Part shown: in pieces, positions 1 through 64,000 of the stretch
Layout of the letters: every line of letters begins with the position of its first letter
How positions within the stretch are numbered: position 1 is the stretch's first letter
NCBI RefSeq assembly: GCF_000377765.1
Contig: NZ_KB898662.1
Coordinates: forward strand, 1 to 64,000
Source: Gracilibacillus lacisalsi DSM 19029
GTDB taxonomy: Bacteria > Bacillota > Bacilli > Bacillales > Amphibacillaceae
Direction: 5' to 3'
DNA length: 64,000 nucleotides
The notes under the pieces: generated by a model
The model's database searches: none
Seen by the model: the letters and a program-made list of their open reading frames with translations, nothing else
What the model was told of the DNA's origin: nothing
Made by a program: the position numbers and the translations under genes

Positions 1-440
1 TACAAAAGTGGATCTTCAGATCACGCTGATCCCACAGGAGTCGAAGTGGACGCCTACGCTAAATAACGTTCTACATTGTTTTAACGTACGGACATTACGT
101 CTTTTATTTCACATGGTATAAAACCTCAAAAAGTTAACTGTCACATACGTTGTAGAGCTGCTTTATAGCGGAGGCCGCCCGCTTCAACTCCTGTGGGACT
201 GTTTTACCTGAAGATCCACTTTTTCAAGCGGTTTTTGCTTGGAAAAGTTAGCTGAAGGTAAAACCCCACGGAAAGGGAAGCGGGCAGCCGGAGCGGTTGA
301 CTTGCACTAGCTAGCTTTCAAAACAGCAACTCCATATGTATAACTATTCTTGTTTCTTAAAATATACGTGATGAATCACCTTTTCCTATCATACTTGCTT
401 ATAAAAGTTGTGATATCAATGATTATATGCTTTCCTTATA
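1..440. repeat. Composite dispersed repeat, family 1 (copy D, left part cut by window start)
   Basis: Bases 1 to about 181 are nearly identical to 58644-58825, so the window opens inside a repeat copy. A second hairpin core in the opposite orientation follows at 177-285, with outer arms GCCCGCTTC and GAAGCGGGC. The tail from about 297 to 395 closely matches 42764-42860. The last bases (ATATGCTTTCCTTA) end only a few bases from the terminator of the PHP gene. No protein-coding gene is supported here. Confidence 0.85.
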
Positions 441-442
441 AT

Positions 443-472
443 TAAAAAAGGATACCACCTTGGTGATATCCT
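443..472 (-). terminator. Rho-independent terminator of the PHP/ECF operon
   Basis: An 11-bp inverted repeat (AGGATACCACC at 449-459 and GGTGATATCCT at 462-472) is followed on the minus strand by a run of T. It lies directly after the stop codon of the PHP-domain gene. Confidence 0.85.
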
Positions 473-477
473 GCCTG

Positions 478-1254
478 TTAAAGTGAGACTGTGTCTACTT
501 CCTGCAAATATTTTTTCATATATTTTTTCACTAATGTAGCAGATTTCACTTTTAATGGTAATTGATCGGAAATTTTCACTTGGTATTTTTGCTGGACAAT
601 AGCTTGTTTTAATTCTTCGCTATTGCGACAATCTTGCTCAAATACATTTACGATACTACCATATTGCAAAAATTGATGAGTATCACTTCCGCCTACAACA
701 GGTAAATCAATTTCTTCCGCTAATTCAAGCAATTCTTGGCGACAAGTCTCTACTCCTTTGGCATATAAATCCTTGCCATTTAAATCAAGTGCATCTAACC
801 TTTTCAACTGTTCCCTCGAAACGTTTTGCGCTAATGGCGTACTATCACGGTAAGGATGTGCACCAATTTTTATCAGAGAATACCCTTCCGCAAGATCCAT
901 CAACAAATCAAACGGAATAAAATGATCCTCCTCGATATAATCTGATAATTGCTCACGTACAGCACAAACTTCCTTTCGATCACCAATTAACAAAATATGC
1001 CCCACTTCTTGAACATCCACTTCTATTCCTGGGAACAACTTCAATCCATCCAGATCATAATAACCATCTACATAGCTATAATGTTCATCTAAAAAAGAAT
1101 AGATATCAAAGAATCGAATCGTATTAAAATGCTCTGTTAACACTAATGCTGTTAATCCATTCTGTTTCGCCTCGACTATCATTTCGCGGAAATAATCCGG
1201 CATAAAATTAGATTTCTTTGAAATCTTTACATGGCTGTGAAAATCAATAATCAT
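478..1254 (-). CDS. PHP-domain metal-dependent phosphoesterase
   Basis: This 258-residue protein shows the motifs of the PHP (polymerase and histidinol phosphatase) superfamily: DFHSH at residues 4-8, TEH near 40, GIEVD near 76, AHP near 132 and SDTH near 190. Together they would bind a two- or three-metal cluster that hydrolyses phosphoesters. It has no signal peptide and should be cytoplasmic. It is the last gene of an operon with the ECF transporter, 12 bp after the T subunit, so it may act on a phosphorylated form of the imported compound. The substrate cannot be named from sequence. The family call is firm and the link to the transporter is inferred from gene order. Confidence 0.85.
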   Translation of the reverse strand: MIIDFHSHVKISKKSNFMPDYFREMIVEAKQNGLTALVLTEHFNTIRFFDIYSFLDEHYSYVDGYYDLDGLKLFPGIEVDVQEVGHILLIGDRKEVCAVREQLSDYIEEDHFIPFDLLMDLAEGYSLIKIGAHPYRDSTPLAQNVSREQLKRLDALDLNGKDLYAKGVETCRQELLELAEEIDLPVVGGSDTHQFLQYGSIVNVFEQDCRNSEELKQAIVQQKYQVKISDQLPLKVKSATLVKKYMKKYLQEVDTVSL

Positions 1255-1266
1255 ACAAACACCTTC

Positions 1267-2076
1267 CTATAACAATATAAATAATGCTATCACGTAAATA
1301 GCAGAACCGAGCAAAAATAAATAATCTTGTCGTTTCATTTTTAATGAAGCTAATTTTAATTTCTTTACTTCAGGGTGATTAAACCCATACATACTTCCCT
1401 TTGTTTCTAACGCCTCCACCGTTGTTCGTGCGCTTTTCGCTGTCGATAACAACAATGGATAGAAAGAAAGCATCGCGATTTTAACAAAATATGCAATCGA
1501 GCGGATATATAAGAAACCATGTTTTTCAGGAGTTTTCCCTCGTAAACGGAATGACTGAAACACATGATGATATTCCTCTATTAAAGTAGGTAACATCCGG
1601 TAACCATAGGCAATACTGAAAGAAACCTGACCTGGCACCTTAATTTTGAGTAAGCCATCACTTAATTTATCTGGATTCATCGAACAAAAAACCGAGATAC
1701 TTGCTAATGAAATCGTCGATAATTTAACGGTTAAGACAAGCAGTGGTAGCATCGTTGTCCAATTACCACCAAAAAATAATGATACGACTAATAAGTAGCC
1801 ACCTTGCCCCAATAACCCTAAACAAAGAATAAAAATAATAAGTGGACTAATTTTCGCCATATATGTTGTCACCATCATAAACAAACACATACCAATCAAC
1901 ACACGTACATCATGAATAAACCACGGTATAATACCAAAGAACAGGTACCAAATAAATAATGTTCTCGGGTCCAATTTTGCTAAGAAAGTATCCCCGTTTC
2001 CATATGCCGTATTAAGTAATTCAATTTTTACTTGTTCTACCGATAATTTATCGGCAAATTTACGCGTATACTCCAT
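1267..2076 (-). CDS. ECF transporter transmembrane (T) subunit, EcfT family
   Basis: This 269-residue integral membrane protein has about five to six hydrophobic segments. It carries the coupling-helix signature of EcfT/CbiQ proteins: 'GYRMLPTLIEEYHHVFQSFR' near residues 157-176 and an ARTTVEA-like motif near 217-223 that contacts the ATPases. It joins the fused ATPase to the substrate-binding S subunit. Its start overlaps the ATPase gene by 17 bp, which indicates translational coupling. It resembles YkoC-type T subunits of dedicated ECF systems rather than the shared EcfT of the ribosomal operon. Confidence 0.88.
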   Translation of the reverse strand: MEYTRKFADKLSVEQVKIELLNTAYGNGDTFLAKLDPRTLFIWYLFFGIIPWFIHDVRVLIGMCLFMMVTTYMAKISPLIIFILCLGLLGQGGYLLVVSLFFGGNWTTMLPLLVLTVKLSTISLASISVFCSMNPDKLSDGLLKIKVPGQVSFSIAYGYRMLPTLIEEYHHVFQSFRLRGKTPEKHGFLYIRSIAYFVKIAMLSFYPLLLSTAKSARTTVEALETKGSMYGFNHPEVKKLKLASLKMKRQDYLFLLGSAIYVIALFILL

Positions 2077-3757
2077 TATCGACTTCCTCTCTTTGATAAC
2101 GCTCGATAAACTCCTGTACTGTATATGCAGGCTCTTCCCACCCTAATGATTTCGTAAGCGAAAAAACTTGTGGTGGCATAAGTCCTGCCTTTTCTAACAA
2201 TCGATAATTTTGAAATACCGAAACACGATCTCCGTCATGAATGATTCTTCCTTCATGCATAACTATAATCCTATTAGCAAATTCACTGGCTAACTGCATA
2301 TCATGTGTAGCGATCACGACTGCTTTTAATTGTCTTTTTAAGTCGTCCAGTAATTTGGTAATATGCTTTCTCGTTGCGATATCTAAATTAGCTGTTGGTT
2401 CATCTAACAACATAATCTCAGGATTCATTCCTACTCCAATCGCAAGTGATGCTCTTCGTTGCTGACCACCACTCAATAGGCGGCTGTCACGATCAGCAAG
2501 TTCAGTAAGCTCAAATTGTTTCAGTAATTTATCCACTTTTGTTTGATAATCTTTTACTTTACGAGATTTCATAAAAAATGCTACATCTTTCTCAACACAA
2601 TCCTCGATAAACATTTGTTCAGGATTCTGGTGAATATAGGTTACCTTTTCCGCTAAATATTCAGGAGGGACATCTCTTGTATTCTCTCCATCAACGGTTA
2701 CTTCTCCAGTTGCAGCCTTTACCAATCCTGTCATCAAACGCATAAACGATGATTTTCCTGCCCCATTATTTCCAACTAAAGCGATATAATCGCCTTCATG
2801 AATCGTACAATCAATTTCATGTAATACTTGTTTCTTTTCTCTTGTGATCGTTTTATAGGCAAAGTCAACATCTTCGTATGACACAATTGCTTGCTTCTGC
2901 TCCCTACTAGAAATATATGTACTTTCTTTTGGTTCTGCAGTGGAAAAATGAGTCAAGCCTTCTTCTAACGTAACAGGTAACTTTCCGTCCATTCCTGTTT
3001 CCCGTGCTACTTGTGTCACCTGTGGCGGATAAATCTGGTGTGCAAGTAAGGTATCAACTTGATTTAACGCCTCTGTAACTGGTAACGAAAAATGGATCGT
3101 GCCTTGATCCATCAGTACCACTTTCTTAGCATAGGAAGCAACAAATTCCGTATGATGTTCAATAACAATGATCGTCTTGTCGTGCACTTCGTTTAATTCC
3201 GTTAAAATATCATAAATATCTTTGGCATGATGTGGATCAAGTTGGGCAACCGGCTCATCAATGATAATGATGTCAGGATTCAATGACAATACACTTGCTA
3301 ATGCTAATAAGTGTTTTTGTCCACCACTTAACTGCCAGATAAAAGCATCCTTCTGCTCTTCTAAGCCAACTAATTTTAAGGCTTGGAGTCCTCTTTCATG
3401 GAAATCAGGCAGTCCATAGTGCAGAGGAGCAAAAGACGCATCCTCTAACACTCTTGGACTAACAATCTGATTTTCAAAATCCTGATAAACATAGCCAACA
3501 TGCTTGGATAAATCTGCTACTTTGTAATCTGTTGTTTTATAACCATTTACTGTCACTTCTCCAGACATATCACCAACATAATAATGTGGAATTAAACCAT
3601 TCAACAGCTTACACATTGTTGACTTACCACTACCATTTCCACCTAATATTGCTATAAAATCCCCTTTTTCAATCGATAAATTGATATTGTTTAATACTGG
3701 ATGTTCGGCACCTGGATATTGAAAGGTGACGTTTTTTATTTCGATTTGAGATGTCAT
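2060..3757 (-). CDS. ECF transporter ATPase with two fused ABC domains (EcfA-EcfA', YkoD-like)
   Basis: The 565-residue protein contains two complete ABC ATPase domains. The first has Walker A GGNGSGKST near residue 40, signature LSGGQ near 143 and Walker B IIIIDEP. The second has GNNGAGKSS near 329, LSGGQQRR and MLLDEPTANLD. A linker of about 40 residues separates them near residues 250-290. Such double ATPases power group I ECF importers, in which one polypeptide replaces the EcfA/EcfA' pair. It overlaps the S-subunit gene upstream by 4 bp (ATGA type) and the T-subunit gene downstream by 17 bp, so all three subunits are made in equal dose. Confidence 0.93.
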   Translation of the reverse strand: MTSQIEIKNVTFQYPGAEHPVLNNINLSIEKGDFIAILGGNGSGKSTMCKLLNGLIPHYYVGDMSGEVTVNGYKTTDYKVADLSKHVGYVYQDFENQIVSPRVLEDASFAPLHYGLPDFHERGLQALKLVGLEEQKDAFIWQLSGGQKHLLALASVLSLNPDIIIIDEPVAQLDPHHAKDIYDILTELNEVHDKTIIVIEHHTEFVASYAKKVVLMDQGTIHFSLPVTEALNQVDTLLAHQIYPPQVTQVARETGMDGKLPVTLEEGLTHFSTAEPKESTYISSREQKQAIVSYEDVDFAYKTITREKKQVLHEIDCTIHEGDYIALVGNNGAGKSSFMRLMTGLVKAATGEVTVDGENTRDVPPEYLAEKVTYIHQNPEQMFIEDCVEKDVAFFMKSRKVKDYQTKVDKLLKQFELTELADRDSRLLSGGQQRRASLAIGVGMNPEIMLLDEPTANLDIATRKHITKLLDDLKRQLKAVVIATHDMQLASEFANRIIVMHEGRIIHDGDRVSVFQNYRLLEKAGLMPPQVFSLTKSLGWEEPAYTVQEFIERYQREEVDNGVYA

Positions 3758-4638
3758 GATGGAATCTTTTCCTCCTGTTGATCAGCAGCGTTGGTGTTTG
3801 ATTTTTTCTTGATCATAAATGTAATCGTAATGATTGCTACTATTAATGCAACTCCAAGACTTACCCAAATAAACCAGTCACCAAACATTTCTAAGAAATC
3901 TGCTTCCCATTCGACATTAAAGCCTGCTTCTGAAAGATATTCAAATAGAAAAGCTGCAGCAGCAAGAAAAATACCTGTAACGATTAATCGTGGACCAACG
4001 ATTTCACCTAATGAATAGCGGTCATGACGATCACGTGGTTTCATACCTAATAACGGTTCGATCTTTCCATATAATCGTGGTACTAAATATAAAGTTGGTA
4101 ACAAGGCAAATAGAATTCCTGAGAACAAGACATCATTAAGAAAAGCAAAGCCTTCCACAACTACAACACTTTCGGCTAACCCTGGTACAGCTTCTAACTC
4201 TTCGACACCGACCCAAACTTTTAAAATATCGACCATTGCACTGATCGCCTGATGAATAACTACCCCTAAAATCGCAGCAGTTCCGACTTGCAACTTGTTT
4301 TTTGGGTCACGTACAAATGTCCCTGCTACATACATCGCTAATGAAAAAGCGATAAACTTCTCCAATTCACCAAAGCCACCGAATTGGCCGAGCATCAACT
4401 CACCGAAAATTACTTCTCCTAAAGATGCACCAATCGCAGCATATAACGGATGGAATAAAATACATAATGTTAAAGGAATAAAAGCAAAATACTCAATCGA
4501 AAATTCGATTGGACCAAGGTATGCACTTGGCACCAATTCCGTAATCATATTCGACAGACCATACAACGACATAGATAAAATAAAGACCATCATCTTTTGT
4601 GACTGTGTTAGCGTGTAACGTTGATTTAATGTTGCCAT
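3754..4638 (-). CDS. ECF transporter substrate-binding (S) subunit, unknown substrate
   Basis: This 294-residue hydrophobic protein has roughly six to eight membrane segments. It contains the small-residue-rich 'AAIGASLGEVIFGELMLGQF' stretch near residues 67-86 that is typical of S-component folds. Its position as first gene of an S-AA-T operon supports the role. It is longer than the usual S subunit of about 180-200 residues. The extra part is an acidic loop and a C-terminal helix pair ending in a charged tail. The flanking RpiR regulator and PHP phosphoesterase hint at a phosphorylated sugar or nucleotide-related ligand rather than thiamine, but this is only inference. Confidence 0.75.
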   Translation of the reverse strand: MATLNQRYTLTQSQKMMVFILSMSLYGLSNMITELVPSAYLGPIEFSIEYFAFIPLTLCILFHPLYAAIGASLGEVIFGELMLGQFGGFGELEKFIAFSLAMYVAGTFVRDPKNKLQVGTAAILGVVIHQAISAMVDILKVWVGVEELEAVPGLAESVVVVEGFAFLNDVLFSGILFALLPTLYLVPRLYGKIEPLLGMKPRDRHDRYSLGEIVGPRLIVTGIFLAAAAFLFEYLSEAGFNVEWEADFLEMFGDWFIWVSLGVALIVAIITITFMIKKKSNTNAADQQEEKIPS

Positions 4639-4660
4639 TTTTCTACCTCCTTTATTTGAT

Positions 4661-4709
4661 TAACTTCATTGTAAAGAAGGTTTATTAATCTATGTTTGGA
4701 ATGAAGTTA
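4661..4709. promoter_or_regulatory. Inverted repeat in divergent ECF/rpiR promoter region
   Basis: Perfect 10-bp arms TAACTTCATT (4661-4670) and AATGAAGTTA (4700-4709) lie between the divergent S-subunit and RpiR genes. The placement suggests an operator for the RpiR-type regulator or a looped promoter structure. Confidence 0.5.
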
Positions 4710-4739
4710 AGAGAGTGTAAATTTGTTAACTTTTATTTT

Positions 4740-4765
4740 CATAATGTAAATTTTTTTTCATTATG
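4740..4765. promoter_or_regulatory. Second inverted repeat upstream of rpiR-like gene
   Basis: Arms CATAATG (4740-4746) and CATTATG (4759-4765) flank a T-rich 12-bp centre, about 50 bp upstream of the chosen RpiR start. It could be part of the same regulator's binding region. Confidence 0.4.
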
Positions 4766-4814
4766 AGTTATGAGGAAGATTCATTTGCTAGAATACAAAA
4801 CGAGGAGGGATCAT

Positions 4815-5636
4815 ATGCTGCCATTTTCCATTGAAAAAGACCGATTAACACCTAGTCAAATGAAAATAGCAAACTACATTTCTAAGCATTTGCAACAAGT
4901 CTTACTGTCAACAGAGAAGGAAATTGCACAAGAGGTGGGAGTAAGTATAGCCACCGTTTCTCGCTTCTGGTCGATGATTGGCTATCACAATTTAAAAGAT
5001 TTTAAACAACAGATGAAAAAGAAGCTAGAAGTTTCTCCTGCAGGTAAGATTAAACGAGTACCAAGGCAACCATCACATTATCTTACATTAGAAAAAAGTC
5101 TATCCTTACTGCAAGAAACGTTTGATAATATGGACCAAGTCCGCTTCCAACAAGCACTTGACCTACTTTATCGGGCCAATCATGTTTATATTTTTGCTAG
5201 CGGACCTTCTAAAGGACTAGGTGAATTACTTGTGTATCGAATGAAACGTTTTGGCATATCGATTCATTTAATAGAACATCAAGGAAATGAATTGTTAGAA
5301 GAGTTGATTCATTTTGAACAAGGGGATGTTGTGATCGTCTTTGCGTTTGGAAGGTTACTGCCTGAAGCGAGAGTCATCTTGGACTACCAGCGAGAAATTC
5401 ATTTTCAAACCATTATGATTACCGATCAATTAGTAGCAGATTTCACATCCTTGTCGACTATTACTTTATTTGCAAGTAGAGGGGATGCTAACGAATTCCA
5501 TTCTATGGTAGCACCTACTATATTAGTAGAAAACCTTATACTTGGATTAAGTTTAAGAGACCACACAAAGAATATTGAAAGATTGGAGCACTTATCCTCT
5601 TTAAGAAAAAAATATGACAAAGAGCTTCCGCGATAA
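4815..5636 (+). CDS. RpiR/MurR-family transcriptional regulator
   Basis: The 273-residue protein has an N-terminal HTH_6 domain (residues about 5-75, with 'EIAQEVGVSIATVSRFWSMI' as the helix-turn-helix) and a SIS sugar-isomerase-like domain (about 115-245, 'VYIFASGPSKGLGELL'). RpiR proteins sense phosphosugars through the SIS domain. I chose the ATG at 4815 because GAGGAGGG sits just upstream. An ATG 45 bp earlier has no ribosome-binding site. It is divergent from the ECF/PHP operon and is the obvious candidate controller of that operon. Confidence 0.88.
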   Translation: MLPFSIEKDRLTPSQMKIANYISKHLQQVLLSTEKEIAQEVGVSIATVSRFWSMIGYHNLKDFKQQMKKKLEVSPAGKIKRVPRQPSHYLTLEKSLSLLQETFDNMDQVRFQQALDLLYRANHVYIFASGPSKGLGELLVYRMKRFGISIHLIEHQGNELLEELIHFEQGDVVIVFAFGRLLPEARVILDYQREIHFQTIMITDQLVADFTSLSTITLFASRGDANEFHSMVAPTILVENLILGLSLRDHTKNIERLEHLSSLRKKYDKELPR

Positions 5637-5752
5637 AAATAAATATGTCTATATACCTATAATTGTAAAAATGTATTGTAACTATTTACTTATTTATTTA
5701 TACTTAAAGTAATAGAACATCATTTCACACATAGGAAAGGAAGACTACAGAC

Positions 5753-7228
5753 ATGGACCTTATTCAAACGATGAAACACAATGATACCAAGCATAAGAAT
5801 ATTTTAATGATAAGCATTCTAGCGATTATGATGAGTGCTGGAATTATATTATCATTCGTTACGAATCAAACGACCTCAACTATACTCTATAGTAGTGAGC
5901 TCATTTTAGGTGTTATCTTTTTTATCATATTTCAAAAAGGAATAAATAAACCTCATGTTTTACCATATTTACTTGTTATCATGTACTTCAGTCTTATCTT
6001 TGTTTTTATAGCAATTCAAGGAGCAAGTGCATCGATTTTTATGATCGTTCTCTTCCTAAGTATATTTTCAGGCATTCAAATGAATCGTAAAGTGTTTTAT
6101 ACAGGATTTGTTATTGGTTTATTGGTGATAGGATATAATTTCTATGTAATGGATAAATCGGACCAATTAATGGTAGATTTATTCCTATATTCTTTAATCA
6201 CCTTTTTGTTAACGGCAGTGATTTTTCACTTTATTATTAAAATGGCGAATAACCAAATGACACAACTTGCCGACCTGTTACAATCGTCTGAATTAAATAG
6301 TCATAACAGAGAACAACAAGGACAGGTGGTCGAAAAATCGGTTACGAACATCTTGGAAAAAATCGCACAGGTTAATGACAAATTGCAAGACAATGTCAAA
6401 ACTCAAAATGATCTAAATGCTACCATTCAAGAAATCTCTCAAGCTAGTCAATCACAATCAGAGCAAATTTCTGATATTTCCAATGCCACCAATGATACAC
6501 GGCAAAATATAGATATTGTTGAACAGACATCTCAGCACCTCTATGACGAAGCTTTACAAGCGAGTGAATTAACATTGTCTGGCAAAGAAAAAATGGACAC
6601 ATTAAATGAAAATAATCGTATCCTAGAACAGACGATCGGTGATTTAAGCAGGACCTTTGCTGAATTAACCGATAAAATCAAAGAAACAAATGGTTTTGCT
6701 GACAATATTAAAGAAATTACCGAACAAACCAATTTACTTGCCTTAAATGCATCTATTGAGGCAGCACGTGCTGGTGAAGCAGGGAAAGGATTTGCCGTTG
6801 TAGCGGATGAAATAAGAAAGCTCGCTGACTTAACTGGTGAGACAACTGAAAAAATCACAAGCAATTTATCCGCATTAAATGATACAAACGACTCGGCGGT
6901 TGCCCAGATGGATAAGAGTATGCAAAATTTTGTCGATGGTATGCAAACGTCTGAGGAAGTAACTGGCTATTTTGAAAGACTCACGACAACGATGGGAACA
7001 TTAAATGACGCGTTACAGAACTTTTCCCAATTAGCTAAGCAAGTACAGCAACAATCAAACGGTGTAGATGGGTCCACAAATGATTTAGCAGCGATTATCG
7101 AAGAGACTTCTGCAAGCTTAGAAGAAATGAGTTCAACGATTACCACTTTAACCGAAAGCAACAAAGAGCTGGCTGAATTATTAGATGAAGCTGTTGAGGA
7201 TTCAGAAACATTAAAGAAACAGTTCTAA
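5753..7228 (+). CDS. Methyl-accepting chemotaxis protein with a membrane-embedded sensor
   Basis: Of 491 residues, the first about 165 form five or six membrane helices with no large extracellular loop. The rest is a coiled-coil signalling domain. The conserved hairpin tip is visible at about residues 328-352 ([20 protein letters not shown], then [18 protein letters not shown]). This domain would contact CheW and CheA. No HAMP domain is obvious. The absence of a Cache or 4HB sensor suggests it senses something in the membrane or through its helices. It is a single-gene unit with its own ribosome-binding site and a strong terminator. Confidence 0.92.
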
Positions 7229-7237
7229 GTTTTATAA

Positions 7238-7283
7238 AAAGGATAGAGGAGCTGGATAAATATGCTCTATCTATCCTTTTTTT
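7238..7283 (+). terminator. Rho-independent terminator after the chemoreceptor gene
   Basis: Arms AAAGGATAGA and TCTATCCTTT are followed by a T run ending near 7283, just after the stop codon at 7228. Confidence 0.85.
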
Positions 7284-7388
7284 GTATTTCACATGCCCTA
7301 GAAATTTGTTTCTCATTGGCTTTTAAAAATTATCGCAGTGAAGAATGATTGTAGCTTAACTAAGCTTTTACTTCTAGCTTATTGAATT

Positions 7389-7928
<540 letters not shown>

Positions 7929-8384
7929 TCAATACTCTCTCTTGTTCCCTTTTTTAACAAATTCCCAATCTTTTTCTATATTTTCTCTTACTCTTTGAAG
8001 AAGGTTGTAGATGGTATCTATCTCTTTTTCGGAAAACCCGTTCAATGCAATCGTATTGGAATAATCGTTTTCTCTTTTGATAAAAGGGTAAACATTTTCC
8101 CCTTTCGTTGTTGGAAAGAGTTTTTTAATTTTCTTGTTATGGTTGTCTGCTCGCTTTTCAATAAAACCATTTAATTCAAGTTTTTTTATAGCGCGTGCTG
8201 CTGTTGTTCGATCTACTTTGATCATTTCAGCTAGCTTTTCTTGAATAACGCCTGGGTTTTCACATATGCGCACAAGATACAAATACTGACCTTTTGTTAG
8301 GTCAAATTCTTTAAATTCTATATTACTTATAGAATCTAAAGCCCTTGCTATCATCCCGATTTCACGAAGTATTTCCTTCATCAT
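7929..8384 (-). CDS. MarR-family transcriptional regulator
   Basis: This 151-residue winged-helix protein fits the MarR family in length and in its recognition region: 'EKLAEMIKVDRTTAARAIKKL' occupies roughly residues 54-75 as two overlapping pieces of the helix-turn-helix, and the wing follows ('GFIEKRADNHNKK'). MarR dimers usually repress their own operon and release DNA on ligand binding. Two matching 18-bp near-palindromes lie in the promoter region just upstream, which strongly suggests autorepression of this regulator/acetyltransferase pair. Confidence 0.88.
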   Translation of the reverse strand: MMKEILREIGMIARALDSISNIEFKEFDLTKGQYLYLVRICENPGVIQEKLAEMIKVDRTTAARAIKKLELNGFIEKRADNHNKKIKKLFPTTKGENVYPFIKRENDYSNTIALNGFSEKEIDTIYNLLQRVRENIEKDWEFVKKGNKREY

Positions 8385-8404
8385 TAACTCCTCAGCACTT
8401 ATTT

Positions 8405-8422
8405 TTGTTGTATATGCAACAA
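8405..8422. promoter_or_regulatory. Putative MarR operator 1
   Basis: TTGTTGTATATGCAACAA is a near-perfect palindrome, 20 bp upstream of the marR-like start codon. A second copy lies 47 bp away at 8452-8469. Confidence 0.65.
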
Positions 8423-8451
8423 TAATAATACCTATCTAACATACCTTATTT

Positions 8452-8469
8452 TTATTGTATTTGCAACAA
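8452..8469. promoter_or_regulatory. Putative MarR operator 2
   Basis: TTATTGTATTTGCAACAA matches operator 1 in 16 of 18 positions and has the same orientation and phase. The two sites lie between the marR-like gene and the divergent response-regulator gene, so both directions could be affected. Confidence 0.6.
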
Positions 8470-8557
8470 AAACAAAGAATTATTAATCACTTTTCATCTC
8501 TTACTGACTGCTACCTTTCCAAATTTGTGCTATATTTATTGCTAAGGAGAGGATTAC

Positions 8558-9241
8558 ATGACCAAGATTCTGATTGTGGAAGATGAAGAAAAGTTAGCTC
8601 GTGTATTAGAACTAGAATTAGGCTATGAAGACTACCAAACTACGATTGCTACTGATGGACAGACGGCTTTTCAACTTTTACAGGAAAATGATTATGATCT
8701 TGTTTTATTAGATATCATGCTACCAGGAATAAGCGGACTTGAAATACTCAGACGCTATCGCAAAACGAATACTGCTACACCAATTCTTCTATTAACTGCT
8801 CGTGATGAAGTACATGATAAAGTCTCTGGCCTAGACTTAGGAGCTAATGATTATATAACCAAGCCATTTCAAATAGAAGAATTGTTAGCAAGAGTCCGAG
8901 CACAATTACGGCAGGCCGGACCAGCTAACTCTCTGCAAGACCAACTAAACTATCAAGATTTAACGATTGATTTGCAGTCACGAGATGTGACAAGAAACGG
9001 TAAAATAATTGATCTCACTCCGCGTGAATATGATCTGCTTACCTTCTTATTACAAAACAAAAATCAAGTTTTCAGCCGTGATCAATTATTGGATAAAGTC
9101 TGGGGCTTTGATTACGCCGGGGATACCAATGTTGTGGATGTCTATATCCGCTATATTCGCAATAAAATTGATAAACCCTTCGAAAAGGTAACTATTCAAA
9201 CCGTTCGTGGTGTAGGTTATACGATAAAGGATGTAAAATAA
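8558..9241 (+). CDS. OmpR-family response regulator (YkoG/ArlR-like)
   Basis: The 227-residue protein has a receiver domain with the phospho-acceptor Asp52 (LVLLDIMLPG), acidic residues EDE at 8-10 and Lys near 102 (TKPF). A winged-helix output domain follows (about 130-225, 'DLTPREYDLLTFLL' and 'VDVYIRYIRNKID'). It overlaps the sensor kinase gene by 1 bp (TAATG). The downstream PepSY gene matches the gene order of Bacillus subtilis ykoG-ykoH-ykoI, so it is probably the YkoG counterpart. The inducing signal is unknown. Confidence 0.92.
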   Translation: MTKILIVEDEEKLARVLELELGYEDYQTTIATDGQTAFQLLQENDYDLVLLDIMLPGISGLEILRRYRKTNTATPILLLTARDEVHDKVSGLDLGANDYITKPFQIEELLARVRAQLRQAGPANSLQDQLNYQDLTIDLQSRDVTRNGKIIDLTPREYDLLTFLLQNKNQVFSRDQLLDKVWGFDYAGDTNVVDVYIRYIRNKIDKPFEKVTIQTVRGVGYTIKDVK

Positions 9242-10593
9242 TGAAATTACGGACGAAAGTACAACTTTTTCTTAGTGGATTTATGATTCTCGTTATTTTT
9301 CTCATCAATAGTGCTGTTTATGTTTTATATGAAGATCGGGTTAGTGATAATGAACTGAATCGGGTCAAGGCAGATGCCGAAAGCATTATGGAGGCGATAG
9401 TGAAAAGCTCAACAGTTGCGATTGAACAAAATAATTTACTGACAGCATTTCTTCCTGCCAATGGCATTATCCGAATTATTGATGAAAACGGAGAGCTTAT
9501 TGAAAATGTCAGTACAGAGGATCAATTTAATGATTGGCCATTTTCCTATTCACAAACTGAAAAGAGTCAAATAGCAAAAAATGCAAATAAAACACCATAT
9601 GCACAAGTATCGATGCCCATCATTTGGGAGGATGGTTCAATAGTTACATTGCAAGTCAACGAAGCATTGTACTCCATGGAAGATTCATTACGTACACTTC
9701 GTTTTGTTTTATTTCTTACCACAGGAGTCATGCTCTTCCCTGCATTATTTGCCGGATATTTTTTGTCGCGCTATATTACCAATCAAATTCAGACACTAAC
9801 ATTAGAAATGAAGGAAAACCCCAAGAACGGAAAATGGAAGAAGCTCGCAATTAAGGGAAAAAATAAAGACGAGATTAGTGAAATGCAGCAAGCTTATAAT
9901 GCCATGATAGATCGAATCGAGGAAAATAGACAGAAGCAAGAGCGCTTTGTTTCCGATGCTTCTCATGAGCTTCGCACCCCTATTTCTGTCATTAAAAGCT
10001 ATACGGAATTATTACAACGACGCGGAAAAGATAAACCGGAAATTTTTGAGGAAGCAACGGATGCCATTCTTTCGGAATCTGATCGGATGCAGCATTTGAC
10101 AGAACAAATGCTTATTTTAGCCAAAAATGAAGATCAAGAAAATTTATTATTTGAGCAAGTGAATATCAGTCAGATTACACGTGACATCATTCGGTCATTA
10201 TCCACTGCTTATCAACGTGAAATTAAATATTATCATGAAGTGGATCAAGACATCACCATAAGTGCAGACCGTAGAAAAATTCATCAGGCGATTTATATTC
10301 TAGTTGATAATGCATGCAAATATAGTGAAGACATCGTGATTGTAAGAATGCGAAATAAACAACAACTGTTATCGATTGATGTGGTGGATAAAGGAGAAGG
10401 TTTATCTGCTGAAGATCAGGAACATATTTTTGACCGCTTTTACCGTGTTGATAAAGCTCGCAGTCGAAAAGCTGGTGGGACAGGTCTTGGTCTAGCTATT
10501 TGCCATCAAATTATTCAGGCACATGGAGGAAGAATCCATATCACGAGTCATGTGAATGAAGGGTCAACCTTTACACTTACATTACCAAAATGA
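9241..10593 (+). CDS. Sensor histidine kinase (YkoH/ArlS-like)
   Basis: The 450-residue kinase has a first membrane helix (about 10-30), an extracellular region (31-150) and a second helix (about 152-175). A HAMP segment follows, then the HisKA box with His242 (DASHELRTP) and an HATPase domain with the N box 'DNACKYS', DKGEGL and the 'GGTGLGLAI' lid. It would phosphorylate the response regulator encoded immediately upstream. The spacing and the later PepSY gene fit the YkoGHI arrangement. Confidence 0.93.
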   Translation: MKLRTKVQLFLSGFMILVIFLINSAVYVLYEDRVSDNELNRVKADAESIMEAIVKSSTVAIEQNNLLTAFLPANGIIRIIDENGELIENVSTEDQFNDWPFSYSQTEKSQIAKNANKTPYAQVSMPIIWEDGSIVTLQVNEALYSMEDSLRTLRFVLFLTTGVMLFPALFAGYFLSRYITNQIQTLTLEMKENPKNGKWKKLAIKGKNKDEISEMQQAYNAMIDRIEENRQKQERFVSDASHELRTPISVIKSYTELLQRRGKDKPEIFEEATDAILSESDRMQHLTEQMLILAKNEDQENLLFEQVNISQITRDIIRSLSTAYQREIKYYHEVDQDITISADRRKIHQAIYILVDNACKYSEDIVIVRMRNKQQLLSIDVVDKGEGLSAEDQEHIFDRFYRVDKARSRKAGGTGLGLAICHQIIQAHGGRIHITSHVNEGSTFTLTLPK

Positions 10594-10664
10594 GATTATT
10601 TTTCTCATCAAATTCTCATTTTTCTCTCATGGTTTACTCATCGTGTTGCGGTAAACTATACGTA

Positions 10665-11020
10665 ACAAGAAAAACCGGCAAACCCCGCTGGTCCTTTATT
10701 ACTTTAGTAGTAATGAGGAAATATTTGAACAGCTTGACCACCGCTCCAGCTGCCCACTTCCCTTTCCGTGGGGTTTGTCCTTCAGCTAACTTTTTCGAGC
10801 CAAAACCGCTCGAAAAAGTGGATCTTCAGGTCAAACGATTCCCACAGGAGTGGAAGTGGGCGCCCTTCGCTTTATACATCTGCTACAACATTTGTCAGAT
10901 CAGGCAATTTGAGTTGTCATCCCTGTGAAAGTGCAATGTATGGCATAGGAAATTACTAATAAGGTTTATAAAACCCAATATCTTTTTTCTATTGTTCGTT
11001 GTAGATAAAGTATAGCGAAG
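10665..11020. repeat. Composite dispersed repeat, family 1 (copy A)
   Basis: The core at 10752-10862 has outer arms GCCCACTTCC and GGAAGTGGGC and a perfect inner stem (ACTTTTTCGAGC at 10789-10800, GCTCGAAAAAGT at 10808-10819). It closely matches the core at 42432-42542, and the similarity continues for more than 100 bp beyond the core. Short reading frames cross it, but they have no supported start and follow the repeat in every copy. It separates the ykoGH-like genes from their PepSY partner. Confidence 0.85.
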
Positions 11021-11095
11021 GCGACCGTTTAGAAACGTAGCGGCATCATAATTAACTGAGATAAAGAAATCACGGTGAGCATGGGATCCGATGAT
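11020..11095. repeat. Family 2 repeat fragment
   Basis: The segment including 'TTAGAAACGTAGCG' and 'TTAACTGAGATAAAG' matches, in reverse orientation, the right half of the longer family 2 copy at 47940-48165. It is joined directly to the family 1 copy on its left. Confidence 0.65.
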
Positions 11096-11167
11096 GCTAA
11101 GGCCACTTTATTCAAAGGGGGAAATTTTATAATTTTCCAGAACACAAGGAATGAGGAGTGATCATAG

Positions 11168-11794
11168 ATGAAAAAAAAGCTTTTATATCCCTTGATTGTA
11201 GTTGCCATAATCGGTGGTGTATTTGCCATTTACCATTTCACTTCTTCTCCGGCTGATGCCTATTTATCAGAAGAAGAAGCAAAAGAAAAAATATCAAAAC
11301 AATACTCCGGTGAAATCGCAGAAATAGAATTAGAAGAGGAAAATAACCAAAAAATATATAAAGTAAAAATCAAGGGAACAGATCGTGATTATGAGTTGAA
11401 AATAGATGCAGAATCTGGAGAAGTATTATTGTTAAATGAAAAAGCTGTAACCGAAAGTGACAACTCTACTAGAAATGAGGATACTGCAGTTGATGATAAT
11501 ACGGAACAAGAAGATAACAGTGGAACTAACAATAAAGAAGATCGTAATGATAGTAGCAATGAAGAAACGAAGCAGCAACCAAATAACACATTAATATCTG
11601 CAGAAGAAGCAAGAGATATTGCATTAGATCAATATCCAGGTGCGGAAATCACCGATTTTGAACAGGACGAAGATGATGGAAGATACCTATATGAAATCGA
11701 ATTGATAACTGACAAAGAAGAAATTGATTTGGAGATTGATGCATATACCGGTTCCATTATTTCCATTTCTAAAGATGAACTTGATGAAGACTAA
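11168..11794 (+). CDS. PepSY-domain protein (YkoI-like)
   Basis: The 208-residue protein has an N-terminal hydrophobic anchor (residues about 5-24), then two PepSY domains (about 35-98 and 138-205, each with the SxEEAxxIA...Y pattern and 'EIDAYTGSIIS' type ends). A very acidic, Asn-rich linker joins them. PepSY domains are often found in secreted inhibitors or metal-responsive envelope proteins. AGGAG precedes the ATG. In Bacillus subtilis the homologous ykoI follows ykoGH directly, whereas here about 570 bp of repeat DNA intervenes. The function is therefore envelope-related but not defined. Confidence 0.85.
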   Translation: MKKKLLYPLIVVAIIGGVFAIYHFTSSPADAYLSEEEAKEKISKQYSGEIAEIELEEENNQKIYKVKIKGTDRDYELKIDAESGEVLLLNEKAVTESDNSTRNEDTAVDDNTEQEDNSGTNNKEDRNDSSNEETKQQPNNTLISAEEARDIALDQYPGAEITDFEQDEDDGRYLYEIELITDKEEIDLEIDAYTGSIISISKDELDED

Positions 11795-11868
11795 AGCTAT
11801 TTGACAAGTTAACATATACTCAAGCAAGCGCAAAGTTCTGAAGGTAGACGACACTATTATTATGGAGG

Positions 11869-11999
11869 TGGACATTTAATCCTTTATTAAGTTACTTTTG
11901 TTAAAAAACAGCGTTATTTTGGATGAATAGCGGAATAGATGTCCGCTAACATCATAAAAACGGCACTTTTGTCACAAATAGCGGAACAAATGTCCACCA
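11869..11999. repeat. Family 3 short inverted-repeat element
   Basis: The stretch begins GGACATTTAATCC and ends GGAATAGATGTCCGC (11946), so its ends are inverted copies. A second partial unit ending in GGAACAAATGTCCACC follows to 11999. A related copy lies at 21775-21859. The rest of the gap 11795-12220 holds this element and the ctaB terminator, and I see no gene. Confidence 0.75.
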
Positions 12000-12142
12000 A
12001 CGCCTTATTACAAAGCGAAGTATCTTGCTGAAGCGTATCAAAGTACTTATTTGAATTCAAAACTACGCCAAGTTATTTCACAATATGTTTAGTTTCAACT
12101 CTCGGAGCTGACAAGCACCCAATTATTATACTTTCCCAACAC

Positions 12143-12182
12143 AAAAGATGCCCCTCACCAGTGGAAGGAAGGGCATCTTTTT
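12143..12182 (-). terminator. Rho-independent terminator of ctaB
   Basis: Perfect arms AAAAGATGCCC (12143-12153) and GGGCATCTTTT are bounded by A and T runs on both sides, so it could work in either direction. It follows the minus-strand ctaB gene. Confidence 0.88.
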
Positions 12183-12220
12183 AGATACTCGATAAAATTG
12201 TTTTTTTAGCAAAAAGGACA

Positions 12221-13081
12221 TCAAACAAAAACAACATATAATCCATAAACTACTAACAAATAAACTAATGAACTCGCAAATAAGAGATTTGCCCATTTTG
12301 TTACTGATGGTGTTTTAAACCCGCTAACTCCAATGATTAACCAACCAACATTTAGCAATGTGATAAGGACATAAAATAAAGTGCTGAATCCACTCAAAAA
12401 TAAAGGAATAAATAGCAACAATACTATATAAATATTCGTCCTGAGAATTGTAGTCGGAAATCCACGTACAACGGGTAACATTTTTAACCCTGATCTTGCA
12501 TAGTCTTCATACTTCCGAATAGCGATTGCATAGGTATGGGGCATTTGCCAAAGAAACATAATCGCAAAAAGACTTAGTGGAATAGGGTGAAACGCTGAAT
12601 CTATTACTCCCCACCCCATCAATGGTGTAACTGCACCTGATAAACTGCCTATGTGCGTATTCCACGTTACTTTTCTTTTCGTCCAAATTGTATATACAAC
12701 AACGTACGTATACCAACCAATAAAACCGTAAATGGCAACCTCTAAATTAATTAAAAGTACTAGAAATTGCCCAATTAAACTCAAAACTATTCCCATTATC
12801 AGAATCGTACGTAAAGAGATAGATCCGGTGACAGTTGGCCTGTTTTTAGTCCGTTCCATTAGTTTATCAACATCTGCTTCTAACCAATTATTTAATGTTA
12901 AAGCACCTGCAACCAACATTGCACTGCCGATCAGCAGCAATAAGAAATCAACCGAATAGTCACCGAAGCTAATATTATAATAACGTGCTGCGATAATAAA
13001 TCCGAGTACTGTTGGTAACACATTCGCAATTAATACAAATCGTTTAAATAAATACTTTAATTCTGTCAACACACTAATCAT
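12221..13081 (-). CDS. ctaB: Protoheme IX farnesyltransferase (heme O synthase)
   Basis: The 286-residue UbiA-family membrane protein has about eight to nine helices. The prenyl-diphosphate-binding signature reads 'NNWLEADVDKLMERTKNRP' near residues 64-82, matching the NxxxDxxVDxxMxRTxxRP pattern of heme O synthases. The second Asp-rich loop is less canonical here. The enzyme adds a farnesyl group to heme B for cytochrome aa3- or bo-type oxidases. It stands away from cytochrome oxidase genes, so it may be a second ctaB copy. It follows the SAM-hydroxide adenosyltransferase gene by 12 bp in the same direction. Confidence 0.9.
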   Translation of the reverse strand: MISVLTELKYLFKRFVLIANVLPTVLGFIIAARYYNISFGDYSVDFLLLLIGSAMLVAGALTLNNWLEADVDKLMERTKNRPTVTGSISLRTILIMGIVLSLIGQFLVLLINLEVAIYGFIGWYTYVVVYTIWTKRKVTWNTHIGSLSGAVTPLMGWGVIDSAFHPIPLSLFAIMFLWQMPHTYAIAIRKYEDYARSGLKMLPVVRGFPTTILRTNIYIVLLLFIPLFLSGFSTLFYVLITLLNVGWLIIGVSGFKTPSVTKWANLLFASSLVYLLVVYGLYVVFV

Positions 13082-13093
13082 TCATTGAACTCC

Positions 13094-13936
13094 TTAACCC
13101 TTCTTTATATAAACATGCCAGCTTGAACCAGTTCCAATATTGTGAGCTTTAGCAAATGAACCTTGGTTGATGGCCACTGCCAGGTTATCCAAAGAATTCA
13201 CATACAGCACCGGCTCTCCAATCTGAATGGCTGCGAAAGAACGACCAAACGTCATCTTATTTCGATATACCCTTCTCGTGTCATGGAGAATTTCTATCTC
13301 TACTGCTTCACCATAATCAATATTTAATTGGAGAAAAAGCTCTCTACTAATATTGGTCCACAAATTACCAAAACGGACATCCAATATATCAATAGTCCCG
13401 CTTATCATTTGATCCTCAAGCTTTGGTTCATAAAATGGCAGACGTACAATATCTTCTATTTCTAATTCCGGTCCAACGTTATCAAAAGAAATCACTCCTG
13501 CAGCTATTCGAGCACCTGTATAGGCATAAATATCTCGGCCATGAAAAGTATGAGAAGCTCCTGACTTTGGTAACCGATTGACCTCTTCATCAATTTCTCT
13601 AATTTGTTTGATGCCAATTTTATGATAAATATGTGTTAGCGTACCATTATCTGGTGTAACAATATATTGATTATTCTTTGTTTTGACAACCACACTTTTA
13701 CGTTCAGAACCGACTCCTGGATCTACGACAGATACAAAAACAGTATTTTCTGGCCAATAGGACAAAGTTTGTAATAATCGATAAGAACCCGACCAAATAT
13801 CAAATGGTGGTATATCATGAGTATTATCAAATATGTTAACGATTTTACTTACACTATGTGCAACACCTTTCATTGCACTAACTGCTCCATCCTCTAATCC
13901 GAAATCTGATTGTAATACTAATGGATTCATCATCAT
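13094..13936 (-). CDS. SAM hydroxide adenosyltransferase (DUF62 family)
   Basis: The 280-residue protein has the family hallmarks: 'LQSDFGLEDGAVSAMKG' near the N terminus, 'VVDPGVGSERK' near residues 77-87 and 'TPDNGTL' near 98. The family, related to fluorinase and chlorinase, hydrolyses S-adenosylmethionine to adenosine and methionine using hydroxide. The short loop that marks true halogenases is not obvious here, so the hydroxide reaction is preferred. Three ATG codons are adjacent at the start and the first is used here. It is cotranscribed with ctaB. Confidence 0.88.
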   Translation of the reverse strand: MMMNPLVLQSDFGLEDGAVSAMKGVAHSVSKIVNIFDNTHDIPPFDIWSGSYRLLQTLSYWPENTVFVSVVDPGVGSERKSVVVKTKNNQYIVTPDNGTLTHIYHKIGIKQIREIDEEVNRLPKSGASHTFHGRDIYAYTGARIAAGVISFDNVGPELEIEDIVRLPFYEPKLEDQMISGTIDILDVRFGNLWTNISRELFLQLNIDYGEAVEIEILHDTRRVYRNKMTFGRSFAAIQIGEPVLYVNSLDNLAVAINQGSFAKAHNIGTGSSWHVYIKKG

Positions 13937-14028
13937 GATTACCCCTTTCTATGCTTAGCACCATTATACTATTATCTAGTAATGAAATGAAAGAATATCA
14001 TTTGGATCCTAAATACTTGGGTACTTGC

Positions 14029-14060
14029 AAAAAAAAACAGGCATCCGCTATCAGATGCCT
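14029..14060 (-). terminator. Rho-independent terminator of the arabinanase gene
   Basis: Arms AGGCATC (14039-14045) and GATGCCT (14054-14060) are followed on the minus strand by a run of eight T, about 17 bp past the stop codon. Confidence 0.85.
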
Positions 14061-14076
14061 ATTTTTCTTCATGTAG

Positions 14077-15117
14077 TTAAAATGTTGGCCAATCATTATG
14101 CCAGTTTATTTTTCGGATTTGCATACGAATGACACCATCGGCATCTCCATCATAATAATGATAAACCATATAATAGTCGTCATTTTTCTGTATAATATCT
14201 TGCCCACCTGGACCAATTTGATTACTCTGGCTATCTAATATAATATCACCACCGCCTTGTAATAGCTCTTCCCCTTCTGAATCTAGGTAAGGTCCGGTTA
14301 CAGTTTCAGCACGACCTACCGCTACTTTATAGGTACTATCTACTCCATTACAGCAAGAATCCCAAGAAGTTAATAGATAAAAATAACCATCTCGTTCAAA
14401 AATAGTCGGTCCTTCGATAGCATTGTGTTGAGTTGTAGCTTGTCTGGAAGCAATTTTCGTCGGTTCTCCATTTAATTCTTTCATATTATCTGAAAGCTCT
14501 TGAACGACAATTCCACCAAAATGCGAGCCATAAACCATCCACCAACTATCTTCGGCATTGAAAACCATCGGATCTATTGCGTTATATTCTGTTTCACCAG
14601 GTGCTGACGTAACAATCGGTCCATGGTCTTCCCAGCTAGTTATATTGCCTGGTGTAGTCGTACTAGCAACACCAATTCCAGATTGGTTTGTACCAAAGAT
14701 GGACGCTGCATAATAGAGATAATATGTACCATCCTTTTCTACAACATGAGGAGCCCATAAATGTGCTGTATTATACTCAAAAATCCATTCCGGCACCGCT
14801 ATTTCTCCCATCCCTTCCCATGGACCTGCTAAGGATTCCCTAGATTTTCTTACGAAGATACCTCCAGGATCTTCTGTACTCCTTGCTATCCCTGTAGATA
14901 CTACGAAATATTCATTGTTCGCCTCGAATATCGACGGATCATGTACTGGATCATCAATCCCTAATGCAGGGTCATAGTCACCATATTCCCCAGTCATTTC
15001 CAATAAACTAGCTTTTCCACCATTTGATAAACCATTTAGTTCATCACTATAAAGATTAACAACTATTAATATACCTAATGCTACTACAATAGCAATCCAC
15101 ATATTTAATTTATCCAA
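14077..15117 (-). CDS. Membrane-anchored GH43 endo-1,5-alpha-L-arabinanase
   Basis: The enzyme has a single N-terminal hydrophobic helix, then an acidic linker and a GH43 five-bladed propeller. The three catalytic acids are visible: Asp in VHDPSIF, Asp in AIDPMVF and Glu in AIEGPTIF. The pattern 'NTAHLWAPHV' is typical of arabinanases. It would cut arabinan side chains of pectin at the cell surface. I set the start at a TTG (15117) because AAAGGTGG precedes it. The longer ATG frame from 15168 would overlap a likely -10 TATAAT. The helix lacks a clear signal peptidase site, so it may stay membrane-bound. Confidence 0.85.
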   Translation of the reverse strand: MDKLNMWIAIVVALGILIVVNLYSDELNGLSNGGKASLLEMTGEYGDYDPALGIDDPVHDPSIFEANNEYFVVSTGIARSTEDPGGIFVRKSRESLAGPWEGMGEIAVPEWIFEYNTAHLWAPHVVEKDGTYYLYYAASIFGTNQSGIGVASTTTPGNITSWEDHGPIVTSAPGETEYNAIDPMVFNAEDSWWMVYGSHFGGIVVQELSDNMKELNGEPTKIASRQATTQHNAIEGPTIFERDGYFYLLTSWDSCCNGVDSTYKVAVGRAETVTGPYLDSEGEELLQGGGDIILDSQSNQIGPGGQDIIQKNDDYYMVYHYYDGDADGVIRMQIRKINWHNDWPTF

Positions 15118-15153
15118 AATAAAATCCACCTTTCTCTGTAATTCTCCGTACAC

Positions 15154-15183
15154 ATTATAGCATAACATTAATATTAATGTATA
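15154..15183 (-). promoter_or_regulatory. Predicted sigma-A promoter of the arabinanase gene
   Basis: On the minus strand TATACA and TATAAT are 18 bp apart, about 40 bp upstream of the TTG start. The TATAAT lies inside the upstream extension of the reading frame, which argues against the longer start. Confidence 0.5.
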
Positions 15184-15216
15184 CGATTACAAAAGAAGAC
15201 GGATTAGATTAACAAA

Positions 15217-15936
15217 TTAGATATCCATATGATTCCCATTATCATCAATAAATGCAAATGGACTCGATTTCCAGCCATTTTCTATAAGGTGATATATATG
15301 ATCGGCTGTATCATCAGGATCTTTTGGTGCTTTCTCTCCCCCCATATCTGTTTTCATCCATCCTGGATGTACAGATACAACTTCCACTGGTTCATCCTTC
15401 AAATACACCTTTAATTTCTCAGTCAGCATATTCAAAGCCACTTTTGTCATACCATAAGGATAGTCACCACTATAAGCATTGGTAAGACTTCCAGCTTCGG
15501 AACTAATATTAATAATCGCTTGTGTTTCTGCCACATGTTGTTTAAGTCCTATTCGTAAAACCGGAAGGAAATGTTTCACTACTCGCATTGGTCCTAAAGT
15601 GTTCACATCAAATGCTTGCATTACGGCATTCATATCCAATTCTTCAATCGTCTTTTCCCGTTCATTTAAAATAGCTGCATTATTTATAATCACATCTAAA
15701 TATTGATCAGTCAATTTCACAGCTTCCGCGGCTTGCTTGACTGATTTTTCATTCGTTACGTCCATATGTATAATTCGAAGTTGTCCTTCATAAGATTCTT
15801 TTAAATTTTGCAATTCTTTTATATGTTTATCCGCTACAGAACGAACAGCAGCAAAAATAATATTGCCTTGTTTCAGACCACTACGCACTAAGGCTAAGCC
15901 TAAGCCTCTATTAGCTCCTGTAACTAAAACTTTCAT
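15217..15936 (-). CDS. Short-chain dehydrogenase/reductase
   Basis: From the ATG at 15936 the protein has 239 residues. It shows the classical SDR motifs: TGANRGLG near residues 6-13, NNAA near 84, a Ser in INISSEAG near 139 and YPYGMTK near 155, giving the Ser-Tyr-Lys triad. It binds NAD(P) and reduces or oxidises a carbonyl group, with unknown substrate. It resembles the single-domain SDRs called C-factor or CsgA-like. GGGGTG precedes this ATG, and the in-frame upstream extension has no support. Confidence 0.88.
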   Translation of the reverse strand: MKVLVTGANRGLGLALVRSGLKQGNIIFAAVRSVADKHIKELQNLKESYEGQLRIIHMDVTNEKSVKQAAEAVKLTDQYLDVIINNAAILNEREKTIEELDMNAVMQAFDVNTLGPMRVVKHFLPVLRIGLKQHVAETQAIINISSEAGSLTNAYSGDYPYGMTKVALNMLTEKLKVYLKDEPVEVVSVHPGWMKTDMGGEKAPKDPDDTADHIYHLIENGWKSSPFAFIDDNGNHMDI

Positions 15937-16021
15937 TATTTCACCCCATTCTTTATTATTGAAAACCCTTACATATATCTTATCATAATTTCCCATCTAA
16001 TTGGTGAAAAAGTAATGAAAT

Positions 16022-16070
16022 AGTGCTACTGTTGACGCGATATTCTTATTAGGTCGCCCACAGTAGCACT
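16022..16070 (-). terminator. Hairpin after the P-type ATPase gene
   Basis: Perfect 11-bp arms AGTGCTACTGT and ACAGTAGCACT have a 27-bp loop and a weak T tract on the minus strand. It lies between the ATPase stop and the SDR gene and probably acts as a terminator. Confidence 0.55.
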
Positions 16071-16084
16071 AGTCTTACCATTAT

Positions 16085-18712
16085 TTAGTCTTTATTTTTA
16101 ATCACCTTCACACTCTCCATTAATATCACACTTCCGAGTGCTAATGCAAAAGCAATGAATCCTTGGCTCCAGCCAAATTCAGCTGGAATATGGAACACTT
16201 CTCTTGCGAAAGGCATAATCGTAATCGAATATAGTACAAACCCAACTACGACAGCCCCTAGCACATATTTATTTTGGAAAAATCCTGCACCAAAAGCAGT
16301 CTGGACATTTGACCTTGCTGGGAAGGTTTGTAACGTCCGCGACAGAATAAGAGTGGTAAATGCCATTGCTACCCCCATTCCCTCTGAGTGCTGTAATCCA
16401 ATATAATGAGAGATAATAACTGCCACCCCAATTAACAACCCTCGGATAATGACCGATCGTAATGTACCTTCAGCAAAAATCCCCTCATCGATTTTTCGTG
16501 GCTTACGCTTCATGACGTTTGGTTCTGATTTTTCCATCCCTAAAGCGATAGCCGGTAAAGAATCATTAACAAGGTTGATAAATAATAATTGTAATGCTGT
16601 GAACGGATTGGCCCAATTCATGATTACGGCAAACAAAATCGCAATAATTGCACCTAAGTTACCAGCAAATAAATATGCGATCGATTTTTTGATATTATCG
16701 AAGACCGTACGTCCTACACTTACTGCTTTTACAATCGATACAAAATTATCATCGGTTAAAATCATTGCTGCCGAATCCTTCGCCACATCGGTTCCACTTC
16801 CCATGCCAATTCCAATATCAGCCTGTTTTAACGCTGGTGCATCATTGACCCCATCACCTGTCATTGCAGTAATTTGGTCTTTGCGCTGCCATGCTTTCAC
16901 AATTCGGATTTTATTTTCAGGTGAAACTCGGGCATAAACAGCAATATGTTCTAATTTCTCATCTAATTCTGTATCAGTCATATCGTCCAATTCTCTACCA
17001 GTAACAGCTAAATCACCTTCAGCCATTAATCCGATATCCTTACCGATCGCTTCTGCGGTTGTTTTATGATCACCGGTGATCATGACAGGTTTTATACCTG
17101 CTTTTTTCGCCTCTTCAATGGATCCATAAACGGCATCTCTTGGTGGATCCATCATTGCCGTAAAACCGATTAACGTGAAATCTTGTTCATCATCTAACGT
17201 AATCTGTTGATCTTTTTCTATTTTTTTATATGCAAATGCTAAAACACGTAAAGCTTGTTTGGAGTAACGCTCATTTTGCTTCGCTAAATGTTCTAGCCAT
17301 TCTGAAGTTAGTTCTTGTTGCTCTCCGTTAACTAAAATAGTACTTGCACGGTCTAACATTACATCTGGACCGCCTTTGATTAACATCAACCGTTCTCCAT
17401 CAATTGTATAGACAGTCGACATCATTTTTCTTGCAGAGTCAAAAGGCAGTTCTGCTTCACGCGTATATTTATTTCGCAATTCCTTATATGGCTGGTTTTG
17501 CTTATCTGCCAATCGAATCAGTGCAATTTCTGTCGGATCTCCAATTTCATTGTTATCTTCATTAATATAGGAATCATTACAAAGTGCTGCAGTTTGAATG
17601 ATTAGTCGTTCACTTTTCGCCCATTTTTTATTACTAAACGGATCCTCTATTTCCGGCAAATATACTTCTGTAACAGTCATTTTATTTTGGGTTAATGTTC
17701 CGGTTTTATCGGTACAAATGACACTCGTAGAACCAAGTGTTTCTACTGCCGGTAAACGACGAATGATCGCGTGCTGCTTGGCCATTTTATTAGTACCTAC
17801 TGATAAAACAATCGTCACAATCGACTGCAAAGCCTCAGGAATAGCTGCTACTGCAATTGCAACCGAGAACATTAAAGCATCTAAGATTGCTTTTGTCATA
17901 TCAACATTAGCATCATTAAACCAAATCCGACCAACTTGTACGGCAAAGATAACTATACAAATAAGTAAAATCGCAATCCCTAACTTTTTGCTGAAAGAAT
18001 CCAGTTTTCGTTGCAATGGTGTTTGTTTTGCTTCCGCTGTTTCAATCATTTCGGCAATTTTTCCAATCTCTGCTTTCTCGCCAGTTGCTGTCACAACGAA
18101 AGTACCTCGTCCATTAACGACTAACGAACTGGAAAACACCATGTTTTTCTGATCACCGATTGATACTTCCTCTTCGATCGGTTCAGTGATTTTTTCTACC
18201 GCATCAGACTCACCTGTCAGCATACCTTCATTAATTTTTAATGATTCAGCTTCCATAAGACGACCATCGGCTGGTATGTAGTCGCCCGCCTCAAGCAAGA
18301 CAATATCACCAGGCACTAATTCACGAGCCATTATGGTATGACTTGTGCCATCGCGAATTACTTTAGCCTCTGGCGCCGACATATCCCGAAGTGCATCTAG
18401 CGAACTTTCTGCCTTCTTCGTTTGCACCACACTAATAATGGAGTTTAACAAAATAACGACGAAAATAATGATCGATTCTATTAATTCACCCAATACTAAT
18501 TGGACGATTGCAGCCACGAGGAGAACAACGACCATTGCGTCTTTAAAACTTTCTAAAAACAGCTTCCATGTTGGTATTTTTTCTTTATCAGCGATTTCGT
18601 TATAGCCTTCCTGTTCAAGTCGGTTGTTGGCTTCGTTTGCTGTCAATCCCTCGGATAGTGATACTTCCCACTTATCTAATACTTCCTGCTTTGTTTTTTG
18701 ATAACTGCTCAA
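16085..18712 (-). CDS. Calcium-type cation-transporting P-type ATPase (P2A)
   Basis: The 875-residue pump has the actuator motif LTGES near 165-169 and the phosphorylated Asp335 in DKTGTLTQNK. KGGPD and MITGDHKTT lie in the nucleotide-binding domain, TGDGVNDAPALK is the hinge, and about ten membrane helices are present. The M4 motif is 'AAIPEALQSIV' rather than the common IPEGLP, and M6 reads 'INLVNDSLPAIALGME', keeping Asn and Asp ligands for a divalent cation. It probably exports Ca2+ or Mn2+. Its start overlaps the stop of the CNNM/CorC-like gene by 4 bp, so the two are translationally coupled. Confidence 0.92.
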   Translation of the reverse strand: MSSYQKTKQEVLDKWEVSLSEGLTANEANNRLEQEGYNEIADKEKIPTWKLFLESFKDAMVVVLLVAAIVQLVLGELIESIIIFVVILLNSIISVVQTKKAESSLDALRDMSAPEAKVIRDGTSHTIMARELVPGDIVLLEAGDYIPADGRLMEAESLKINEGMLTGESDAVEKITEPIEEEVSIGDQKNMVFSSSLVVNGRGTFVVTATGEKAEIGKIAEMIETAEAKQTPLQRKLDSFSKKLGIAILLICIVIFAVQVGRIWFNDANVDMTKAILDALMFSVAIAVAAIPEALQSIVTIVLSVGTNKMAKQHAIIRRLPAVETLGSTSVICTDKTGTLTQNKMTVTEVYLPEIEDPFSNKKWAKSERLIIQTAALCNDSYINEDNNEIGDPTEIALIRLADKQNQPYKELRNKYTREAELPFDSARKMMSTVYTIDGERLMLIKGGPDVMLDRASTILVNGEQQELTSEWLEHLAKQNERYSKQALRVLAFAYKKIEKDQQITLDDEQDFTLIGFTAMMDPPRDAVYGSIEEAKKAGIKPVMITGDHKTTAEAIGKDIGLMAEGDLAVTGRELDDMTDTELDEKLEHIAVYARVSPENKIRIVKAWQRKDQITAMTGDGVNDAPALKQADIGIGMGSGTDVAKDSAAMILTDDNFVSIVKAVSVGRTVFDNIKKSIAYLFAGNLGAIIAILFAVIMNWANPFTALQLLFINLVNDSLPAIALGMEKSEPNVMKRKPRKIDEGIFAEGTLRSVIIRGLLIGVAVIISHYIGLQHSEGMGVAMAFTTLILSRTLQTFPARSNVQTAFGAGFFQNKYVLGAVVVGFVLYSITIMPFAREVFHIPAEFGWSQGFIAFALALGSVILMESVKVIKNKD

Positions 18713-20037
18713 GATTTATCCCCTCCTGATTCGATCGTAATCAGTACCTTTTCTATACGATAATCTGATATTTCAACTGCTTCAAATATCAGATTTTTAT
18801 AAGAAATGGCTGGACGTTCTGAATTTTTTGGAATGTATCCTAGCTGATGAACCATAAAACCATTTACCGTCTCGAAATCCTCGGAAGGTAACTCCATTTG
18901 AAAAGCTTCCTCCAATAAATAGAGATGAGTCGTTCCCTCTACCTCATATTGATTCGTATTAACCTTTTTCACACTGCTTGCCTCATCTTCACCTGGTAAA
19001 TGATGTTCACTTAATATTTCTCCAACAATCTCCTCGATCATATCTTCCATTGTAATAAGACCATCAATTCCACCATATTCATCGACAACCATCGCGATAT
19101 GGATGTTATGTTTCTTCATATCGCGAAAGGCGACATCAATAGGTTGAGACTCCATTACATAATAAGGCTCACGTAAGAAGTGATTCCACGTTTGGTCATT
19201 TGTTTTTAAATAAGGAAACATGTCCTTCATATGTAAAATACCAATAATATGATCGATATCCTCCTCATAAACAGGAAAACGAGTAAAACGTTTATCATTA
19301 ATGATATCTACTATTTCCTCGATACTTGACTCCACATTAATCGCTGTAATATCTGTTCTGTGTGTCATAATATCGGAGACGGTTTTATCATTAAACTCAA
19401 ATATATTATGAATCATCCGTTTTTCATCATTTTCAATTGTTCCACGTTCACCACCAATATCCACCAGCATTCTAATTTCCTCTTCATTTGCCTCTTCCTG
19501 TTTGGCATGTGGGTCTACTCCAAACAATTTTACGATTAAGTTCGTCGAAAGATTCAATATTTTAACAAACGGATAACTAATTTTAAATAGCATCGATAAT
19601 GGACTAACTGTTTTATAAGCTATTGTCTCTGCCTTTTGCAAGGCTAATTGCTTCGGTACTAGTTCTCCAATTACCAATGTAAAGTACGAAAGTAGAATCG
19701 TAATCGTAACAACAGCGATTGTTTTCATTAATGGTAAAGCGATCGGTACACCGATAGCCACTAACCATTCTGCTAATGGCCCGGCAAAACGATCGGCAGC
19801 AAATGCACTAGCGAGGAAACCCGCTAAGGTTATACCGATTTGAATCGTTGCCAAAAAGCGGCCAGGTTCTGATAATAAAGCCTGTAATTTAATTGATTTT
19901 TTGTCACCTTGTTCCGCTCTTTTCTTTATTTTATTATCATTCAAAGCTACTAGCGAAATCTCAGAAGCTGCAAAAAACGCATTGATTAATATTAGTAATA
20001 CAAGAATAAGAAAAGATAATATCAAAATACCACCCAC
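18709..20037 (-). CDS. CNNM/CorC-family membrane protein (DUF21, CBS pair, CorC_HlyC)
   Basis: The 442-residue protein has an N-terminal DUF21 domain with four membrane helices (about 5-190). Paired CBS domains follow (about 205-330, 'MTHRTDITAINVESSIEEIV'), then a CorC_HlyC transporter-associated domain (about 350-435). Relatives such as MpfA and the CNNM family control Mg2+ efflux and bind nucleotide in the CBS module. Coupling to a P2A ATPase by a 4-bp overlap suggests a joint role in divalent-cation balance. Older databases call this group hemolysins, which is misleading. Confidence 0.9.
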   Translation of the reverse strand: MGGILILSFLILVLLILINAFFAASEISLVALNDNKIKKRAEQGDKKSIKLQALLSEPGRFLATIQIGITLAGFLASAFAADRFAGPLAEWLVAIGVPIALPLMKTIAVVTITILLSYFTLVIGELVPKQLALQKAETIAYKTVSPLSMLFKISYPFVKILNLSTNLIVKLFGVDPHAKQEEANEEEIRMLVDIGGERGTIENDEKRMIHNIFEFNDKTVSDIMTHRTDITAINVESSIEEIVDIINDKRFTRFPVYEEDIDHIIGILHMKDMFPYLKTNDQTWNHFLREPYYVMESQPIDVAFRDMKKHNIHIAMVVDEYGGIDGLITMEDMIEEIVGEILSEHHLPGEDEASSVKKVNTNQYEVEGTTHLYLLEEAFQMELPSEDFETVNGFMVHQLGYIPKNSERPAISYKNLIFEAVEISDYRIEKVLITIESGGDKS

Positions 20038-20235
20038 TTTTCACCAGTCTTATCATTGTTATACCCAAAATAAACGATAACAAGACAATTTTTTTGATAA
20101 TACATGATTAAAAATGTCAAATTCGGATGAAACCTGTTACAAAATATGTCATAATAGATTATAATAGAAAATATATTCTTAATATGTGATAATAAAAATA
20201 ATTTAATTAGTACTCAGAAAGTAGTTGGTGGAATT

Positions 20236-21138
20236 ATGCAATTAGAAATAGATAAGTCGTCCCTACCAGTATATGAAGCATTAGCAAGCCAAGTCAGATT
20301 AGAAATTATCCAATTATTATCGAAAAATAAAATGAATATAAAGGAATTATCCAGTGTTTTAGGGATCAGTAGTCCGATTGTGACCAAACATATTGAAAAG
20401 TTAGAAAAAGCTGGTATCATTCGAACAGAAAAGATACCGGGAAAATCAGGGTTACAACGAATCTCCATACTAAAAGTCGACCACATTGAAGTCAATTTTC
20501 CTAAAAAAATCTATCATTCATTTGCTACATATGAAACGTCAGTACCTATTGGTCATTACACAGACTACCATGTTGTACCTACTTGTGGCTTAGCAACTAG
20601 TAAAGACTTTGTTGGCCCAGTAGATCAAACCAAATATTTTATGGACCCTAAAAGAATGGATGCAAGAATATTATGGTTTACTCAAGGATTTATTGAATAT
20701 AAAACTCCGAACTTTTTGCAAGAAGAAGATCAATTACAACAAATGGATATCAGTTTTGAAATCTCATCGGAGTTTCCATTTTCAAACGAAATATGGCCAT
20801 CTGACATTACTTTCACTTTAAACAATATCGAGTTAGGAACATGGCAAAGCCCAGGTGATTTTGCGGATACTAGAGGTAAATATACTCCTGACTGGTGGCC
20901 GCACAATATTAACCAATACGGACTACTAAAAACGATTCGAATCACATCACATGGCACCTATATGGATGGGGAACCTTTGTCAGATGTAACCATTCATGAT
21001 TTAGACACTACTGTAGATGGATGGAAATTCAGAGTAGAAGTAAAAGAAGATGCCGAACATGTAGGTGGAGTTACATTGTTCGGAAAAGAGTTCGGAAACC
21101 ATGATCAGGATATTAATTTTAAATTATATTATATTTAA
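20236..21138 (+). CDS. ArsR-type HTH regulator with a large C-terminal domain
   Basis: The 300-residue protein begins with an ArsR-like winged helix (about 10-80, 'LASQVRLEIIQLLSKNKMNI' and 'LSSVLGISSPIVTKHIEKLE'). About 210 residues follow that are rich in Trp, Tyr and Phe with beta-strand periodicity. No cysteine pair for metal sensing is present. The C-terminal part does not match a domain I can name. It looks like a beta-sandwich ligand domain, as in regulators found near carbohydrate genes in Paenibacillus and Bacillaceae. It stands alone with its own terminator. The DNA-binding role is well supported and the ligand is unknown. Confidence 0.75.
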   Translation: MQLEIDKSSLPVYEALASQVRLEIIQLLSKNKMNIKELSSVLGISSPIVTKHIEKLEKAGIIRTEKIPGKSGLQRISILKVDHIEVNFPKKIYHSFATYETSVPIGHYTDYHVVPTCGLATSKDFVGPVDQTKYFMDPKRMDARILWFTQGFIEYKTPNFLQEEDQLQQMDISFEISSEFPFSNEIWPSDITFTLNNIELGTWQSPGDFADTRGKYTPDWWPHNINQYGLLKTIRITSHGTYMDGEPLSDVTIHDLDTTVDGWKFRVEVKEDAEHVGGVTLFGKEFGNHDQDINFKLYYI

Positions 21139-21170
21139 TAGTTAGTTATTTCATAATGAAGTTGAATAAC

Positions 21171-21206
21171 AAGAATCCGTCTCAATTTATTGGACGGATT
21201 CTTTTC
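21171..21206 (+). terminator. Rho-independent terminator after the ArsR-type gene
   Basis: Arms AGAATCCGTC and GACGGATTCT are followed by TTTT, about 30 bp after the stop codon. Confidence 0.85.
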
Positions 21207-21379
21207 TATTAGAATAATCATATATTCCATATCTTTACTACATCACAAATTACTATCCTTCTAAAACTTTTTCCTTTCTAAAGTGTAAAAAAACAGCTTC
21301 ACAATGCCTAATACTTCCTTTAAAATAATGATAGAAGAATGTCGAATTGTGAAATGAAAAAGAAAATGAGGGAACAGCG

Positions 21380-21739
21380 ATGAAAAAAACAGTCATCATT
21401 GCAGATGATTCACGATTTATGAGACAGTGGCTTAAGCAGAAAATCGAACAACATCCCTATCAAGTTGTTGCAGAAGCCTCAACTGGTCTAGAAGCAGTGA
21501 AAGCATATCAACAATATAAACCAGATATTATCATCTTAGATATCGTTATGCCAAAATCGAACGGATTAGATGCCTTACTAAAAATCAAAGACTTAGACCC
21601 AAGCGCTAATGTCATCATGGCCTCTTCCCTCGCCACTCACGATAACGTAACAAGGGCATTACAATATGGAGCCAAAGACTTTATCATCAAACCACACTTT
21701 CATAACTTAATCCAAATTATGGATAATATTTTCGATTAG
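21380..21739 (+). CDS. Single-domain CheY-like response regulator
   Basis: The 119-residue receiver domain has acidic residues DD at 9-10, the phospho-acceptor Asp54 (IIILDIVMP), Ser/Thr near 82 and Lys near 104 (IIKPHFHN). It has no output domain. The sequence is close to CheY and to stand-alone response regulators. It is not next to chemotaxis genes, and its kinase is not in this window unless the orphan acts with the chemoreceptor pathway. Confidence 0.9.
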   Translation: MKKTVIIADDSRFMRQWLKQKIEQHPYQVVAEASTGLEAVKAYQQYKPDIIILDIVMPKSNGLDALLKIKDLDPSANVIMASSLATHDNVTRALQYGAKDFIIKPHFHNLIQIMDNIFD

Positions 21740-21774
21740 CAGTAATAGAACTAATTAACAGATAACCGTTTGTC

Positions 21775-21859
21775 GAGCGGACATTTATTCCGTTATTCGG
21801 TTCATTTAAGTTAACATTAGAGCTTTTTTCGATGAATAGCGTAATAGATGTCCGCGCTC
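21775..21859. repeat. Family 3 inverted-repeat element
   Basis: The element starts GAGCGGACATTTATTCCG and ends with the inverted counterpart TAATAGATGTCCGCGCTC. It is about 85 bp and related to 11869-11946. It lies between a plus-strand and a minus-strand gene that converge. Confidence 0.8.
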
Positions 21860-21931
21860 AGCCCTGACATAATCATGTCTACGTTACTTCGCTGCTTGGA
21901 ACAAACACAGCGACTTCCCACTCAGACCTTT

Positions 21932-21962
21932 AAAAAAGCCTGGCATTTGTTTAGCCAAGCTT
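21932..21962 (-). terminator. Rho-independent terminator of the 21968-22522 gene
   Basis: Arms AAGCCTGGC and GCCAAGCTT pair with one mismatch and are followed on the minus strand by six T. Confidence 0.75.
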
Positions 21963-21967
21963 CCTAA

Positions 21968-22522
21968 TTAAAATAATTCGTAATAGCTTTCTTGTCCTAG
22001 GTGCTGTACATATTTGTCCGCCAACTCTTTTAAATTTGTAGATTCTTCTAAAAAGAGCCACTGATCATCTTTTTCACCTGTATAAGATTTACGTTCTACT
22101 TGAAAAGCTCTCGTATCTTTATCCAATAATGTAAAACATAACTGCGCATCATATGTTTTATATTTCGGATCGGACAATGCCTCAACAATCAAAGGATTCT
22201 CATCGAATGGGACAGGATTTTCGTACGTATATAAATAGATACTTTTTTGTCTGATATCTAACTTATAATCCTTAATTGGACTATTATTTTCCATACTCTC
22301 TTTAAGTAACTGCACTTCTTCATCAGTTATTTTCCGTCTTGACTTCTTTGTTAAAAAGACTCTTCCATTCGGGTGTTCATATATTTCATACCCTTCTGGA
22401 ATGCTATCAACTGAAGTATTAGAATCATCTTTTTTAAAATAAAAGGACGGATTACCTTTGTTCGTTTTCCTTACATGTAAATAGTACTCATCTCCACGAA
22501 AATTCGTATATTTCACTGCCAT
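21968..22522 (-). CDS. Uncharacterised cytoplasmic protein
   Basis: From the ATG at 22522 this is a 184-residue soluble protein rich in Lys, Glu and Tyr, with no signal peptide or membrane helix. AAGGTGGTG precedes the chosen ATG, and a longer start 42 bp upstream has no such site. The sequence begins 'MAVKYTNFRGDEYYLHVR' and has alternating charged strands. I cannot assign it to a named family. It is a monocistronic minus-strand gene with its own terminator, divergent from the scdA gene. Confidence 0.75.
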   Translation of the reverse strand: MAVKYTNFRGDEYYLHVRKTNKGNPSFYFKKDDSNTSVDSIPEGYEIYEHPNGRVFLTKKSRRKITDEEVQLLKESMENNSPIKDYKLDIRQKSIYLYTYENPVPFDENPLIVEALSDPKYKTYDAQLCFTLLDKDTRAFQVERKSYTGEKDDQWLFLEESTNLKELADKYVQHLGQESYYELF

Positions 22523-22650
22523 CTTTACACCACCTTTAGTTTCATAGCCGATACGTAATCTCAAGATTTTGCTTTCATTAGTATAACAAAAATCAGAATA
22601 AAGTGAAACTTTGAAAAAACCATGTTTGCAATTGATTAAAATTTACATAA

Positions 22651-22666
22651 TGTGATTTGCATCACA
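22651..22666. promoter_or_regulatory. CRP/FNR-type binding site upstream of scdA
   Basis: TGTGATTTGCATCACA has perfect 6-bp arms and fits the Gram-positive Fnr consensus TGTGA-N6-TCACA. It lies 60-75 bp upstream of the start of scdA, a position suited to activation under low oxygen. Confidence 0.7.
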
Positions 22667-22725
22667 AATAATTTCTGATCCTTTTGTTACAGTAAAAGTA
22701 ACACAAGTAAAGGAGGATCAATATC

Positions 22726-23427
22726 ATGAGAGAATTCCAACTAACTGATACACCTGCAGATATTGTCAAAATATACCCGAAAGCAAGTGATTTCTTTAAA
22801 AAAGAAAAAATTGATTTTTGTTGTGGCGGTGACCAACCTCTTCAATCTATTCTTGATAAGAAAAAAAGACCTGTTGATGGGGAACAGCTTATTGGCTCGA
22901 TCAATGAATCCTACCAAGCATGGATAGAAGCCGGGAATAAAGAGATCAATTGGGATGATGTCACTCCTTCAGAATTGGTCGACTATATTATGCAACATCA
23001 TCATCACTATTTACATGAAGAGTTAACACCACTCAGTCAGTTTGTTACGAAAATATACCGAGTACACGGTCCGCATCATCCGCACCTTGAAGATTTATAT
23101 AAATTATTTCATCAATTCAAAATGGAAATGGAAGGTCATATGATAGAAGAAGAACGTGATTTATTCCCGCTCTTTGAAAAATATCAAGTAGAGCCTAGCC
23201 AAGTATTAAGAGAGAACATTTTCCAATTGAACAAAACGATGATCGAGGATCACGAATTTGTAGGTGAACTCATGCAACAAATGAACGAAATAACCAATGA
23301 CTATACATTGCCAGAAGGTGCATGTAATTCATACAGGATCACCTATGCTAGACTAGCAGAGCTAGAACAAAACACGTATCAACATATACACTTGGAAAAC
23401 AATATACTCTTTAAGTCCATTTCATAG
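22726..23427 (+). CDS. scdA: Iron-sulfur cluster repair di-iron protein (RIC)
   Basis: The 233-residue protein has an N-terminal ScdA_N (DUF542) segment with the conserved Cys32-Cys33 pair in DFCCGG. A hemerythrin-like di-iron domain follows, with the metal ligands in 'HHHHYLHEEL', 'HMIEEERDLFP', 'DHEFVGELM' and 'HIHLENNILF'. RIC proteins repair Fe-S clusters damaged by nitric oxide or oxidative stress. AAAGGAGG precedes the ATG. The Fnr-type box upstream fits expression under oxygen limitation and nitrosative stress. A second small palindrome (TGTTAC-N7-GTAACA, 22685-22703) overlaps the likely promoter start. Confidence 0.94.
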   Translation: MREFQLTDTPADIVKIYPKASDFFKKEKIDFCCGGDQPLQSILDKKKRPVDGEQLIGSINESYQAWIEAGNKEINWDDVTPSELVDYIMQHHHHYLHEELTPLSQFVTKIYRVHGPHHPHLEDLYKLFHQFKMEMEGHMIEEERDLFPLFEKYQVEPSQVLRENIFQLNKTMIEDHEFVGELMQQMNEITNDYTLPEGACNSYRITYARLAELEQNTYQHIHLENNILFKSIS

Positions 23428-23433
23428 GATAGT

Positions 23434-23464
23434 AAAGACGCTAATAGTAGGATTAGCGTCTTTT
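23434..23464 (+). terminator. Rho-independent terminator of scdA
   Basis: Arms AAGACGCTAAT and ATTAGCGTCTT with a six-base loop are followed by a short T run. Confidence 0.88.
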
Positions 23465-23598
23465 ACATATTTTCGACAATTTCCCGGGGAATATTTCCAA
23501 ATAATTGTATTAGTTTATAATAATATAGTGTAAGAATGATAAATATTGGGAATAGCTTAAAGAGAATTATTTTAGTGTCATTAAAGGAGTGCATACGC

Positions 23599-23898
23599 AT
23601 GGAAATCAAAGTGTCAGATCAAGCATTACAATGGTTTAAAGATGACGTTGGGGTAAGCGATGGAGATACAATAAAATTTCAAGCTAAATATGGTGGTTAT
23701 AGCCCAATACATGAAGGTTTTTCACTAGCCTTTGCACTAAATGAACCAATGGAAGATACGATTACAACTACGGAAAGAGATGGCATCACCTTTTTTATTG
23801 ATGCGACAGATGCATGGTATTTTGAAGGGTATAATTTAATTGTCGAATATAATGAACAACTAGATGAAGTTGCATATGATTATGAAGAAATCCAGTAA
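23599..23898 (+). CDS. HesB/YneR-like protein lacking the cluster cysteines
   Basis: This 99-residue protein begins 'MEIKVSDQALQWFKDDVG' after AAAGGAG. It matches the YneR/YqkB subgroup of the HesB (A-type Fe-S carrier) fold. It contains no cysteine, so it cannot hold a cluster the way IscA or SufA does. Its role may be structural or regulatory. An in-frame extension of 21 codons upstream lacks a ribosome-binding site and is not used. It sits alone between two terminators. Confidence 0.82.
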   Translation: MEIKVSDQALQWFKDDVGVSDGDTIKFQAKYGGYSPIHEGFSLAFALNEPMEDTITTTERDGITFFIDATDAWYFEGYNLIVEYNEQLDEVAYDYEEIQ

Positions 23899-23925
23899 AG
23901 AGTGAGGAAATCCCTCACTCTTTTT
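23897..23925 (+). terminator. Rho-independent terminator of the HesB-like gene
   Basis: Arms AAGAGTGAGG and CCTCACTCTT with a short loop overlap the stop codon and are followed by a T run. Confidence 0.85.
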
Positions 23926-24009
23926 CTTTAGCTAAATCTCCTCCCTCTCGAACCAAATACAACGAAACAGGAAGAAATTATGTTAAAATAAAGGAAGACT
24001 TATCAGGAA

Positions 24010-24088
24010 GTTAGCGACCGTCACCATCCGCTTCATAACTTTACACTTGAAGTTAGGGGCTTACGGACAGTTAGTAACGTGGTAAAGC
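24010..24088 (+). repeat. Family 4 element (possible structured leader or repeat remnant)
   Basis: The segment starts GTTAGCGACCGTCACCATCCG, trimmed here at its core GTTAGCG, and ends GGACAGTTAGTAACGTGGTAAA-like. Related sequences at 41341-41412 and 49820-49888 are all on the plus strand and end in (A/G)CCGTGATAAA. This copy lies 60 bp upstream of the flavin reductase start. Its nature is unknown. Confidence 0.4.
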
Positions 24089-24148
24089 AAACTTAATAGA
24101 ATGTTCAGTATAATTTCCCGATATATTCTATAAAGGAGGTTTTAATCG

Positions 24149-24610
24149 ATGAGCAAGCAGGAGTTCCGCAAAGCGATGAGTAAATTTGCGACAGGAATTA
24201 CTGTCGTAACATCGGAATTTGATAATGAGATACAAGGAATGACAGTCAATGCATTTATGTCTGTGTCTTTGGATCCACAGTTAATTACCATTTCACTAGA
24301 TTCCAAAACGAATTTCTACCAAAATGCCGATAAAATTAAACGATTCGGCGTTAGTATTTTACGAGAAGAACAACAAGAAATATCCATGATCTTTGCTAAA
24401 CAAATAGAAAAAGAATATAAAGACTTTACAACTTTAGATGGTATACCAGTCATAGATCATGCACTCACTACATTGGCATGTACGGTAGTCAATACGGTTG
24501 AAGCAGGTGATCACTTACTGATTATTGCAGAAGTAGACGAAATCAAATTAGACGAAGGTAATCCAATTCTTTATTACAACAGTACATATAAAAGAATAGT
24601 GGATGAATAG
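24149..24610 (+). CDS. Flavin reductase-like FMN-binding protein
   Basis: The 153-residue protein has the flavin_reduct domain over its full length. The N-terminal 'FATGITVVTSEFDNEIQGMTVNAFMSVS' region, given here as two joined motifs (FATGITVVT and GMTVNAFMSVSLDPQL), binds FMN. Such proteins supply reduced flavin to monooxygenases or reduce flavin directly with NAD(P)H. AAAGGAGG precedes the ATG. It is the first of three closely spaced genes with a membrane protein and a Nudix hydrolase, though a functional link is not evident. Confidence 0.88.
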   Translation: MSKQEFRKAMSKFATGITVVTSEFDNEIQGMTVNAFMSVSLDPQLITISLDSKTNFYQNADKIKRFGVSILREEQQEISMIFAKQIEKEYKDFTTLDGIPVIDHALTTLACTVVNTVEAGDHLLIIAEVDEIKLDEGNPILYYNSTYKRIVDE

Positions 24611-24631
24611 AGAAGAGTACGGAGGATAGTC

Positions 24632-25114
24632 ATGGCCATTCTTGCAATCTTACGAAATAGTGCAATATTACCTAACAAAGAAGCGATGTTTTGGTTAAAT
24701 CGAGTAAACATGAGGGACACACTCGTTTATCTTTTTCTTATATTCTTTATTAGCTTCTTACCTAATGTCATTTTAATGATAGCAAACTTTGAACAAGGTC
24801 AATCTCACATTTCTTTTAGTCAATTTCTACTGCAAGTTATTGTCTTTTATCCCTTTTTTATCTTGTTTATCGTTGTTACAGGGGTTTCCATATTAGCAAT
24901 CGGTCCTTGGATACTAAAAATCTTCCTGCAGCGCAAATTAGCATATCAACAATTATGGAAGATGACTTGCTTTGCGTTACTATGGCCATTAATCATTTAT
25001 CACCTGTTATTTTTCACGCCACTACCAACTTCCATTGCTTTTTTGGTTGGTTTAGTGTTGTTATATATAATCCTATATCAAATGATTTTGATTTACCCCA
25101 AAAAAAGAAAGTGA
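24632..25114 (+). CDS. Small integral membrane protein, Yip1-like
   Basis: The 160-residue protein has four clear membrane helices (about 29-50, 65-92, 108-125 and 130-152) with basic ends. It resembles the short bacterial Yip1-like or DUF1189-like membrane proteins, but I cannot fix the family. GGAGG precedes the ATG. It lies 21 bp after the flavin reductase and 10 bp before the Nudix gene, so the three are probably cotranscribed. Confidence 0.75.
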   Translation: MAILAILRNSAILPNKEAMFWLNRVNMRDTLVYLFLIFFISFLPNVILMIANFEQGQSHISFSQFLLQVIVFYPFFILFIVVTGVSILAIGPWILKIFLQRKLAYQQLWKMTCFALLWPLIIYHLLFFTPLPTSIAFLVGLVLLYIILYQMILIYPKKRK

Positions 25115-25124
25115 GGGAGTTTCA

Positions 25125-25664
25125 TTGGCAGATAATGAATGGAAGATAAACCATAGTTCCACTACACAAGTAGATCGGTTTAAAATAACGATCGATGAAG
25201 TGTTACTTGCAAATGAACAGACACAGAATTTTTCGTATATTGAATTTCGGGAAGGTGTCTGTGTTTTAGCAATTACAAACGATAATAAAGTGGTCATGCT
25301 AAAACAATATCGTCATCCATTACAATCCACTGAACTTGAATTTCCCGCAGGTATGATTGAAGAAGATGAAGAACCTCTTTACGCTGCACAACGGGAGTTA
25401 TTAGAAGAAACAGGATATCAGGCAGAAGATTGGCAATCTCTCGATTATTTCTATCCATCTCCTGGTTCCACAACCGAAAAAATTCATTTGTATTTGGCAA
25501 CAAAGGCAACAAAAGTAGATGATCAATTTTTAGATGAGCTAGAAAACATCGAGGTTGAAATAGTTAATATGAAAGATTTTTGCAAACTGGTAGAACAAGG
25601 CATTTTTCGGCATGGTGCCGGTCTCGCGTGTTGGGCTCGATATTTAAGTATGTCTTTCAATTAA
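25125..25664 (+). CDS. Nudix hydrolase, ADP-ribose pyrophosphatase type
   Basis: The 179-residue protein carries a complete Nudix box: GMIEEDEEP followed by REL LEETGY (pattern G-x5-E-x7-RE-x2-EE-x-G), near residues 76-98. The upstream 'VVMLKQYRHPLQSTELEFPAG' region, read as QYR and ELEFPAG, is typical of ADP-ribose pyrophosphatases such as NudF. The start is TTG at 25125, supported by AGGGAG six bases upstream. It hydrolyses ADP-ribose or a related nucleoside diphosphate to AMP and a sugar phosphate. A strong terminator follows. Confidence 0.9.
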   Translation: MADNEWKINHSSTTQVDRFKITIDEVLLANEQTQNFSYIEFREGVCVLAITNDNKVVMLKQYRHPLQSTELEFPAGMIEEDEEPLYAAQRELLEETGYQAEDWQSLDYFYPSPGSTTEKIHLYLATKATKVDDQFLDELENIEVEIVNMKDFCKLVEQGIFRHGAGLACWARYLSMSFN

Positions 25665-25685
25665 CTCCCAAAGGCTTGCCATTTT

Positions 25686-25726
25686 AGTGACTGTAAGAAT
25701 TAATTTAATCTTACCGTCACTTTTTT
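25686..25726 (+). terminator. Rho-independent terminator of the flavin reductase-Nudix unit
   Basis: Arms GTGACTGTAAGA and TCTTACCGTCAC pair with one mismatch and are followed by six T. Confidence 0.85.
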
Positions 25727-25779
25727 GCGTTTATTCTTTGTGCTAAACCCTCCAGGCCTTATCACTTCATACTAAATAT

Positions 25780-25898
25780 ACCCGCGATTCCTCTAGTAGC
25801 CATTATGAAATATATCGCCACTCCAGCTCCCAACATCCCTTTCCCTACCTTAGTCTGTTTTATATAAGTTGTGATACCAATGTTATATACTTTCCATA
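25780..25898. repeat. Degenerate family 1 repeat remnant
   Basis: The stretch containing 'GCCATTATGAAATATATCGCC' (core GAAATATATC) resembles the left flank of copy C (42390-42430). Its end, AAGTTGTGATACCAATG then TATACTTTCCATAC, resembles 403-440 and 29480-29518. The hairpin core is eroded. It ends right beside the LCP gene's terminator. Confidence 0.55.
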
Positions 25899-25932
25899 CA
25901 AAAAAAGCTAAAGCCCTTTTCAGGCTTTAGCT
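25899..25932 (-). terminator. Rho-independent terminator of the LCP gene
   Basis: Perfect arms AGCTAAAGCC and GGCTTTAGCT are followed on the minus strand by seven T. The hairpin overlaps the stop codon. Confidence 0.9.
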
Positions 25933-26850
25933 ATTGATCATGTCTCTTACTTTCGCTACTTCTTCCTCCGGAACAATGTAATAATAAATACCGTCGATCG
26001 TTGTTCCTGACCCTTGCACTTGATAGCTTGTCACATTTTTTCTTGTATCGGTATAACCATTCAGTAGTGACTTCATTGCATTAAAATCAAGGCTAGTAGA
26101 CATATTATTACCCATAATATCGATTAGCTCGTTCACTTTGGTAACATTTGCTACGTTAGCACCTTCATTAACAATTGCTTGTATTACTTTACGCTGACGT
26201 TCCGTTCTTCCAAAGTCACCAGCTGGATCTTGCTTTCTCATTCTTACATACGCAAGCGTCTTTGCACCGTCCATTTCAACTGGACCTTCTGTAAATTGGT
26301 ACTTGTTGTCACTCCACTCTATCTCATTGTCAACAGTAATCGTTCCGAGCTCGTCGACCAATTCTTGTAAGCCTTCCATATTGATACGAACAAAATAATC
26401 AATTTCAATGTCTAAGAAATTTTGAACTGTTTGTACTGCCATATCAGCACCGCCAAATGCATAGGCATGATTAATTTTATCCTCATTACCTCTACCTACA
26501 ATCAGTGTACGCGTATCTCGTGGAATACTAATTAACTGCATCTCATCTTTTTCTGGCTTTAATGATAATACCATTAAAGCATCTGATCGACCTGAATCAT
26601 TTCCGCGCTGATCCACACCTAATAACAATATATTTAAAGGTTCAGCATTTTCAGTTTTCTCTTTAACTTTTTCCATGTCGATCGATTCTACCGGATCATG
26701 CATTTTAGTATCGAATGTATCCTCCACATTATTCACAATCGACCAAACATAACCACCCACTGCTAATATAATAACCAACAAAATAATAAGCGGTGTTAAA
26801 ATCCACCATTTTTTTGATTTTCTTCGATTTGATCTTGTTTCCACTCTCAA
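25927..26850 (-). CDS. LytR-CpsA-Psr (LCP) family cell-wall glycopolymer ligase
   Basis: The 307-residue protein has a short basic cytoplasmic N terminus, one membrane helix (about 16-36) and an extracellular LCP domain. Motifs seen are 'LLLGVDQRGNDSGRSDALMV' near 75-94, 'ISIPRDTRTLI' near 108 and 'KINHAYAFGG' near 126, with the catalytic Asp and Arg residues of the family. LCP enzymes attach wall teichoic acid or other anionic polymers to peptidoglycan. It is a single-gene unit. Which polymer it handles cannot be read from the sequence. Confidence 0.92.
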   Translation of the reverse strand: MRVETRSNRRKSKKWWILTPLIILLVIILAVGGYVWSIVNNVEDTFDTKMHDPVESIDMEKVKEKTENAEPLNILLLGVDQRGNDSGRSDALMVLSLKPEKDEMQLISIPRDTRTLIVGRGNEDKINHAYAFGGADMAVQTVQNFLDIEIDYFVRINMEGLQELVDELGTITVDNEIEWSDNKYQFTEGPVEMDGAKTLAYVRMRKQDPAGDFGRTERQRKVIQAIVNEGANVANVTKVNELIDIMGNNMSTSLDFNAMKSLLNGYTDTRKNVTSYQVQGSGTTIDGIYYYIVPEEEVAKVRDMINS

Positions 26851-27086
26851 TCAACATCCTATCTGATTTTTCTAATTAATCTTTCATCATTATAGCACAA
26901 TAAGACTACAAAAAGGAAATTCCTTTTGCATTTTTTAGCAATTTATCTCATTTTTTGTATGAGTATATCAAGGAAATATATCGAGAAGTGCAGATTTTTA
27001 CAGCTAATCACGAATACTTGCATTTCCATAGCAAAAGGCAGATAATAATAACAGGAATTTTTCAAACATGGAAGGAACGTGTCAAA

Positions 27087-27734
27087 ATGGGGTCTACTCA
27101 TGAATTTTCAGTAAAAGAAGAAATTGCTAATTCTGTTACTCACGGAATTGGAATGGCATTAAGTATTGCAGGATTAGTTATTTTGATCGTCTATTCATCA
27201 CTATACGGTACAGTATGGCATATCGTTAGTTTTACTTTATTTGGTGTTACAATGGTACTCCTCTACACATCCTCTACTCTGTTGCATAGTCTCCGAAAAG
27301 GGAAAGCAAAAAATGTTTTTGAAATATTGGATCATTCATCGATCTATTTCTTTATCGCCGGTTCCTATACTCCCTTCTTATTAGTGGTTGTTCGAGGATG
27401 GGAAGGTTGGACATTATTCGGCGTTATTTGGGGACTTGCAATTGGCGGAACAATATTTAAAGCCTTTTTCGTTAAAAAGTTTTTATATTTTTCCACGATA
27501 CTGTATGTATTGATGGGCTGGCTTATTGTATTTGCTTGGCAGCCACTAGTAGAAAATATGCATCCTAACGGGCTCAAACTTTTAGTTATCGGTGGTGTAT
27601 TGTATACAGTTGGTGCTGTTTTTTATGTATGGCGTGGGTTTAATTATCATCATGCATTATGGCATCTGTTTGTTTTAGCAGGATCAATTGCTCACTTTTT
27701 CGCTGTTTTGTTATATGTATTGCCAATTCAATAA
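27087..27734 (+). CDS. Hemolysin III/PAQR-family membrane protein (YqfA-like)
   Basis: From the ATG at 27087 the protein has 215 residues and seven predicted helices. The family's metal-site residues are visible in 'EEIANSVTHGIGMALS', 'SSTLLHSLRKG', 'EILDHSSIYFFIAGSYTPF' and 'NYHHALWHLFVLAGSIAHFF'. These His and Asp residues resemble the zinc site of adiponectin-receptor hydrolases. GGAAGGAA precedes this ATG, and the 44-codon upstream extension has no support. The physiological role in bacteria is unclear and the hemolysin label is historical. Confidence 0.9.
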   Translation: MGSTHEFSVKEEIANSVTHGIGMALSIAGLVILIVYSSLYGTVWHIVSFTLFGVTMVLLYTSSTLLHSLRKGKAKNVFEILDHSSIYFFIAGSYTPFLLVVVRGWEGWTLFGVIWGLAIGGTIFKAFFVKKFLYFSTILYVLMGWLIVFAWQPLVENMHPNGLKLLVIGGVLYTVGAVFYVWRGFNYHHALWHLFVLAGSIAHFFAVLLYVLPIQ

Positions 27735-27740
27735 TATGAA

Positions 27741-27771
27741 AGAAGCTCCAGTCAATGGTGCTTCTTTTTTT
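27741..27771 (+). terminator. Rho-independent terminator of the hemolysin III gene
   Basis: Arms GAAGCTCC and GGTGCTTC with a seven-base loop are followed by seven T. Confidence 0.82.
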
Positions 27772-27853
27772 ATCTATATGTGTGCATTTCATCACATCCT
27801 ATCGATGACAAGAACGATACAATATAGTTAACACCTTTTAAGGAGGTACTATA

Positions 27854-29005
27854 TTGACTCAGCAACCACCGTTTTTTAAACCGAGAGACTATCATAAAGA
27901 TCCTTTTATTGTTATATGGGAAGTTACACGTGCTTGTGCATTGAAATGTCTTCACTGCAGAGCTGATGCACAATATCATCGTGATCCCCGTGAATTAAAT
28001 TTTGATGAAGCAAAACAATTAATTGATCAAATCCAGTCTATGAATAACCCGCTTCTTGTATTTACTGGTGGTGACCCACTGGAACGTGAGGATTTACTGG
28101 ATATTGTTCAATATGCTGTCCAAAAAGGAGTTCGTGTCTCCATGACACCATCCGCTACCCCTAATGTAACAAAAGAAGTGATGCAAAAAGCAAAAGAGGT
28201 CGGATTATCTCGTTGGGCATTCAGTATTGATGGTCCAAACAAAGAGGTGCATGATTTCTTCCGGGGCACTACTGGTTCTTTTGATCGTACGATTGAAGCC
28301 ATTAACTATTTACACGAACTTGGGATGCCACTGCAAATTAATACCGTCATTTCTCAATATAACATCGAATACTTAGAAGAGATGAGAGCATTAATGGAAC
28401 AATTAAATGTCGTGCTATGGAGCGTATTCTTTCTTGTGCCTGTTGGACGTGGACAGGATAAAGATATGATTTCACCAACTGAACATGAGAAAGTATTCCG
28501 CTGGTTATACCAAGTATCAAAGACAGCTAGTTTTGATATTAAAACAACTGCTGCACAACATTATCGTCGTGTCGTGCTTCAGCAAAAAGCAAGAGAACAA
28601 AAAATCGAAAAAGATGATATCGCATTTCAGAATGTCTTATCAGAAGGTGCAATTGGTACAGTGGATGGATTAGGTCGAGCGCCTAAAGGTGTCAATGACG
28701 GGAATGGTTTTATTTTCATTTCTCATATTGGCGATGTCTACCCAAGTGGCCTACTCCCTGTCAAAGTAGGAAATGTCCGTTTGCAATCATTACCGGAAAT
28801 CTATCGGGAATCACCTATTTTAAAACAGTTGCGCGATCCAGACCAGTATAAAGGAAAATGCGGCATTTGTGAGTTCCGTCATGTATGTGGAGGATCTCGT
28901 TCTCGAGCTTATGCAGCAACCGGAGATTATTTGGAAAGTGAGCCCTATTGTGTTTATATACCTCGGGCGATGCGGAAAAAGAATAAACAAGGCAATTTTT
29001 TATAG
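27854..29005 (+). CDS. Radical SAM/SPASM protein (TIGR04053-like)
   Basis: The 383-residue enzyme has the radical SAM CxxxCxxC motif at Cys28, Cys32 and Cys35 (RACALKCLHCRA) and the SAM-binding 'FTGGDPLER' near residue 73. A C-terminal SPASM region follows with cysteines in 'GKCGICEFRHVCGG' and 'EPYC'. It resembles the NirJ/AhbD group of heme-modifying enzymes and the TIGR04053 family. The start is TTG at 27854 with AGGAGG nearby. No heme or peptide-precursor gene adjoins it, so the substrate is unknown. Confidence 0.88.
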   Translation: MTQQPPFFKPRDYHKDPFIVIWEVTRACALKCLHCRADAQYHRDPRELNFDEAKQLIDQIQSMNNPLLVFTGGDPLEREDLLDIVQYAVQKGVRVSMTPSATPNVTKEVMQKAKEVGLSRWAFSIDGPNKEVHDFFRGTTGSFDRTIEAINYLHELGMPLQINTVISQYNIEYLEEMRALMEQLNVVLWSVFFLVPVGRGQDKDMISPTEHEKVFRWLYQVSKTASFDIKTTAAQHYRRVVLQQKAREQKIEKDDIAFQNVLSEGAIGTVDGLGRAPKGVNDGNGFIFISHIGDVYPSGLLPVKVGNVRLQSLPEIYRESPILKQLRDPDQYKGKCGICEFRHVCGGSRSRAYAATGDYLESEPYCVYIPRAMRKKNKQGNFL

Positions 29006-29111
29006 ATTATTCATGATTTCAGTAATGTCATGATCCTATCACTATCATATTTGTTTTTATTGTACTTGCATCATGCCAATTATCGATTCTTTTAATCTTG
29101 TAATAAAGTAG

Positions 29112-29141
29112 AAAAGTCGTGAACACGATCACGGCTTTTTC
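29112..29141 (+). terminator. Rho-independent terminator downstream of the radical SAM gene
   Basis: Arms AAAGTCGTG and CACGGCTTT, with one G-T pair, are followed by a T run about 105 bp after the stop codon. Confidence 0.7.
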
Positions 29142-29179
29142 CTTTTACTATTGATTATTAAATTCTCAACCTTTTCATC

Positions 29180-29518
29180 AGAAAACCTAATGACAAGAAA
29201 ACTGGCAAACAACGCCGTCCATAATTACTTTGGTAGTAATGATGAAATAGTTGAACAACTTGATCACCACTCAGGCTGCCCACTTCCCTTTTCGTGGGGT
29301 TTGCCCTTCAGCTAACTTTTTTGAGCAAAACCCGCTCAAAAAAGTGGATCTTCAGGTCAAACAATTCCCACAGGAGTTGAAGTGAGCGGTCTCCGTTAAG
29401 ATCTGCTCTACAACATATGTCAGAGCTAAAAACTTGATTTATTATCCAATAAAAGCACTAAAATATAGCATTGATATCTCTAAAAAAGTTGCGATATCAA
29501 TATTTATATGCTTTCCTT
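29180..29518. repeat. Composite dispersed repeat, family 1 (copy B)
   Basis: The core at 29278-29388 begins GCCCACTTCCC. Its inner stem of TTTTTTGAGC and GCTCAAAAAA differs in sequence from the TTTTTCGAGC stem of copies A and C but still pairs. The right end (AGTTGCGATATCAATATT, then TATGCTTTCCTTAC) matches 403-440. This repeat and a terminator fill the gap 29006-29557. Confidence 0.85.
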
Positions 29519-29520
29519 AC

Positions 29521-29552
29521 AAAGTAAAACAAACTGAACGACATATTCGTTC
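29521..29552 (-). terminator. Weak terminator of the 29558-29929 gene
   Basis: Arms GAACGA and TCGTTC (29536-29552) are followed on the minus strand by a T-rich stretch. The stem is only six base pairs. Confidence 0.45.
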
Positions 29553-29557
29553 ACTCA

Positions 29558-29929
29558 TCAGGCATCTTTTTTCAAAACACCTATTCCAGCTAATATTACT
29601 TTTGCGTCATTAGTCAAAAAATTTAATGCTTCTTTTTCCATAAAAAGATTAGGGTTTTCCTTTAAGATTAACTTAATACCTCTTACGTCGAATTGTTCAG
29701 CATACACATTGACAGCTCTAATCGAAGCTAATTCTTTCTTATCCAAACTTCTATAACCAGATTCCTGACGCTTCATCATAAAACTTAAGATCTCCCGGGC
29801 GTTATGATTTAATAAGTGCCTTTTTTCTTTTAATATTTCAAGGTTATCCTCTATATAACGTCTGGATGTCACTAAGTCAAGATTCTCTGTAGCATGATTG
29901 ATACTTTTTATAAGTTCACTGAATCTCAT
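29558..29929 (-). CDS. Uncharacterised helical protein
   Basis: A 123-residue, almost wholly alpha-helical, soluble protein starts at the ATG at 29929, six bases after AGGAGG. An ATG two codons earlier overlaps the ribosome-binding site. It has charged helices ('TSRRYIEDNLEILKEKRHLL') and no cysteines. No domain is recognised. It stands alone between repeat DNA and the SMR pair. The coding call rests on the ribosome-binding site, length and codon pattern. Confidence 0.7.
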   Translation of the reverse strand: MRFSELIKSINHATENLDLVTSRRYIEDNLEILKEKRHLLNHNAREILSFMMKRQESGYRSLDKKELASIRAVNVYAEQFDVRGIKLILKENPNLFMEKEALNFLTNDAKVILAGIGVLKKDA

Positions 29930-30028
29930 ATCCATCCTCCTGATCTCAATTCAAGATAACTATATCATATATAGGGATATTTAACTATATTTTTTGTTGA
30001 AATTAATATTTTTTTGTCGAATTTGCGC

Positions 30029-30343
30029 TTAACCTAGCAATTTTAACCCAACAACTGCTAATATGATTAATGCTAGAAAGAAAATTCTTTTAGCACTTTT
30101 AGATTCATTATAGAATAAAATCCCAACAATGGCTCCGCCTGCTGCACCAATTCCTGTCCATATTGCATAACCCATACTCATTGGAATGGTTTCTAACGCA
30201 TTAGACAAAAACAAAAAGCTTAACGCAAAACTTGCAATCATAAAACTAAATACTGTCTTTGATTTTTGTCGATGCCACTGATTCATCATGATTACTGCTA
30301 ACATTTCGAATACCCCTGCTATAATTAAAAGTATCCATGCCAT
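30029..30343 (-). CDS. ykkD: SMR-family transporter subunit, YkkD-like
   Basis: The 104-residue protein has four membrane helices of the small multidrug resistance family. It matches the YkkD pattern: 'GVFEMLAVIMMNQ' in helix 1, 'YAIWTGIGAAGGAIVGILFY' in helix 3, and 'SAKRIFFLALII' in helix 4. The catalytic Glu is at position 13. Its start codon overlaps the YkkC stop by one base. SMR pairs of this type act as heterodimers that export guanidinium or cationic drugs by proton exchange. Confidence 0.88.
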   Translation of the reverse strand: MAWILLIIAGVFEMLAVIMMNQWHRQKSKTVFSFMIASFALSFLFLSNALETIPMSMGYAIWTGIGAAGGAIVGILFYNESKSAKRIFFLALIILAVVGLKLLG

Positions 30344-30675
30344 TAGTTACTTTCCTCCTTTGGTTCCGATGTCGATTTTAGACCAATAATACCGATCAAC
30401 AGCAGAAAAATTAGTGCAATTTTAGTAAGATTAATTTCCTCATTAAAAAAGAAAGCACCAACTACTACAGTCCCAGCTGTTCCTAAACCTACAAATACGG
30501 CATAGACCGTTCCGACTGCAATCTTTTCTCCAGCCATAACTAGGAAATAAAAACTAATAATAATAGCGATAACTGTACCAATCCACTCCAAAATTTGATC
30601 GGAGTGTGTTAAGCCAATTACCCATAAAACTTCAAATACTGCAGCGATTATCACTTTTAGCCATTCTTTTAACAT
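30343..30675 (-). CDS. ykkC: SMR-family transporter subunit, YkkC-like
   Basis: From the ATG at 30675, preceded by AAGGAGGAAG, the protein has 110 residues and four helices. Helix 1 contains Glu14 in 'AAVFEVLWVIGL', which matches YkkC. The 'VGTVYAVFVGLGTAGTVVVG' stretch is the conserved SMR helix 3. The tail is charged. It would pair with the YkkD-like protein encoded downstream. No guanidine-I riboswitch is visible upstream, unlike in Bacillus subtilis. Instead, an array of alternating GTACC/GGTAC motifs lies 125-270 bp upstream. Confidence 0.88.
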   Translation of the reverse strand: MLKEWLKVIIAAVFEVLWVIGLTHSDQILEWIGTVIAIIISFYFLVMAGEKIAVGTVYAVFVGLGTAGTVVVGAFFFNEEINLTKIALIFLLLIGIIGLKSTSEPKEESN

Positions 30676-30800
30676 AACAACTTCCTCCTTACTTTTTTCA
30701 CAAAAAAATATTTTGATGTGCAGTAAAACTGCCATTCATTAAAGAAAAACTGAAACTCCTTACAGATACACATGTACTCGAAGTTAAGAAATATTTTGAT

Positions 30801-30946
30801 TTAGTACCAATTTAGTATTCAAGAAGGTTGATTTTGGTACTAAAACCTGTTTTAAGTACCAATTTAATAGTTTGTTTTTTATTTTTGGTACTTAATTGAC
30901 TGTTTAGTACCATTTTGACTTTATGCAAGTTATTTTTGGTACTTAA
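30801..30946. repeat. Alternating inverted-motif array, 51-bp period (TTAGTACCAA type)
   Basis: Six copies of TTAGTACCAA or its complement TTGGTACTTAA alternate strictly in orientation. The GTAC centres start at 30804, 30837, 30856, 30888, 30907 and 30939, so the spacings are 33, 19, 32, 19 and 32 bp. The spacers are unrelated AT-rich DNA. The array lies upstream of the ykkC-like gene. The same geometry with a different motif word occurs at 50048-50243. Confidence 0.85.
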
Positions 30947-30963
30947 ATTAAAGGCATATTGAT

Positions 30964-31088
30964 TCCCAAAAGTGTCATGTCAGAAAGCGAAAGGATGATG
31001 AGTTATCGTAGGGCGATTCGTGAAGTCGCCTGGTTTTTGGGCGCTCGGAGCTAGACATCTGCGCAAATTTTATACTTTCCTTACACAC
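30964..31088. repeat. Family 2 dispersed repeat (short copy)
   Basis: 'ATCGTAGGGCGATTCGTGAA', then 'GGGCGCTCGGAGCTAGACAT' and 'TGCGCAAATTTTATACTTTC' match in reverse the left half of 47940-48165. It ends three bases from the pectinase terminator. The gap 30676-31222 otherwise contains only the alternating array and that terminator. Confidence 0.8.
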
Positions 31089-31089
31089 T

Positions 31090-31125
31090 ATAAAAGCCTG
31101 GGAGAATGAATCTCCCAGGCTTTTA
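31090..31125 (-). terminator. Rho-independent terminator of the pectinase gene
   Basis: Perfect 14-bp arms AAAAGCCTGGGAGA and TCTCCCAGGCTTTT have a five-base loop. The arm's own TTTT serves as the T tract on the minus strand. Confidence 0.92.
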
Positions 31126-31222
31126 TCCTTCCGTGTCACAGTAGTTACTGTGTGTTTTCTCTCGGACCAGTCCAACATTTGTTGCGGAACCCTAGAAAAC
31201 AATTACGATATGCTATTGTTCA

Positions 31223-34200
31223 TTATTGTACCATCTTTTGATTTCTTTTTCTAACAATTACTAATAACCCAATTCCCAATCCTAACAATACTCCACTAGC
31301 TAACAACCAATTAAAAATATTAGTTGCAGTATCAGGCAAACCAAAACCTCCGCTTGATTTTTCACCAGAAGTTGCATCTTGGTCTTGTTCATCATCTGCA
31401 GTAGCTAATACACCATAAGTTGAGAAGTGGTCAACTGTTGTAGTTACGACACCATCGCTTACCTCACCACCAATAAGCTCCCAGCTATTAGTTGCTTCAT
31501 TGTAATAATAGATCGCTACATTTTCTGTATTATCATCATGCCCCATGATTAATTGGAATTCACCAGTATAATCTTCAAAACCTTCAGGGAAAGTAAATTC
31601 GAAGGTATATACATCACCTGCAACTTGAAGATCCCCTAAATTTTGAGGTTCTGCTTGTTTAACAACTAAAGTCGTTCCTTCCGGTAAGTCGCTCGGTAAA
31701 ATCACTTTAGTTGGTGAATCAGCAATAGCAATTATCATATCTGCAGCTACTTCTATTTCTTCACCTAATTCAACTTTCATTTCTTTCGTGTTATTACTTG
31801 ACTCATTGTTATCTTCATTTTCACCTTCAGGGCTTTCTGTTCCTTCGCCATCACCATCTTGTTCAGATCCATTTCCAGGTGATTTATCATCATTTTCTGC
31901 TTTTTTACCAGGCTTTTCATCAGACCCATCACCTGGCTCTTTATCTGAATCCTCATCTGGATCTTTACCCGGCTCTTCTATCGGATCTAACGCATATGGA
32001 TCCCAACCTTTTAATACGTTTTGTACGGTCCAGTCAGCAGCCTCTTCATCTGTTAATTGACGACGTGAATCATTGATTACTGCTCCTGGTCCTTCATTTT
32101 TATACTCATATAAACGTGCATCTTCAGGTTGTAAGCCGCTCATTGATGTCCAGCCTTCTGGCTTGATATGCGCACCAAGTTTAGTTTCCATGATGACAAC
32201 ACTTCCAATTGCATCCGGATTGCCACCAGCTGGCCATGGTCTACCTAAATATACAGTTTCTGCAGGTGCATCACTTGTAAATTTACTGTCGATAAATAAC
32301 ATGCCGTATTCTTCTGAAATTAACGTACTGGCTGCGGTCACATAACCATTATTTGAGTCAGAACCTCGATCCAATGAATGAATAACAGAATCTTCAATGA
32401 CAATACTTGCTGCTCCAAAAATGAAGTCAACATCCCCTTCGATATAGACATCCCCATAATACTGCGTACCGGAATGTGCATATAACGTATCTTGATTACC
32501 GATAAAACGGACATCGTTGAAATATTGACGATCACCACTGGCATAAACTGCTACAGCTTGCTTTCCTTCGACATCAGCACTTTCATCAAAGGAATTTTCC
32601 AAAGTTAGATTTTCGATACGAAGATCATCTGCTCGTAAATAGACACTAGCACTGCCACTTGTCCCAAGCGTTCCACCTACACCATTGTCACGACCAGCAT
32701 AATTATCATACGTAATGATCGTATCGTTTTTACTTTCACCTAATAAAGTAATAAAAGGTTTATTCGTTGAAATAGTGACTACTTCTTTGTACATACCATC
32801 TTTAATAAAAATGGTTACAGGATTACGATTTTTTTCCGGAACAGCATCTATTGCAGCTTGAACAGTCTCGTAATCTCCTGATCCATCCTGTGCAACAACT
32901 AAATGACTTTCGATCTCATTCATTTGCTTTGTTTGTCCTTCCAATACTTTAATATCTCCTTGCACTAATGTCCTGCCATTTACATCAACAGAGTCGGTAC
33001 CTGTTACTTGAACAAATACTTTATCCGTATAATCTCCTGTCGTTTGCATGATTTCCAACAATTGAGTTGCCCAATGGCCACCCCAGGAGTAACCATCTCT
33101 TCTTTCTGCTTCTATTTCCATAATATCATGTTTAATCACCCCATCACGGCCAGAGAATATCGGTTTATTCGTACCTATTTCATAGAAACGGTACCACGCA
33201 GTTGAATTCGGATCTTCTACAAAATATTCATTGTTAGGATCACCACTAACATATCTGGTATTTTCCAATTTCACTTCATCAAACCATTCTAACGCTGCTA
33301 ATACAGCTTCATTAATTTCCTCGGTCTGTGGTCGAGACAATAAATAACGAACAATCCCGACTGACTCTGATCCTGAGATGGAAGGATGCTCATAAGATCG
33401 AGCCTCTTTCGGTTCATAGGTATAAGGATCATGCTGTGCACACCAAGCAGTTAGTTTACCATCCACTTCAATTTGCGCATTTAAAATATAGTCAATACCT
33501 AATTCAATCGACTCTTGCGATTTGATAACATACTCTTCACTGATTAGATCAGAATCAAATGGATAACGTTGCTCTGCAACTAAATCCAATAACTCCAATA
33601 CATTAATCATCGCTTCATCATTAAAGGTTACATAATCAGAATAGTTGCCCCTTTCAGGGTAAACCTGTGCAAAACCACCTGTTTCATACTGAAGCTTGAA
33701 TAAGAAATCTAAACCTTTTTCAATGCTTTCTTTATATCTAGGATCTTTCGTTTCTTGATACACTTCTGCTAAATATTGCAACTCTGAAATGGTTGCATCA
33801 TTATCAATTGTACCTAACTCAACACCATCATTGACCCACTCTGAGCGTGATTCTTTACCATCCCAAGGACGGGTGTAGATATGTGGCCAGTTTTTCGTCC
33901 ATCCGCCGTGATCCATTTGCCATGTTAATAGATTATCTGCTTCTTCTACAGCCGTATCTAAATCTCCAGAGAATCTTGTTTCCTCAAATTCGACTGGATA
34001 CTCACCATACTCATTCCATTCGTCTAAACTATGCATCACAATAACGGTTTGACCAAATTGATTCGTAGCCACTGCGGCCTTATCTATATTTAAATTTGTA
34101 AATCCTGGTGCTAAGAGTTCCCATCTTCTCGTCGGAGCTACTACCTCCAGATCTGTTGGTGTAAAGTCTTCAAAGTAACCATTTAATGTAACAACAAGTA

Positions 34201-36793
34201 AATGGTTCGATACAGCATGTACACCTGCAATATCGACCGTTTCACTTTCATTTTCTGCTTCTAGTAAAGCAACTAAATCTCTAGCTTCACCCCATGTTAC
34301 TTGTTCACTTTCAGACTCCGCTGTTTGATCAGAAACTGCCTCTATAATTTGTACTGCTTCATCACCAGTAATTGTCTCATTTGGACTTACCTTCCCATCA
34401 CTTACTAAGTGATCTGCATAGCCTAATGCTTCAGCAGTTTCAAGCACAAAGGAATACCACTCTTCAGTTGACGTTTCCCAAACCGTTTTCTTCTCAGTCA
34501 GGCTTTTGAACTGTTCCTCATGCACATAGCCAAAGGCTTGATTCACTAAAGAGAAAAATTCAATTCTTGTAATCGCTTCTTCATTCGTCGGAAGTTCATC
34601 AGCTACGATGCCTAATTCTTTCAATTTTTTCAATTCGACACCACTAATCACTTCTTCGAGTTCAGCATGATCCATTTCAATCGGGCGATCATTACCTGCA
34701 TCAGATTTATTATGCACACGCAGGTGGTCAATATTTGCTCCACCGCTTGGACCTACTCCGGTAGCTCGAATGGTATTTTCACCAGCTACAAGCAGAGCTT
34801 TCGTAGATGTATACTCCCAATTCGCCCAATCACCTGTCGGGTCAAAAGCAAGTTCTTCTTCTACTACTTCACCATTCACTTGAATTTCTGCTGGACGCTG
34901 ATCTGTACCACCATGACCATAACGGAAGTCCAAGAAATACTCTCCCTCCGCTGGAACATGGACTGTCCATTCCACCCAGCTTCCAGGAGCATTAGGGCTG
35001 TAATCGATAAAACCATCTCCGGTAAATCCAGCATGTTTATTATCAATTATCACCGTGCCTTCTTCTAATTCCGCCTCTTCTGCTTCATAAATTTCATCAT
35101 ACTCCATTAACACGCTTAAGTGATCAATGTTCGCTCCACCACTTGAACCAACTCCAGTTGCGCGAATAACATTCTCACCTTCTGTTAATGTAGCTTTTGT
35201 GGTGGTATATTCCCATGTTGTCCAATCACCTGTCGGGTCAAAAGCTAGCTCTTCTTCTACGACTTCACCATTCACCTCAATTTCAGCAGGACGAAGATCT
35301 GTGCCACCATGAGCGTAACGAAAATCCAATGTATACTCACCATCAGCAGGCACATTGACTACCCATTCGATCCAGCCACCTGGAGCATTCGGAACATAGT
35401 CAACAAAGCCTGTACCAGTAAAACCAGGATGCTTGTTATCAATAATCGCATCATTTAAATTTGCATCTTCCGCTTCATAAATATTTCCAGCAACAGGCTC
35501 TGATGGTTCTTCTGGTTCCTGCGGCTCTTCTTCCTCCGGTTCTTGATAAAGATTACCTGAGATTTTTAAGTCGTCAACATAGTGTCCATCTGTTCCACTG
35601 TTAGGAGTGAAACTCTCCACAAAATTAACTTTTTCTGCCGGTTGATTAAGCTCCGCTTCTTCATGCACTAGTTCATCATCAATATAAACATTGGCATGCT
35701 GACCGTCTAAATCAATTTCAACTTTTACTTTATACCATGTTTCTTCTTCTACTTCTACTAACGGATGATATTGATCACCTGTGCGATACGTAATAGACCC
35801 ATCTTTTGTTTCAATTATTACCGGTGTACTATTACCTTTAATTCTCATCACTTTGGTTGAACTAGTATAGTTTGGCTGCATAAATAACATTTCAAATGTC
35901 GCTACACCGCCAAGATCCTCCACCGTTTTACTTAAAATAACATTTGTGTCGTCACTAGTATCATCAAGGAATACACTCTTATTCTCTTCAGACGGCACAT
36001 CGACTACCGTTACGGTTCCCCCGCCTTCGGATACATCAACATTTGTAGGAACCTCACCTGTTACATCCTCATTGAAATCTGTTTCAAAAACAAAATCAGC
36101 TTCCGGTGTTTCCGGTGGCAGTTCTACTTCTTCTACTTGTGAAATACGAAGATCATCAATATAATGGCCTAATGCTTTACTTCCAGGAGTAAAGGATTCT
36201 ATATAATTGATTTTCGATGCATCCTCGTAAAAGGCTGCCCCTTCTACTTTTAACTCATCATTGATAGAAACATCAACTGTTTTTTCTATTAAATCTACTT
36301 CAACTTTTAGATCGTACCATTCATTTTCTTGCAACTCTACTAAATTCTGATAGGAATCATCACTGTTTCGGTAACCAATATGGCCATCATTCGTTTCAAT
36401 AATGACGGAGGTACCGTCACCTTTAAGACGCATAACTTTTGATGAACTTGTATAAGTTGGTTGCATAAATTTCATCTCGATCGTTACCTGATTATCCAAG
36501 TCATCCAATGATTTAGAGATTAATACATCATCACTCTCACTTGTGTCATTCAGATATACACTTTTATTTTCTGCATCAGGTAACGCCTCAACGGTGACTT
36601 CTCCACCAGCTGCAGATACATCTAAATTCGCCGGTTCTGTACCTGTTTCCTCATCATTGAAATCATCCTCAAAAATAACAACGTTGTTAAAATCAGACTC
36701 AGCTTTTACCAACATGACTGGTATTGTAGAAAATATGGTCGTAAACATTAACATAAAAATTAGGAATAAGTTAATTGCTTTTTTACCATTCAT
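31223..36793 (-). CDS. Giant wall-anchored pectinase: pectate lyase PL10 fused to pectinesterase CE8
   Basis: This 1856-residue protein has a signal peptide (1-31), two LamG/concanavalin-like modules (about 38-215 and 235-420) and two CBM35-like modules (about 439-565 and 569-694). A helical region of about 180 residues of unclear type follows. The PL10 pectate lyase domain (about 945-1250) shows 'FYEIGTNKPIFSGRDGVIK'. The CE8 pectin methylesterase domain (about 1298-1605) shows GNQDTLYA, VDFIFGAA and LGRPWP. An acidic Pro/Gly/Glu linker, a beta-sandwich ending DHFSTYGVL and an LPDTA sorting signal at 1819 complete it. It would de-esterify and cleave homogalacturonan at the cell surface. AGGGAG precedes the ATG. 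Confidence 0.93.
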   Translation of the reverse strand: MNGKKAINLFLIFMLMFTTIFSTIPVMLVKAESDFNNVVIFEDDFNDEETGTEPANLDVSAAGGEVTVEALPDAENKSVYLNDTSESDDVLISKSLDDLDNQVTIEMKFMQPTYTSSSKVMRLKGDGTSVIIETNDGHIGYRNSDDSYQNLVELQENEWYDLKVEVDLIEKTVDVSINDELKVEGAAFYEDASKINYIESFTPGSKALGHYIDDLRISQVEEVELPPETPEADFVFETDFNEDVTGEVPTNVDVSEGGGTVTVVDVPSEENKSVFLDDTSDDTNVILSKTVEDLGGVATFEMLFMQPNYTSSTKVMRIKGNSTPVIIETKDGSITYRTGDQYHPLVEVEEETWYKVKVEIDLDGQHANVYIDDELVHEEAELNQPAEKVNFVESFTPNSGTDGHYVDDLKISGNLYQEPEEEEPQEPEEPSEPVAGNIYEAEDANLNDAIIDNKHPGFTGTGFVDYVPNAPGGWIEWVVNVPADGEYTLDFRYAHGGTDLRPAEIEVNGEVVEEELAFDPTGDWTTWEYTTTKATLTEGENVIRATGVGSSGGANIDHLSVLMEYDEIYEAEEAELEEGTVIIDNKHAGFTGDGFIDYSPNAPGSWVEWTVHVPAEGEYFLDFRYGHGGTDQRPAEIQVNGEVVEEELAFDPTGDWANWEYTSTKALLVAGENTIRATGVGPSGGANIDHLRVHNKSDAGNDRPIEMDHAELEEVISGVELKKLKELGIVADELPTNEEAITRIEFFSLVNQAFGYVHEEQFKSLTEKKTVWETSTEEWYSFVLETAEALGYADHLVSDGKVSPNETITGDEAVQIIEAVSDQTAESESEQVTWGEARDLVALLEAENESETVDIAGVHAVSNHLLVVTLNGYFEDFTPTDLEVVAPTRRWELLAPGFTNLNIDKAAVATNQFGQTVIVMHSLDEWNEYGEYPVEFEETRFSGDLDTAVEEADNLLTWQMDHGGWTKNWPHIYTRPWDGKESRSEWVNDGVELGTIDNDATISELQYLAEVYQETKDPRYKESIEKGLDFLFKLQYETGGFAQVYPERGNYSDYVTFNDEAMINVLELLDLVAEQRYPFDSDLISEEYVIKSQESIELGIDYILNAQIEVDGKLTAWCAQHDPYTYEPKEARSYEHPSISGSESVGIVRYLLSRPQTEEINEAVLAALEWFDEVKLENTRYVSGDPNNEYFVEDPNSTAWYRFYEIGTNKPIFSGRDGVIKHDIMEIEAERRDGYSWGGHWATQLLEIMQTTGDYTDKVFVQVTGTDSVDVNGRTLVQGDIKVLEGQTKQMNEIESHLVVAQDGSGDYETVQAAIDAVPEKNRNPVTIFIKDGMYKEVVTISTNKPFITLLGESKNDTIITYDNYAGRDNGVGGTLGTSGSASVYLRADDLRIENLTLENSFDESADVEGKQAVAVYASGDRQYFNDVRFIGNQDTLYAHSGTQYYGDVYIEGDVDFIFGAASIVIEDSVIHSLDRGSDSNNGYVTAASTLISEEYGMLFIDSKFTSDAPAETVYLGRPWPAGGNPDAIGSVVIMETKLGAHIKPEGWTSMSGLQPEDARLYEYKNEGPGAVINDSRRQLTDEEAADWTVQNVLKGWDPYALDPIEEPGKDPDEDSDKEPGDGSDEKPGKKAENDDKSPGNGSEQDGDGEGTESPEGENEDNNESSNNTKEMKVELGEEIEVAADMIIAIADSPTKVILPSDLPEGTTLVVKQAEPQNLGDLQVAGDVYTFEFTFPEGFEDYTGEFQLIMGHDDNTENVAIYYYNEATNSWELIGGEVSDGVVTTTVDHFSTYGVLATADDEQDQDATSGEKSSGGFGLPDTATNIFNWLLASGVLLGLGIGLLVIVRKRNQKMVQ

Positions 36794-36838
36794 CCATGAA
36801 TCTCCCTTCTCTTAAATAGTAGCATGACATGTAGTACA

Positions 36839-36854
36839 GGAAATTACGTTTTCC
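36839..36854. promoter_or_regulatory. Palindromic operator-like site upstream of the pectinase gene
   Basis: GGAAATTACGTTTTCC has arms GGAAA and TTTCC around TTACGT and lies 46-61 bp upstream of the pectinase start. It is related to the CcpA-type box before the neighbouring araC-like gene. Confidence 0.45.
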
Positions 36855-36865
36855 CCCCTTCCCAG

Positions 36866-37729
36866 TTATACTTGATTACGGAATTGCTTAGGAGTGACTT
36901 GCTGATATTTCTTAAAGCATCTAATAAAGTTAGATGCTGTTGAAAAACCAATTCGGGAAGCTATTTCTGCAATAGGTATGTTTGTTTCTTTCAGTAATTT
37001 CTTCGCTTCATACATTCTTCTTTGTAATATATATTGATGAATCGTCATACCAAACTCTTTTTTAAAAAAGTGACACAAATAATATTTATTAAAGTGTAAC
37101 TTATCGGCAAGATCCTCTAATTGCCAATTGGTATTCCATAAACTGTTGATTTCTTTTAAAATTCTTTCTTGAGTACGAACTGGATTTGACGCTGATAGTT
37201 GAAAGATTCGATCCTTTGAAGTCTGTATTGATCGACTGAAAAAGAGTAATAATTCTGATACATAAAGGATTAATGCATGTTGATGTTGCCAATTATTCGG
37301 GGACATATCTTCCTGTAATAGTTGACGAATAATATGCTGGAAATTTTCATAGCCTCGTTCCTCTATTTGCAAAAAGAAATGTGGTGTAGGTTGTTGATTT
37401 AATAGGCGTTTAAATGCTTGAAAGATTGGCTGCTCATAGCAAAATAAATCATCCTGAAACATGATCATGACGCGATCATATGCCTGATTATTTGGCAAAT
37501 TCACTTTATGCAGCTTCTCACTGTTAAACAAAAGAACATGACCTCTCTTCAAATGAAAGACGCTTTCTTCAAAAATAAACTGCGCTTCTCCATTTCTCAC
37601 CCATACAATTTCATAACCGCGATGGGAGTGGAAATCTTGTGGTGTCTGGTTATCCACCTTATGTTGGATGGTGAATGTTGTTGGCACTTCCTCTTGTTTT
37701 TGTACGGTTTCTAGTTTCTCTATTAACAC
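36866..37729 (-). CDS. AraC-family transcriptional regulator with cupin sensor
   Basis: The 287-residue protein has an N-terminal cupin-like domain (about 15-150, 'FHSHRGYEIVWVRNGEAQFIF' split around HSHRGYE) and a C-terminal AraC double helix-turn-helix (about 190-285, 'LADKLHFNKYYLCHFFKKEF' and 'IASRIGFSTASNFIRCFKKY'). Such regulators bind sugars and activate catabolic genes. The start is GTG with GGAGG seven bases upstream. It is directly upstream of, and collinear with, the pectinase gene and is its most likely activator. A perfect cre match lies in its own promoter. Confidence 0.9.
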   Translation of the reverse strand: MLIEKLETVQKQEEVPTTFTIQHKVDNQTPQDFHSHRGYEIVWVRNGEAQFIFEESVFHLKRGHVLLFNSEKLHKVNLPNNQAYDRVMIMFQDDLFCYEQPIFQAFKRLLNQQPTPHFFLQIEERGYENFQHIIRQLLQEDMSPNNWQHQHALILYVSELLLFFSRSIQTSKDRIFQLSASNPVRTQERILKEINSLWNTNWQLEDLADKLHFNKYYLCHFFKKEFGMTIHQYILQRRMYEAKKLLKETNIPIAEIASRIGFSTASNFIRCFKKYQQVTPKQFRNQV

Positions 37730-37749
37730 CCTTTCACCTCCGCAATATT

Positions 37750-37763
37750 AGAAAACGTTTTCA
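37750..37763 (-). promoter_or_regulatory. Predicted CcpA cre site
   Basis: The minus strand reads TGAAAACGTTTTCT, a full match to the cre consensus TGWAARCGYTWNCW. It lies 21-34 bp upstream of the GTG start of the AraC-like gene, where CcpA binding would repress it in rich sugar. Confidence 0.75.
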
Positions 37764-37884
37764 TTTTGTATTATAGCATAAATATTACCTATTCCAATAA
37801 CGAAATATTGTTGAAAAAATATTCCGAGATTGCTATTGATGAAAGAGACTTGGACTAAAGAGTAATTAAAAAGTAAAAATCCGA

Positions 37885-37990
37885 ACATTAATGTCTGAGA
37901 ACATATCCCGCTTCGGCAAAACACTTCACACAGTGGATCTTCATCTCGTGCTATTTCCACAGGAGACTACGTATTTTGCCTACGCTAGGT
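37885..37990. repeat. Degenerate family 1 repeat core
   Basis: The sequence keeps the landmarks CAGTGGATCTTCA, TTTCCACAGGAG and GCCTACGCTA in the order seen at 58650-58705. The outer arms have changed to AAAATACGTAG-like ends. The gap 37764-38023 otherwise shows nothing I can assign. Confidence 0.6.
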
Positions 37991-38023
37991 TTAGATTTGT
38001 TCGGATTCTAGTTCTTCCTGTTT

Positions 38024-39553
38024 TTAGTTATGTTCTAGCTTCTTCTGTTGATAGATTGCATCTTTCTGTCTTTGCAAATACCAATGGTGAAAGGTTTTAG
38101 CAAAATCTAGCGGTACATCATTGATCGTTTCAATTCTCGTTGGTGTAGAACGATTCATCGTCGAAATAGAAGCGAGCTGGAAAATCCTCTGTAGCATCGA
38201 TTGCGAATAACTCATTTCGATGACCCGTCTCCTTTTCGTAATAAACATTCTACTAGTTAAGCCGCCATGCCACCATTGCAATTGATCATCTGAGATCGAA
38301 TACTTCGTATGGAGATAATCTAGTATTCTATTCACGATAACGATCAGTAATAACAACAATGACAATAACCACCACGCTGCATCCATTTGAAAAATAGTTG
38401 GTTGGAAATAAATGAGTCCAGCAGTTACCACTATCCAGAACCAACTCGGTTTTAATAGTTTCATATATAAAGAAGACTTTGTTAATCGATTCATAGATTC
38501 CTCTACATAGTAATCCGGTAATAGAGCTTCCATTAATTGATAAGCTCGATTAATCGGCAGAAACGGATATAACGAATTTACACTAACGGCATGATCTTCT
38601 GATTGAGGACTGGCAGAACTGATTAACTTCACTTCCGCTAATCCGAAAATGCGCTTAAGTAAAGTTTGTTCGATTTCTAAACCTTGTATTTTCTGTTTTT
38701 CTATTGCAAATTGTGTCTCATCTAATAGACCTCTCTCAATATAAATATGAGTAGCACTAGATGAAATACGGTATTTCCCATAACGTGAAAATGTTCTGAC
38801 AATACCGATAATTATTGCAATCACAACAGCAACGACGCTTAACATGATAATTAACCATCTGCTATCAATAATTTGATAGAATATACCTTGATAATGATCT
38901 GAATCAGGTAATAGTGGCCCAATAATATCATACAATCCCATCACGATCGGTATGATCGCTAAAAAACTAAGAGAAGTAAAGCTAGCTTTTAGTAAATCCT
39001 GATGGGAAGGCTCAAAATGTATGACATGATCTGTTTCCACTTTCTTTTCAGCATCATTCACTTCTGCTTCATGTTGAGCTTGTTCTTGTTGTTTGTTTTC
39101 CTGCTTAGGCAGTTGTTCTTCCTCTATATTGGCTAATTCTAACAAAAAGGTTGCATGTTGTTTCGACACCACTTCAAAGGCAATTGAATCATCTTCGCCA
39201 TCCATCGCGGTTTCAAATGTAAGGGAAGTCAGATTAAATAGTTTGTGAAAAAGCGTAGTATGTCTAGTTACATTTTGAATTTTTGAAATAGGAATCGTGC
39301 TTGTTTGTTTGATAAAAAGACCTTTTTTGAGCTGAAAGGTATGATTATCCCACTCATAAGTTTCTACAAACCAACTTACCACAATATAGATCAACCGTAA
39401 TAAAACACCGGCAATAAACAGATAACGACCATATTCGAACAACCAAAAGTCAGAATTTCTTTTCACAACAAACAAGAGAATCCCTAGTATTAAACTATTT
39501 TTTATTAATTGATAAATTCGATATATTATAGTTAAAGGATGATATCTCATCAT
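38024..39553 (-). CDS. Membrane protein with three bacterial PH (bPH2/DUF304) domains, YdbT-like
   Basis: The 509-residue protein has paired hydrophobic segments before each of about three PH-like repeats. Each repeat has the signature of DUF304: 'LFIKQTSTIPISKIQNVTRH' near residue 88, 'IEKQKIQGLEIEQTLLKRIF' near 280 and 'KRRRVIEMSYSQSMLQRIFQ' near 440. An acidic, Gln/Glu-rich insert lies near 148-170. It corresponds in layout to YdbT of Bacillus subtilis, encoded next to YdbS. Its biochemical function is not known; yeast-toxin or antimicrobial resistance roles have been suggested for relatives. It overlaps the upstream gene by 4 bp. Confidence 0.88.
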   Translation of the reverse strand: MMRYHPLTIIYRIYQLIKNSLILGILLFVVKRNSDFWLFEYGRYLFIAGVLLRLIYIVVSWFVETYEWDNHTFQLKKGLFIKQTSTIPISKIQNVTRHTTLFHKLFNLTSLTFETAMDGEDDSIAFEVVSKQHATFLLELANIEEEQLPKQENKQQEQAQHEAEVNDAEKKVETDHVIHFEPSHQDLLKASFTSLSFLAIIPIVMGLYDIIGPLLPDSDHYQGIFYQIIDSRWLIIMLSVVAVVIAIIIGIVRTFSRYGKYRISSSATHIYIERGLLDETQFAIEKQKIQGLEIEQTLLKRIFGLAEVKLISSASPQSEDHAVSVNSLYPFLPINRAYQLMEALLPDYYVEESMNRLTKSSLYMKLLKPSWFWIVVTAGLIYFQPTIFQMDAAWWLLSLLLLLIVIVNRILDYLHTKYSISDDQLQWWHGGLTSRMFITKRRRVIEMSYSQSMLQRIFQLASISTMNRSTPTRIETINDVPLDFAKTFHHWYLQRQKDAIYQQKKLEHN

Positions 39554-40032
39554 TCATCCACTTCCTTTAGTTTAGCAAATTCAGCTATCCTAGCACGTAA
39601 TTCTAGTGCCACATGTTCTTCTAAGGCAGGAATAACGTGTGAAGACCCCATTGTCTCGACTTTTATCGAACGCAGTTGATACCCCCGCATAATAGGCCCT
39701 TGACTGGTAGATACTGATTGAATTTTAGACATGGGAACGGTAACCCATTCTTTTGTGAACACACCATAGCTTAATTGAAGATAGTCATTACTGATCTGAT
39801 AACGCCAACTTCGATAGAGATAATGAGGCTCAATGAACGACCAGATTGTACCAACAACCACAAATAGTAGAACAGCTATCAAGATCCAATTAGCCCATAT
39901 GGGCCAGTCAAAGTAATAATCTAACCAAAATAATACTGCCAGCACGATAAGACCAATGATATTACCAATCGTTTCAGATATGATTCTCGCTTTAGGAAAC
40001 TTCGATGATAATTGATGTTCTAATTCATTCAT
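39550..40032 (-). CDS. Membrane protein with one bacterial PH domain, YdbS-like
   Basis: From the ATG at 40032 the protein has 160 residues: two membrane helices (about 23-65) and one DUF304 PH domain ('YGVFTKEWVTVPMSKIQSVS'). The start is fixed by the 3-base overlap of GTATGA with the stop of the DUF418 gene. Both ends of the gene overlap its neighbours, so the three genes form one translationally coupled unit. It is probably the partner of the larger PH-domain protein. Confidence 0.88.
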   Translation of the reverse strand: MNELEHQLSSKFPKARIISETIGNIIGLIVLAVLFWLDYYFDWPIWANWILIAVLLFVVVGTIWSFIEPHYLYRSWRYQISNDYLQLSYGVFTKEWVTVPMSKIQSVSTSQGPIMRGYQLRSIKVETMGSSHVIPALEEHVALELRARIAEFAKLKEVDE

Positions 40033-41210
40033 ACCGCAACATCCTTTGTTTTTGTTTTCGGTTTCGGTTTCGACTTGAACGAAAGATAAACTACTAGTTT
40101 CATCAACCTTTCTAGTGGACCTTGTGTAAAGCGGGCCATATACCATTTACTGCAAAACACTTGTAATATGTAGATAGCAACCCCTAGAAAAATAGCAAAC
40201 CATACTCCTAAACGGGCAAATAATCCTATCCCATACCCATAAAAAATAAAAGTACAGATCACCGTCTGTAAGATATAATTAGTAAGTGATAGTTTCCCGA
40301 CTTGCTCAAACGCATATACGATCACACTCTTTTGACAAACGGTATACAAATAGGCAAACAGGAAAATGTACCCGATAGCCAAAATATTACCTCCAACATC
40401 ACTAAAAGCGATCGTTTCTGAGAAATACGGTATAATCTTCAGCAGTAATCCAATCGGTATTAGCCAGAAAAATGCCTGTTTATATTTATTTTTATTTTTT
40501 TCGGTTTGATGGAGCCATTCTTTTTTGCCAGCATAAATACCAAGTAAAAAGATTGGTAAAAAAACTACCGGTGTTAGTAATAAAATGAGCAATGCCTCGA
40601 TTTCTCCAATTTCTAACGGATCTTCATTATTGCGATGATGTTGTATTTCCTGGTAAGTACCAGTTTGATAAATAGTTAATGTTTCTTCTAAGTAATGGTT
40701 AATAGTTGTGTCACTATAAAGTGCATATTCTTCTTCTGACCCCCAAGGAATATTCATTAATAACAGAAGTCCAAAAAGAATCACAAACCAAATGAAAATG
40801 GTCTTAGCCTTTCGCTTTGCAAAAAATAATAGGAAGAGTCCTATTAAACCGTAAGATAATAAAATATCGCCTTCCCATAAATAATAACTGTGCAGATAGC
40901 CAAATGCTATCAACATCAAAAATCTTCTGAATAAATACCTTTTTACCGGTAATCCCCTGTCTTCTAATTTGTTCGTCATCAAAACCAGTGAATAGCCAAA
41001 AATAAAAGCAAAAATAGGCATAAATGACCCTTCAATAAAAAGATGAGTAGCGTGATAACCTAGCATATCCATTGATGACAAATTAAAAAAGGTAATTTCA
41101 TCTTTTCCAAAAATTCCGTATTGGAAGATTAGTAGATTGGCTAGTAAAATTCCAAACAAACTAAAACCTCTTATTGCATCAATGAGTGAAATCCTCTGTG
41201 TTCGAACCAT
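40029..41210 (-). CDS. DUF418-family membrane protein (YeiB-like)
   Basis: The 393-residue protein has about ten membrane helices. The N-terminal heparan acetyltransferase-like segment reads 'RISLIDAIRGFSLFGILLAN', and the C-terminal DUF418 domain has the helix-rich 'GKLSLTNYILQTVICTFIFY' motif near 305. Relatives are predicted acyltransferases or small-molecule carriers of unknown substrate. AAGGAG precedes the ATG. The C terminus ends in alternating Lys-Pro and Lys-Thr residues just where the next gene starts. Confidence 0.85.
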   Translation of the reverse strand: MVRTQRISLIDAIRGFSLFGILLANLLIFQYGIFGKDEITFFNLSSMDMLGYHATHLFIEGSFMPIFAFIFGYSLVLMTNKLEDRGLPVKRYLFRRFLMLIAFGYLHSYYLWEGDILLSYGLIGLFLLFFAKRKAKTIFIWFVILFGLLLLMNIPWGSEEEYALYSDTTINHYLEETLTIYQTGTYQEIQHHRNNEDPLEIGEIEALLILLLTPVVFLPIFLLGIYAGKKEWLHQTEKNKNKYKQAFFWLIPIGLLLKIIPYFSETIAFSDVGGNILAIGYIFLFAYLYTVCQKSVIVYAFEQVGKLSLTNYILQTVICTFIFYGYGIGLFARLGVWFAIFLGVAIYILQVFCSKWYMARFTQGPLERLMKLVVYLSFKSKPKPKTKTKDVAV

Positions 41211-41340
41211 TCCTGTAGCTCCTTTGCATCTAAATCCATAATTTTCTATTTCACTATAACGGATAAATTATGTAATTTCAATATTTTTTTATTGTTTTTC
41301 GATAAATTTTTGTTGTATAATAAAGTCATACTATGATCAA

Positions 41341-41412
41341 CAGGGGGTTAATAAACCCGTGCTGAAGCTTGAAGTGGTAGGTTTACAGACGGTTAGCACC
41401 GTGATAAATGAG
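41341..41412 (+). repeat. Family 4 element upstream of the DUF2975 gene
   Basis: The stretch begins GGGGGTTAATAAACCCGTG and ends ACGGTTAGCACCGTGATAAA, which contains a small hairpin (ACGG...CCGT). It resembles 24010-24088 and 49820-49888, and lies 29 bp upstream of the coding start. Confidence 0.4.
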
Positions 41413-41440
41413 ACTTCCTGTTAGTTGAGGAGAGTATATA

Positions 41441-42013
41441 ATGAATACAAAAGCTTTATTTAAAGTAACATACTTGATATGTCGAACTTTATTCTTTCTA
41501 ATTATACCTATTGGATTATTCAGTTTTCTATATCATATGGCATTTTTATTTTTTCCAAATTCCAGCTTTGCTGAATCTTTTGGCGAGTTCGAACCGACTA
41601 TTAGCTATTTAACGATTGAATTCGAAACACAGCCCGATATTTTTATCAACACCGACTTAAAAATTTTATCTTTTATTTGTGAGATAAGTTTATTTATCCT
41701 TGTATTAGGTATTTTACGAATCGTTGATAAACTTTTTAAAAATATTTATAAAGAGAGTTTGTTTATGATGGAGAATGTTAAACTCTTTTATATGATAGGC
41801 ATATTCATTCTCAGCTTTGGGACTATTTTCTTTTATACAGAAGGTCTTATCTTTGACAAAACCATTGAAGCGTTACATATTACCAATGCTTCCATTGGAT
41901 TTAGCAACCTGTCTTATATCGATACCATTTTCACTGGTATTTCTTGTCTGTTAATAGGGGTTGCATTGAAGGTTGCTGTAAAAGCAGTAGAAGAGAACAA
42001 ATATACAATTTAA
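41441..42013 (+). CDS. DUF2975-family membrane protein (YoaS-like)
   Basis: The 190-residue protein has four membrane helices (about 12-38, 68-90, 110-130 and 152-178). It fits DUF2975, whose members are encoded beside a small Cro-type regulator, as here. In Bacillus subtilis the matching pair is yoaS and yozG. GAGGAG-like bases precede the ATG. The function is unknown, and the pair probably forms a self-regulated membrane stress unit. Confidence 0.82.
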   Translation: MNTKALFKVTYLICRTLFFLIIPIGLFSFLYHMAFLFFPNSSFAESFGEFEPTISYLTIEFETQPDIFINTDLKILSFICEISLFILVLGILRIVDKLFKNIYKESLFMMENVKLFYMIGIFILSFGTIFFYTEGLIFDKTIEALHITNASIGFSNLSYIDTIFTGISCLLIGVALKVAVKAVEENKYTI

Positions 42014-42026
42014 AGTGGGCGATTCG

Positions 42027-42230
42027 ATGATTAGAATAAAATTAGATGTGATGATGGCAGAACGAAAAATGTCTTTAAATGAGTTATCCGAAAAAGTCGG
42101 CATCACTCCAGCAAACCTATCGATTCTCAAAAATGAAAAAGGAAAAGCAATTCGTTTCAGCACATTGGATGCTTTATGCAAAGCACTAGATTGTCAGCCG
42201 GGTGATTTAATCGAATATATAGAAGAGTAG
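42027..42230 (+). CDS. Cro/CI-type HTH regulator (YozG-like)
   Basis: This 67-residue protein is a single HTH_26-type domain: 'MMAERKMSLNELSEKVGITP' and 'ANLSILKNEKGKAIRFSTLD', followed by 'LCKALDCQPGDLIEYIEE'. I chose the ATG at 42027 because AAAGTGGG lies nine bases upstream. A GTG twelve bases earlier has no such site. It starts 13 bp after the DUF2975 gene and should be cotranscribed with it. Confidence 0.88.
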   Translation: MIRIKLDVMMAERKMSLNELSEKVGITPANLSILKNEKGKAIRFSTLDALCKALDCQPGDLIEYIEE

Positions 42231-42379
42231 TGCTTTGTGCTAGATAAAAGGCATCACTTTACTCCCGTATGGGATTTGACTCTTAAATTTGCTGTTGGCA
42301 CTAATCGTTACTCAATAGCTTGAAGAATGTAGGAAAAACTTAGCAAAATTTTCTCAGTCCTTATCCCTAGATCTGCGAT

Positions 42380-42860
42380 TGTTTTAGTAGTCATTTTGAA
42401 ATATATCAATCACTTAACCGCCACTCCGGCTGCCCACTTCCCTTTCCGTGGGGTTTGTCCTTCAGCTAACTTTTTCGAGCCAAAACCGCTCGAAAAAGTG
42501 GATCTTCAGGTCACACAATTCCCACAGGAGTGGAAGTGGGCGGCCTTCGCTTTATACATGTGCTACAACATTTGTCAGATCAGGCAATTTGAGTTGTTAT
42601 CCCTGTGAAAGTCAAGGTAATGGCATAGGAAATTACTAATAAGTTAGAAAACCCAATATCCTTTTTCTATTATTCATTGTAGTACAAGAATAGCGAAGGA
42701 GACCGTTTCGACTCCTTTAGCGTTAGCATGCTCTTGGAAAGCGAAACTGTCAGCCGTAGCGATTGACTTGCACTAGCTAGCTTTCAAAATGGCAACTCCA
42801 TATGTATAGCTATTCTCGCTTCTTAAAATATACGTGATGAATCACCTTTTCCTAGACAAC
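42380..42860. repeat. Composite dispersed repeat, family 1 (copy C)
   Basis: The core at 42432-42542 is almost identical to copy A. The right flank follows copy A to about 42690, and then a worn inverted core ('GACTCCTTTAGCG', 'GAAAGCGAAACTG') appears. The final 95 bases match 297-395. The gap 42231-42905 holds this repeat and the next gene's terminator. I see no gene in it. Confidence 0.85.
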
Positions 42861-42899
42861 AAAAAATCGTCATGATCTTTTCAACCATGACGATTTTTT
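42861..42899 (-). terminator. Rho-independent terminator of the choice-of-anchor gene
   Basis: Perfect arms AAAAAATCGTCATG and CATGACGATTTTTT supply T runs in both directions. It lies seven bases after the minus-strand stop codon. Confidence 0.9.
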
Positions 42900-42905
42900 G
42901 TTTAT

Positions 42906-45641
42906 TTAATCATTGGAGATTTTTCTTTTCTGTTGTCTGATAACAACAATGGCCATTCCTATTAATAACAAACAACCACCTATAAGTAGGAATGTATACA
43001 TATTCGTTGCTGTATCAGGTAACTTATTGTTGCTCTTTTCTTCCTTAGAAGATGAAGTGGATTGTTCTTGGTCTTCTTGATTCTCTTCGTCAGAAGTTGA
43101 AGGATTATTATCTTCCTTTTGGCCATTTGACACATTTTCACTTCCATTCGGATCTTCTTCTCCCTCAGCTAAAGCAGTTGAATCTAGTACAGTAAATATA
43201 CTGAAATGATCTGTCTCAGCAGAGATCCAATTATCATGCAGTGTTCCACCGACTTGACCCCACTCTTTGTCTTCCTCATTCCAATGATAAACAGAAGCAG
43301 CTTCATTTGTTTCAGCTAATTGAAAGGATAGTGTCACTGGTACATCAAAGTTAGAAACTACTTGATCACCTTGTGTAAATTCAAGCTGATAAATGTCGGT
43401 TAGGGCGTGTTCACCATCTTCGAATTTAGCCTGATCTAATGTTTCAATCAACAAAGAAAGAGGTGCTTCATCAGTAAATGATCCAGCATTAAACGTTACA
43501 ATAATATCTTCTCGTTCTATAGTAACGGTAATATCCTTATCCTTTAATTGCTGTAGTTGCTCCTTTGTAAAGCTAATGTCGCTCACTTCTCCATGATCCT
43601 CCGGAAAAACAAGATTCAACCTAGCCTGTTCATCTAAATTAGCAATATCCGTTTCAACAATAAAACTGTTATCAGATAGTTGCAATTGTTCACTCACGGT
43701 AGCAAATAGTCTCTTCACAAACAGTGTATAAGTTGAAATAGATCCATCTTCTGCAATAACTTCTACATTTATTTCATTGTTTCCTTCTGCTAGTGTAATT
43801 GATTCCGCTGGATCTTCTCCATTGACAAGCACATAAGCATCATCTGATTGTGTCATAGCTGATAATTGGATTTCATCTACTTCGTTTGGAACTTCCAATT
43901 GATATTCCATTTGTTCTGGTGAAAATGAAGGATTTAACTCACCTGCATCTACCATTAATTCACTTAATAAAGAATTAGAAGACTGCCCTAATTCATAAGC
44001 TGCAATCGTACCACTCACTTCATGAGCAGCTAATAAAATTGGCTTTTCCGTTGGGCTATCGTCTGCCTGAATAAATGTTAAACCTTCTGGTGCAACATCA
44101 CCGCTAGCTGGTGTTACATCTAAATCAAGTCCTTGAAACACGCGAGAAGTAAAATAACTATCAAAACTTGGCGAAGTTGGATTGCTCATATCATATACCA
44201 TGATACCGCCTTGTCGCTCTAACCCTGTAAAAGCGTAAGTCTTTCCATATACTTCTCCAGATATCACGCTTTCTGGTTCTATCCCTTTATCATCACTTCT
44301 TGTTTCAAATGTATCTTCATCATTATTACTATTAAAATACTCTGGTTCGATTTCTGCAATTAATTCTTCAAACTCTGAACCACTGTCATAAACTAATTCT
44401 AATGTTTCTGCATCCCATACAGAGAAAGAACGTCCACCATAACCATAGATAGCTTCATATTTTCCGTCTGCATTTGTTGGATGTGAAGTCGAAGTCTTCA
44501 ATCTGCCTAGTTGCTCATCATCAAATAGACCTTCCTCGACCATTTTGTCCAATTCTTCTTGATTATATCCTTGAAAAAGATCTGCATTTAATTGATAATC
44601 ATCCACCAATTTCTTTACACGCTTTTCCTCTGAGAAACCATCCCAATCTTGGGCGTCTCCTTCATTAGCTGTTAATAAATAATTTTTACCATTGATTTCT
44701 ACGATATCCATTCCATCCGGTTGATAGAGCGATAATACCGGCCAATTACGGATATTGATTTCATCATCTTTATCTGATGCATCTAATTTATTTTCAGGTA
44801 AAGAAAAGTCCTTATAACCTAAACTTTTCACTGTAAGAAATTCACCTGTTTGAATATCCAATTTTGCAATCGCATTTGCTTCCTGCAAGACAACATAACC
44901 AAATTGGCTTGTTCCATCTACTACAATGTACTCAGGCTCCAAATCTTCTGCATAAGTACTGTCAGGATGTACTTTTCTGACATCTTCCTCTATTATCTCA
45001 TCTGAAAAAGTTGCCGTCTTCACTGTTAAATGGTCACCTTCATTTACACCACTAGAAACATCAATAATCGATACTGAACCTTCTGGATTTACAGAGTAAT
45101 CTTCACTTGGCTCACCTTCATTTGCTACTAATACATGATTGCCATCAGGTGTAATCGTAACCATATCCGGTAAAGCACCGACTTCAACTGTTGTTAATAC
45201 ATCACCTTCTGTTGACATAAAAACAACATGTCCATTTTCCACTTTATTCGCAGCTGGGACAGACACAGCGATAAAACTGCTATCTGGTGCAATGGTTACA
45301 CTTGTTAAGTCACCAGCGTCAACCCCAAAATCATTGAGCTGAATTCGTTTCTCTAACTCGATTTCAGTTTGACCATCGGCAAGTCCCGATAAATCAATAA
45401 TATCTAGCGTTTTTTCATATCCATTCACAGAGTAAGCTAAATATGTATTCGGATCATATGCAACGATTTCTGTTCCGCCTTCATCAATTGGAGCTCCACT
45501 GGTATAACGCCCTAGCAGTTTCACAGCCAACGAGTCTTCGCTTTCTGAATAATAGGTAACTTCTGAAGAGGCAGCTGTCATGATGGGATTTACTGATAGA
45601 AGAAAAGAAATAAATAAAATAGCAATCGCAAATTTCTTCAT
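42906..45641 (-). CDS. Wall-anchored choice-of-anchor I beta-propeller protein
   Basis: From the ATG at 45641 the protein has 911 residues: a signal peptide (1-25), then a beta-propeller of the choice-of-anchor I family (about 30-510) with repeats like 'SVTIAPDSSFIAVSVP' and 'MVTITPDGNHVLVANEGEPS'. A cadherin-like beta-sandwich (about 555-640), a sandwich ending DHFSIFTVL, an acidic linker and an LPDTA signal at about 874 follow. The family is often linked to surface phosphatases or phytase-like propellers, but catalysis is not proven. AAAGGAG precedes two adjacent ATG codons, and I used the second for better spacing. Confidence 0.87.
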   Translation of the reverse strand: MKKFAIAILFISFLLSVNPIMTAASSEVTYYSESEDSLAVKLLGRYTSGAPIDEGGTEIVAYDPNTYLAYSVNGYEKTLDIIDLSGLADGQTEIELEKRIQLNDFGVDAGDLTSVTIAPDSSFIAVSVPAANKVENGHVVFMSTEGDVLTTVEVGALPDMVTITPDGNHVLVANEGEPSEDYSVNPEGSVSIIDVSSGVNEGDHLTVKTATFSDEIIEEDVRKVHPDSTYAEDLEPEYIVVDGTSQFGYVVLQEANAIAKLDIQTGEFLTVKSLGYKDFSLPENKLDASDKDDEINIRNWPVLSLYQPDGMDIVEINGKNYLLTANEGDAQDWDGFSEEKRVKKLVDDYQLNADLFQGYNQEELDKMVEEGLFDDEQLGRLKTSTSHPTNADGKYEAIYGYGGRSFSVWDAETLELVYDSGSEFEELIAEIEPEYFNSNNDEDTFETRSDDKGIEPESVISGEVYGKTYAFTGLERQGGIMVYDMSNPTSPSFDSYFTSRVFQGLDLDVTPASGDVAPEGLTFIQADDSPTEKPILLAAHEVSGTIAAYELGQSSNSLLSELMVDAGELNPSFSPEQMEYQLEVPNEVDEIQLSAMTQSDDAYVLVNGEDPAESITLAEGNNEINVEVIAEDGSISTYTLFVKRLFATVSEQLQLSDNSFIVETDIANLDEQARLNLVFPEDHGEVSDISFTKEQLQQLKDKDITVTIEREDIIVTFNAGSFTDEAPLSLLIETLDQAKFEDGEHALTDIYQLEFTQGDQVVSNFDVPVTLSFQLAETNEAASVYHWNEEDKEWGQVGGTLHDNWISAETDHFSIFTVLDSTALAEGEEDPNGSENVSNGQKEDNNPSTSDEENQEDQEQSTSSSKEEKSNNKLPDTATNMYTFLLIGGCLLLIGMAIVVIRQQKRKISND

Positions 45642-45816
45642 CATTCCACTCCTTTTTCCATATTCTTCTGCCATTCTACTTCTCTACCATTAATTGAATA
45701 TGTTAATAGTGTTAATAGTTTGTAAAATTTATCATTATCTCCAAGGATGTCTCCTTTTTACATGAAAATAACACTTATTTTTGATGTATTCGCAAAAAAA
45801 CTGATGTGATAGATTT

Positions 45817-45844
45817 ATATATTAGAAAGCGCTTTCTAATATAT
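45817..45844. promoter_or_regulatory. 28-bp perfect palindrome, LacI/CcpA-type operator, before the GH5 gene
   Basis: The perfect palindrome has half-sites ATATATTAGAAAGC and GCTTTCTAATATAT. The centre AGAAAGCGCTTTCT is one base off the CcpA cre consensus. It lies 18 bp before the GTG start, so a bound repressor would block the promoter. Length and symmetry suggest a dedicated LacI-family regulator or CcpA. Confidence 0.75.
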
Positions 45845-45861
45845 TTTGGGAGGGATTGATA

Positions 45862-47892
45862 GTGAAGAAAAAGTTCACCTTAACTTTGCTTACCTTTGTT
45901 ATGCTGCTTAGTATTACTTCCATCACTACATTCGCAGAAGAAACCCCCACCGAAGAAATCAATATCCAGACATATGCCGAAAACATGCAGCCGGGTTGGA
46001 ATCTTGGTAATACGTATGACGCTGTTGGTGAAGATGAAACAGCTTGGGGAAACCCTTATGTTACGAAAGATTTAATTGAAAAAATTGCAGATGAAGGCTT
46101 TAAAAGCATTCGCATTCCGATCACATTTGATCAAAGAATGGCTGAAAGTGGCGACTATCAAATTGATGAAGATTTTTTAGATCGAGTTGATCAGACGGTA
46201 CAATGGTCGTTAGAAGAAGATTTATATGTGATGATTAATATTCATCATGATTCATGGATTTGGATAGAATCTGGAATGCAAGAAAACCATGATCAAACGG
46301 TAGAACGTTTTAATGCTATTTGGACACAGCTAGCAGATCGTTTTAAAGATGAATCACCGAAATTAATGTTTGAAAGCATCAATGAACCTAGATTTTGGGG
46401 AACCGAGGAAGAGAGCCAGCAATACTTAGACGAATTGAATACTCACTTCTATCAAATTGTTAGAGAATCTGGTGGAAATAATGATATTCGACCATTAGTG
46501 TTACCTACTCTTGATACCGGATCAGAGCCAGAAAAAATTACTGCTTTATATGATTTTATCGACAACTTAGAAGATCCCAATATTATTGCAACTGTTCATT
46601 ATTACGGTTTTTGGCCATTTAGTGTCAATATTGCTGGATATACACGCTTTGAACAAGATACAAAAGAGGATATCCACGCTACATTTGATCGAGTGCATGA
46701 TACCTTTACAGCGAACGGGATTCCAACAGTGATTGGTGAATATGGACTGCTTGGCTTTGACGTAGATACAGGTGTTATCCAACAAGGCGAAAAACTGAAA
46801 TTCTTTGAATATATGCTTCACTATGCTCAGGAGAAAGACCTTGTTCACATGCTTTGGGATAATGGCCAACACTTAAAACGCGATACATTGGAATGGTCAG
46901 ATCAACAATTTTTTAATATAGTACAAACAAGCTGGCATACTAGATCTGCAGTTCCCAACGATAACTTCATTTACTTAAAAGACTCAGAGGAAATCACAGA
47001 TAGATCCATTACGTTTGAACTGCATGACAATGATTTTGCAGAAGTTTATCTGGCTGATCAACAGTTAGAAGAAGGGATCGATTATCAAATCGAGGGAAAT
47101 ACGATCACTTTTTCTAAAGAATTATTGAGCTCCCTTGTAACGGAAAATGACTTTGGTACGGTTGCTACTTTAACTGTAACATTTAGTGGTGGTGTTGATT
47201 GGGATATTGATGTACGGGTCTATCAAACACCTGTATTGGAAGGAACAGAAGGAACAACATCCGAATTTCTGATTCCTACAAACTTTAATGGGGATCAATT
47301 AGCGACAATGGAAGCATATTATCAAGATGGATCTTTTGCAGGCCCACAGAATTGGACGGCATTTAAGGAATTTGGTTATGCTTTTGCCCCGGATTATCAA
47401 GAAGGATTTATCGAATTAAAGGATACCTTTTTTAATGAAGTAGAGCATGGAGAAGTTGATCTCACCTTCCATTTCTGGAGTGGTGAAACAGTAGACTATA
47501 CGGTTGTCAAAAATGGGGAAAGTGTTACTTCTTTAGTAGAGGAAGAACCGGAGAAGGAGGAACCTGTCGAGGAGGATCCAGTTAAAGAAGAGACAGGGGA
47601 TGACCGTACACAAGAAGAAGCAAGTGAAGTAGGGGAAACACCTGTTGACGAAGAAAACGAATCAACCAATCCAACAGACGATTCCCATAAAAAAGAAACG
47701 TCGACTGATTCTGATGAGGATGATACCAAATCAGAAGATACAGCTGATCCATATTTAGCATCAAACCATGAGGAAAACAATCGATTACCTGATACAGCTA
47801 CTGCTCAATTTAATTATATGGGGATTGGGTTAGTCTTGGTTTTAATCGGGATTGGCAGTTTTACTTGGTATCGTAAGATAAAAGGTGAATAA
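45862..47892 (+). CDS. Wall-anchored GH5 endoglucanase/xyloglucanase with CBM_X2 and CBM46
   Basis: The 676-residue enzyme has a signal peptide (about 1-26) and a GH5 domain (about 40-355). The acid/base is Glu175 (SINEPRF) and the nucleophile Glu293 (IGEYGLLG). A CBM_X2 Ig-like module (about 368-462) and a CBM46 module (about 470-565, 'FLIPTNFNGDQLATM') follow. This order matches Bacillus halodurans Cel5B, which acts on beta-glucan and xyloglucan. A Glu-rich linker and LPDTA at about 642 anchor it to the wall. I chose GTG at 45862 since GGGAGGG is seven bases upstream. A TTG six bases earlier is too close. Confidence 0.93.
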   Translation: MKKKFTLTLLTFVMLLSITSITTFAEETPTEEINIQTYAENMQPGWNLGNTYDAVGEDETAWGNPYVTKDLIEKIADEGFKSIRIPITFDQRMAESGDYQIDEDFLDRVDQTVQWSLEEDLYVMINIHHDSWIWIESGMQENHDQTVERFNAIWTQLADRFKDESPKLMFESINEPRFWGTEEESQQYLDELNTHFYQIVRESGGNNDIRPLVLPTLDTGSEPEKITALYDFIDNLEDPNIIATVHYYGFWPFSVNIAGYTRFEQDTKEDIHATFDRVHDTFTANGIPTVIGEYGLLGFDVDTGVIQQGEKLKFFEYMLHYAQEKDLVHMLWDNGQHLKRDTLEWSDQQFFNIVQTSWHTRSAVPNDNFIYLKDSEEITDRSITFELHDNDFAEVYLADQQLEEGIDYQIEGNTITFSKELLSSLVTENDFGTVATLTVTFSGGVDWDIDVRVYQTPVLEGTEGTTSEFLIPTNFNGDQLATMEAYYQDGSFAGPQNWTAFKEFGYAFAPDYQEGFIELKDTFFNEVEHGEVDLTFHFWSGETVDYTVVKNGESVTSLVEEEPEKEEPVEEDPVKEETGDDRTQEEASEVGETPVDEENESTNPTDDSHKKETSTDSDEDDTKSEDTADPYLASNHEENNRLPDTATAQFNYMGIGLVLVLIGIGSFTWYRKIKGE

Positions 47893-47897
47893 ATAGG

Positions 47898-47932
47898 AAA
47901 GGGCCTTAGCTATTTTGCAAAGGCCCTTTTTT
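47898..47932 (+). terminator. Rho-independent terminator of the GH5 gene
   Basis: Arms AAAGGGCCTT and AAGGCCCTTT are followed by TTTT. The family 2 repeat begins directly after it. Confidence 0.88.
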
Positions 47933-47935
47933 ATA

Positions 47936-48165
47936 AGATAAGAAAGTATAAATTTTGCGCAGATGTCTAGCTCCGAGCGCCCAGAAACTAGGCGACTTCA
48001 CGAATTGCCCTACGATAAAGAAGACTTGCCGATTGGTGAAACCAGAGGCTTAGTCGCACTTATGCCTTTAGGTGAAAGTTATCATCGGTTCGTAAACTCA
48101 CTGTGATTCCTTTATCTCAGTTAATTCTGAAGTCGCTACGTTTCTAATCGGGCGCTCTGCGCTTT
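47936..48165. repeat. Family 2 dispersed repeat (long copy)
   Basis: It starts AAGAAAGTATAAATTTTGCG, followed by GCAGATGTCTAGCTCCGAGC. These are the reverse of 31045-31088. The right part (TTTATCTCAGTTAATTC and CGCTACGTTTCTAA) is the reverse of 11025-11070. The ends GCGCCC and GGGCGC form a long-range inverted repeat. It fills the gap between the GH5 and antiporter genes. Confidence 0.8.
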
Positions 48166-48170
48166 TTTTA

Positions 48171-49721
48171 CTATTTTGCATTCCGTTTTAAAACAATAAA
48201 TAAAACAGCAATCATCACAATAAATAATAATGTAACTGTTAACGAGATCATTACTTCACCGGTGAAACCGAATATTAAATAGCCGATTCCTGCTGCTAAA
48301 GCACTGAGAAACGCATATGGCAATTGAGTAATAACATGATCCATGTGATTTGCCCCAGCACCGGTAGAGGATAGGATTGACGTATCAGATATTGGAGAAC
48401 AGTGATCCCCAAAAACAGATCCTGCCAGCACCGCAGCCATTGCTGGAAGTACTAAATCAACATCATACTCGATAGCAATTTGTGCAGCAATCGGAAGCAT
48501 AATACCAAACGTTCCCCATGATGTTCCAGTTGCCAATGCCATAAAACCAGCAATCACAAACAATAACAGTGCTAAAAAGTTCACGTTAAACGAATATTGC
48601 TGTACTAATTCAGCCAGATAACCACCAGTATCAATAGTCTCAATGATAGCTCCAATCATCCAGGCAAGAATTAAAATATAAATCGCTGGCATCATTGACA
48701 TGGAACCATCTTTTACCACTTTCACCACTGATAACTTAGTGCCATTTAAGAAAATATACATGATCAGTCCAACGGCAACAGCACATAATCCACCGACAAA
48801 AAGGGATAGGTTTACATTCGTGTTTTCAAACATGGTTAAGATCGTTGCATTTCCTTCTGTCTCCAGATACCCTGTATAAAGCATCGTCGCAACGGTAGCA
48901 ACTACCAATACAATAATTGGGATTAATAAATGCATGATTTTTCCGTTTTCATTTACTACCGCGTTCTCTCTCATGTCCGCTGACATCGTTTGCTTTGCAG
49001 GGTCTACTACATGACCTGTTTCCACTGCTCTTTTCTCATGAGTTTTCATTGCTCCAATATCAATCCGAAAAATAGCGACTAAAAATACTAACAACATTGC
49101 TGCAAAAGCATACATATTTAACGGGATCATTTTAACAAATGCTTCTAACGGCTGGAATTCCGTCACTTCAGCTGCAACAAAAATGGAACCTAGCGTCCCA
49201 ATAATATAAGCGCCCCAACTTGAAATTGGTGTAATTACCGTGATCGGAGCAGAAGTAGAATCAATAAAATAGGCTAATTTTGCTCGGGATACCTTATATC
49301 GATCTGTTAATGGTCTCGAGACTTGTCCCACAGCTAAACTGTTAAAATAATCATCAATAAATATGACAACACCAAGAAAAGATGGGACGAGTTGAGCACC
49401 ACGTCTTGTTTTTACTTTTTGAATAGCCCATTCTCCGAAAGCTTTACTGCCACCGGAAGCTGTCATCACAACTGTCATAATCCCTAATAACAACAAAAAG
49501 ACAAGTAAATAAATACTTCCGAGATTCCAACCATCTTCTGTGTAGAAGATATCTCGAAATACGAGCCAGATTTGCTGAAGACTGTCTACGATATTAAATT
49601 CGTGAATAAGCAAAGCCCCAACAACAATTCCGGTTCCTAAAGACAACAATACTCGTCTTGTCGTTAATACTAGTATCAGCATCAAAACCGCCGGAATTAA
49701 AGAATATATTGTACCTTCCAT
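48171..49721 (-). CDS. NhaC-family Na+/H+ antiporter
   Basis: The 516-residue protein has about eleven or twelve membrane helices. NhaC features include 'FLGVVIFIDDYFNSLAVG' near residue 125, 'FIDSTSAPITVITPISSWGA' near 158 and 'ATGTSWGTFGIMLPIAAQIA' near 395, with the 'GDHCSPISDTSILSSTGAG' stretch near 440. It exchanges sodium for protons, or acts on a related amine or carboxylate pair. GGAGG lies eight bases before the ATG at 49721, and the 11-codon upstream extension is not supported. It fits a salt-exposed lifestyle. Confidence 0.9.
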   Translation of the reverse strand: MEGTIYSLIPAVLMLILVLTTRRVLLSLGTGIVVGALLIHEFNIVDSLQQIWLVFRDIFYTEDGWNLGSIYLLVFLLLLGIMTVVMTASGGSKAFGEWAIQKVKTRRGAQLVPSFLGVVIFIDDYFNSLAVGQVSRPLTDRYKVSRAKLAYFIDSTSAPITVITPISSWGAYIIGTLGSIFVAAEVTEFQPLEAFVKMIPLNMYAFAAMLLVFLVAIFRIDIGAMKTHEKRAVETGHVVDPAKQTMSADMRENAVVNENGKIMHLLIPIIVLVVATVATMLYTGYLETEGNATILTMFENTNVNLSLFVGGLCAVAVGLIMYIFLNGTKLSVVKVVKDGSMSMMPAIYILILAWMIGAIIETIDTGGYLAELVQQYSFNVNFLALLLFVIAGFMALATGTSWGTFGIMLPIAAQIAIEYDVDLVLPAMAAVLAGSVFGDHCSPISDTSILSSTGAGANHMDHVITQLPYAFLSALAAGIGYLIFGFTGEVMISLTVTLLFIVMIAVLFIVLKRNAK

Positions 49722-49819
49722 AAACATAACCTCCACTATTACTATCCTGTCCATAAAGTAAGACTTCTATCAGTGGGAGTTTTGGCCCCTCACTGATGAT
49801 TAGCGAAACTAATCAAGGT

Positions 49820-49888
49820 GTTAGCGTCCATATCCGTCCCTAGCTTCATTGATAACCTTGGAATGGATTGGACAGCACCGTGATAAAA
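49820..49888 (+). repeat. Family 4 element
   Basis: GTTAGCGTCCATATCCG at the left and TTGGACAGCACCGTGATAAA at the right resemble 24010-24088 in order and strand. Here it lies downstream of two minus-strand units rather than upstream of a plus-strand gene. Confidence 0.4.
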
Positions 49889-49893
49889 CACAG

Positions 49894-49927
49894 AAAAAAC
49901 AGTAATAGAACAACGTCCATTACTGTT
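49894..49927 (-). terminator. Rho-independent terminator of the glycosidase/ABC operon
   Basis: Arms AACAGTAAT (49898-49906) and ATTACTGTT (49919-49927) are followed on the minus strand by six T. It is the first good terminator after the glycosidase stop at 50254, so the 51-bp array between them would be part of the transcript. Confidence 0.75.
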
Positions 49928-50047
49928 CCACTTCGAAATATATACTAAAATAGTGTACCAATTTTCAAAGCATCTGTCACTTATTTTTTTAAGAATGAAA
50001 GAAACGGAAATGCTGAATATATTTGGATGAATCAAGGTTTGTTTTTG

Positions 50048-50243
50048 TTACGGACAGTTTTGCTTGCTTTTTCTTGAATTTGTCTATTAGATGCTTTCTT
50101 ATGGACACTTTTTTCGTTTTTGATCTAGCTTTGTCCACAAGATCTATTCTTACGGACACTCCTGACGTATTTCCCTTACTGGTGTCCCTTAGATTCAGTC
50201 TTACGGACAATTTCATCTGTTTTTCTGTTGTTTTGTCCGTAAG
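50048..50243. repeat. Alternating inverted-motif array, exact 51-bp period (TTACGGACA type)
   Basis: Eight copies of TTACGGACA or its complement TGTCCGTAA, some degenerate, alternate in orientation. The GGAC/GTCC centres start at 50052, 50082, 50103, 50133, 50154, 50184, 50205 and 50235. The spacings are exactly 30, 21, 30, 21, 30, 21 and 30 bp. The last pair can form a perfect 11-bp stem (CTTACGGACAA and TTGTCCGTAAG). It starts about 10 bp after the stop codon of the glycosidase gene. The gap 49722-50253 contains this array, a terminator and a family 4 element. Confidence 0.9.
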
Positions 50244-50253
50244 TTGATCTAGT

Positions 50254-52230
50254 TTAACTATATATATCTTTTAATCCCTCTTGTTCGAGTGCCCATCCTT
50301 TTGGGAAACCTGTTTTCGTTGCGAGCATTGCCACTGCAATCAACAAAGCTCCATTTCCAGGAAGATAGACCGTTAATGCATCATGTTGGTAGTTATGTCC
50401 ATTGATAGAGTGAGTATTTTTGACTTGATCCATTAACAAAAAGTCGACAGCTAGATCTAGCTCCCCAAGCCTTGCAGCTGTCATGGCACACATTGGAAAA
50501 TCCCATCCCCATGCTGTTTCCCATTGCCATTCTTCTTTAACTTTATGCAATGTATCAAGCATTACCTTTTTATCTATTAATTCTCCCGGCAATACGCCAA
50601 AAGCCGCTACCATTGATGGATGATCATGATTTTTTTCAGTGAAAGTATTTTCACAATCTCGATGTGCTAAATAGACCCCATCTTTTACACGTGGCTTTGC
50701 TATTTTTTTTCTGACTGCTTTCCATTTTTCCGGTATTTCTTTACCTATTCGCTCACACCATTCGATCGCAATACCTAAACCAAAATGCCAATATTCTAGT
50801 TCATATGGTGGATTAATGCTATCTTCCATCCGATGGTTCTCCTGTGCTGGTATAAGTCCAGGTCCTAGTTGATAGACATCATGCTCTTCATCATAGGTAG
50901 CGAATGATGCCATAAAATCAGCCGAAGCAAAAACTACTTCACTAAATGTCTCTAACATCTTTTCATCATTATTTGCTTGATAGCATAATTCAGCTAAATA
51001 TATTGGATGTGGTTGCTGCCAGATTAAACCCGGAGCAATCGGTGATGGCGTCTGCTCTCCTTCTATACCAACCATTTTCGGCCAACGAGCACCTTGAAAC
51101 CCTTGAGATTCTGCTAGCTGATAAGCTTTAGGCAAAATATTGAGATACCAGTTCATACTTTTTTTCAAAATAGCTGGCCTTCCCCATAACGGAAAATGTG
51201 CAGCATGCCAATAATGCATTTCTAAATGAAACTTCCCAAACCAACTGTTATACATGTAACCTGTTTCTTGTGGTGGAACCGAACCACCACTATGAACAGC
51301 TAAAAGATATTGTGATAAAATCACCCGCCGTTCCAGTTCATCTGCACGAGGATCCTTACTTCCTTCAAAAGACAGGAAACCTCCGTTAGACCAGAATTCC
51401 TTCCAATGCTCACGCGATTCTGTAAACACCTGATCTGTTGTCTTTTCTATCAGCTTATTTTCAGAAAAAGACAGTGTAAATGTCAATGTTTCAGCATCTG
51501 ATGTTAATACCCATCTATTTGCTTCTGTTTGCCGAACTTCTCCAGAGTTCCAGTTCCATCCTACTGTATAAGACGTATCATCCATTATGCGTTTCAACTT
51601 AATCGAGTTATCAGATTGGTTAAATACCTCTGTTTGATGTCCACTTTCTTCCCAATTTAATGCAAACGCATCTTCCCATTTTCGATCGGTGATATTGGGA
51701 CTGGGAAAAGCTAATTGTATTGCGATTTGACCTTTTTTTAACAAGGATGAGGCTACGGTTACTCCGATGATATCCTCTTCCGGATCACAAGCTGTCTTGA
51801 CCTTAACCTTCTCGCCATTTAAGATGAAATCACTCTCAATCACACCTGACCATAAATCATGCCTTTGCTTAACAGGTTTGACCTCCCCAGCATCACACAA
51901 AAACCCAATCTGTCCAAGTTGTAAACGATGAGGATTTTGTCTTAACCAATGATAGGCTTCTTCTTTGTTTTCTGGATAAAGTGGATATGGCGCCCCTTGG
52001 TAATATTGCATGTTCACATCATCTAATGTGTAACGATTTTTTCCACCAGTAGCATGCCAACCCCAATTTGATTGTGTACTTAATGGTGTCACATATTGTT
52101 CAGGGAATGTTTGCAACCCCGTAAAGTCAACAGACATTCCGAATTCACCATTTCCAATGGATAATGGCGCCCTAGGTTCTATCTTAGTCACGACAGGAGC
52201 ATGTTTATCGACGATCTTTTTTCTATTCAT
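50254..52230 (-). CDS. (alpha/alpha)6-type intracellular glycoside hydrolase, GH95-like
   Basis: The 658-residue soluble protein has an N-terminal beta-rich domain ('PRAPLSIGNGEFGMSVDFTG') and a helical barrel domain. 'WFGKFHLEMHYWHAAHFPLW' near residues 330-350 resembles the conserved core of GH95 and related barrel glycosidases, and several Glu, Asp and His clusters follow. I could not match it to a characterised enzyme, so the linkage it cuts is unknown. It overlaps the GH43 gene by 8 bp, with AGGAGGG before its ATG. Lack of a signal peptide and the adjacent importer suggest it acts on imported oligosaccharides. Confidence 0.7.
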   Translation of the reverse strand: MNRKKIVDKHAPVVTKIEPRAPLSIGNGEFGMSVDFTGLQTFPEQYVTPLSTQSNWGWHATGGKNRYTLDDVNMQYYQGAPYPLYPENKEEAYHWLRQNPHRLQLGQIGFLCDAGEVKPVKQRHDLWSGVIESDFILNGEKVKVKTACDPEEDIIGVTVASSLLKKGQIAIQLAFPSPNITDRKWEDAFALNWEESGHQTEVFNQSDNSIKLKRIMDDTSYTVGWNWNSGEVRQTEANRWVLTSDAETLTFTLSFSENKLIEKTTDQVFTESREHWKEFWSNGGFLSFEGSKDPRADELERRVILSQYLLAVHSGGSVPPQETGYMYNSWFGKFHLEMHYWHAAHFPLWGRPAILKKSMNWYLNILPKAYQLAESQGFQGARWPKMVGIEGEQTPSPIAPGLIWQQPHPIYLAELCYQANNDEKMLETFSEVVFASADFMASFATYDEEHDVYQLGPGLIPAQENHRMEDSINPPYELEYWHFGLGIAIEWCERIGKEIPEKWKAVRKKIAKPRVKDGVYLAHRDCENTFTEKNHDHPSMVAAFGVLPGELIDKKVMLDTLHKVKEEWQWETAWGWDFPMCAMTAARLGELDLAVDFLLMDQVKNTHSINGHNYQHDALTVYLPGNGALLIAVAMLATKTGFPKGWALEQEGLKDIYS

Positions 52231-53116
52231 CGTCAGCCCTCCTAAGCACACCATTATGCTCTTCCATTCGAATAAAAATCGGTCGTTCGTTCGGCGTTTT
52301 ATTTGGTGAATGCAATGTCAGGTGTAATTGTCCTTGTAAATCATGAAATAACATGCCATGACCACCATCACTTTCAAATAATGGCTTTTCATCATGCACC
52401 CATGAACCTGTTACTTCCCCAGTTGTGGAACGGGAAATCCCTTGGGCATAGACATTATCAACAAAACTAGCCCACAACATTAATAATTCTCCATTCTCCG
52501 CTTTATATATGTAGGGACCGTCTGTCACATAATTTTCTTTTGTATTTCGTGTTTTATGTTGAAATGATGTTGGCCAAGGGGCTTCTGACGCCGCAAAAAG
52601 GGTTACCGGATCTCCGATAGCTTTCTTTAAATCATCACTTAGGCGAACAGCACAAATCTCTCCATCACCAATCTGAACCCATTCATGACAAAATACCATC
52701 CACGGCTTACCTTCCTCATCAATGTGTAATGTTCCGTCTAGTGAAAACCAGCCTTTCGGTGTGACAATCCCTTCACTGTGCGGATGGAACGGACCTGTTA
52801 ATGAATCAGATTTTAAAATAGCTGTACCACGTTTACCACCATCTTTTAATAGAAAGGTCGCAAACATATAATAAGAACCATTATGCGCGTGTACTTCTGG
52901 AGCCCAGAAGTTCTCGTCTGAGTAAAACTCTATATCAGGGCGAAATACTGGATAGGGGCCTTCCCATTGCTTCAAATCGTCACCAATCCAAACATCAAAG
53001 CCAGTACCCTTTCCCCAGATATTTTTATCGGTACTGCCGAATAAATAATATTTTCCTTGTTTACGATCTACAAAAATAAATGGATCTCTAATCTGGACTT
53101 CCTGATTTACCTTCAT
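52223..53116 (-). CDS. Intracellular GH43-family glycosidase
   Basis: The 297-residue protein is a five-bladed propeller of the GH43 type. The catalytic base is Asp11 in 'IRDPFIF' and the pKa-modulating Asp lies in 'FSLDGTLHID'. The position of the usual Glu-Gly-Pro acid reads 'VTDGPYIY', with Asp before Gly. This variant appears to belong to a subgroup of GH43 proteins, so the acid may be this Asp or another residue. There is no signal peptide. The likely target is an arabinose, xylose or galactose unit from pectin side chains. Confidence 0.85.
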   Translation of the reverse strand: MKVNQEVQIRDPFIFVDRKQGKYYLFGSTDKNIWGKGTGFDVWIGDDLKQWEGPYPVFRPDIEFYSDENFWAPEVHAHNGSYYMFATFLLKDGGKRGTAILKSDSLTGPFHPHSEGIVTPKGWFSLDGTLHIDEEGKPWMVFCHEWVQIGDGEICAVRLSDDLKKAIGDPVTLFAASEAPWPTSFQHKTRNTKENYVTDGPYIYKAENGELLMLWASFVDNVYAQGISRSTTGEVTGSWVHDEKPLFESDGGHGMLFHDLQGQLHLTLHSPNKTPNERPIFIRMEEHNGVLRRADDE

Positions 53117-53207
53117 TAAATCCCCTCCCTTATCAAATTAAACTCCTCTTCTCGAAGACACTTTTTCCACCTTTACCTTTCTTTTGCCCTCGAGAGCACT
53201 TCACATC

Positions 53208-54824
53208 CTAAAAATATTCAGATGGGCTTACACCGGTAATGGCTTTAAATACTTGACTGAAATAAGTAGAGTTTTGATATCCTACCATTTCACTCACTTC
53301 ATAGACCATATACCTTTTTTCGCGTAATAATTCTTTCGCTTTGGTGATTCGATACTGATTTAAGTAATTAACAAACGTTTCACCGGTTACTTTTTTAAAT
53401 AACTGAGATAAATAATTGCGATTCACATAGAGCATATCGGCAATTTCAGCTAACGTGATTTCTTCATCATAATAATGATGAACATGCTCCTTCACTTGCT
53501 CTACTAATTTACTCGTCTTCTTGCCAGCTAGTGCCTCCTTAGAATGCTCCACCCACTTTCTTAATTGCTCTGTCATCCATGCTAGTAAATCTTTCGTTGT
53601 ATGATAATTATAGACTTCAATCAATAAAGATGACTGCCCTTCAGGTTGGGATTCACCATGGTCGATTGACTGATCTTCCATCATTAATGCACTTAAAATA
53701 TTGATCGAAACGGTTTGGATCATATAAAAAGGAGAATAATCTCCTTCTGATAAACCGTTTACAAATTGATCCCAGATTGCTAATAACTCATCGTAATCCT
53801 TATCGCTAATTTTTGTATGAATTTCTTTAATCGTTTCAAAAGGATATACATATGCATCACCAGAGCCTTTCTGCTTTGTCTCCTGGTAATGAAATACTTT
53901 GTTCCATTCTTCATACTCCGCAACTTCTAAAGCTTGCATACTTTCCGAATACGCGTCTGTTAACTGATGCAAGCTTTTTCTGACATTACTGACCCCAATC
54001 ATAACGGATACTTTTAAGTAATAGAGGACATTCTCCAACATTTTATGGACGAGCTTATCATTTAATTGCTCTAAATAAATTTCATTTCCGGGCAAAAAGA
54101 CTACCATTACATAAGTAGAATCAGAATAATCAAGAAGATGTGTAACAAAGCGATATTGCTCAGAAAACTGCTGTATGGTTTCCGCCAAAATATTGCCTAC
54201 ACTAAACTTCATTAATTGCCATTCACGCTCATGTGCTTTCGTTAAATATGGTGGTCGATTAATCATAATCGATGTCACCACTTGGGATGCATTTACATCT
54301 ACTTCTAAAAGCTCCTTGCTTTCAACAGACAAATCCTTTGATTTGTACCGATTAAACAAAAGATTACGGATAAATGTATCTTTTCGGTAGGCTAAATAGG
54401 CAGGGCCTTGTTCTCGATAAGTTTCAAGGATTGCCTGTTGTTTATCCTCTGACTCGATTTCTTGCAATACTTCCTGAATCACAGTTTCGATTTCCGTCAC
54501 TGGTGAAGGTTTCAAAAAGAAATGTTTGACACCATATTGAATCGCCTTTCTAGCATTATCAAAGTGATTATAACCACTATGAATAATGATCCGGATAGAA
54601 GGATAGTTTTCGCTTACCTTTTTAATCAAGGAAAGACCATCCATCCCAGGCATATAAATATCTGTAATCATCAGATCTGGTGTTTCTTCTTCGATCATCC
54701 TTATAGCTTGTTCTCCATCATTGGCACTACCTAATACTCGTATCTGTAATTTCTCCCAATTGACGTGCTTGAGTAAGCCTTCTCTTACCGATAATTCATC
54801 ATCAACAATTATAATGGACTTCAC
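53208..54824 (-). CDS. AraC-type response regulator (YesN-like)
   Basis: The 538-residue protein has an N-terminal receiver domain with Asp55 (LMITDIYMPG). A long central region of about 280 residues follows, then a C-terminal AraC domain (about 435-535, 'EIADMLYVNRNYLSQLFKKV' and 'VSEMVGYQNSTYFSQVFKAI'). It pairs with the sensor kinase encoded 3 bp upstream. YesN-type regulators activate ABC importers and glycosidases for plant polysaccharide fragments, which fits the surrounding genes. Confidence 0.92.
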   Translation of the reverse strand: MKSIIIVDDELSVREGLLKHVNWEKLQIRVLGSANDGEQAIRMIEEETPDLMITDIYMPGMDGLSLIKKVSENYPSIRIIIHSGYNHFDNARKAIQYGVKHFFLKPSPVTEIETVIQEVLQEIESEDKQQAILETYREQGPAYLAYRKDTFIRNLLFNRYKSKDLSVESKELLEVDVNASQVVTSIMINRPPYLTKAHEREWQLMKFSVGNILAETIQQFSEQYRFVTHLLDYSDSTYVMVVFLPGNEIYLEQLNDKLVHKMLENVLYYLKVSVMIGVSNVRKSLHQLTDAYSESMQALEVAEYEEWNKVFHYQETKQKGSGDAYVYPFETIKEIHTKISDKDYDELLAIWDQFVNGLSEGDYSPFYMIQTVSINILSALMMEDQSIDHGESQPEGQSSLLIEVYNYHTTKDLLAWMTEQLRKWVEHSKEALAGKKTSKLVEQVKEHVHHYYDEEITLAEIADMLYVNRNYLSQLFKKVTGETFVNYLNQYRITKAKELLREKRYMVYEVSEMVGYQNSTYFSQVFKAITGVSPSEYF

Positions 54825-54827
54825 TCT

Positions 54828-56621
54828 CTATTCCCCCGATTCATTTGTCTGAGGTTGTGTAGCGGGTTGTGCTTCATAAATCGGTACGCGAATTTCCACG
54901 ACCACTCCACCTTTTTCATGATTATAAATGTCAACATCAAACTGCTCACCACAGTACATGGCAATCCGCTCTCTTACATTTTGAATACCAATCCCTTTCA
55001 CATTAGAAAAACTCCAATTATCCGGTAATCCTGTCCCATTATCCTTAACAGTTAGCTTGATACAGTCGTTCTTTCCACACATTTCTCCAAGAACCGTAAT
55101 CTCCATTCTTTTAGATCCGGCATTATGATAGCCATGTTTAATACTATTTTCGATAAAAGGCTGGAGAATAATTTTGGGAACATAGTAATCCTTCATATAA
55201 GCTGGTACACGAACTTTGTAATCAATAGCTTGTGGCTGACGTTGCTTTTGGATATCAATATAACATTTGGCATGATCTAACTCATCACGCAACCGAATAA
55301 ACTTCAAACCACCACTCAAGCCGATTCGTAGCATTTTGCTTAACTTATTAACCATTTCTCCAACATCTTCTGCATCATGGTCAAGTGACTTCCACTTAAT
55401 CATATCTAATGTGTTGTACAGAAAGTGGGGCATTATTTGACTTTGTAATGCACGCATTTCTGCTTCACGACGATTGGCATTTTCCTCTTCCAGCTTTTCC
55501 AATAACTCTGACAATTCGTTCGTCATCTGATTAAAATTCTTTCCTAAAATATCATACTCTTCAACGAAATGGCTTTTCACCTGAACATCGAATTCTCCCT
55601 TTTCCACTTTACGCATGGCCTTAACCATATGACTAATTGGTTTGGTAATCCATTTTCCAATACCGTACACAATCGGTATCGATAACAGAATCGCAATTAA
55701 CCCAATCACTAACACATGAACACCAAGCTCTTGGGTTTCTGCATATAAACCATCAACTGGAATAACCTGTACGAGTCGCCACTGTTCATAATTTGGGCGG
55801 GAAATTAATAATAAGTAATATTCATTGTCTTTTTTTATTAATTGATGATGGTCCGTTAATTCATCATATTCTGGAATTAACCGTTCATATATTTCACTTT
55901 CAACAGAAACGGTAATATCATTTAGAATCGGATACTCTTCCCGTGAGTGTGTTTCCGCAATAATTCTTCCACCAGTATTTAATAAAATAAATGGTTCATT
56001 AATTTCATCATATAAATCCATATCCACTAAATATTCCAGAAAGTTTTCCGCAAGCACATTGACTTTAATATATCCGACTGTCTCACTGCGCTGGTTTAAA
56101 ATCCGGTGAACATAACTAATCATTTCTCTATCCATCAGTTCGTCGGTATGCCTTGGCACCCAGCCATTATCAACATTCTCAATGAAAGGTTCAAACCACT
56201 CCTGCTCGGTCAGGTTGGATTGTGGCTGTACATTATAGTCATAAAGATACGAATACTCCTGAAAACGATCCGTATATATTTCAACCGAATAAACCTCTTG
56301 TTTTAAAGAAGCAACATTATTAGCCAAATTCTTCAGTTCATTACGTTCCACTAATGCTTCATATGGCGTGGTGCCCGTATTTTCAAACATATCAACAACA
56401 GTACGATCAATGGCAATAAACGTTCCCGCCTCACGAATATTTTGGATTACACCTGATAATTTATTAGCGCTTTCATTTAATAACGTCAGTTTTGCCTCAC
56501 TAATTTCATCAGAGGTAAAATTAAAAAAATATTGGTAAGAAGAATAGCTGACACCTGCAAGAAAGAGGGCATTGACGAAAACAAAACATACGACCATTAT
56601 CGTTTTTAATTTTCGAATCAT
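54828..56621 (-). CDS. Two-component sensor histidine kinase (YesM-like)
   Basis: The 597-residue kinase has two membrane helices (about 8-30 and 300-322) around an extracellular Cache-like sensor. A HAMP domain (about 323-375) and a His_kinase domain follow, with His399 in 'IMPHFLYNTLDMIKW'. The HATPase part shows 'QPFIENSIKHGY' and 'DNGTGLP'. It belongs to the YesM/LytS-like class, which signals extracellular oligosaccharides, often together with the binding protein. It is followed at once by its response regulator. Confidence 0.93.
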   Translation of the reverse strand: MIRKLKTIMVVCFVFVNALFLAGVSYSSYQYFFNFTSDEISEAKLTLLNESANKLSGVIQNIREAGTFIAIDRTVVDMFENTGTTPYEALVERNELKNLANNVASLKQEVYSVEIYTDRFQEYSYLYDYNVQPQSNLTEQEWFEPFIENVDNGWVPRHTDELMDREMISYVHRILNQRSETVGYIKVNVLAENFLEYLVDMDLYDEINEPFILLNTGGRIIAETHSREEYPILNDITVSVESEIYERLIPEYDELTDHHQLIKKDNEYYLLLISRPNYEQWRLVQVIPVDGLYAETQELGVHVLVIGLIAILLSIPIVYGIGKWITKPISHMVKAMRKVEKGEFDVQVKSHFVEEYDILGKNFNQMTNELSELLEKLEEENANRREAEMRALQSQIMPHFLYNTLDMIKWKSLDHDAEDVGEMVNKLSKMLRIGLSGGLKFIRLRDELDHAKCYIDIQKQRQPQAIDYKVRVPAYMKDYYVPKIILQPFIENSIKHGYHNAGSKRMEITVLGEMCGKNDCIKLTVKDNGTGLPDNWSFSNVKGIGIQNVRERIAMYCGEQFDVDIYNHEKGGVVVEIRVPIYEAQPATQPQTNESGE

Positions 56622-56646
56622 TGATATCCCTCTTTTCTAACCATTA

Positions 56647-57489
56647 CTAACCTTTTATACCAGTAGTTGCTATGCCTTCCACAATATATCGTTGAAAAAT
56701 GAAAAATACGGTTGTTATTGGAATTAAGGAAAGCACGGACATCGCAAAGACAGATCCCCAGGAGGACTCCCCTTGTGAATCTAAAAATAACCGTAAACCT
56801 AATGGAACTGTAAACGTATCAACGGTATTTAAATATAAAATTTGGCTAAAGAAATCATCCCAAGTCCAGATAAAGGTAAAGATCGCTGTCGTAATTAATA
56901 CCGGGACCGCTAAAGGCATAATGATCCTTGTATAAATCTGATAAATACCGCAACCATCCATGATCGCGCTTTCATCTAACTCACGAGGAATCCCTCTAAA
57001 AAATTGTACCATGAGGAAGATAAAAAAAGCATCTGTCGCTAATAATTTCGGGACAGTTAATGGCAAAATCGTATTAACCCATCCTAAATTATGAAAAATT
57101 GTATATTGCGGAATAAGTGTTGCATGTGCTGGTAACATAATCGTCATTAGCATACATGCAAACCAGAGCTTTTTCAATGGGAATTTCAACCTAGCAAAAG
57201 CATATGCTGCCATCGAACAAGTAATGAGATTGGCTAGCACCGCAATCATACTTATTAAGAACGAATTTTGAAAAAACTGGCCAAATGTAACATTTCTTAC
57301 TACATTCCAACCATTCGTATAATTATCCAATGTCCACTCTTTCGAAAAAATACTCGGCGACGAGAAAATAAGTGTTTCCGGCTTAAACGAACTCGCGACC
57401 ATCCATACCACCGGATATAGCATCAATAAACCGAATACGATAATGAAAACATGTGTTACAATCCTGCTTGTTTTCGTACTTTGATTCAT
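56647..57489 (-). CDS. Carbohydrate ABC transporter permease (MalG/AraQ-like)
   Basis: The 280-residue inner-membrane protein has six helices and the ABC-permease EAA loop 'IPRELDESAIMDGCGIYQIY' near residues 167-186. It is the MalG-type half of a CUT1 sugar importer. Its start overlaps the stop of the other permease by one base. No dedicated ATPase gene is nearby, so a shared MsmX-type ATPase encoded elsewhere probably energises it, as in Bacillus subtilis. Confidence 0.93.
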   Translation of the reverse strand: MNQSTKTSRIVTHVFIIVFGLLMLYPVVWMVASSFKPETLIFSSPSIFSKEWTLDNYTNGWNVVRNVTFGQFFQNSFLISMIAVLANLITCSMAAYAFARLKFPLKKLWFACMLMTIMLPAHATLIPQYTIFHNLGWVNTILPLTVPKLLATDAFFIFLMVQFFRGIPRELDESAIMDGCGIYQIYTRIIMPLAVPVLITTAIFTFIWTWDDFFSQILYLNTVDTFTVPLGLRLFLDSQGESSWGSVFAMSVLSLIPITTVFFIFQRYIVEGIATTGIKG

Positions 57490-58427
57490 TACAATTTCCC
57501 CCCGTCTTCATAATGCACCCAATATTTTGATGAGAAGAAGATAATCAGTGTCATCACACCTAAAATAAACACTAACACCCATGCCATTGCAGAGGCATAT
57601 CCCATCTCAAATTGCGTAAAACCTTTCTGGTATAAATAGAGAGTGTAAAATAACGTGGAGTTAATTGGTCCACCTGTCCCCTCACTAATAATAAAGGCTG
57701 AAGTAAACACTTGAATTGATTTAATTAATTCAATTACTAAGTTAAAGAAAATAACTGGTGATAATAATGGCAATGTAACACGGAAAAAAACTTGACGTTT
57801 CGTTCCTCCGTCAACTGCTGCTGCCTCGTAGAGTTCTTTCGGAATTTGTTTTAACCCTGCTAAGAAAATAACCATGGAAGCACCAAACTGCCATGTTGCT
57901 AAAATAATGATCGTACCTAATGCATAATCTGGGTGTGATATCCATCCTTGTCCTTGTATGTTGAAATAGGCTAAAACCTGATTGACTAACCCATCAATTT
58001 CAAATAAATTTTTCCAAAGGATCGCAATCGCAACACTTCCGCCAAGTAATGAAGGCAAATAATAGGTCGTTCGGTAAAAGCCAATACCTGCCATTTTTTT
58101 ATTCAATAATACAGCTACTAATAAAGCTGCGATTAACTGTGTTGGTACTGCAATAAATACGAAGGTTAAGGTAACTTTTGCAGATGCAATCCACCTTTCA
58201 TCCTGAAACATTGCTTGAAAGTTGGAAAGACCAATCCATTCCGGTGTATTTAATAAGTCAAAACGTGTAAATGATAAATATAATGAGCTGATCATTGGTC
58301 CTAATATCAACCCAAGAAAGCCGATTAACCAAGGTAAAAGAAACACATATGCAGCGATATATTGCTTGCGTTTTTCCTTCGATTTTTTCTTTATCATCGG
58401 TGTTTCTAATGCTTCTGTACTTTTCAT
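57489..58427 (-). CDS. Carbohydrate ABC transporter permease (MalF/AraP-like)
   Basis: From the ATG at 58427, with GGAGGGG upstream, the protein has 312 residues and six helices. A charged cytoplasmic N terminus rich in Lys precedes them. The EAA loop reads 'IPKELYEAAAVDGGTKRQVF' near residue 203. It forms the membrane channel with the MalG-type partner. A family 1 repeat separates it from the binding-protein gene upstream. Confidence 0.93.
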   Translation of the reverse strand: MKSTEALETPMIKKKSKEKRKQYIAAYVFLLPWLIGFLGLILGPMISSLYLSFTRFDLLNTPEWIGLSNFQAMFQDERWIASAKVTLTFVFIAVPTQLIAALLVAVLLNKKMAGIGFYRTTYYLPSLLGGSVAIAILWKNLFEIDGLVNQVLAYFNIQGQGWISHPDYALGTIIILATWQFGASMVIFLAGLKQIPKELYEAAAVDGGTKRQVFFRVTLPLLSPVIFFNLVIELIKSIQVFTSAFIISEGTGGPINSTLFYTLYLYQKGFTQFEMGYASAMAWVLVFILGVMTLIIFFSSKYWVHYEDGGKL

Positions 58428-58504
58428 TGTCACCCCTCCTAAATCTTTTTGTGTGTTGAAGTCTTCATCTCAGTAAACCAATCTCTGTTGATTTCCTGAA
58501 ATTG

Positions 58505-58940
58505 AAAAAAACGAGAAAGCCCACCCGGTCCTGTCCAAAGTAGTTATTTTGCCATGAATGATAAGCGTAACAACCGCTGCGGCTTGCCCACTTCGCTTTC
58601 CGTGGGGCGTGTCTTCAGCTAACTTTTGTAAAGAAGATCGCTTTACAAAAGTGGATCTTCAGATCACGCTGATCCCACAGGAGTCGAAGTGGACGCCTAC
58701 GCTAAATAACGTTCTACATTGTTTTAACGTACGGACATACGTCTTTATTTCACATTGTATAAAACCTCATAAAGTTAGCTGTCACATACGTTGTAGAACT
58801 GCTTTATAACGGAGGCCGACCACTTTCAAACGAGGCTACTGAAAAACCCAGTGTAATGGGAAGTGGGCAGCCGAAGCGATGGTTATGCGATTGATATATT
58901 TCAAAATGACTATTAAAACAATCGTAGATCCACTTAACAT
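58505..58940. repeat. Composite dispersed repeat, family 1 (copy E)
   Basis: The core at 58586-58694 has arms GCCCACTTC and GAAGTGGACG and an inner stem of CTTTTGTAAAG and CTTTACAAAAG. The bases 58644-58825 match 1-181 at about 95 percent. A shortened inverted core follows at 58817-58872. The tail 'GATTGATATATTTCAAAATG' with 'ACTAAAACAATCG'-like DNA is the reverse of the left flank of copy C. It fills the gap between the binding-protein and permease genes. Confidence 0.88.
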
Positions 58941-58941
58941 T

Positions 58942-58982
58942 TAGTCGGAGCTAGACAAATACCTAATTTTATGCTTTCTTTT
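58942..58982. repeat. Family 2 repeat end fragment
   Basis: GTCGGAGCTAGACAAATACC and TTTTATGCTTTC match the outer end of family 2 at 31050-31088. It lies about 30 bp from the hairpin after the binding-protein gene. Confidence 0.6.
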
Positions 58983-59009
58983 CAGCTTAAGACTTCAAAA
59001 CATGGATGG

Positions 59010-59040
59010 AACAAAGTGACCCGCTAGGAGTCACTTTGTT
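59010..59040 (-). terminator. Hairpin after the binding-protein gene
   Basis: Arms AACAAAGTGAC and GTCACTTTGTT have a nine-base loop. The T tract on the minus strand is short, so it may only reduce readthrough into the permease genes. Confidence 0.65.
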
Positions 59041-59072
59041 ATCAAGCTTTTTATTATGGGCAGTGGTTCATT

Positions 59073-60425
59073 TTATTCTTCAACTTCTTCATTTTCGTAT
59101 TTTTCAATATTGGCAAGTAATTCTTCGTAATAGTCTTCTGCAGCTTCATCTACTGATTTTTGGTCGTAGTAAATAATTTGCTCTGTTTCCGTGAATAATT
59201 GGGTATTTTCATTGTAACCAGGTAAGTTAGGAATAAATGGTGCATCAGATGTTTCACTAACTAAGTCAATGTAAGAGTAAACAGCTTCATCTAATTCTGT
59301 AGCTTGATCAATCAAGTTTTCACGAACATCAGAATTAACCGGTGCACCACGATCATTACCTAATACTTCAGTAGCCTCGATGTTATTAACGAAGAAATCC
59401 ATAAATTTTGCCGCTTCTTCTGGATGCTCTGTATCCTTATACGCCGCAAAATACTGACTTGGTCTTAGGGATACACCGTTTTTACCCGTTTCTGAATTAG
59501 CTGGGTAAGGATATAGTTCAAACTCATCCTCTGTCGCACCTGTGTAAGCACCGAGCTGGTTACTTGCAACAGATTCAATCGCTACGTCACGTTGCACAAT
59601 CAAGGATTGTTCTGGAGTTTGGGATGCTGACACTTGTACCTCCGGAATAGCAGCGCCGCCACTTTCACGAAGTTCTTTCCATAAGTTGAACCATTCTTTA
59701 ACATCATCTGCTTCAAAACCAACTTCACCATCTAAATAGGTATACTTATCTGTTTGTGCGAGAAATACACCAAAACCATCTTCACCAAAATCCCCTGCAC
59801 CATATGTTCCATCCAGATTCTCAGATAATTGAGGTGTTATCTCTTTAAAATCTTCCCATGTCCAGTCTTTACTTGGCATTGAAATACCAGCTTCTTCAAA
59901 CGCTGTTTTATTTAACAGTAAGCCCCATGCTGTTGTACCAAGTGTCACCCCATACAATTGGTCATTAAATGTTGCCGAATCTAACATACTTTGATCATGT
60001 AAGCTTATATCTAATTCATTTCCTACGTAATCATCTAATGGTAAAATTACGTCTCGAGCTACAAAGTCGTTTAAATTACCACCAAATTGTATAACGTCGG
60101 GAGCATTTCCAGCTGCCAGTTGTGTATTTAATTTGTCAAAATAACCATCAAAACCAGAATACTCAGCCTCAATCGTTACATGAGGATTTTCCTCTTCGTA
60201 CATTTCAATCACTTGTAATGTGCGGTCATGTCGCTCCTGACCACCCCACCATGCTACTCGTAAAGTGACCTCTTCACTATCTGATGCCCCTTCGTCATTT
60301 TCTGTCTCTGTTGTATCTTCTTCAGATCCTGTATTTTCCTCATTTTCATTAGCAGAATCCGAACTACAGGCAACCACCAATGCAGTAAAAAATGCTAAAA
60401 CTAAAAATAAATACCACTTTTTCAT
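59073..60425 (-). CDS. Sugar ABC transporter substrate-binding lipoprotein
   Basis: The 450-residue protein has a lipoprotein signal with the lipobox LVVAC (Cys near 20). A strongly acidic, Glu/Asn-rich linker (about 22-52) and an extracellular family 1 binding fold follow ('VAWWGGQERHDRTLQVIEMY' and 'VIQFGGNLNDF'). It captures an oligosaccharide for the two permeases downstream. The hairpin and repeat between them would give more of this protein than of the permeases, a normal ratio for such systems. AAAGGGG precedes the ATG, and a GTG one codon earlier is also possible. Confidence 0.92.
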   Translation of the reverse strand: MKKWYLFLVLAFFTALVVACSSDSANENEENTGSEEDTTETENDEGASDSEEVTLRVAWWGGQERHDRTLQVIEMYEEENPHVTIEAEYSGFDGYFDKLNTQLAAGNAPDVIQFGGNLNDFVARDVILPLDDYVGNELDISLHDQSMLDSATFNDQLYGVTLGTTAWGLLLNKTAFEEAGISMPSKDWTWEDFKEITPQLSENLDGTYGAGDFGEDGFGVFLAQTDKYTYLDGEVGFEADDVKEWFNLWKELRESGGAAIPEVQVSASQTPEQSLIVQRDVAIESVASNQLGAYTGATEDEFELYPYPANSETGKNGVSLRPSQYFAAYKDTEHPEEAAKFMDFFVNNIEATEVLGNDRGAPVNSDVRENLIDQATELDEAVYSYIDLVSETSDAPFIPNLPGYNENTQLFTETEQIIYYDQKSVDEAAEDYYEELLANIEKYENEEVEE

Positions 60426-60467
60426 CACTAATAACCCCTTTCCTATTAAATTAAGTTCATTTTATAT

Positions 60468-60481
60468 TGTAAGCAGTTTCA
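60468..60481 (-). promoter_or_regulatory. Weak cre-like site upstream of the binding-protein gene
   Basis: TGTAAGCAGTTTCA departs from the cre consensus at two central positions. It lies about 45 bp upstream of the start codon, close to the likely promoter. Confidence 0.4.
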
Positions 60482-60495
60482 ATTAAATAAATAAA

Positions 60496-60509
60496 AGTAA
60501 GGGCTTACA
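60496..60509 (-). promoter_or_regulatory. Predicted cre site upstream of the binding-protein gene
   Basis: On the minus strand TGTAAGCCCTTACT differs from the cre consensus by one base. Its GTAAG-GG-CTTAC symmetry supports a regulator dimer. Confidence 0.55.
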
Positions 60510-60644
60510 CAAGAAATCTTAGGTAGATTGAAAAATGGATATGTTTCGATTTCATAATTAAATAATGGGACCTGGAGGGGATGAACAATTTTTCTGCAAA
60601 CATTCATAAACATTTTGCAGGTGCACATATTAAAAAGGAAACAT

Positions 60645-60666
60645 ATCACGGGTTAATAACCGTGAT
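60645..60666 (+). other. Hairpin before a small open reading frame
   Basis: Perfect arms ATCACGG and CCGTGAT enclose GTTAATAA. It lies 30 bp before a small reading frame. The right half resembles the ends of the family 4 elements (ACCGTGATAAA). Confidence 0.45.
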
Positions 60667-60695
60667 CAATAAGCCATTAGAAGGAGTTGAATACT

Positions 60696-60800
60696 GTGCC
60701 AAAGAGGAAATATAACCTAAAAAATGTTAGAGCAAATACAGAACGTAATTTCTTAGCAACGAATACAACATTGCCACAAAATAAAAATAAATCAAAATAA
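60696..60800 (+). CDS. Small basic protein of 34 residues
   Basis: A GTG start with AAGGAG nine bases upstream opens a 34-codon frame starting 'MPKRKYNLKNVRANTERNFL' and ending in NKNKSK. It is basic, Asn-rich and has no hydrophobic segment. It lies on the plus strand within the 452-bp gap between two minus-strand genes. Its size and composition recall minor small spore proteins, but I cannot match it to one. The rest of the gap (60426-60877) holds the promoter sites of the binding-protein gene and the hairpin above. Confidence 0.5.
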   Translation: MPKRKYNLKNVRANTERNFLATNTTLPQNKNKSK

Positions 60801-60877
60801 TGTAAGCTTCAAAATATCGTTTTTCCTGAACTTACCAGAAGTTAAATTGCATATAGAAAGAGAAGACCATATCCGGT

Positions 60878-62014
60878 TCAGCCTTCTCTTTCTTTTTCCA
60901 TTAGGGCATGTAATTTTTCAAGATAAAGCGATTGGTCAAAAGGTATAGATACTTCTTGCTGCAGCCAGTCCGATAAATAAATAGCATTAATAAGCTCCAC
61001 ATTACGTTCACCATCTTCTTTTGTCGCAAATAACCGAGTATTTTCTGTTATGCTTTCCATGAAATTTTCCATGACGCTAACATATGGATTTTGCTTAACC
61101 TCCCTATAATCCAACATCTTTTCTTGATAATACGGGGAATTTTGCTCCATCGTCTTGAACTCTGCTAAACTTAACTTCTTACTCCAGAGCTGTTCCTCTT
61201 GATCAAATACTTTCATGTTCATCCAATCCCCGTTTTCTATCATAATCTTGCCTTTATCTCCCAGGATCTCAAGCCGATCTGTCCCGAAAAAATCATGCGT
61301 ACGGGATGTAAAAACACCAGACATACCATTCATATAAGTAAAGACTGCTGTTACATCATCATCAGCTGTAATGTCTCGTTGAGATCCATATTTAAGGTGT
61401 GCAAACACTTTTTCAGGCATCCCAAATAACCAAGTGATTAAATCAATATGATGTGATGCTTGATTGATTAAGACGCCGCCACCTTCTCCATTCCAGGTTG
61501 CACGCCACTCATTCTGTTCATAATAGGCTAGCGGACGCCATGTTTTAGTAGCTGTCCATTGCCAGTTTCTAATATTACCGATAATACGTTCCACTAATAC
61601 ATCCTTCAACTTTTGATAAGCTGGCTTTGTCCGTTGATTAAAAATGATACCAAAACGCAAATCCGGTTTTTCTTCGGCTAATCGATTTAGTTCTTCAAGC
61701 TCTTTGGTATGTACACTGAGCGGTTTTTCTACCAATACATGTTTGTTATGGGCAAGTGCTTCCATAGCAATTGCGACATGCTGAAAATGAGGAACACAAA
61801 TGATAACAGCATCAATTGCTTCATTTTTTACTAAATCGTGATAATCCTGATAAAATAACACCTCTTTAAAGTGCTCCTGTACGTAGTCTCTTTTCTCCTC
61901 GCTTCGTGAATTGACGGCTGTTAATGCCATTCCTTTTACTTTCCCGTCATGAAGGAGTGATGCGTATTTTGTACCTTGGAGACCAAGTCCGATAATTCCT
62001 ACTTTGATTGACAC
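60878..62014 (-). CDS. Gfo/Idh/MocA-family oxidoreductase
   Basis: The 378-residue protein has an N-terminal Rossmann domain with 'VGIIGLGLQGTKYA' and the 'VLVEKPLSVHTKE' motif near residue 93, where Lys is catalytic. A C-terminal alpha/beta domain follows, with 'GVLINQASHHIDLITWLFG' near residues 180-198. It oxidises or reduces a sugar or cyclitol using NAD(P). The start is GTG with AGGAGG upstream. Its place between the GH2 and binding-protein genes suggests it handles a monosaccharide such as a uronate or galactose derivative. Confidence 0.9.
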   Translation of the reverse strand: MSIKVGIIGLGLQGTKYASLLHDGKVKGMALTAVNSRSEEKRDYVQEHFKEVLFYQDYHDLVKNEAIDAVIICVPHFQHVAIAMEALAHNKHVLVEKPLSVHTKELEELNRLAEEKPDLRFGIIFNQRTKPAYQKLKDVLVERIIGNIRNWQWTATKTWRPLAYYEQNEWRATWNGEGGGVLINQASHHIDLITWLFGMPEKVFAHLKYGSQRDITADDDVTAVFTYMNGMSGVFTSRTHDFFGTDRLEILGDKGKIMIENGDWMNMKVFDQEEQLWSKKLSLAEFKTMEQNSPYYQEKMLDYREVKQNPYVSVMENFMESITENTRLFATKEDGERNVELINAIYLSDWLQQEVSIPFDQSLYLEKLHALMEKEREG

Positions 62015-62043
62015 TGCTTGATGCCTCCTTTCCGATCATATTC

Positions 62044-63720
62044 TTAGCCCCATTTGTTTTTAACAATATGGTAGGCTTGTTTGGGTTGACGGTAGCCATT
62101 AACAATACCTTTGTTGTTTTGCGTACCGGCTCTTGTCATAAACCACTCTTCCTCTGTCACTCGACAGTCAGCAAATTGCCAGATGAACATACCAGATAGA
62201 TAATCTTTTTTCATATAAGCAGTCAAATTAGCCTCGATAATCATTGCCTGCCGTTCTTCTGTTCCTTTGACTGTAGTTGGACAGCGATAACCATATAACC
62301 CATCAGCACCAAACTCACTCATTATCATCGGTTTTCCTGCCCCACCTGACTCATCTGCCCACTTTCTGGCCTGGTCAGCTAGATCACCTGGATTTTCATC
62401 TGTGTACCATTGTGGATAGAGGTTGAACGATACGATATCTACCAAGTCAAAACATAGTTCCGCCGCTCGATGATGGGAAGCAAAAGTCAGAGGACGACTT
62501 TGATCGAGTGCCCGAATTTGTTCGAGCTGTTCCTGATATATTTCACGTCCTTGTTCGGTATTACTGGCACACTCGTTTAAAATCCCCCAAATAATAATAG
62601 AGGGATGATTATAATGATTTTCTACCATTTCCCGATTTACTTGTTCACATTGCTTTCGGAAAAGCGGGTGCTGCATTCGTTCTAAGCTTAGTCCACGGGC
62701 ATGGTTTTCCTCCCAAACAAGAAATCCCAGTTCATCACATAAATCAAGAAAAAGCTCGTCATTCGGGTAATGGCTTGTACGAACGGCATTAGCCCCCATA
62801 TCCTTCATCAGTTCCAGATCCTTTACCATCAGACTAAGTGGAAAAGAAGCACCGACAATTGCATGATCCTCATGACGGTTAAATCCTTTTAACACGATAT
62901 CTTCACCGTTCACTTGGATCTTTCCATTTGCTGTTGTGACTTCGCGAAATCCGATTCGTTCGATATAATCGTCTACAGCCACTTCATCCGCTTTTCTTAC
63001 GATTTGAAGTTCTAACCGATACAAATGAGGACTATTTGGTGACCATGCAGACACATCCAACCCTGTTATTGAATGACTAATTCTCTTGTTTTTGTCTGTT
63101 TGCTTAAGATCAATCGTAAATGTATGGTTAGCAATGATTCCTTTTAGATAATAACTGTCCGGACTATCGTCTAATAATTCCATATCAACTTCTAATTCTA
63201 AATTCCAACTTTCCCCTACTTTGACTGGGACGCTTTTCACTTGATTTACCATGATACTATCCATTAATTCGACTGCAACCGGCCTTATGATACCCCCATA
63301 CGTATAATAGTCATTAGGAATATGCAGAGAAGATTGATCCGTGAAACGATTGTCAACGAGGATCACCAGCTCATGCTCACCCTGTTTTACATGTTTAATG
63401 ACATGAGAAAAAGGTGTATAAGCATTATAATGAGAAGTAACATAACTTCTGTCAAAATAAATTTCGGCCGTGTGACTAATTCCTTTACAAACTAAATGTA
63501 CATGTGTGTCATTTTGGATGAAGATCTTTTTTCGATAGGCTGCTTTTCCACGATAATTGGCAAAGGAAGGATGTGACTCCCAGCAACTTGGTACAGGCAG
63601 TTGATACTCGTAATTCTCCACATCCTTTATCGTACAATTTTTATCAATCGGCTGAAAATCCCACAGTCCATCTAATTCTTGATATTCTCTTACTTGATGA
63701 TTATTAAACAAACGGATCAT
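62044..63720 (-). CDS. GH2 family beta-glucuronidase/beta-galactosidase-like enzyme
   Basis: The 558-residue protein has the GH2 layout: sugar-binding jelly roll (about 1-150), Ig-like domain (about 150-260) and TIM barrel (about 270-558). The acid/base is Glu383 in 'WGILNECAS' and the nucleophile Glu469 in 'MSEFGADG'. Length and sequence look closest to UidA-type beta-glucuronidases, although beta-galactosidase is possible. It lacks a signal peptide and would act on imported fragments. Its start overlaps the stop of the YesL-like gene. Confidence 0.9.
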   Translation of the reverse strand: MIRLFNNHQVREYQELDGLWDFQPIDKNCTIKDVENYEYQLPVPSCWESHPSFANYRGKAAYRKKIFIQNDTHVHLVCKGISHTAEIYFDRSYVTSHYNAYTPFSHVIKHVKQGEHELVILVDNRFTDQSSLHIPNDYYTYGGIIRPVAVELMDSIMVNQVKSVPVKVGESWNLELEVDMELLDDSPDSYYLKGIIANHTFTIDLKQTDKNKRISHSITGLDVSAWSPNSPHLYRLELQIVRKADEVAVDDYIERIGFREVTTANGKIQVNGEDIVLKGFNRHEDHAIVGASFPLSLMVKDLELMKDMGANAVRTSHYPNDELFLDLCDELGFLVWEENHARGLSLERMQHPLFRKQCEQVNREMVENHYNHPSIIIWGILNECASNTEQGREIYQEQLEQIRALDQSRPLTFASHHRAAELCFDLVDIVSFNLYPQWYTDENPGDLADQARKWADESGGAGKPMIMSEFGADGLYGYRCPTTVKGTEERQAMIIEANLTAYMKKDYLSGMFIWQFADCRVTEEEWFMTRAGTQNNKGIVNGYRQPKQAYHIVKNKWG

Positions 63721-64000
63721 AATGCGACTTCCTTTCGCTTTCCTTGTATCGTTGTCACTCTTTCAAACGTTTTCAAACTAAAATACATAACAATCAATAC
63801 GAGACCACTGAAACCACATAAAGGAATAAATCCCGGTATCGTCTTCATCATCATACAAAAGATTGAAACCGTTATCAACAATAACAATGTATTCACTGGA
63901 TGAACAAATATCATCAAGAATGCATGTTTTAGAACAGAAAGAAAAGAAGTTCGAAAATGGATATAAACAGGAATGACAAATAAACATAGGCAAAGGAACA
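63717..64000 (-). CDS. DUF624/YesL-like membrane protein (partial, N terminus outside window)
   Basis: An open frame runs from the stop at 63717 to the window edge without a start, giving at least 94 residues. It has hydrophobic helices with the 'FVHPVNTLLLLITVSIFCMM' stretch and a 'VYIHFRTSFLSVLKHAFLM' stretch, typical of the C-terminal half of DUF624 (YesL) proteins. It ends 'RVTTIQGKRKEVAL'. YesL-type genes commonly head yesMN-type polysaccharide loci. Its stop overlaps the GH2 start codon (ATGA). Function of the family is unknown. Confidence 0.75.
   Translation of the reverse strand, partial: FLCLCLFVIPVYIHFRTSFLSVLKHAFLMIFVHPVNTLLLLITVSIFCMMMKTIPGFIPLCGFSGLVLIVMYFSLKTFERVTTIQGKRKEVAL

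Follow-up and report, generated by a model that had tools for sequence, protein, structure and literature searches.

What is the array of short motifs that lies directly behind a gene of Gracilibacillus lacisalsi DSM 19029, how widely does it occur, and what may read it? We analysed a stretch of 64,000 nucleotides from this genome (the window), in which an earlier note had described eight motifs of strictly alternating orientation, 30 and 21 bp apart. The array occupies 50048-50242 and consists of four units of the form F(TTACGGACA)-N24-R(TGTCCGTAA), joined by N9, with a period of exactly 51 bp, and its eight degenerate 9-mers alternate F and R. The F sites start at 50048, 50099, 50150 and 50201, and the R sites at 50081, 50132, 50183 and 50234. 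The start-to-start distances of the whole 9-mers are 33 and 18 bp, whereas the GGACA/TGTCC core pentamers lie 30 and 21 bp apart; both describe the same geometry, and the spacing given before is correct for the pentamers. All eight sites are present, but only if degeneracy is allowed: three of the four F sites are exact and the fourth has 1 mismatch, while R4 is exact, R2 and R3 have 2 mismatches each and R1 has 3. The features of the array and its surroundings are as follows.

50048..50242, minus strand: whole array, four F-N24-R units with N9 joints
50048..50056, plus strand: half-site F1, TTACGGACA
50057..50080, no strand: linker 1 of unit 1, 24 bp
50081..50089, plus strand: half-site R1, TGTCTATTA; 3 mismatches to TGTCCGTAA, core TGTC..T.A retained (by eye)
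50090..50098, no strand: joint 1, 9 bp
50099..50107, plus strand: half-site F2, TTATGGACA
50108..50131, no strand: linker 2, 24 bp
50132..50140, plus strand: half-site R2, TGTCCACAA; differs at core position 7
50141..50149, no strand: joint 2, 9 bp
50150..50158, plus strand: half-site F3, TTACGGACA
50159..50182, no strand: linker 3, 24 bp
50183..50191, plus strand: half-site R3, TGTCCCTTA
50192..50200, no strand: joint 3, 9 bp
50201..50209, plus strand: half-site F4, TTACGGACA
50210..50233, no strand: linker 4, 24 bp
50234..50242, plus strand: half-site R4, TGTCCGTAA
50254..52254, minus strand: upstream gene, 666 aa, with its stop codon 11 bp ahead of the array
49894..49968, minus strand: region separating the array from the antiporter gene, with a stretch resembling a promoter (49940-49968, by eye) and a hairpin with a U-run (49894-49925)
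48171..49754, minus strand: downstream gene, Na+/H+ antiporter family (PF03553)

The array is real, and its sites with their 51-bp period exceed what chance would give in the window. An eight-site template has 8 mismatches at the array, while places in the window average 53.5 (sd 3.75) and the best unrelated one has 38, a comparison that is partly circular because the template was derived from the array itself. The pattern TNANNGACA-N24-TGTCNNTNA matches three times in the window, at units 1, 3 and 4, where 0.01 matches are expected, and at 46 places in the source genome versus 0 for a control pattern.

The minus strand of the array is its purine/A-rich strand and is also the sense strand of the upstream gene. 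This gene had been taken for a glycosidase, an assignment that was not confirmed: the 666-aa protein matches nothing in Pfam, NCBIfam or the PDB sequences. Its C-terminal part is matched in 14 of 17 genomes of the genus, some of the matches being paralogues. A terminator of this gene had been placed past the array, and a hairpin with a U-run is indeed present there. However, the hairpin may belong to the leader of the antiporter gene rather than end the upstream transcript, because a promoter-like stretch precedes it and it is visible at the equivalent place in five sister genomes (G001, G011, G012, G013 and G016). The leader (49894-49968) resembles an attenuator-type leader and has no Rfam match. 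Behind orthologues of the 666-aa gene, the array is present in the source genome (G000), G009 and G002, and an apparent decayed remnant was seen by eye in G016; in G011, G012 and G013 the array is absent and the leader hairpin is retained. Elsewhere in the window, at 45856-47892, a 678-aa ORF resembles a secreted, cell-wall-anchored cellulase-type enzyme (by eye).

The array is one member of a dispersed family. Searched for exactly, R-N9-F occurs at 3 places in the source genome; it also matches in six of 150 relatives, every one of them a member of this genus. Arrays were located with sites and a covariance model (R-N9-F-N24-R-N9-F, 25 rows; genus scan at E 0.001) built from the window motif. 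The model matches in 10 of 17 Gracilibacillus genomes, with 103 matches in the source genome, overlapping and counted on both strands, and a scan of the order with stricter filters gave matches in 24 of the 348 genomes sampled and in 13 of their 126 genera, Gracilibacillus among them. For the F-N24-R pattern, the ten genus genomes with arrays yield 426 places and the other seven 3, and its control has 3 matches in all seventeen. Within 49 stretches of the source genome that were examined, there are sixteen arrays of at least four sites, including that of the window. The same architecture exists outside Gracilibacillus, in Neobacillus and Bacillus sp. FJAT-29790. Nine of 21 stretches held a periodic array (four from Gracilibacillus, of which L099 is weak, four from Neobacillus and one from Bacillus sp. 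FJAT-29790); the remaining 12 held a single inverted repeat without an array and were dropped. In a stretch from Atopococcus tabaci (L083), the inverted repeat likewise occurs singly, as a perfect terminator-like hairpin, with no array (by eye).

Four patterns searched in phage contigs gave one stretch in total (L262). Two array queries had no match in plasmid records, where sequence similarity is a weak detector of such arrays. Clustering near the origin was considered and dropped: matches in G002 leave a gap at about 0.92-2.9 Mb and G011 and G015 show no clear agreement, the origins themselves not having been located. Literature listings from open-licence full texts showed no description of the element, which is weak evidence for novelty, and the matching part of one paper (PMC5687920) is an oligonucleotide list.

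The spacing is a property of the family. Among neighbouring sites in 78 arrays of the genus, chained by distances of 15-21 and 30-36 bp only, 242 of 254 R-to-F distances are 18 bp; of 298 F-to-R distances, 254 are 33 bp and 34 are 32 bp. The 32-bp distances result in a 50-bp period in some genus arrays, and the period is mostly 50 bp in L159, L168, L199 and L200. In other genera (33 arrays at 30 loci; distances of 16-21 and 30-37 bp admitted, overlapping stretches L228 and L231 left out), R to F is 18 bp in 158/165 pairs and F to R is 34 bp in 156/176, and the period is usually 52 bp. The half-site pair around N9 is constant wherever examined, and the linker length is lineage-specific. The concern raised before, that other genomic copies might not keep the spacing, was not borne out.

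The basic element is F-linker-R, because the arrays mostly have F first and R last (50 of the 78 genus arrays, with the reverse in 6) and solitary units occur. Eleven isolated-looking places, hand-picked among the F-N24-R matches listed, comprise six solitary F-N24-R units (L307, L308, L309, L314, L315 and L317), four short arrays and one doubtful match (L312). In the gap between purH and purD, the source genome has six near-identical units; G009 has one degenerate unit, seen by eye and unlisted by the script, with R off at two core positions, and G002, G012 and G013 have no GTCC unit. This locus, together with the solitary units, suggests growth of arrays from a single F-N24-R unit.

Orthologous places in several species, recognised by comparing flanks with the arrays removed, hold arrays that differ in unit number. 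In 25 orthologous pairs, sites detected in both copies are 96.9% identical in the core (906 aligned), against 64.9% in the linkers (1674), and the flanks are 79 and 83% identical. With classes taken from one copy and counted in both directions, identity is 1929/2064 (93.5%) in the core and 2484/3850 (64.5%) in the linkers, and 741/1032 variable motif bases and 803/1170 N9 bases are identical; these are non-independent pairs with sequences in common, gap cells are omitted, and the motifs may anchor the alignment. Core identity exceeds linker identity in 49 of 49 directions that contain both classes, and is 95.9% in a 17-pair subset versus 93.5% in all 25 pairs. Since the core exceeds the linkers by this much between orthologues, the half-sites are, judged from these alignments, maintained, by selection or by something of equal effect.

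The spacers had been described as not conserved. Their sequence does drift, but they have a common layout of A-tracts, and one of their strands is rich in purines. Among 226 different 24-bp linkers of the genus, A peaks near positions 2, 12 and 20. In the 25-bp linkers of other genera (30 arrays, three of which are one locus), the peaks are at 2, 13 and 23-24, and a period of 10.75-11 bp is the strongest. Across 58 whole arrays, the 10.25-bp component of the A-tract signal is 0.382 versus 0.237 in linker shuffles, and a further peak lies at 8.5 bp, which is a harmonic of the 51-bp repeat (0.276 versus 0.184). These patterns indicate that the A-tracts lie roughly one helical turn apart and that the linker is probably bent. 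The spacing of A within the genus linkers, 9.8 and then 8.2 bp with no clean 10.5, counts against phased bending.

We therefore come to the reading that we prefer and regard as about an even bet: an extragenic, BIME-like DNA array of separate origin, bound by a putative sequence-specific protein. The unit would be a pair of inverted half-sites of 9-11 bp (TNANNGACA ... TGTCNNTNA) around a 23-25 bp linker with helically phased A-tracts, repeated from one to more than 20 times at 50-52 bp. This distance equals five helical turns and would place every unit on the same face of the helix. We infer the bending, the protein, its cooperativity and a benefit as follows. A putative protein, most simply a dimer, would grip both half-sites of a unit, bend the linker and bind neighbouring units cooperatively. 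The resulting nucleoprotein track behind genes would be comparable to gyrase or IHF on BIMEs, and might absorb supercoils, insulate neighbouring genes or organise the chromosome. Among the three possibilities of the earlier note (a protein-binding array, a 3' UTR RNA structure and a self-copying repeat), the first appears best supported on sequence grounds. Two results count against a protein track: no reader protein was found, and presence is patchy, with 7 of 17 genus genomes lacking a model match, two of them only 73% and 83% complete. From this patchiness it follows that the role would be dispensable or lineage-bound.

Selfish spread would explain part of the same evidence. Here, a MITE-like inverted repeat of 42-46 bp would be inserted behind genes or terminators by a putative enzyme and tandemly expanded, with no use to the host. 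The dispersed and patchy copies fit this, as do the purH-purD gap, occupied in two genomes and empty of GTCC units in three, and the solitary units, which adjoin terminator-like hairpins (by eye). Furthermore, the arms match between arrays and vary independently within genus arrays, which fits founders that were perfect inverted repeats. We nevertheless consider this explanation unlikely, since the difference in identity between half-sites and linkers points to upkeep after insertion, and since no match for a Y1/RAYT transposase (PF01797) was found in the array-bearing G000, G002 and G011. PF01797 matches occur in seven other array-bearing genomes, and most (15) are in the array-free G006. Because the domain is absent from three array-bearing genomes and commonest in an array-free one, RAYT is not a needed partner of the arrays, and a REP/RAYT system is unsupported by this distribution among the genomes of the genus.

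The position of the arrays bears on whether they act as DNA or as RNA. Positions were counted for 73 of the 78 genus arrays (L130, L134 and L194, which have no F-R pair, are of undefined strand, and two others have a missing neighbour), with ORFs of at least 80 codons as approximate neighbour genes and as raw counts without a random-intergenic control. Relative to the purine-rich strand, 61 of the 73 lie behind a gene, 24 of the 61 in convergent arrangement; eight are antisense to both neighbours and four lie in divergent gaps. That the purine-rich strand follows the gene strand counts against a purely DNA-level reading, as a DNA element has no need of it. On the purine-rich strand, 22 of 75 arrays have the end of a terminator-like site in the 100 bp ahead of them, and in 10 of 75 such a site begins within 60 bp past the array (raw counts, no control). 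Because such a sense site stands just before the array in these 22 cases, some arrays lie, by sequence, beyond the likely transcript end. The neighbours resemble ordinary metabolic and cell-wall genes (names read from the sequences by eye). One pair of orthologous arrays, L063 (G000:C6:136200-136394) and L186 (G001 C63), lies between genes resembling essB and essC of a type VII secretion locus (by eye).

A 3' UTR RNA element, in which hairpins in series, with purine-rich single-stranded stretches as linkers, would protect the upstream mRNA or bind an RNA-binding protein, is in our view improbable. It agrees with the sense orientation of the purine-rich strand in 61/73 arrays, with the place of the window array directly past a stop codon, and with fold energies of z -4.4 and -4.6 for its two strands. 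The chain of hairpins proposed before is weakly supported as the conserved feature: both strands fold better than shuffles, but they do so necessarily, since the array is palindromic. However, no compensation was found within genus arrays for either hairpin pairing. The short hairpin (R-N9-F) has 89.1% paired cells versus 89.0% with arms reshuffled within arrays (p 0.43), and the long hairpin (F-N24-R) 89.5 versus 89.7% (p 0.93); one pair is changed on both sides, which 492 of 500 shuffles equal, and mismatches are frequent at variable positions. Dealing the arms among all genus arrays lowers both pairings, and 0 of 1000 shuffles reach the observed values. Outside the genus, the arms co-vary between arrays, with an arm match within the array of 0.865 versus 0.762 when shuffled between arrays (30 arrays), and the within-array signal is borderline: p is 0.05-0.084 for the short pairing, and 0.06, or 0.008 for Watson-Crick pairs, for the long one. 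This long-pairing signal counts against a DNA-only reading and would also be given by a hairpin. The arms match as per-array sets, which may reflect a founder with matching arms, one dimeric reader or a hairpin. Also against an RNA element are the sense terminator-like sites before 22 of 75 arrays and the phasing of the A-tracts, for which there is no clear RNA-level reason. In Rfam, nothing scored above the gathering score in window positions 49500-50800, and across 10 array loci no match exceeded the cut-off on the arrays, the one match above it being a TPP riboswitch outside the array and four others being sub-threshold. Two known binding motifs were compared and rejected. Against a CsrA sponge (ANGGA), 52 of 323 F sites have A in place of G5, and the complementary R is equally conserved; the DnaA box (TTATCCACA) differs from the TTATGGACA variant at 2 of 9 positions.

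Two intergenic gaps, that between purH and purD and that behind the 666-aa gene, were surveyed in sister species and contain arrays of other types, with periods of 20, 21, 41 and 51 bp. That these too are whole helical turns speaks for the protein-bound reading. TTGCAA recurs every 20 bp in G010, GTCGCAA every 21 in G014 and TTCGCAA every 20 in G008; CTCGRGATAGA recurs every 20-21 bp in G006, a TCCCGTGAA-type array every 21 in G001 and a TGACGCCCA/TGGCCGTCA array every 51 bp in G007. The purH-purD spot has GTCC units in two species and TTGCAA, GTCGCAA, TTCGCAA and TGACGCCCA arrays in four others. Loci of unrelated short-motif arrays at the two spots are L271, L276, L292, L295, L297 and L298. 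The TTGCAA type is itself dispersed, with 68 overlapping places in G010, 15 in G000, 12 in G009 and six in three others, and none for the control. In the source genome, TTGCAA arrays with a 20-bp period and one purine-rich strand were seen at C1:412867, C1:488161, C2:421286, C12:12883 and C20:68485. Thirteen loci of these wider types were considered; seven lie behind a gene by choice, and so do five of the six others (the TTGCAA loci L301-L306). We tentatively propose, with less confidence than would make it an even chance, a class in Bacillaceae in which lineage-specific words recur at whole helical turns (20-21, 41 and 50-52 bp) behind genes or terminators. In such a class the position would be conserved and the word variable, each word being read by a putative lineage-specific DNA-binding protein.

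Such arrays could also be by-products of tandem duplication, with short motifs behind genes multiplying by slippage at whole-turn periods and the motif having no function. The unit number differs between orthologues, tandem units are near-identical in L062, and the same spots hold arrays of unrelated motifs, all of which would be expected. This is very improbable, because slippage does not keep 9-mers while 24-mers drift, nor keep 18 bp from R to F across genera. Finally, a repeat coding for 17-residue peptides on the minus strand can be dismissed almost entirely: the 51-bp period corresponds to 17 codons, no stop interrupts the minus frame in the window array, and this frame has the fewest stops in 51 frame-keeping arrays (86/3337 codons versus 401/3384 and 107/3339), but the frame changes in 24 of 75 arrays of known strand, 23 of the 51 are open in the noted frame versus 16 in a second one, periods of 50 and 52 bp occur and the 75-aa ORF has no Pfam match, so that, as the earlier note had supposed, the array is not generally coding, the open frame not being kept across copies.

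The reading of the arrays as a protein-bound DNA track would have practical consequences. If a protein reads the tracks, the purpose of intergenic arrays would become testable, as half-sites, linker bending and unit number can be altered separately, and the genus offers a ready comparison of 10 genomes with arrays and 7 without. Annotation might also mistake such arrays for small repeat proteins or for CRISPRs.

Among known systems, BIMEs and REPs are the closest. According to an excerpt of PMC2817692, those of enterobacteria and Xanthomonas are regularly spaced, alternating, extragenic and clustered, with variable unit numbers, and binding of gyrase, IHF and Pol I to BIMEs is reported; an excerpt of PMC3733652 describes REPs as palindromes of 20-40 bp tied to RAYT transposases. 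The arrays found here share the alternating orientation with regular spacing and the extragenic location, mostly behind genes and rarely in divergent gaps (4/73). They differ in their half-site of 9-11 bp, their period of 50-52 bp, their linkers with phased A-tracts and the lack of a Y1 transposase match in the source genome. The alternating half-site is no palindrome; R-N9-F, taken as a 27-bp piece, would be one, but it then repeats directly. No REP tag of the GTAG/CGTC type was seen by eye in the array consensus. In REPINs, the unit is a pair of inverted repeats dispersed outside genes. The present arrays also have an inverted pair as their unit and are dispersed outside genes, but they have no RAYT association, their linker sequence is not conserved and they grow long.

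STAR elements of Staphylococcus, as excerpted in PMC3532100, are GC-rich 14-bp direct repeats with a recurring sequence of at least 40 bp between them. Like the arrays here, they are interspersed, intergenic arrays of Firmicutes that are locus-specific, expand and contract, and have, in the same excerpt, no established function (PMC3532100); the STAR signature T[G/A/T]TGTTG[G/T]GGCCC[C/A] was not found by eye in the array consensus or the four units. R-N9-F resembles a 27-bp repeat with a 24-bp spacer, as in the false-CRISPR elements excerpted from PMC5294841. Rfam CRISPR-DR41 matches the array below threshold (19.3 bits versus a cut-off of 36), and no CRISPR family was found up to E 1 in 10 array loci. 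Unlike CRISPR spacers, those of the arrays are purine-rich with a common A-tract layout. The CIRCE operator of HrcA has arm and spacer lengths as in R-N9-F; the arrays differ from it in sequence, are tandem, and lie behind genes and outside promoters. Most simply, the array is a DNA track for a putative protein and would work like a BIME, as an analogue rather than a demonstrated member of the REP/BIME family; should a protein indeed read such tracks, Gram-positive bacteria would have an equivalent of the BIME system with a geometry of its own.
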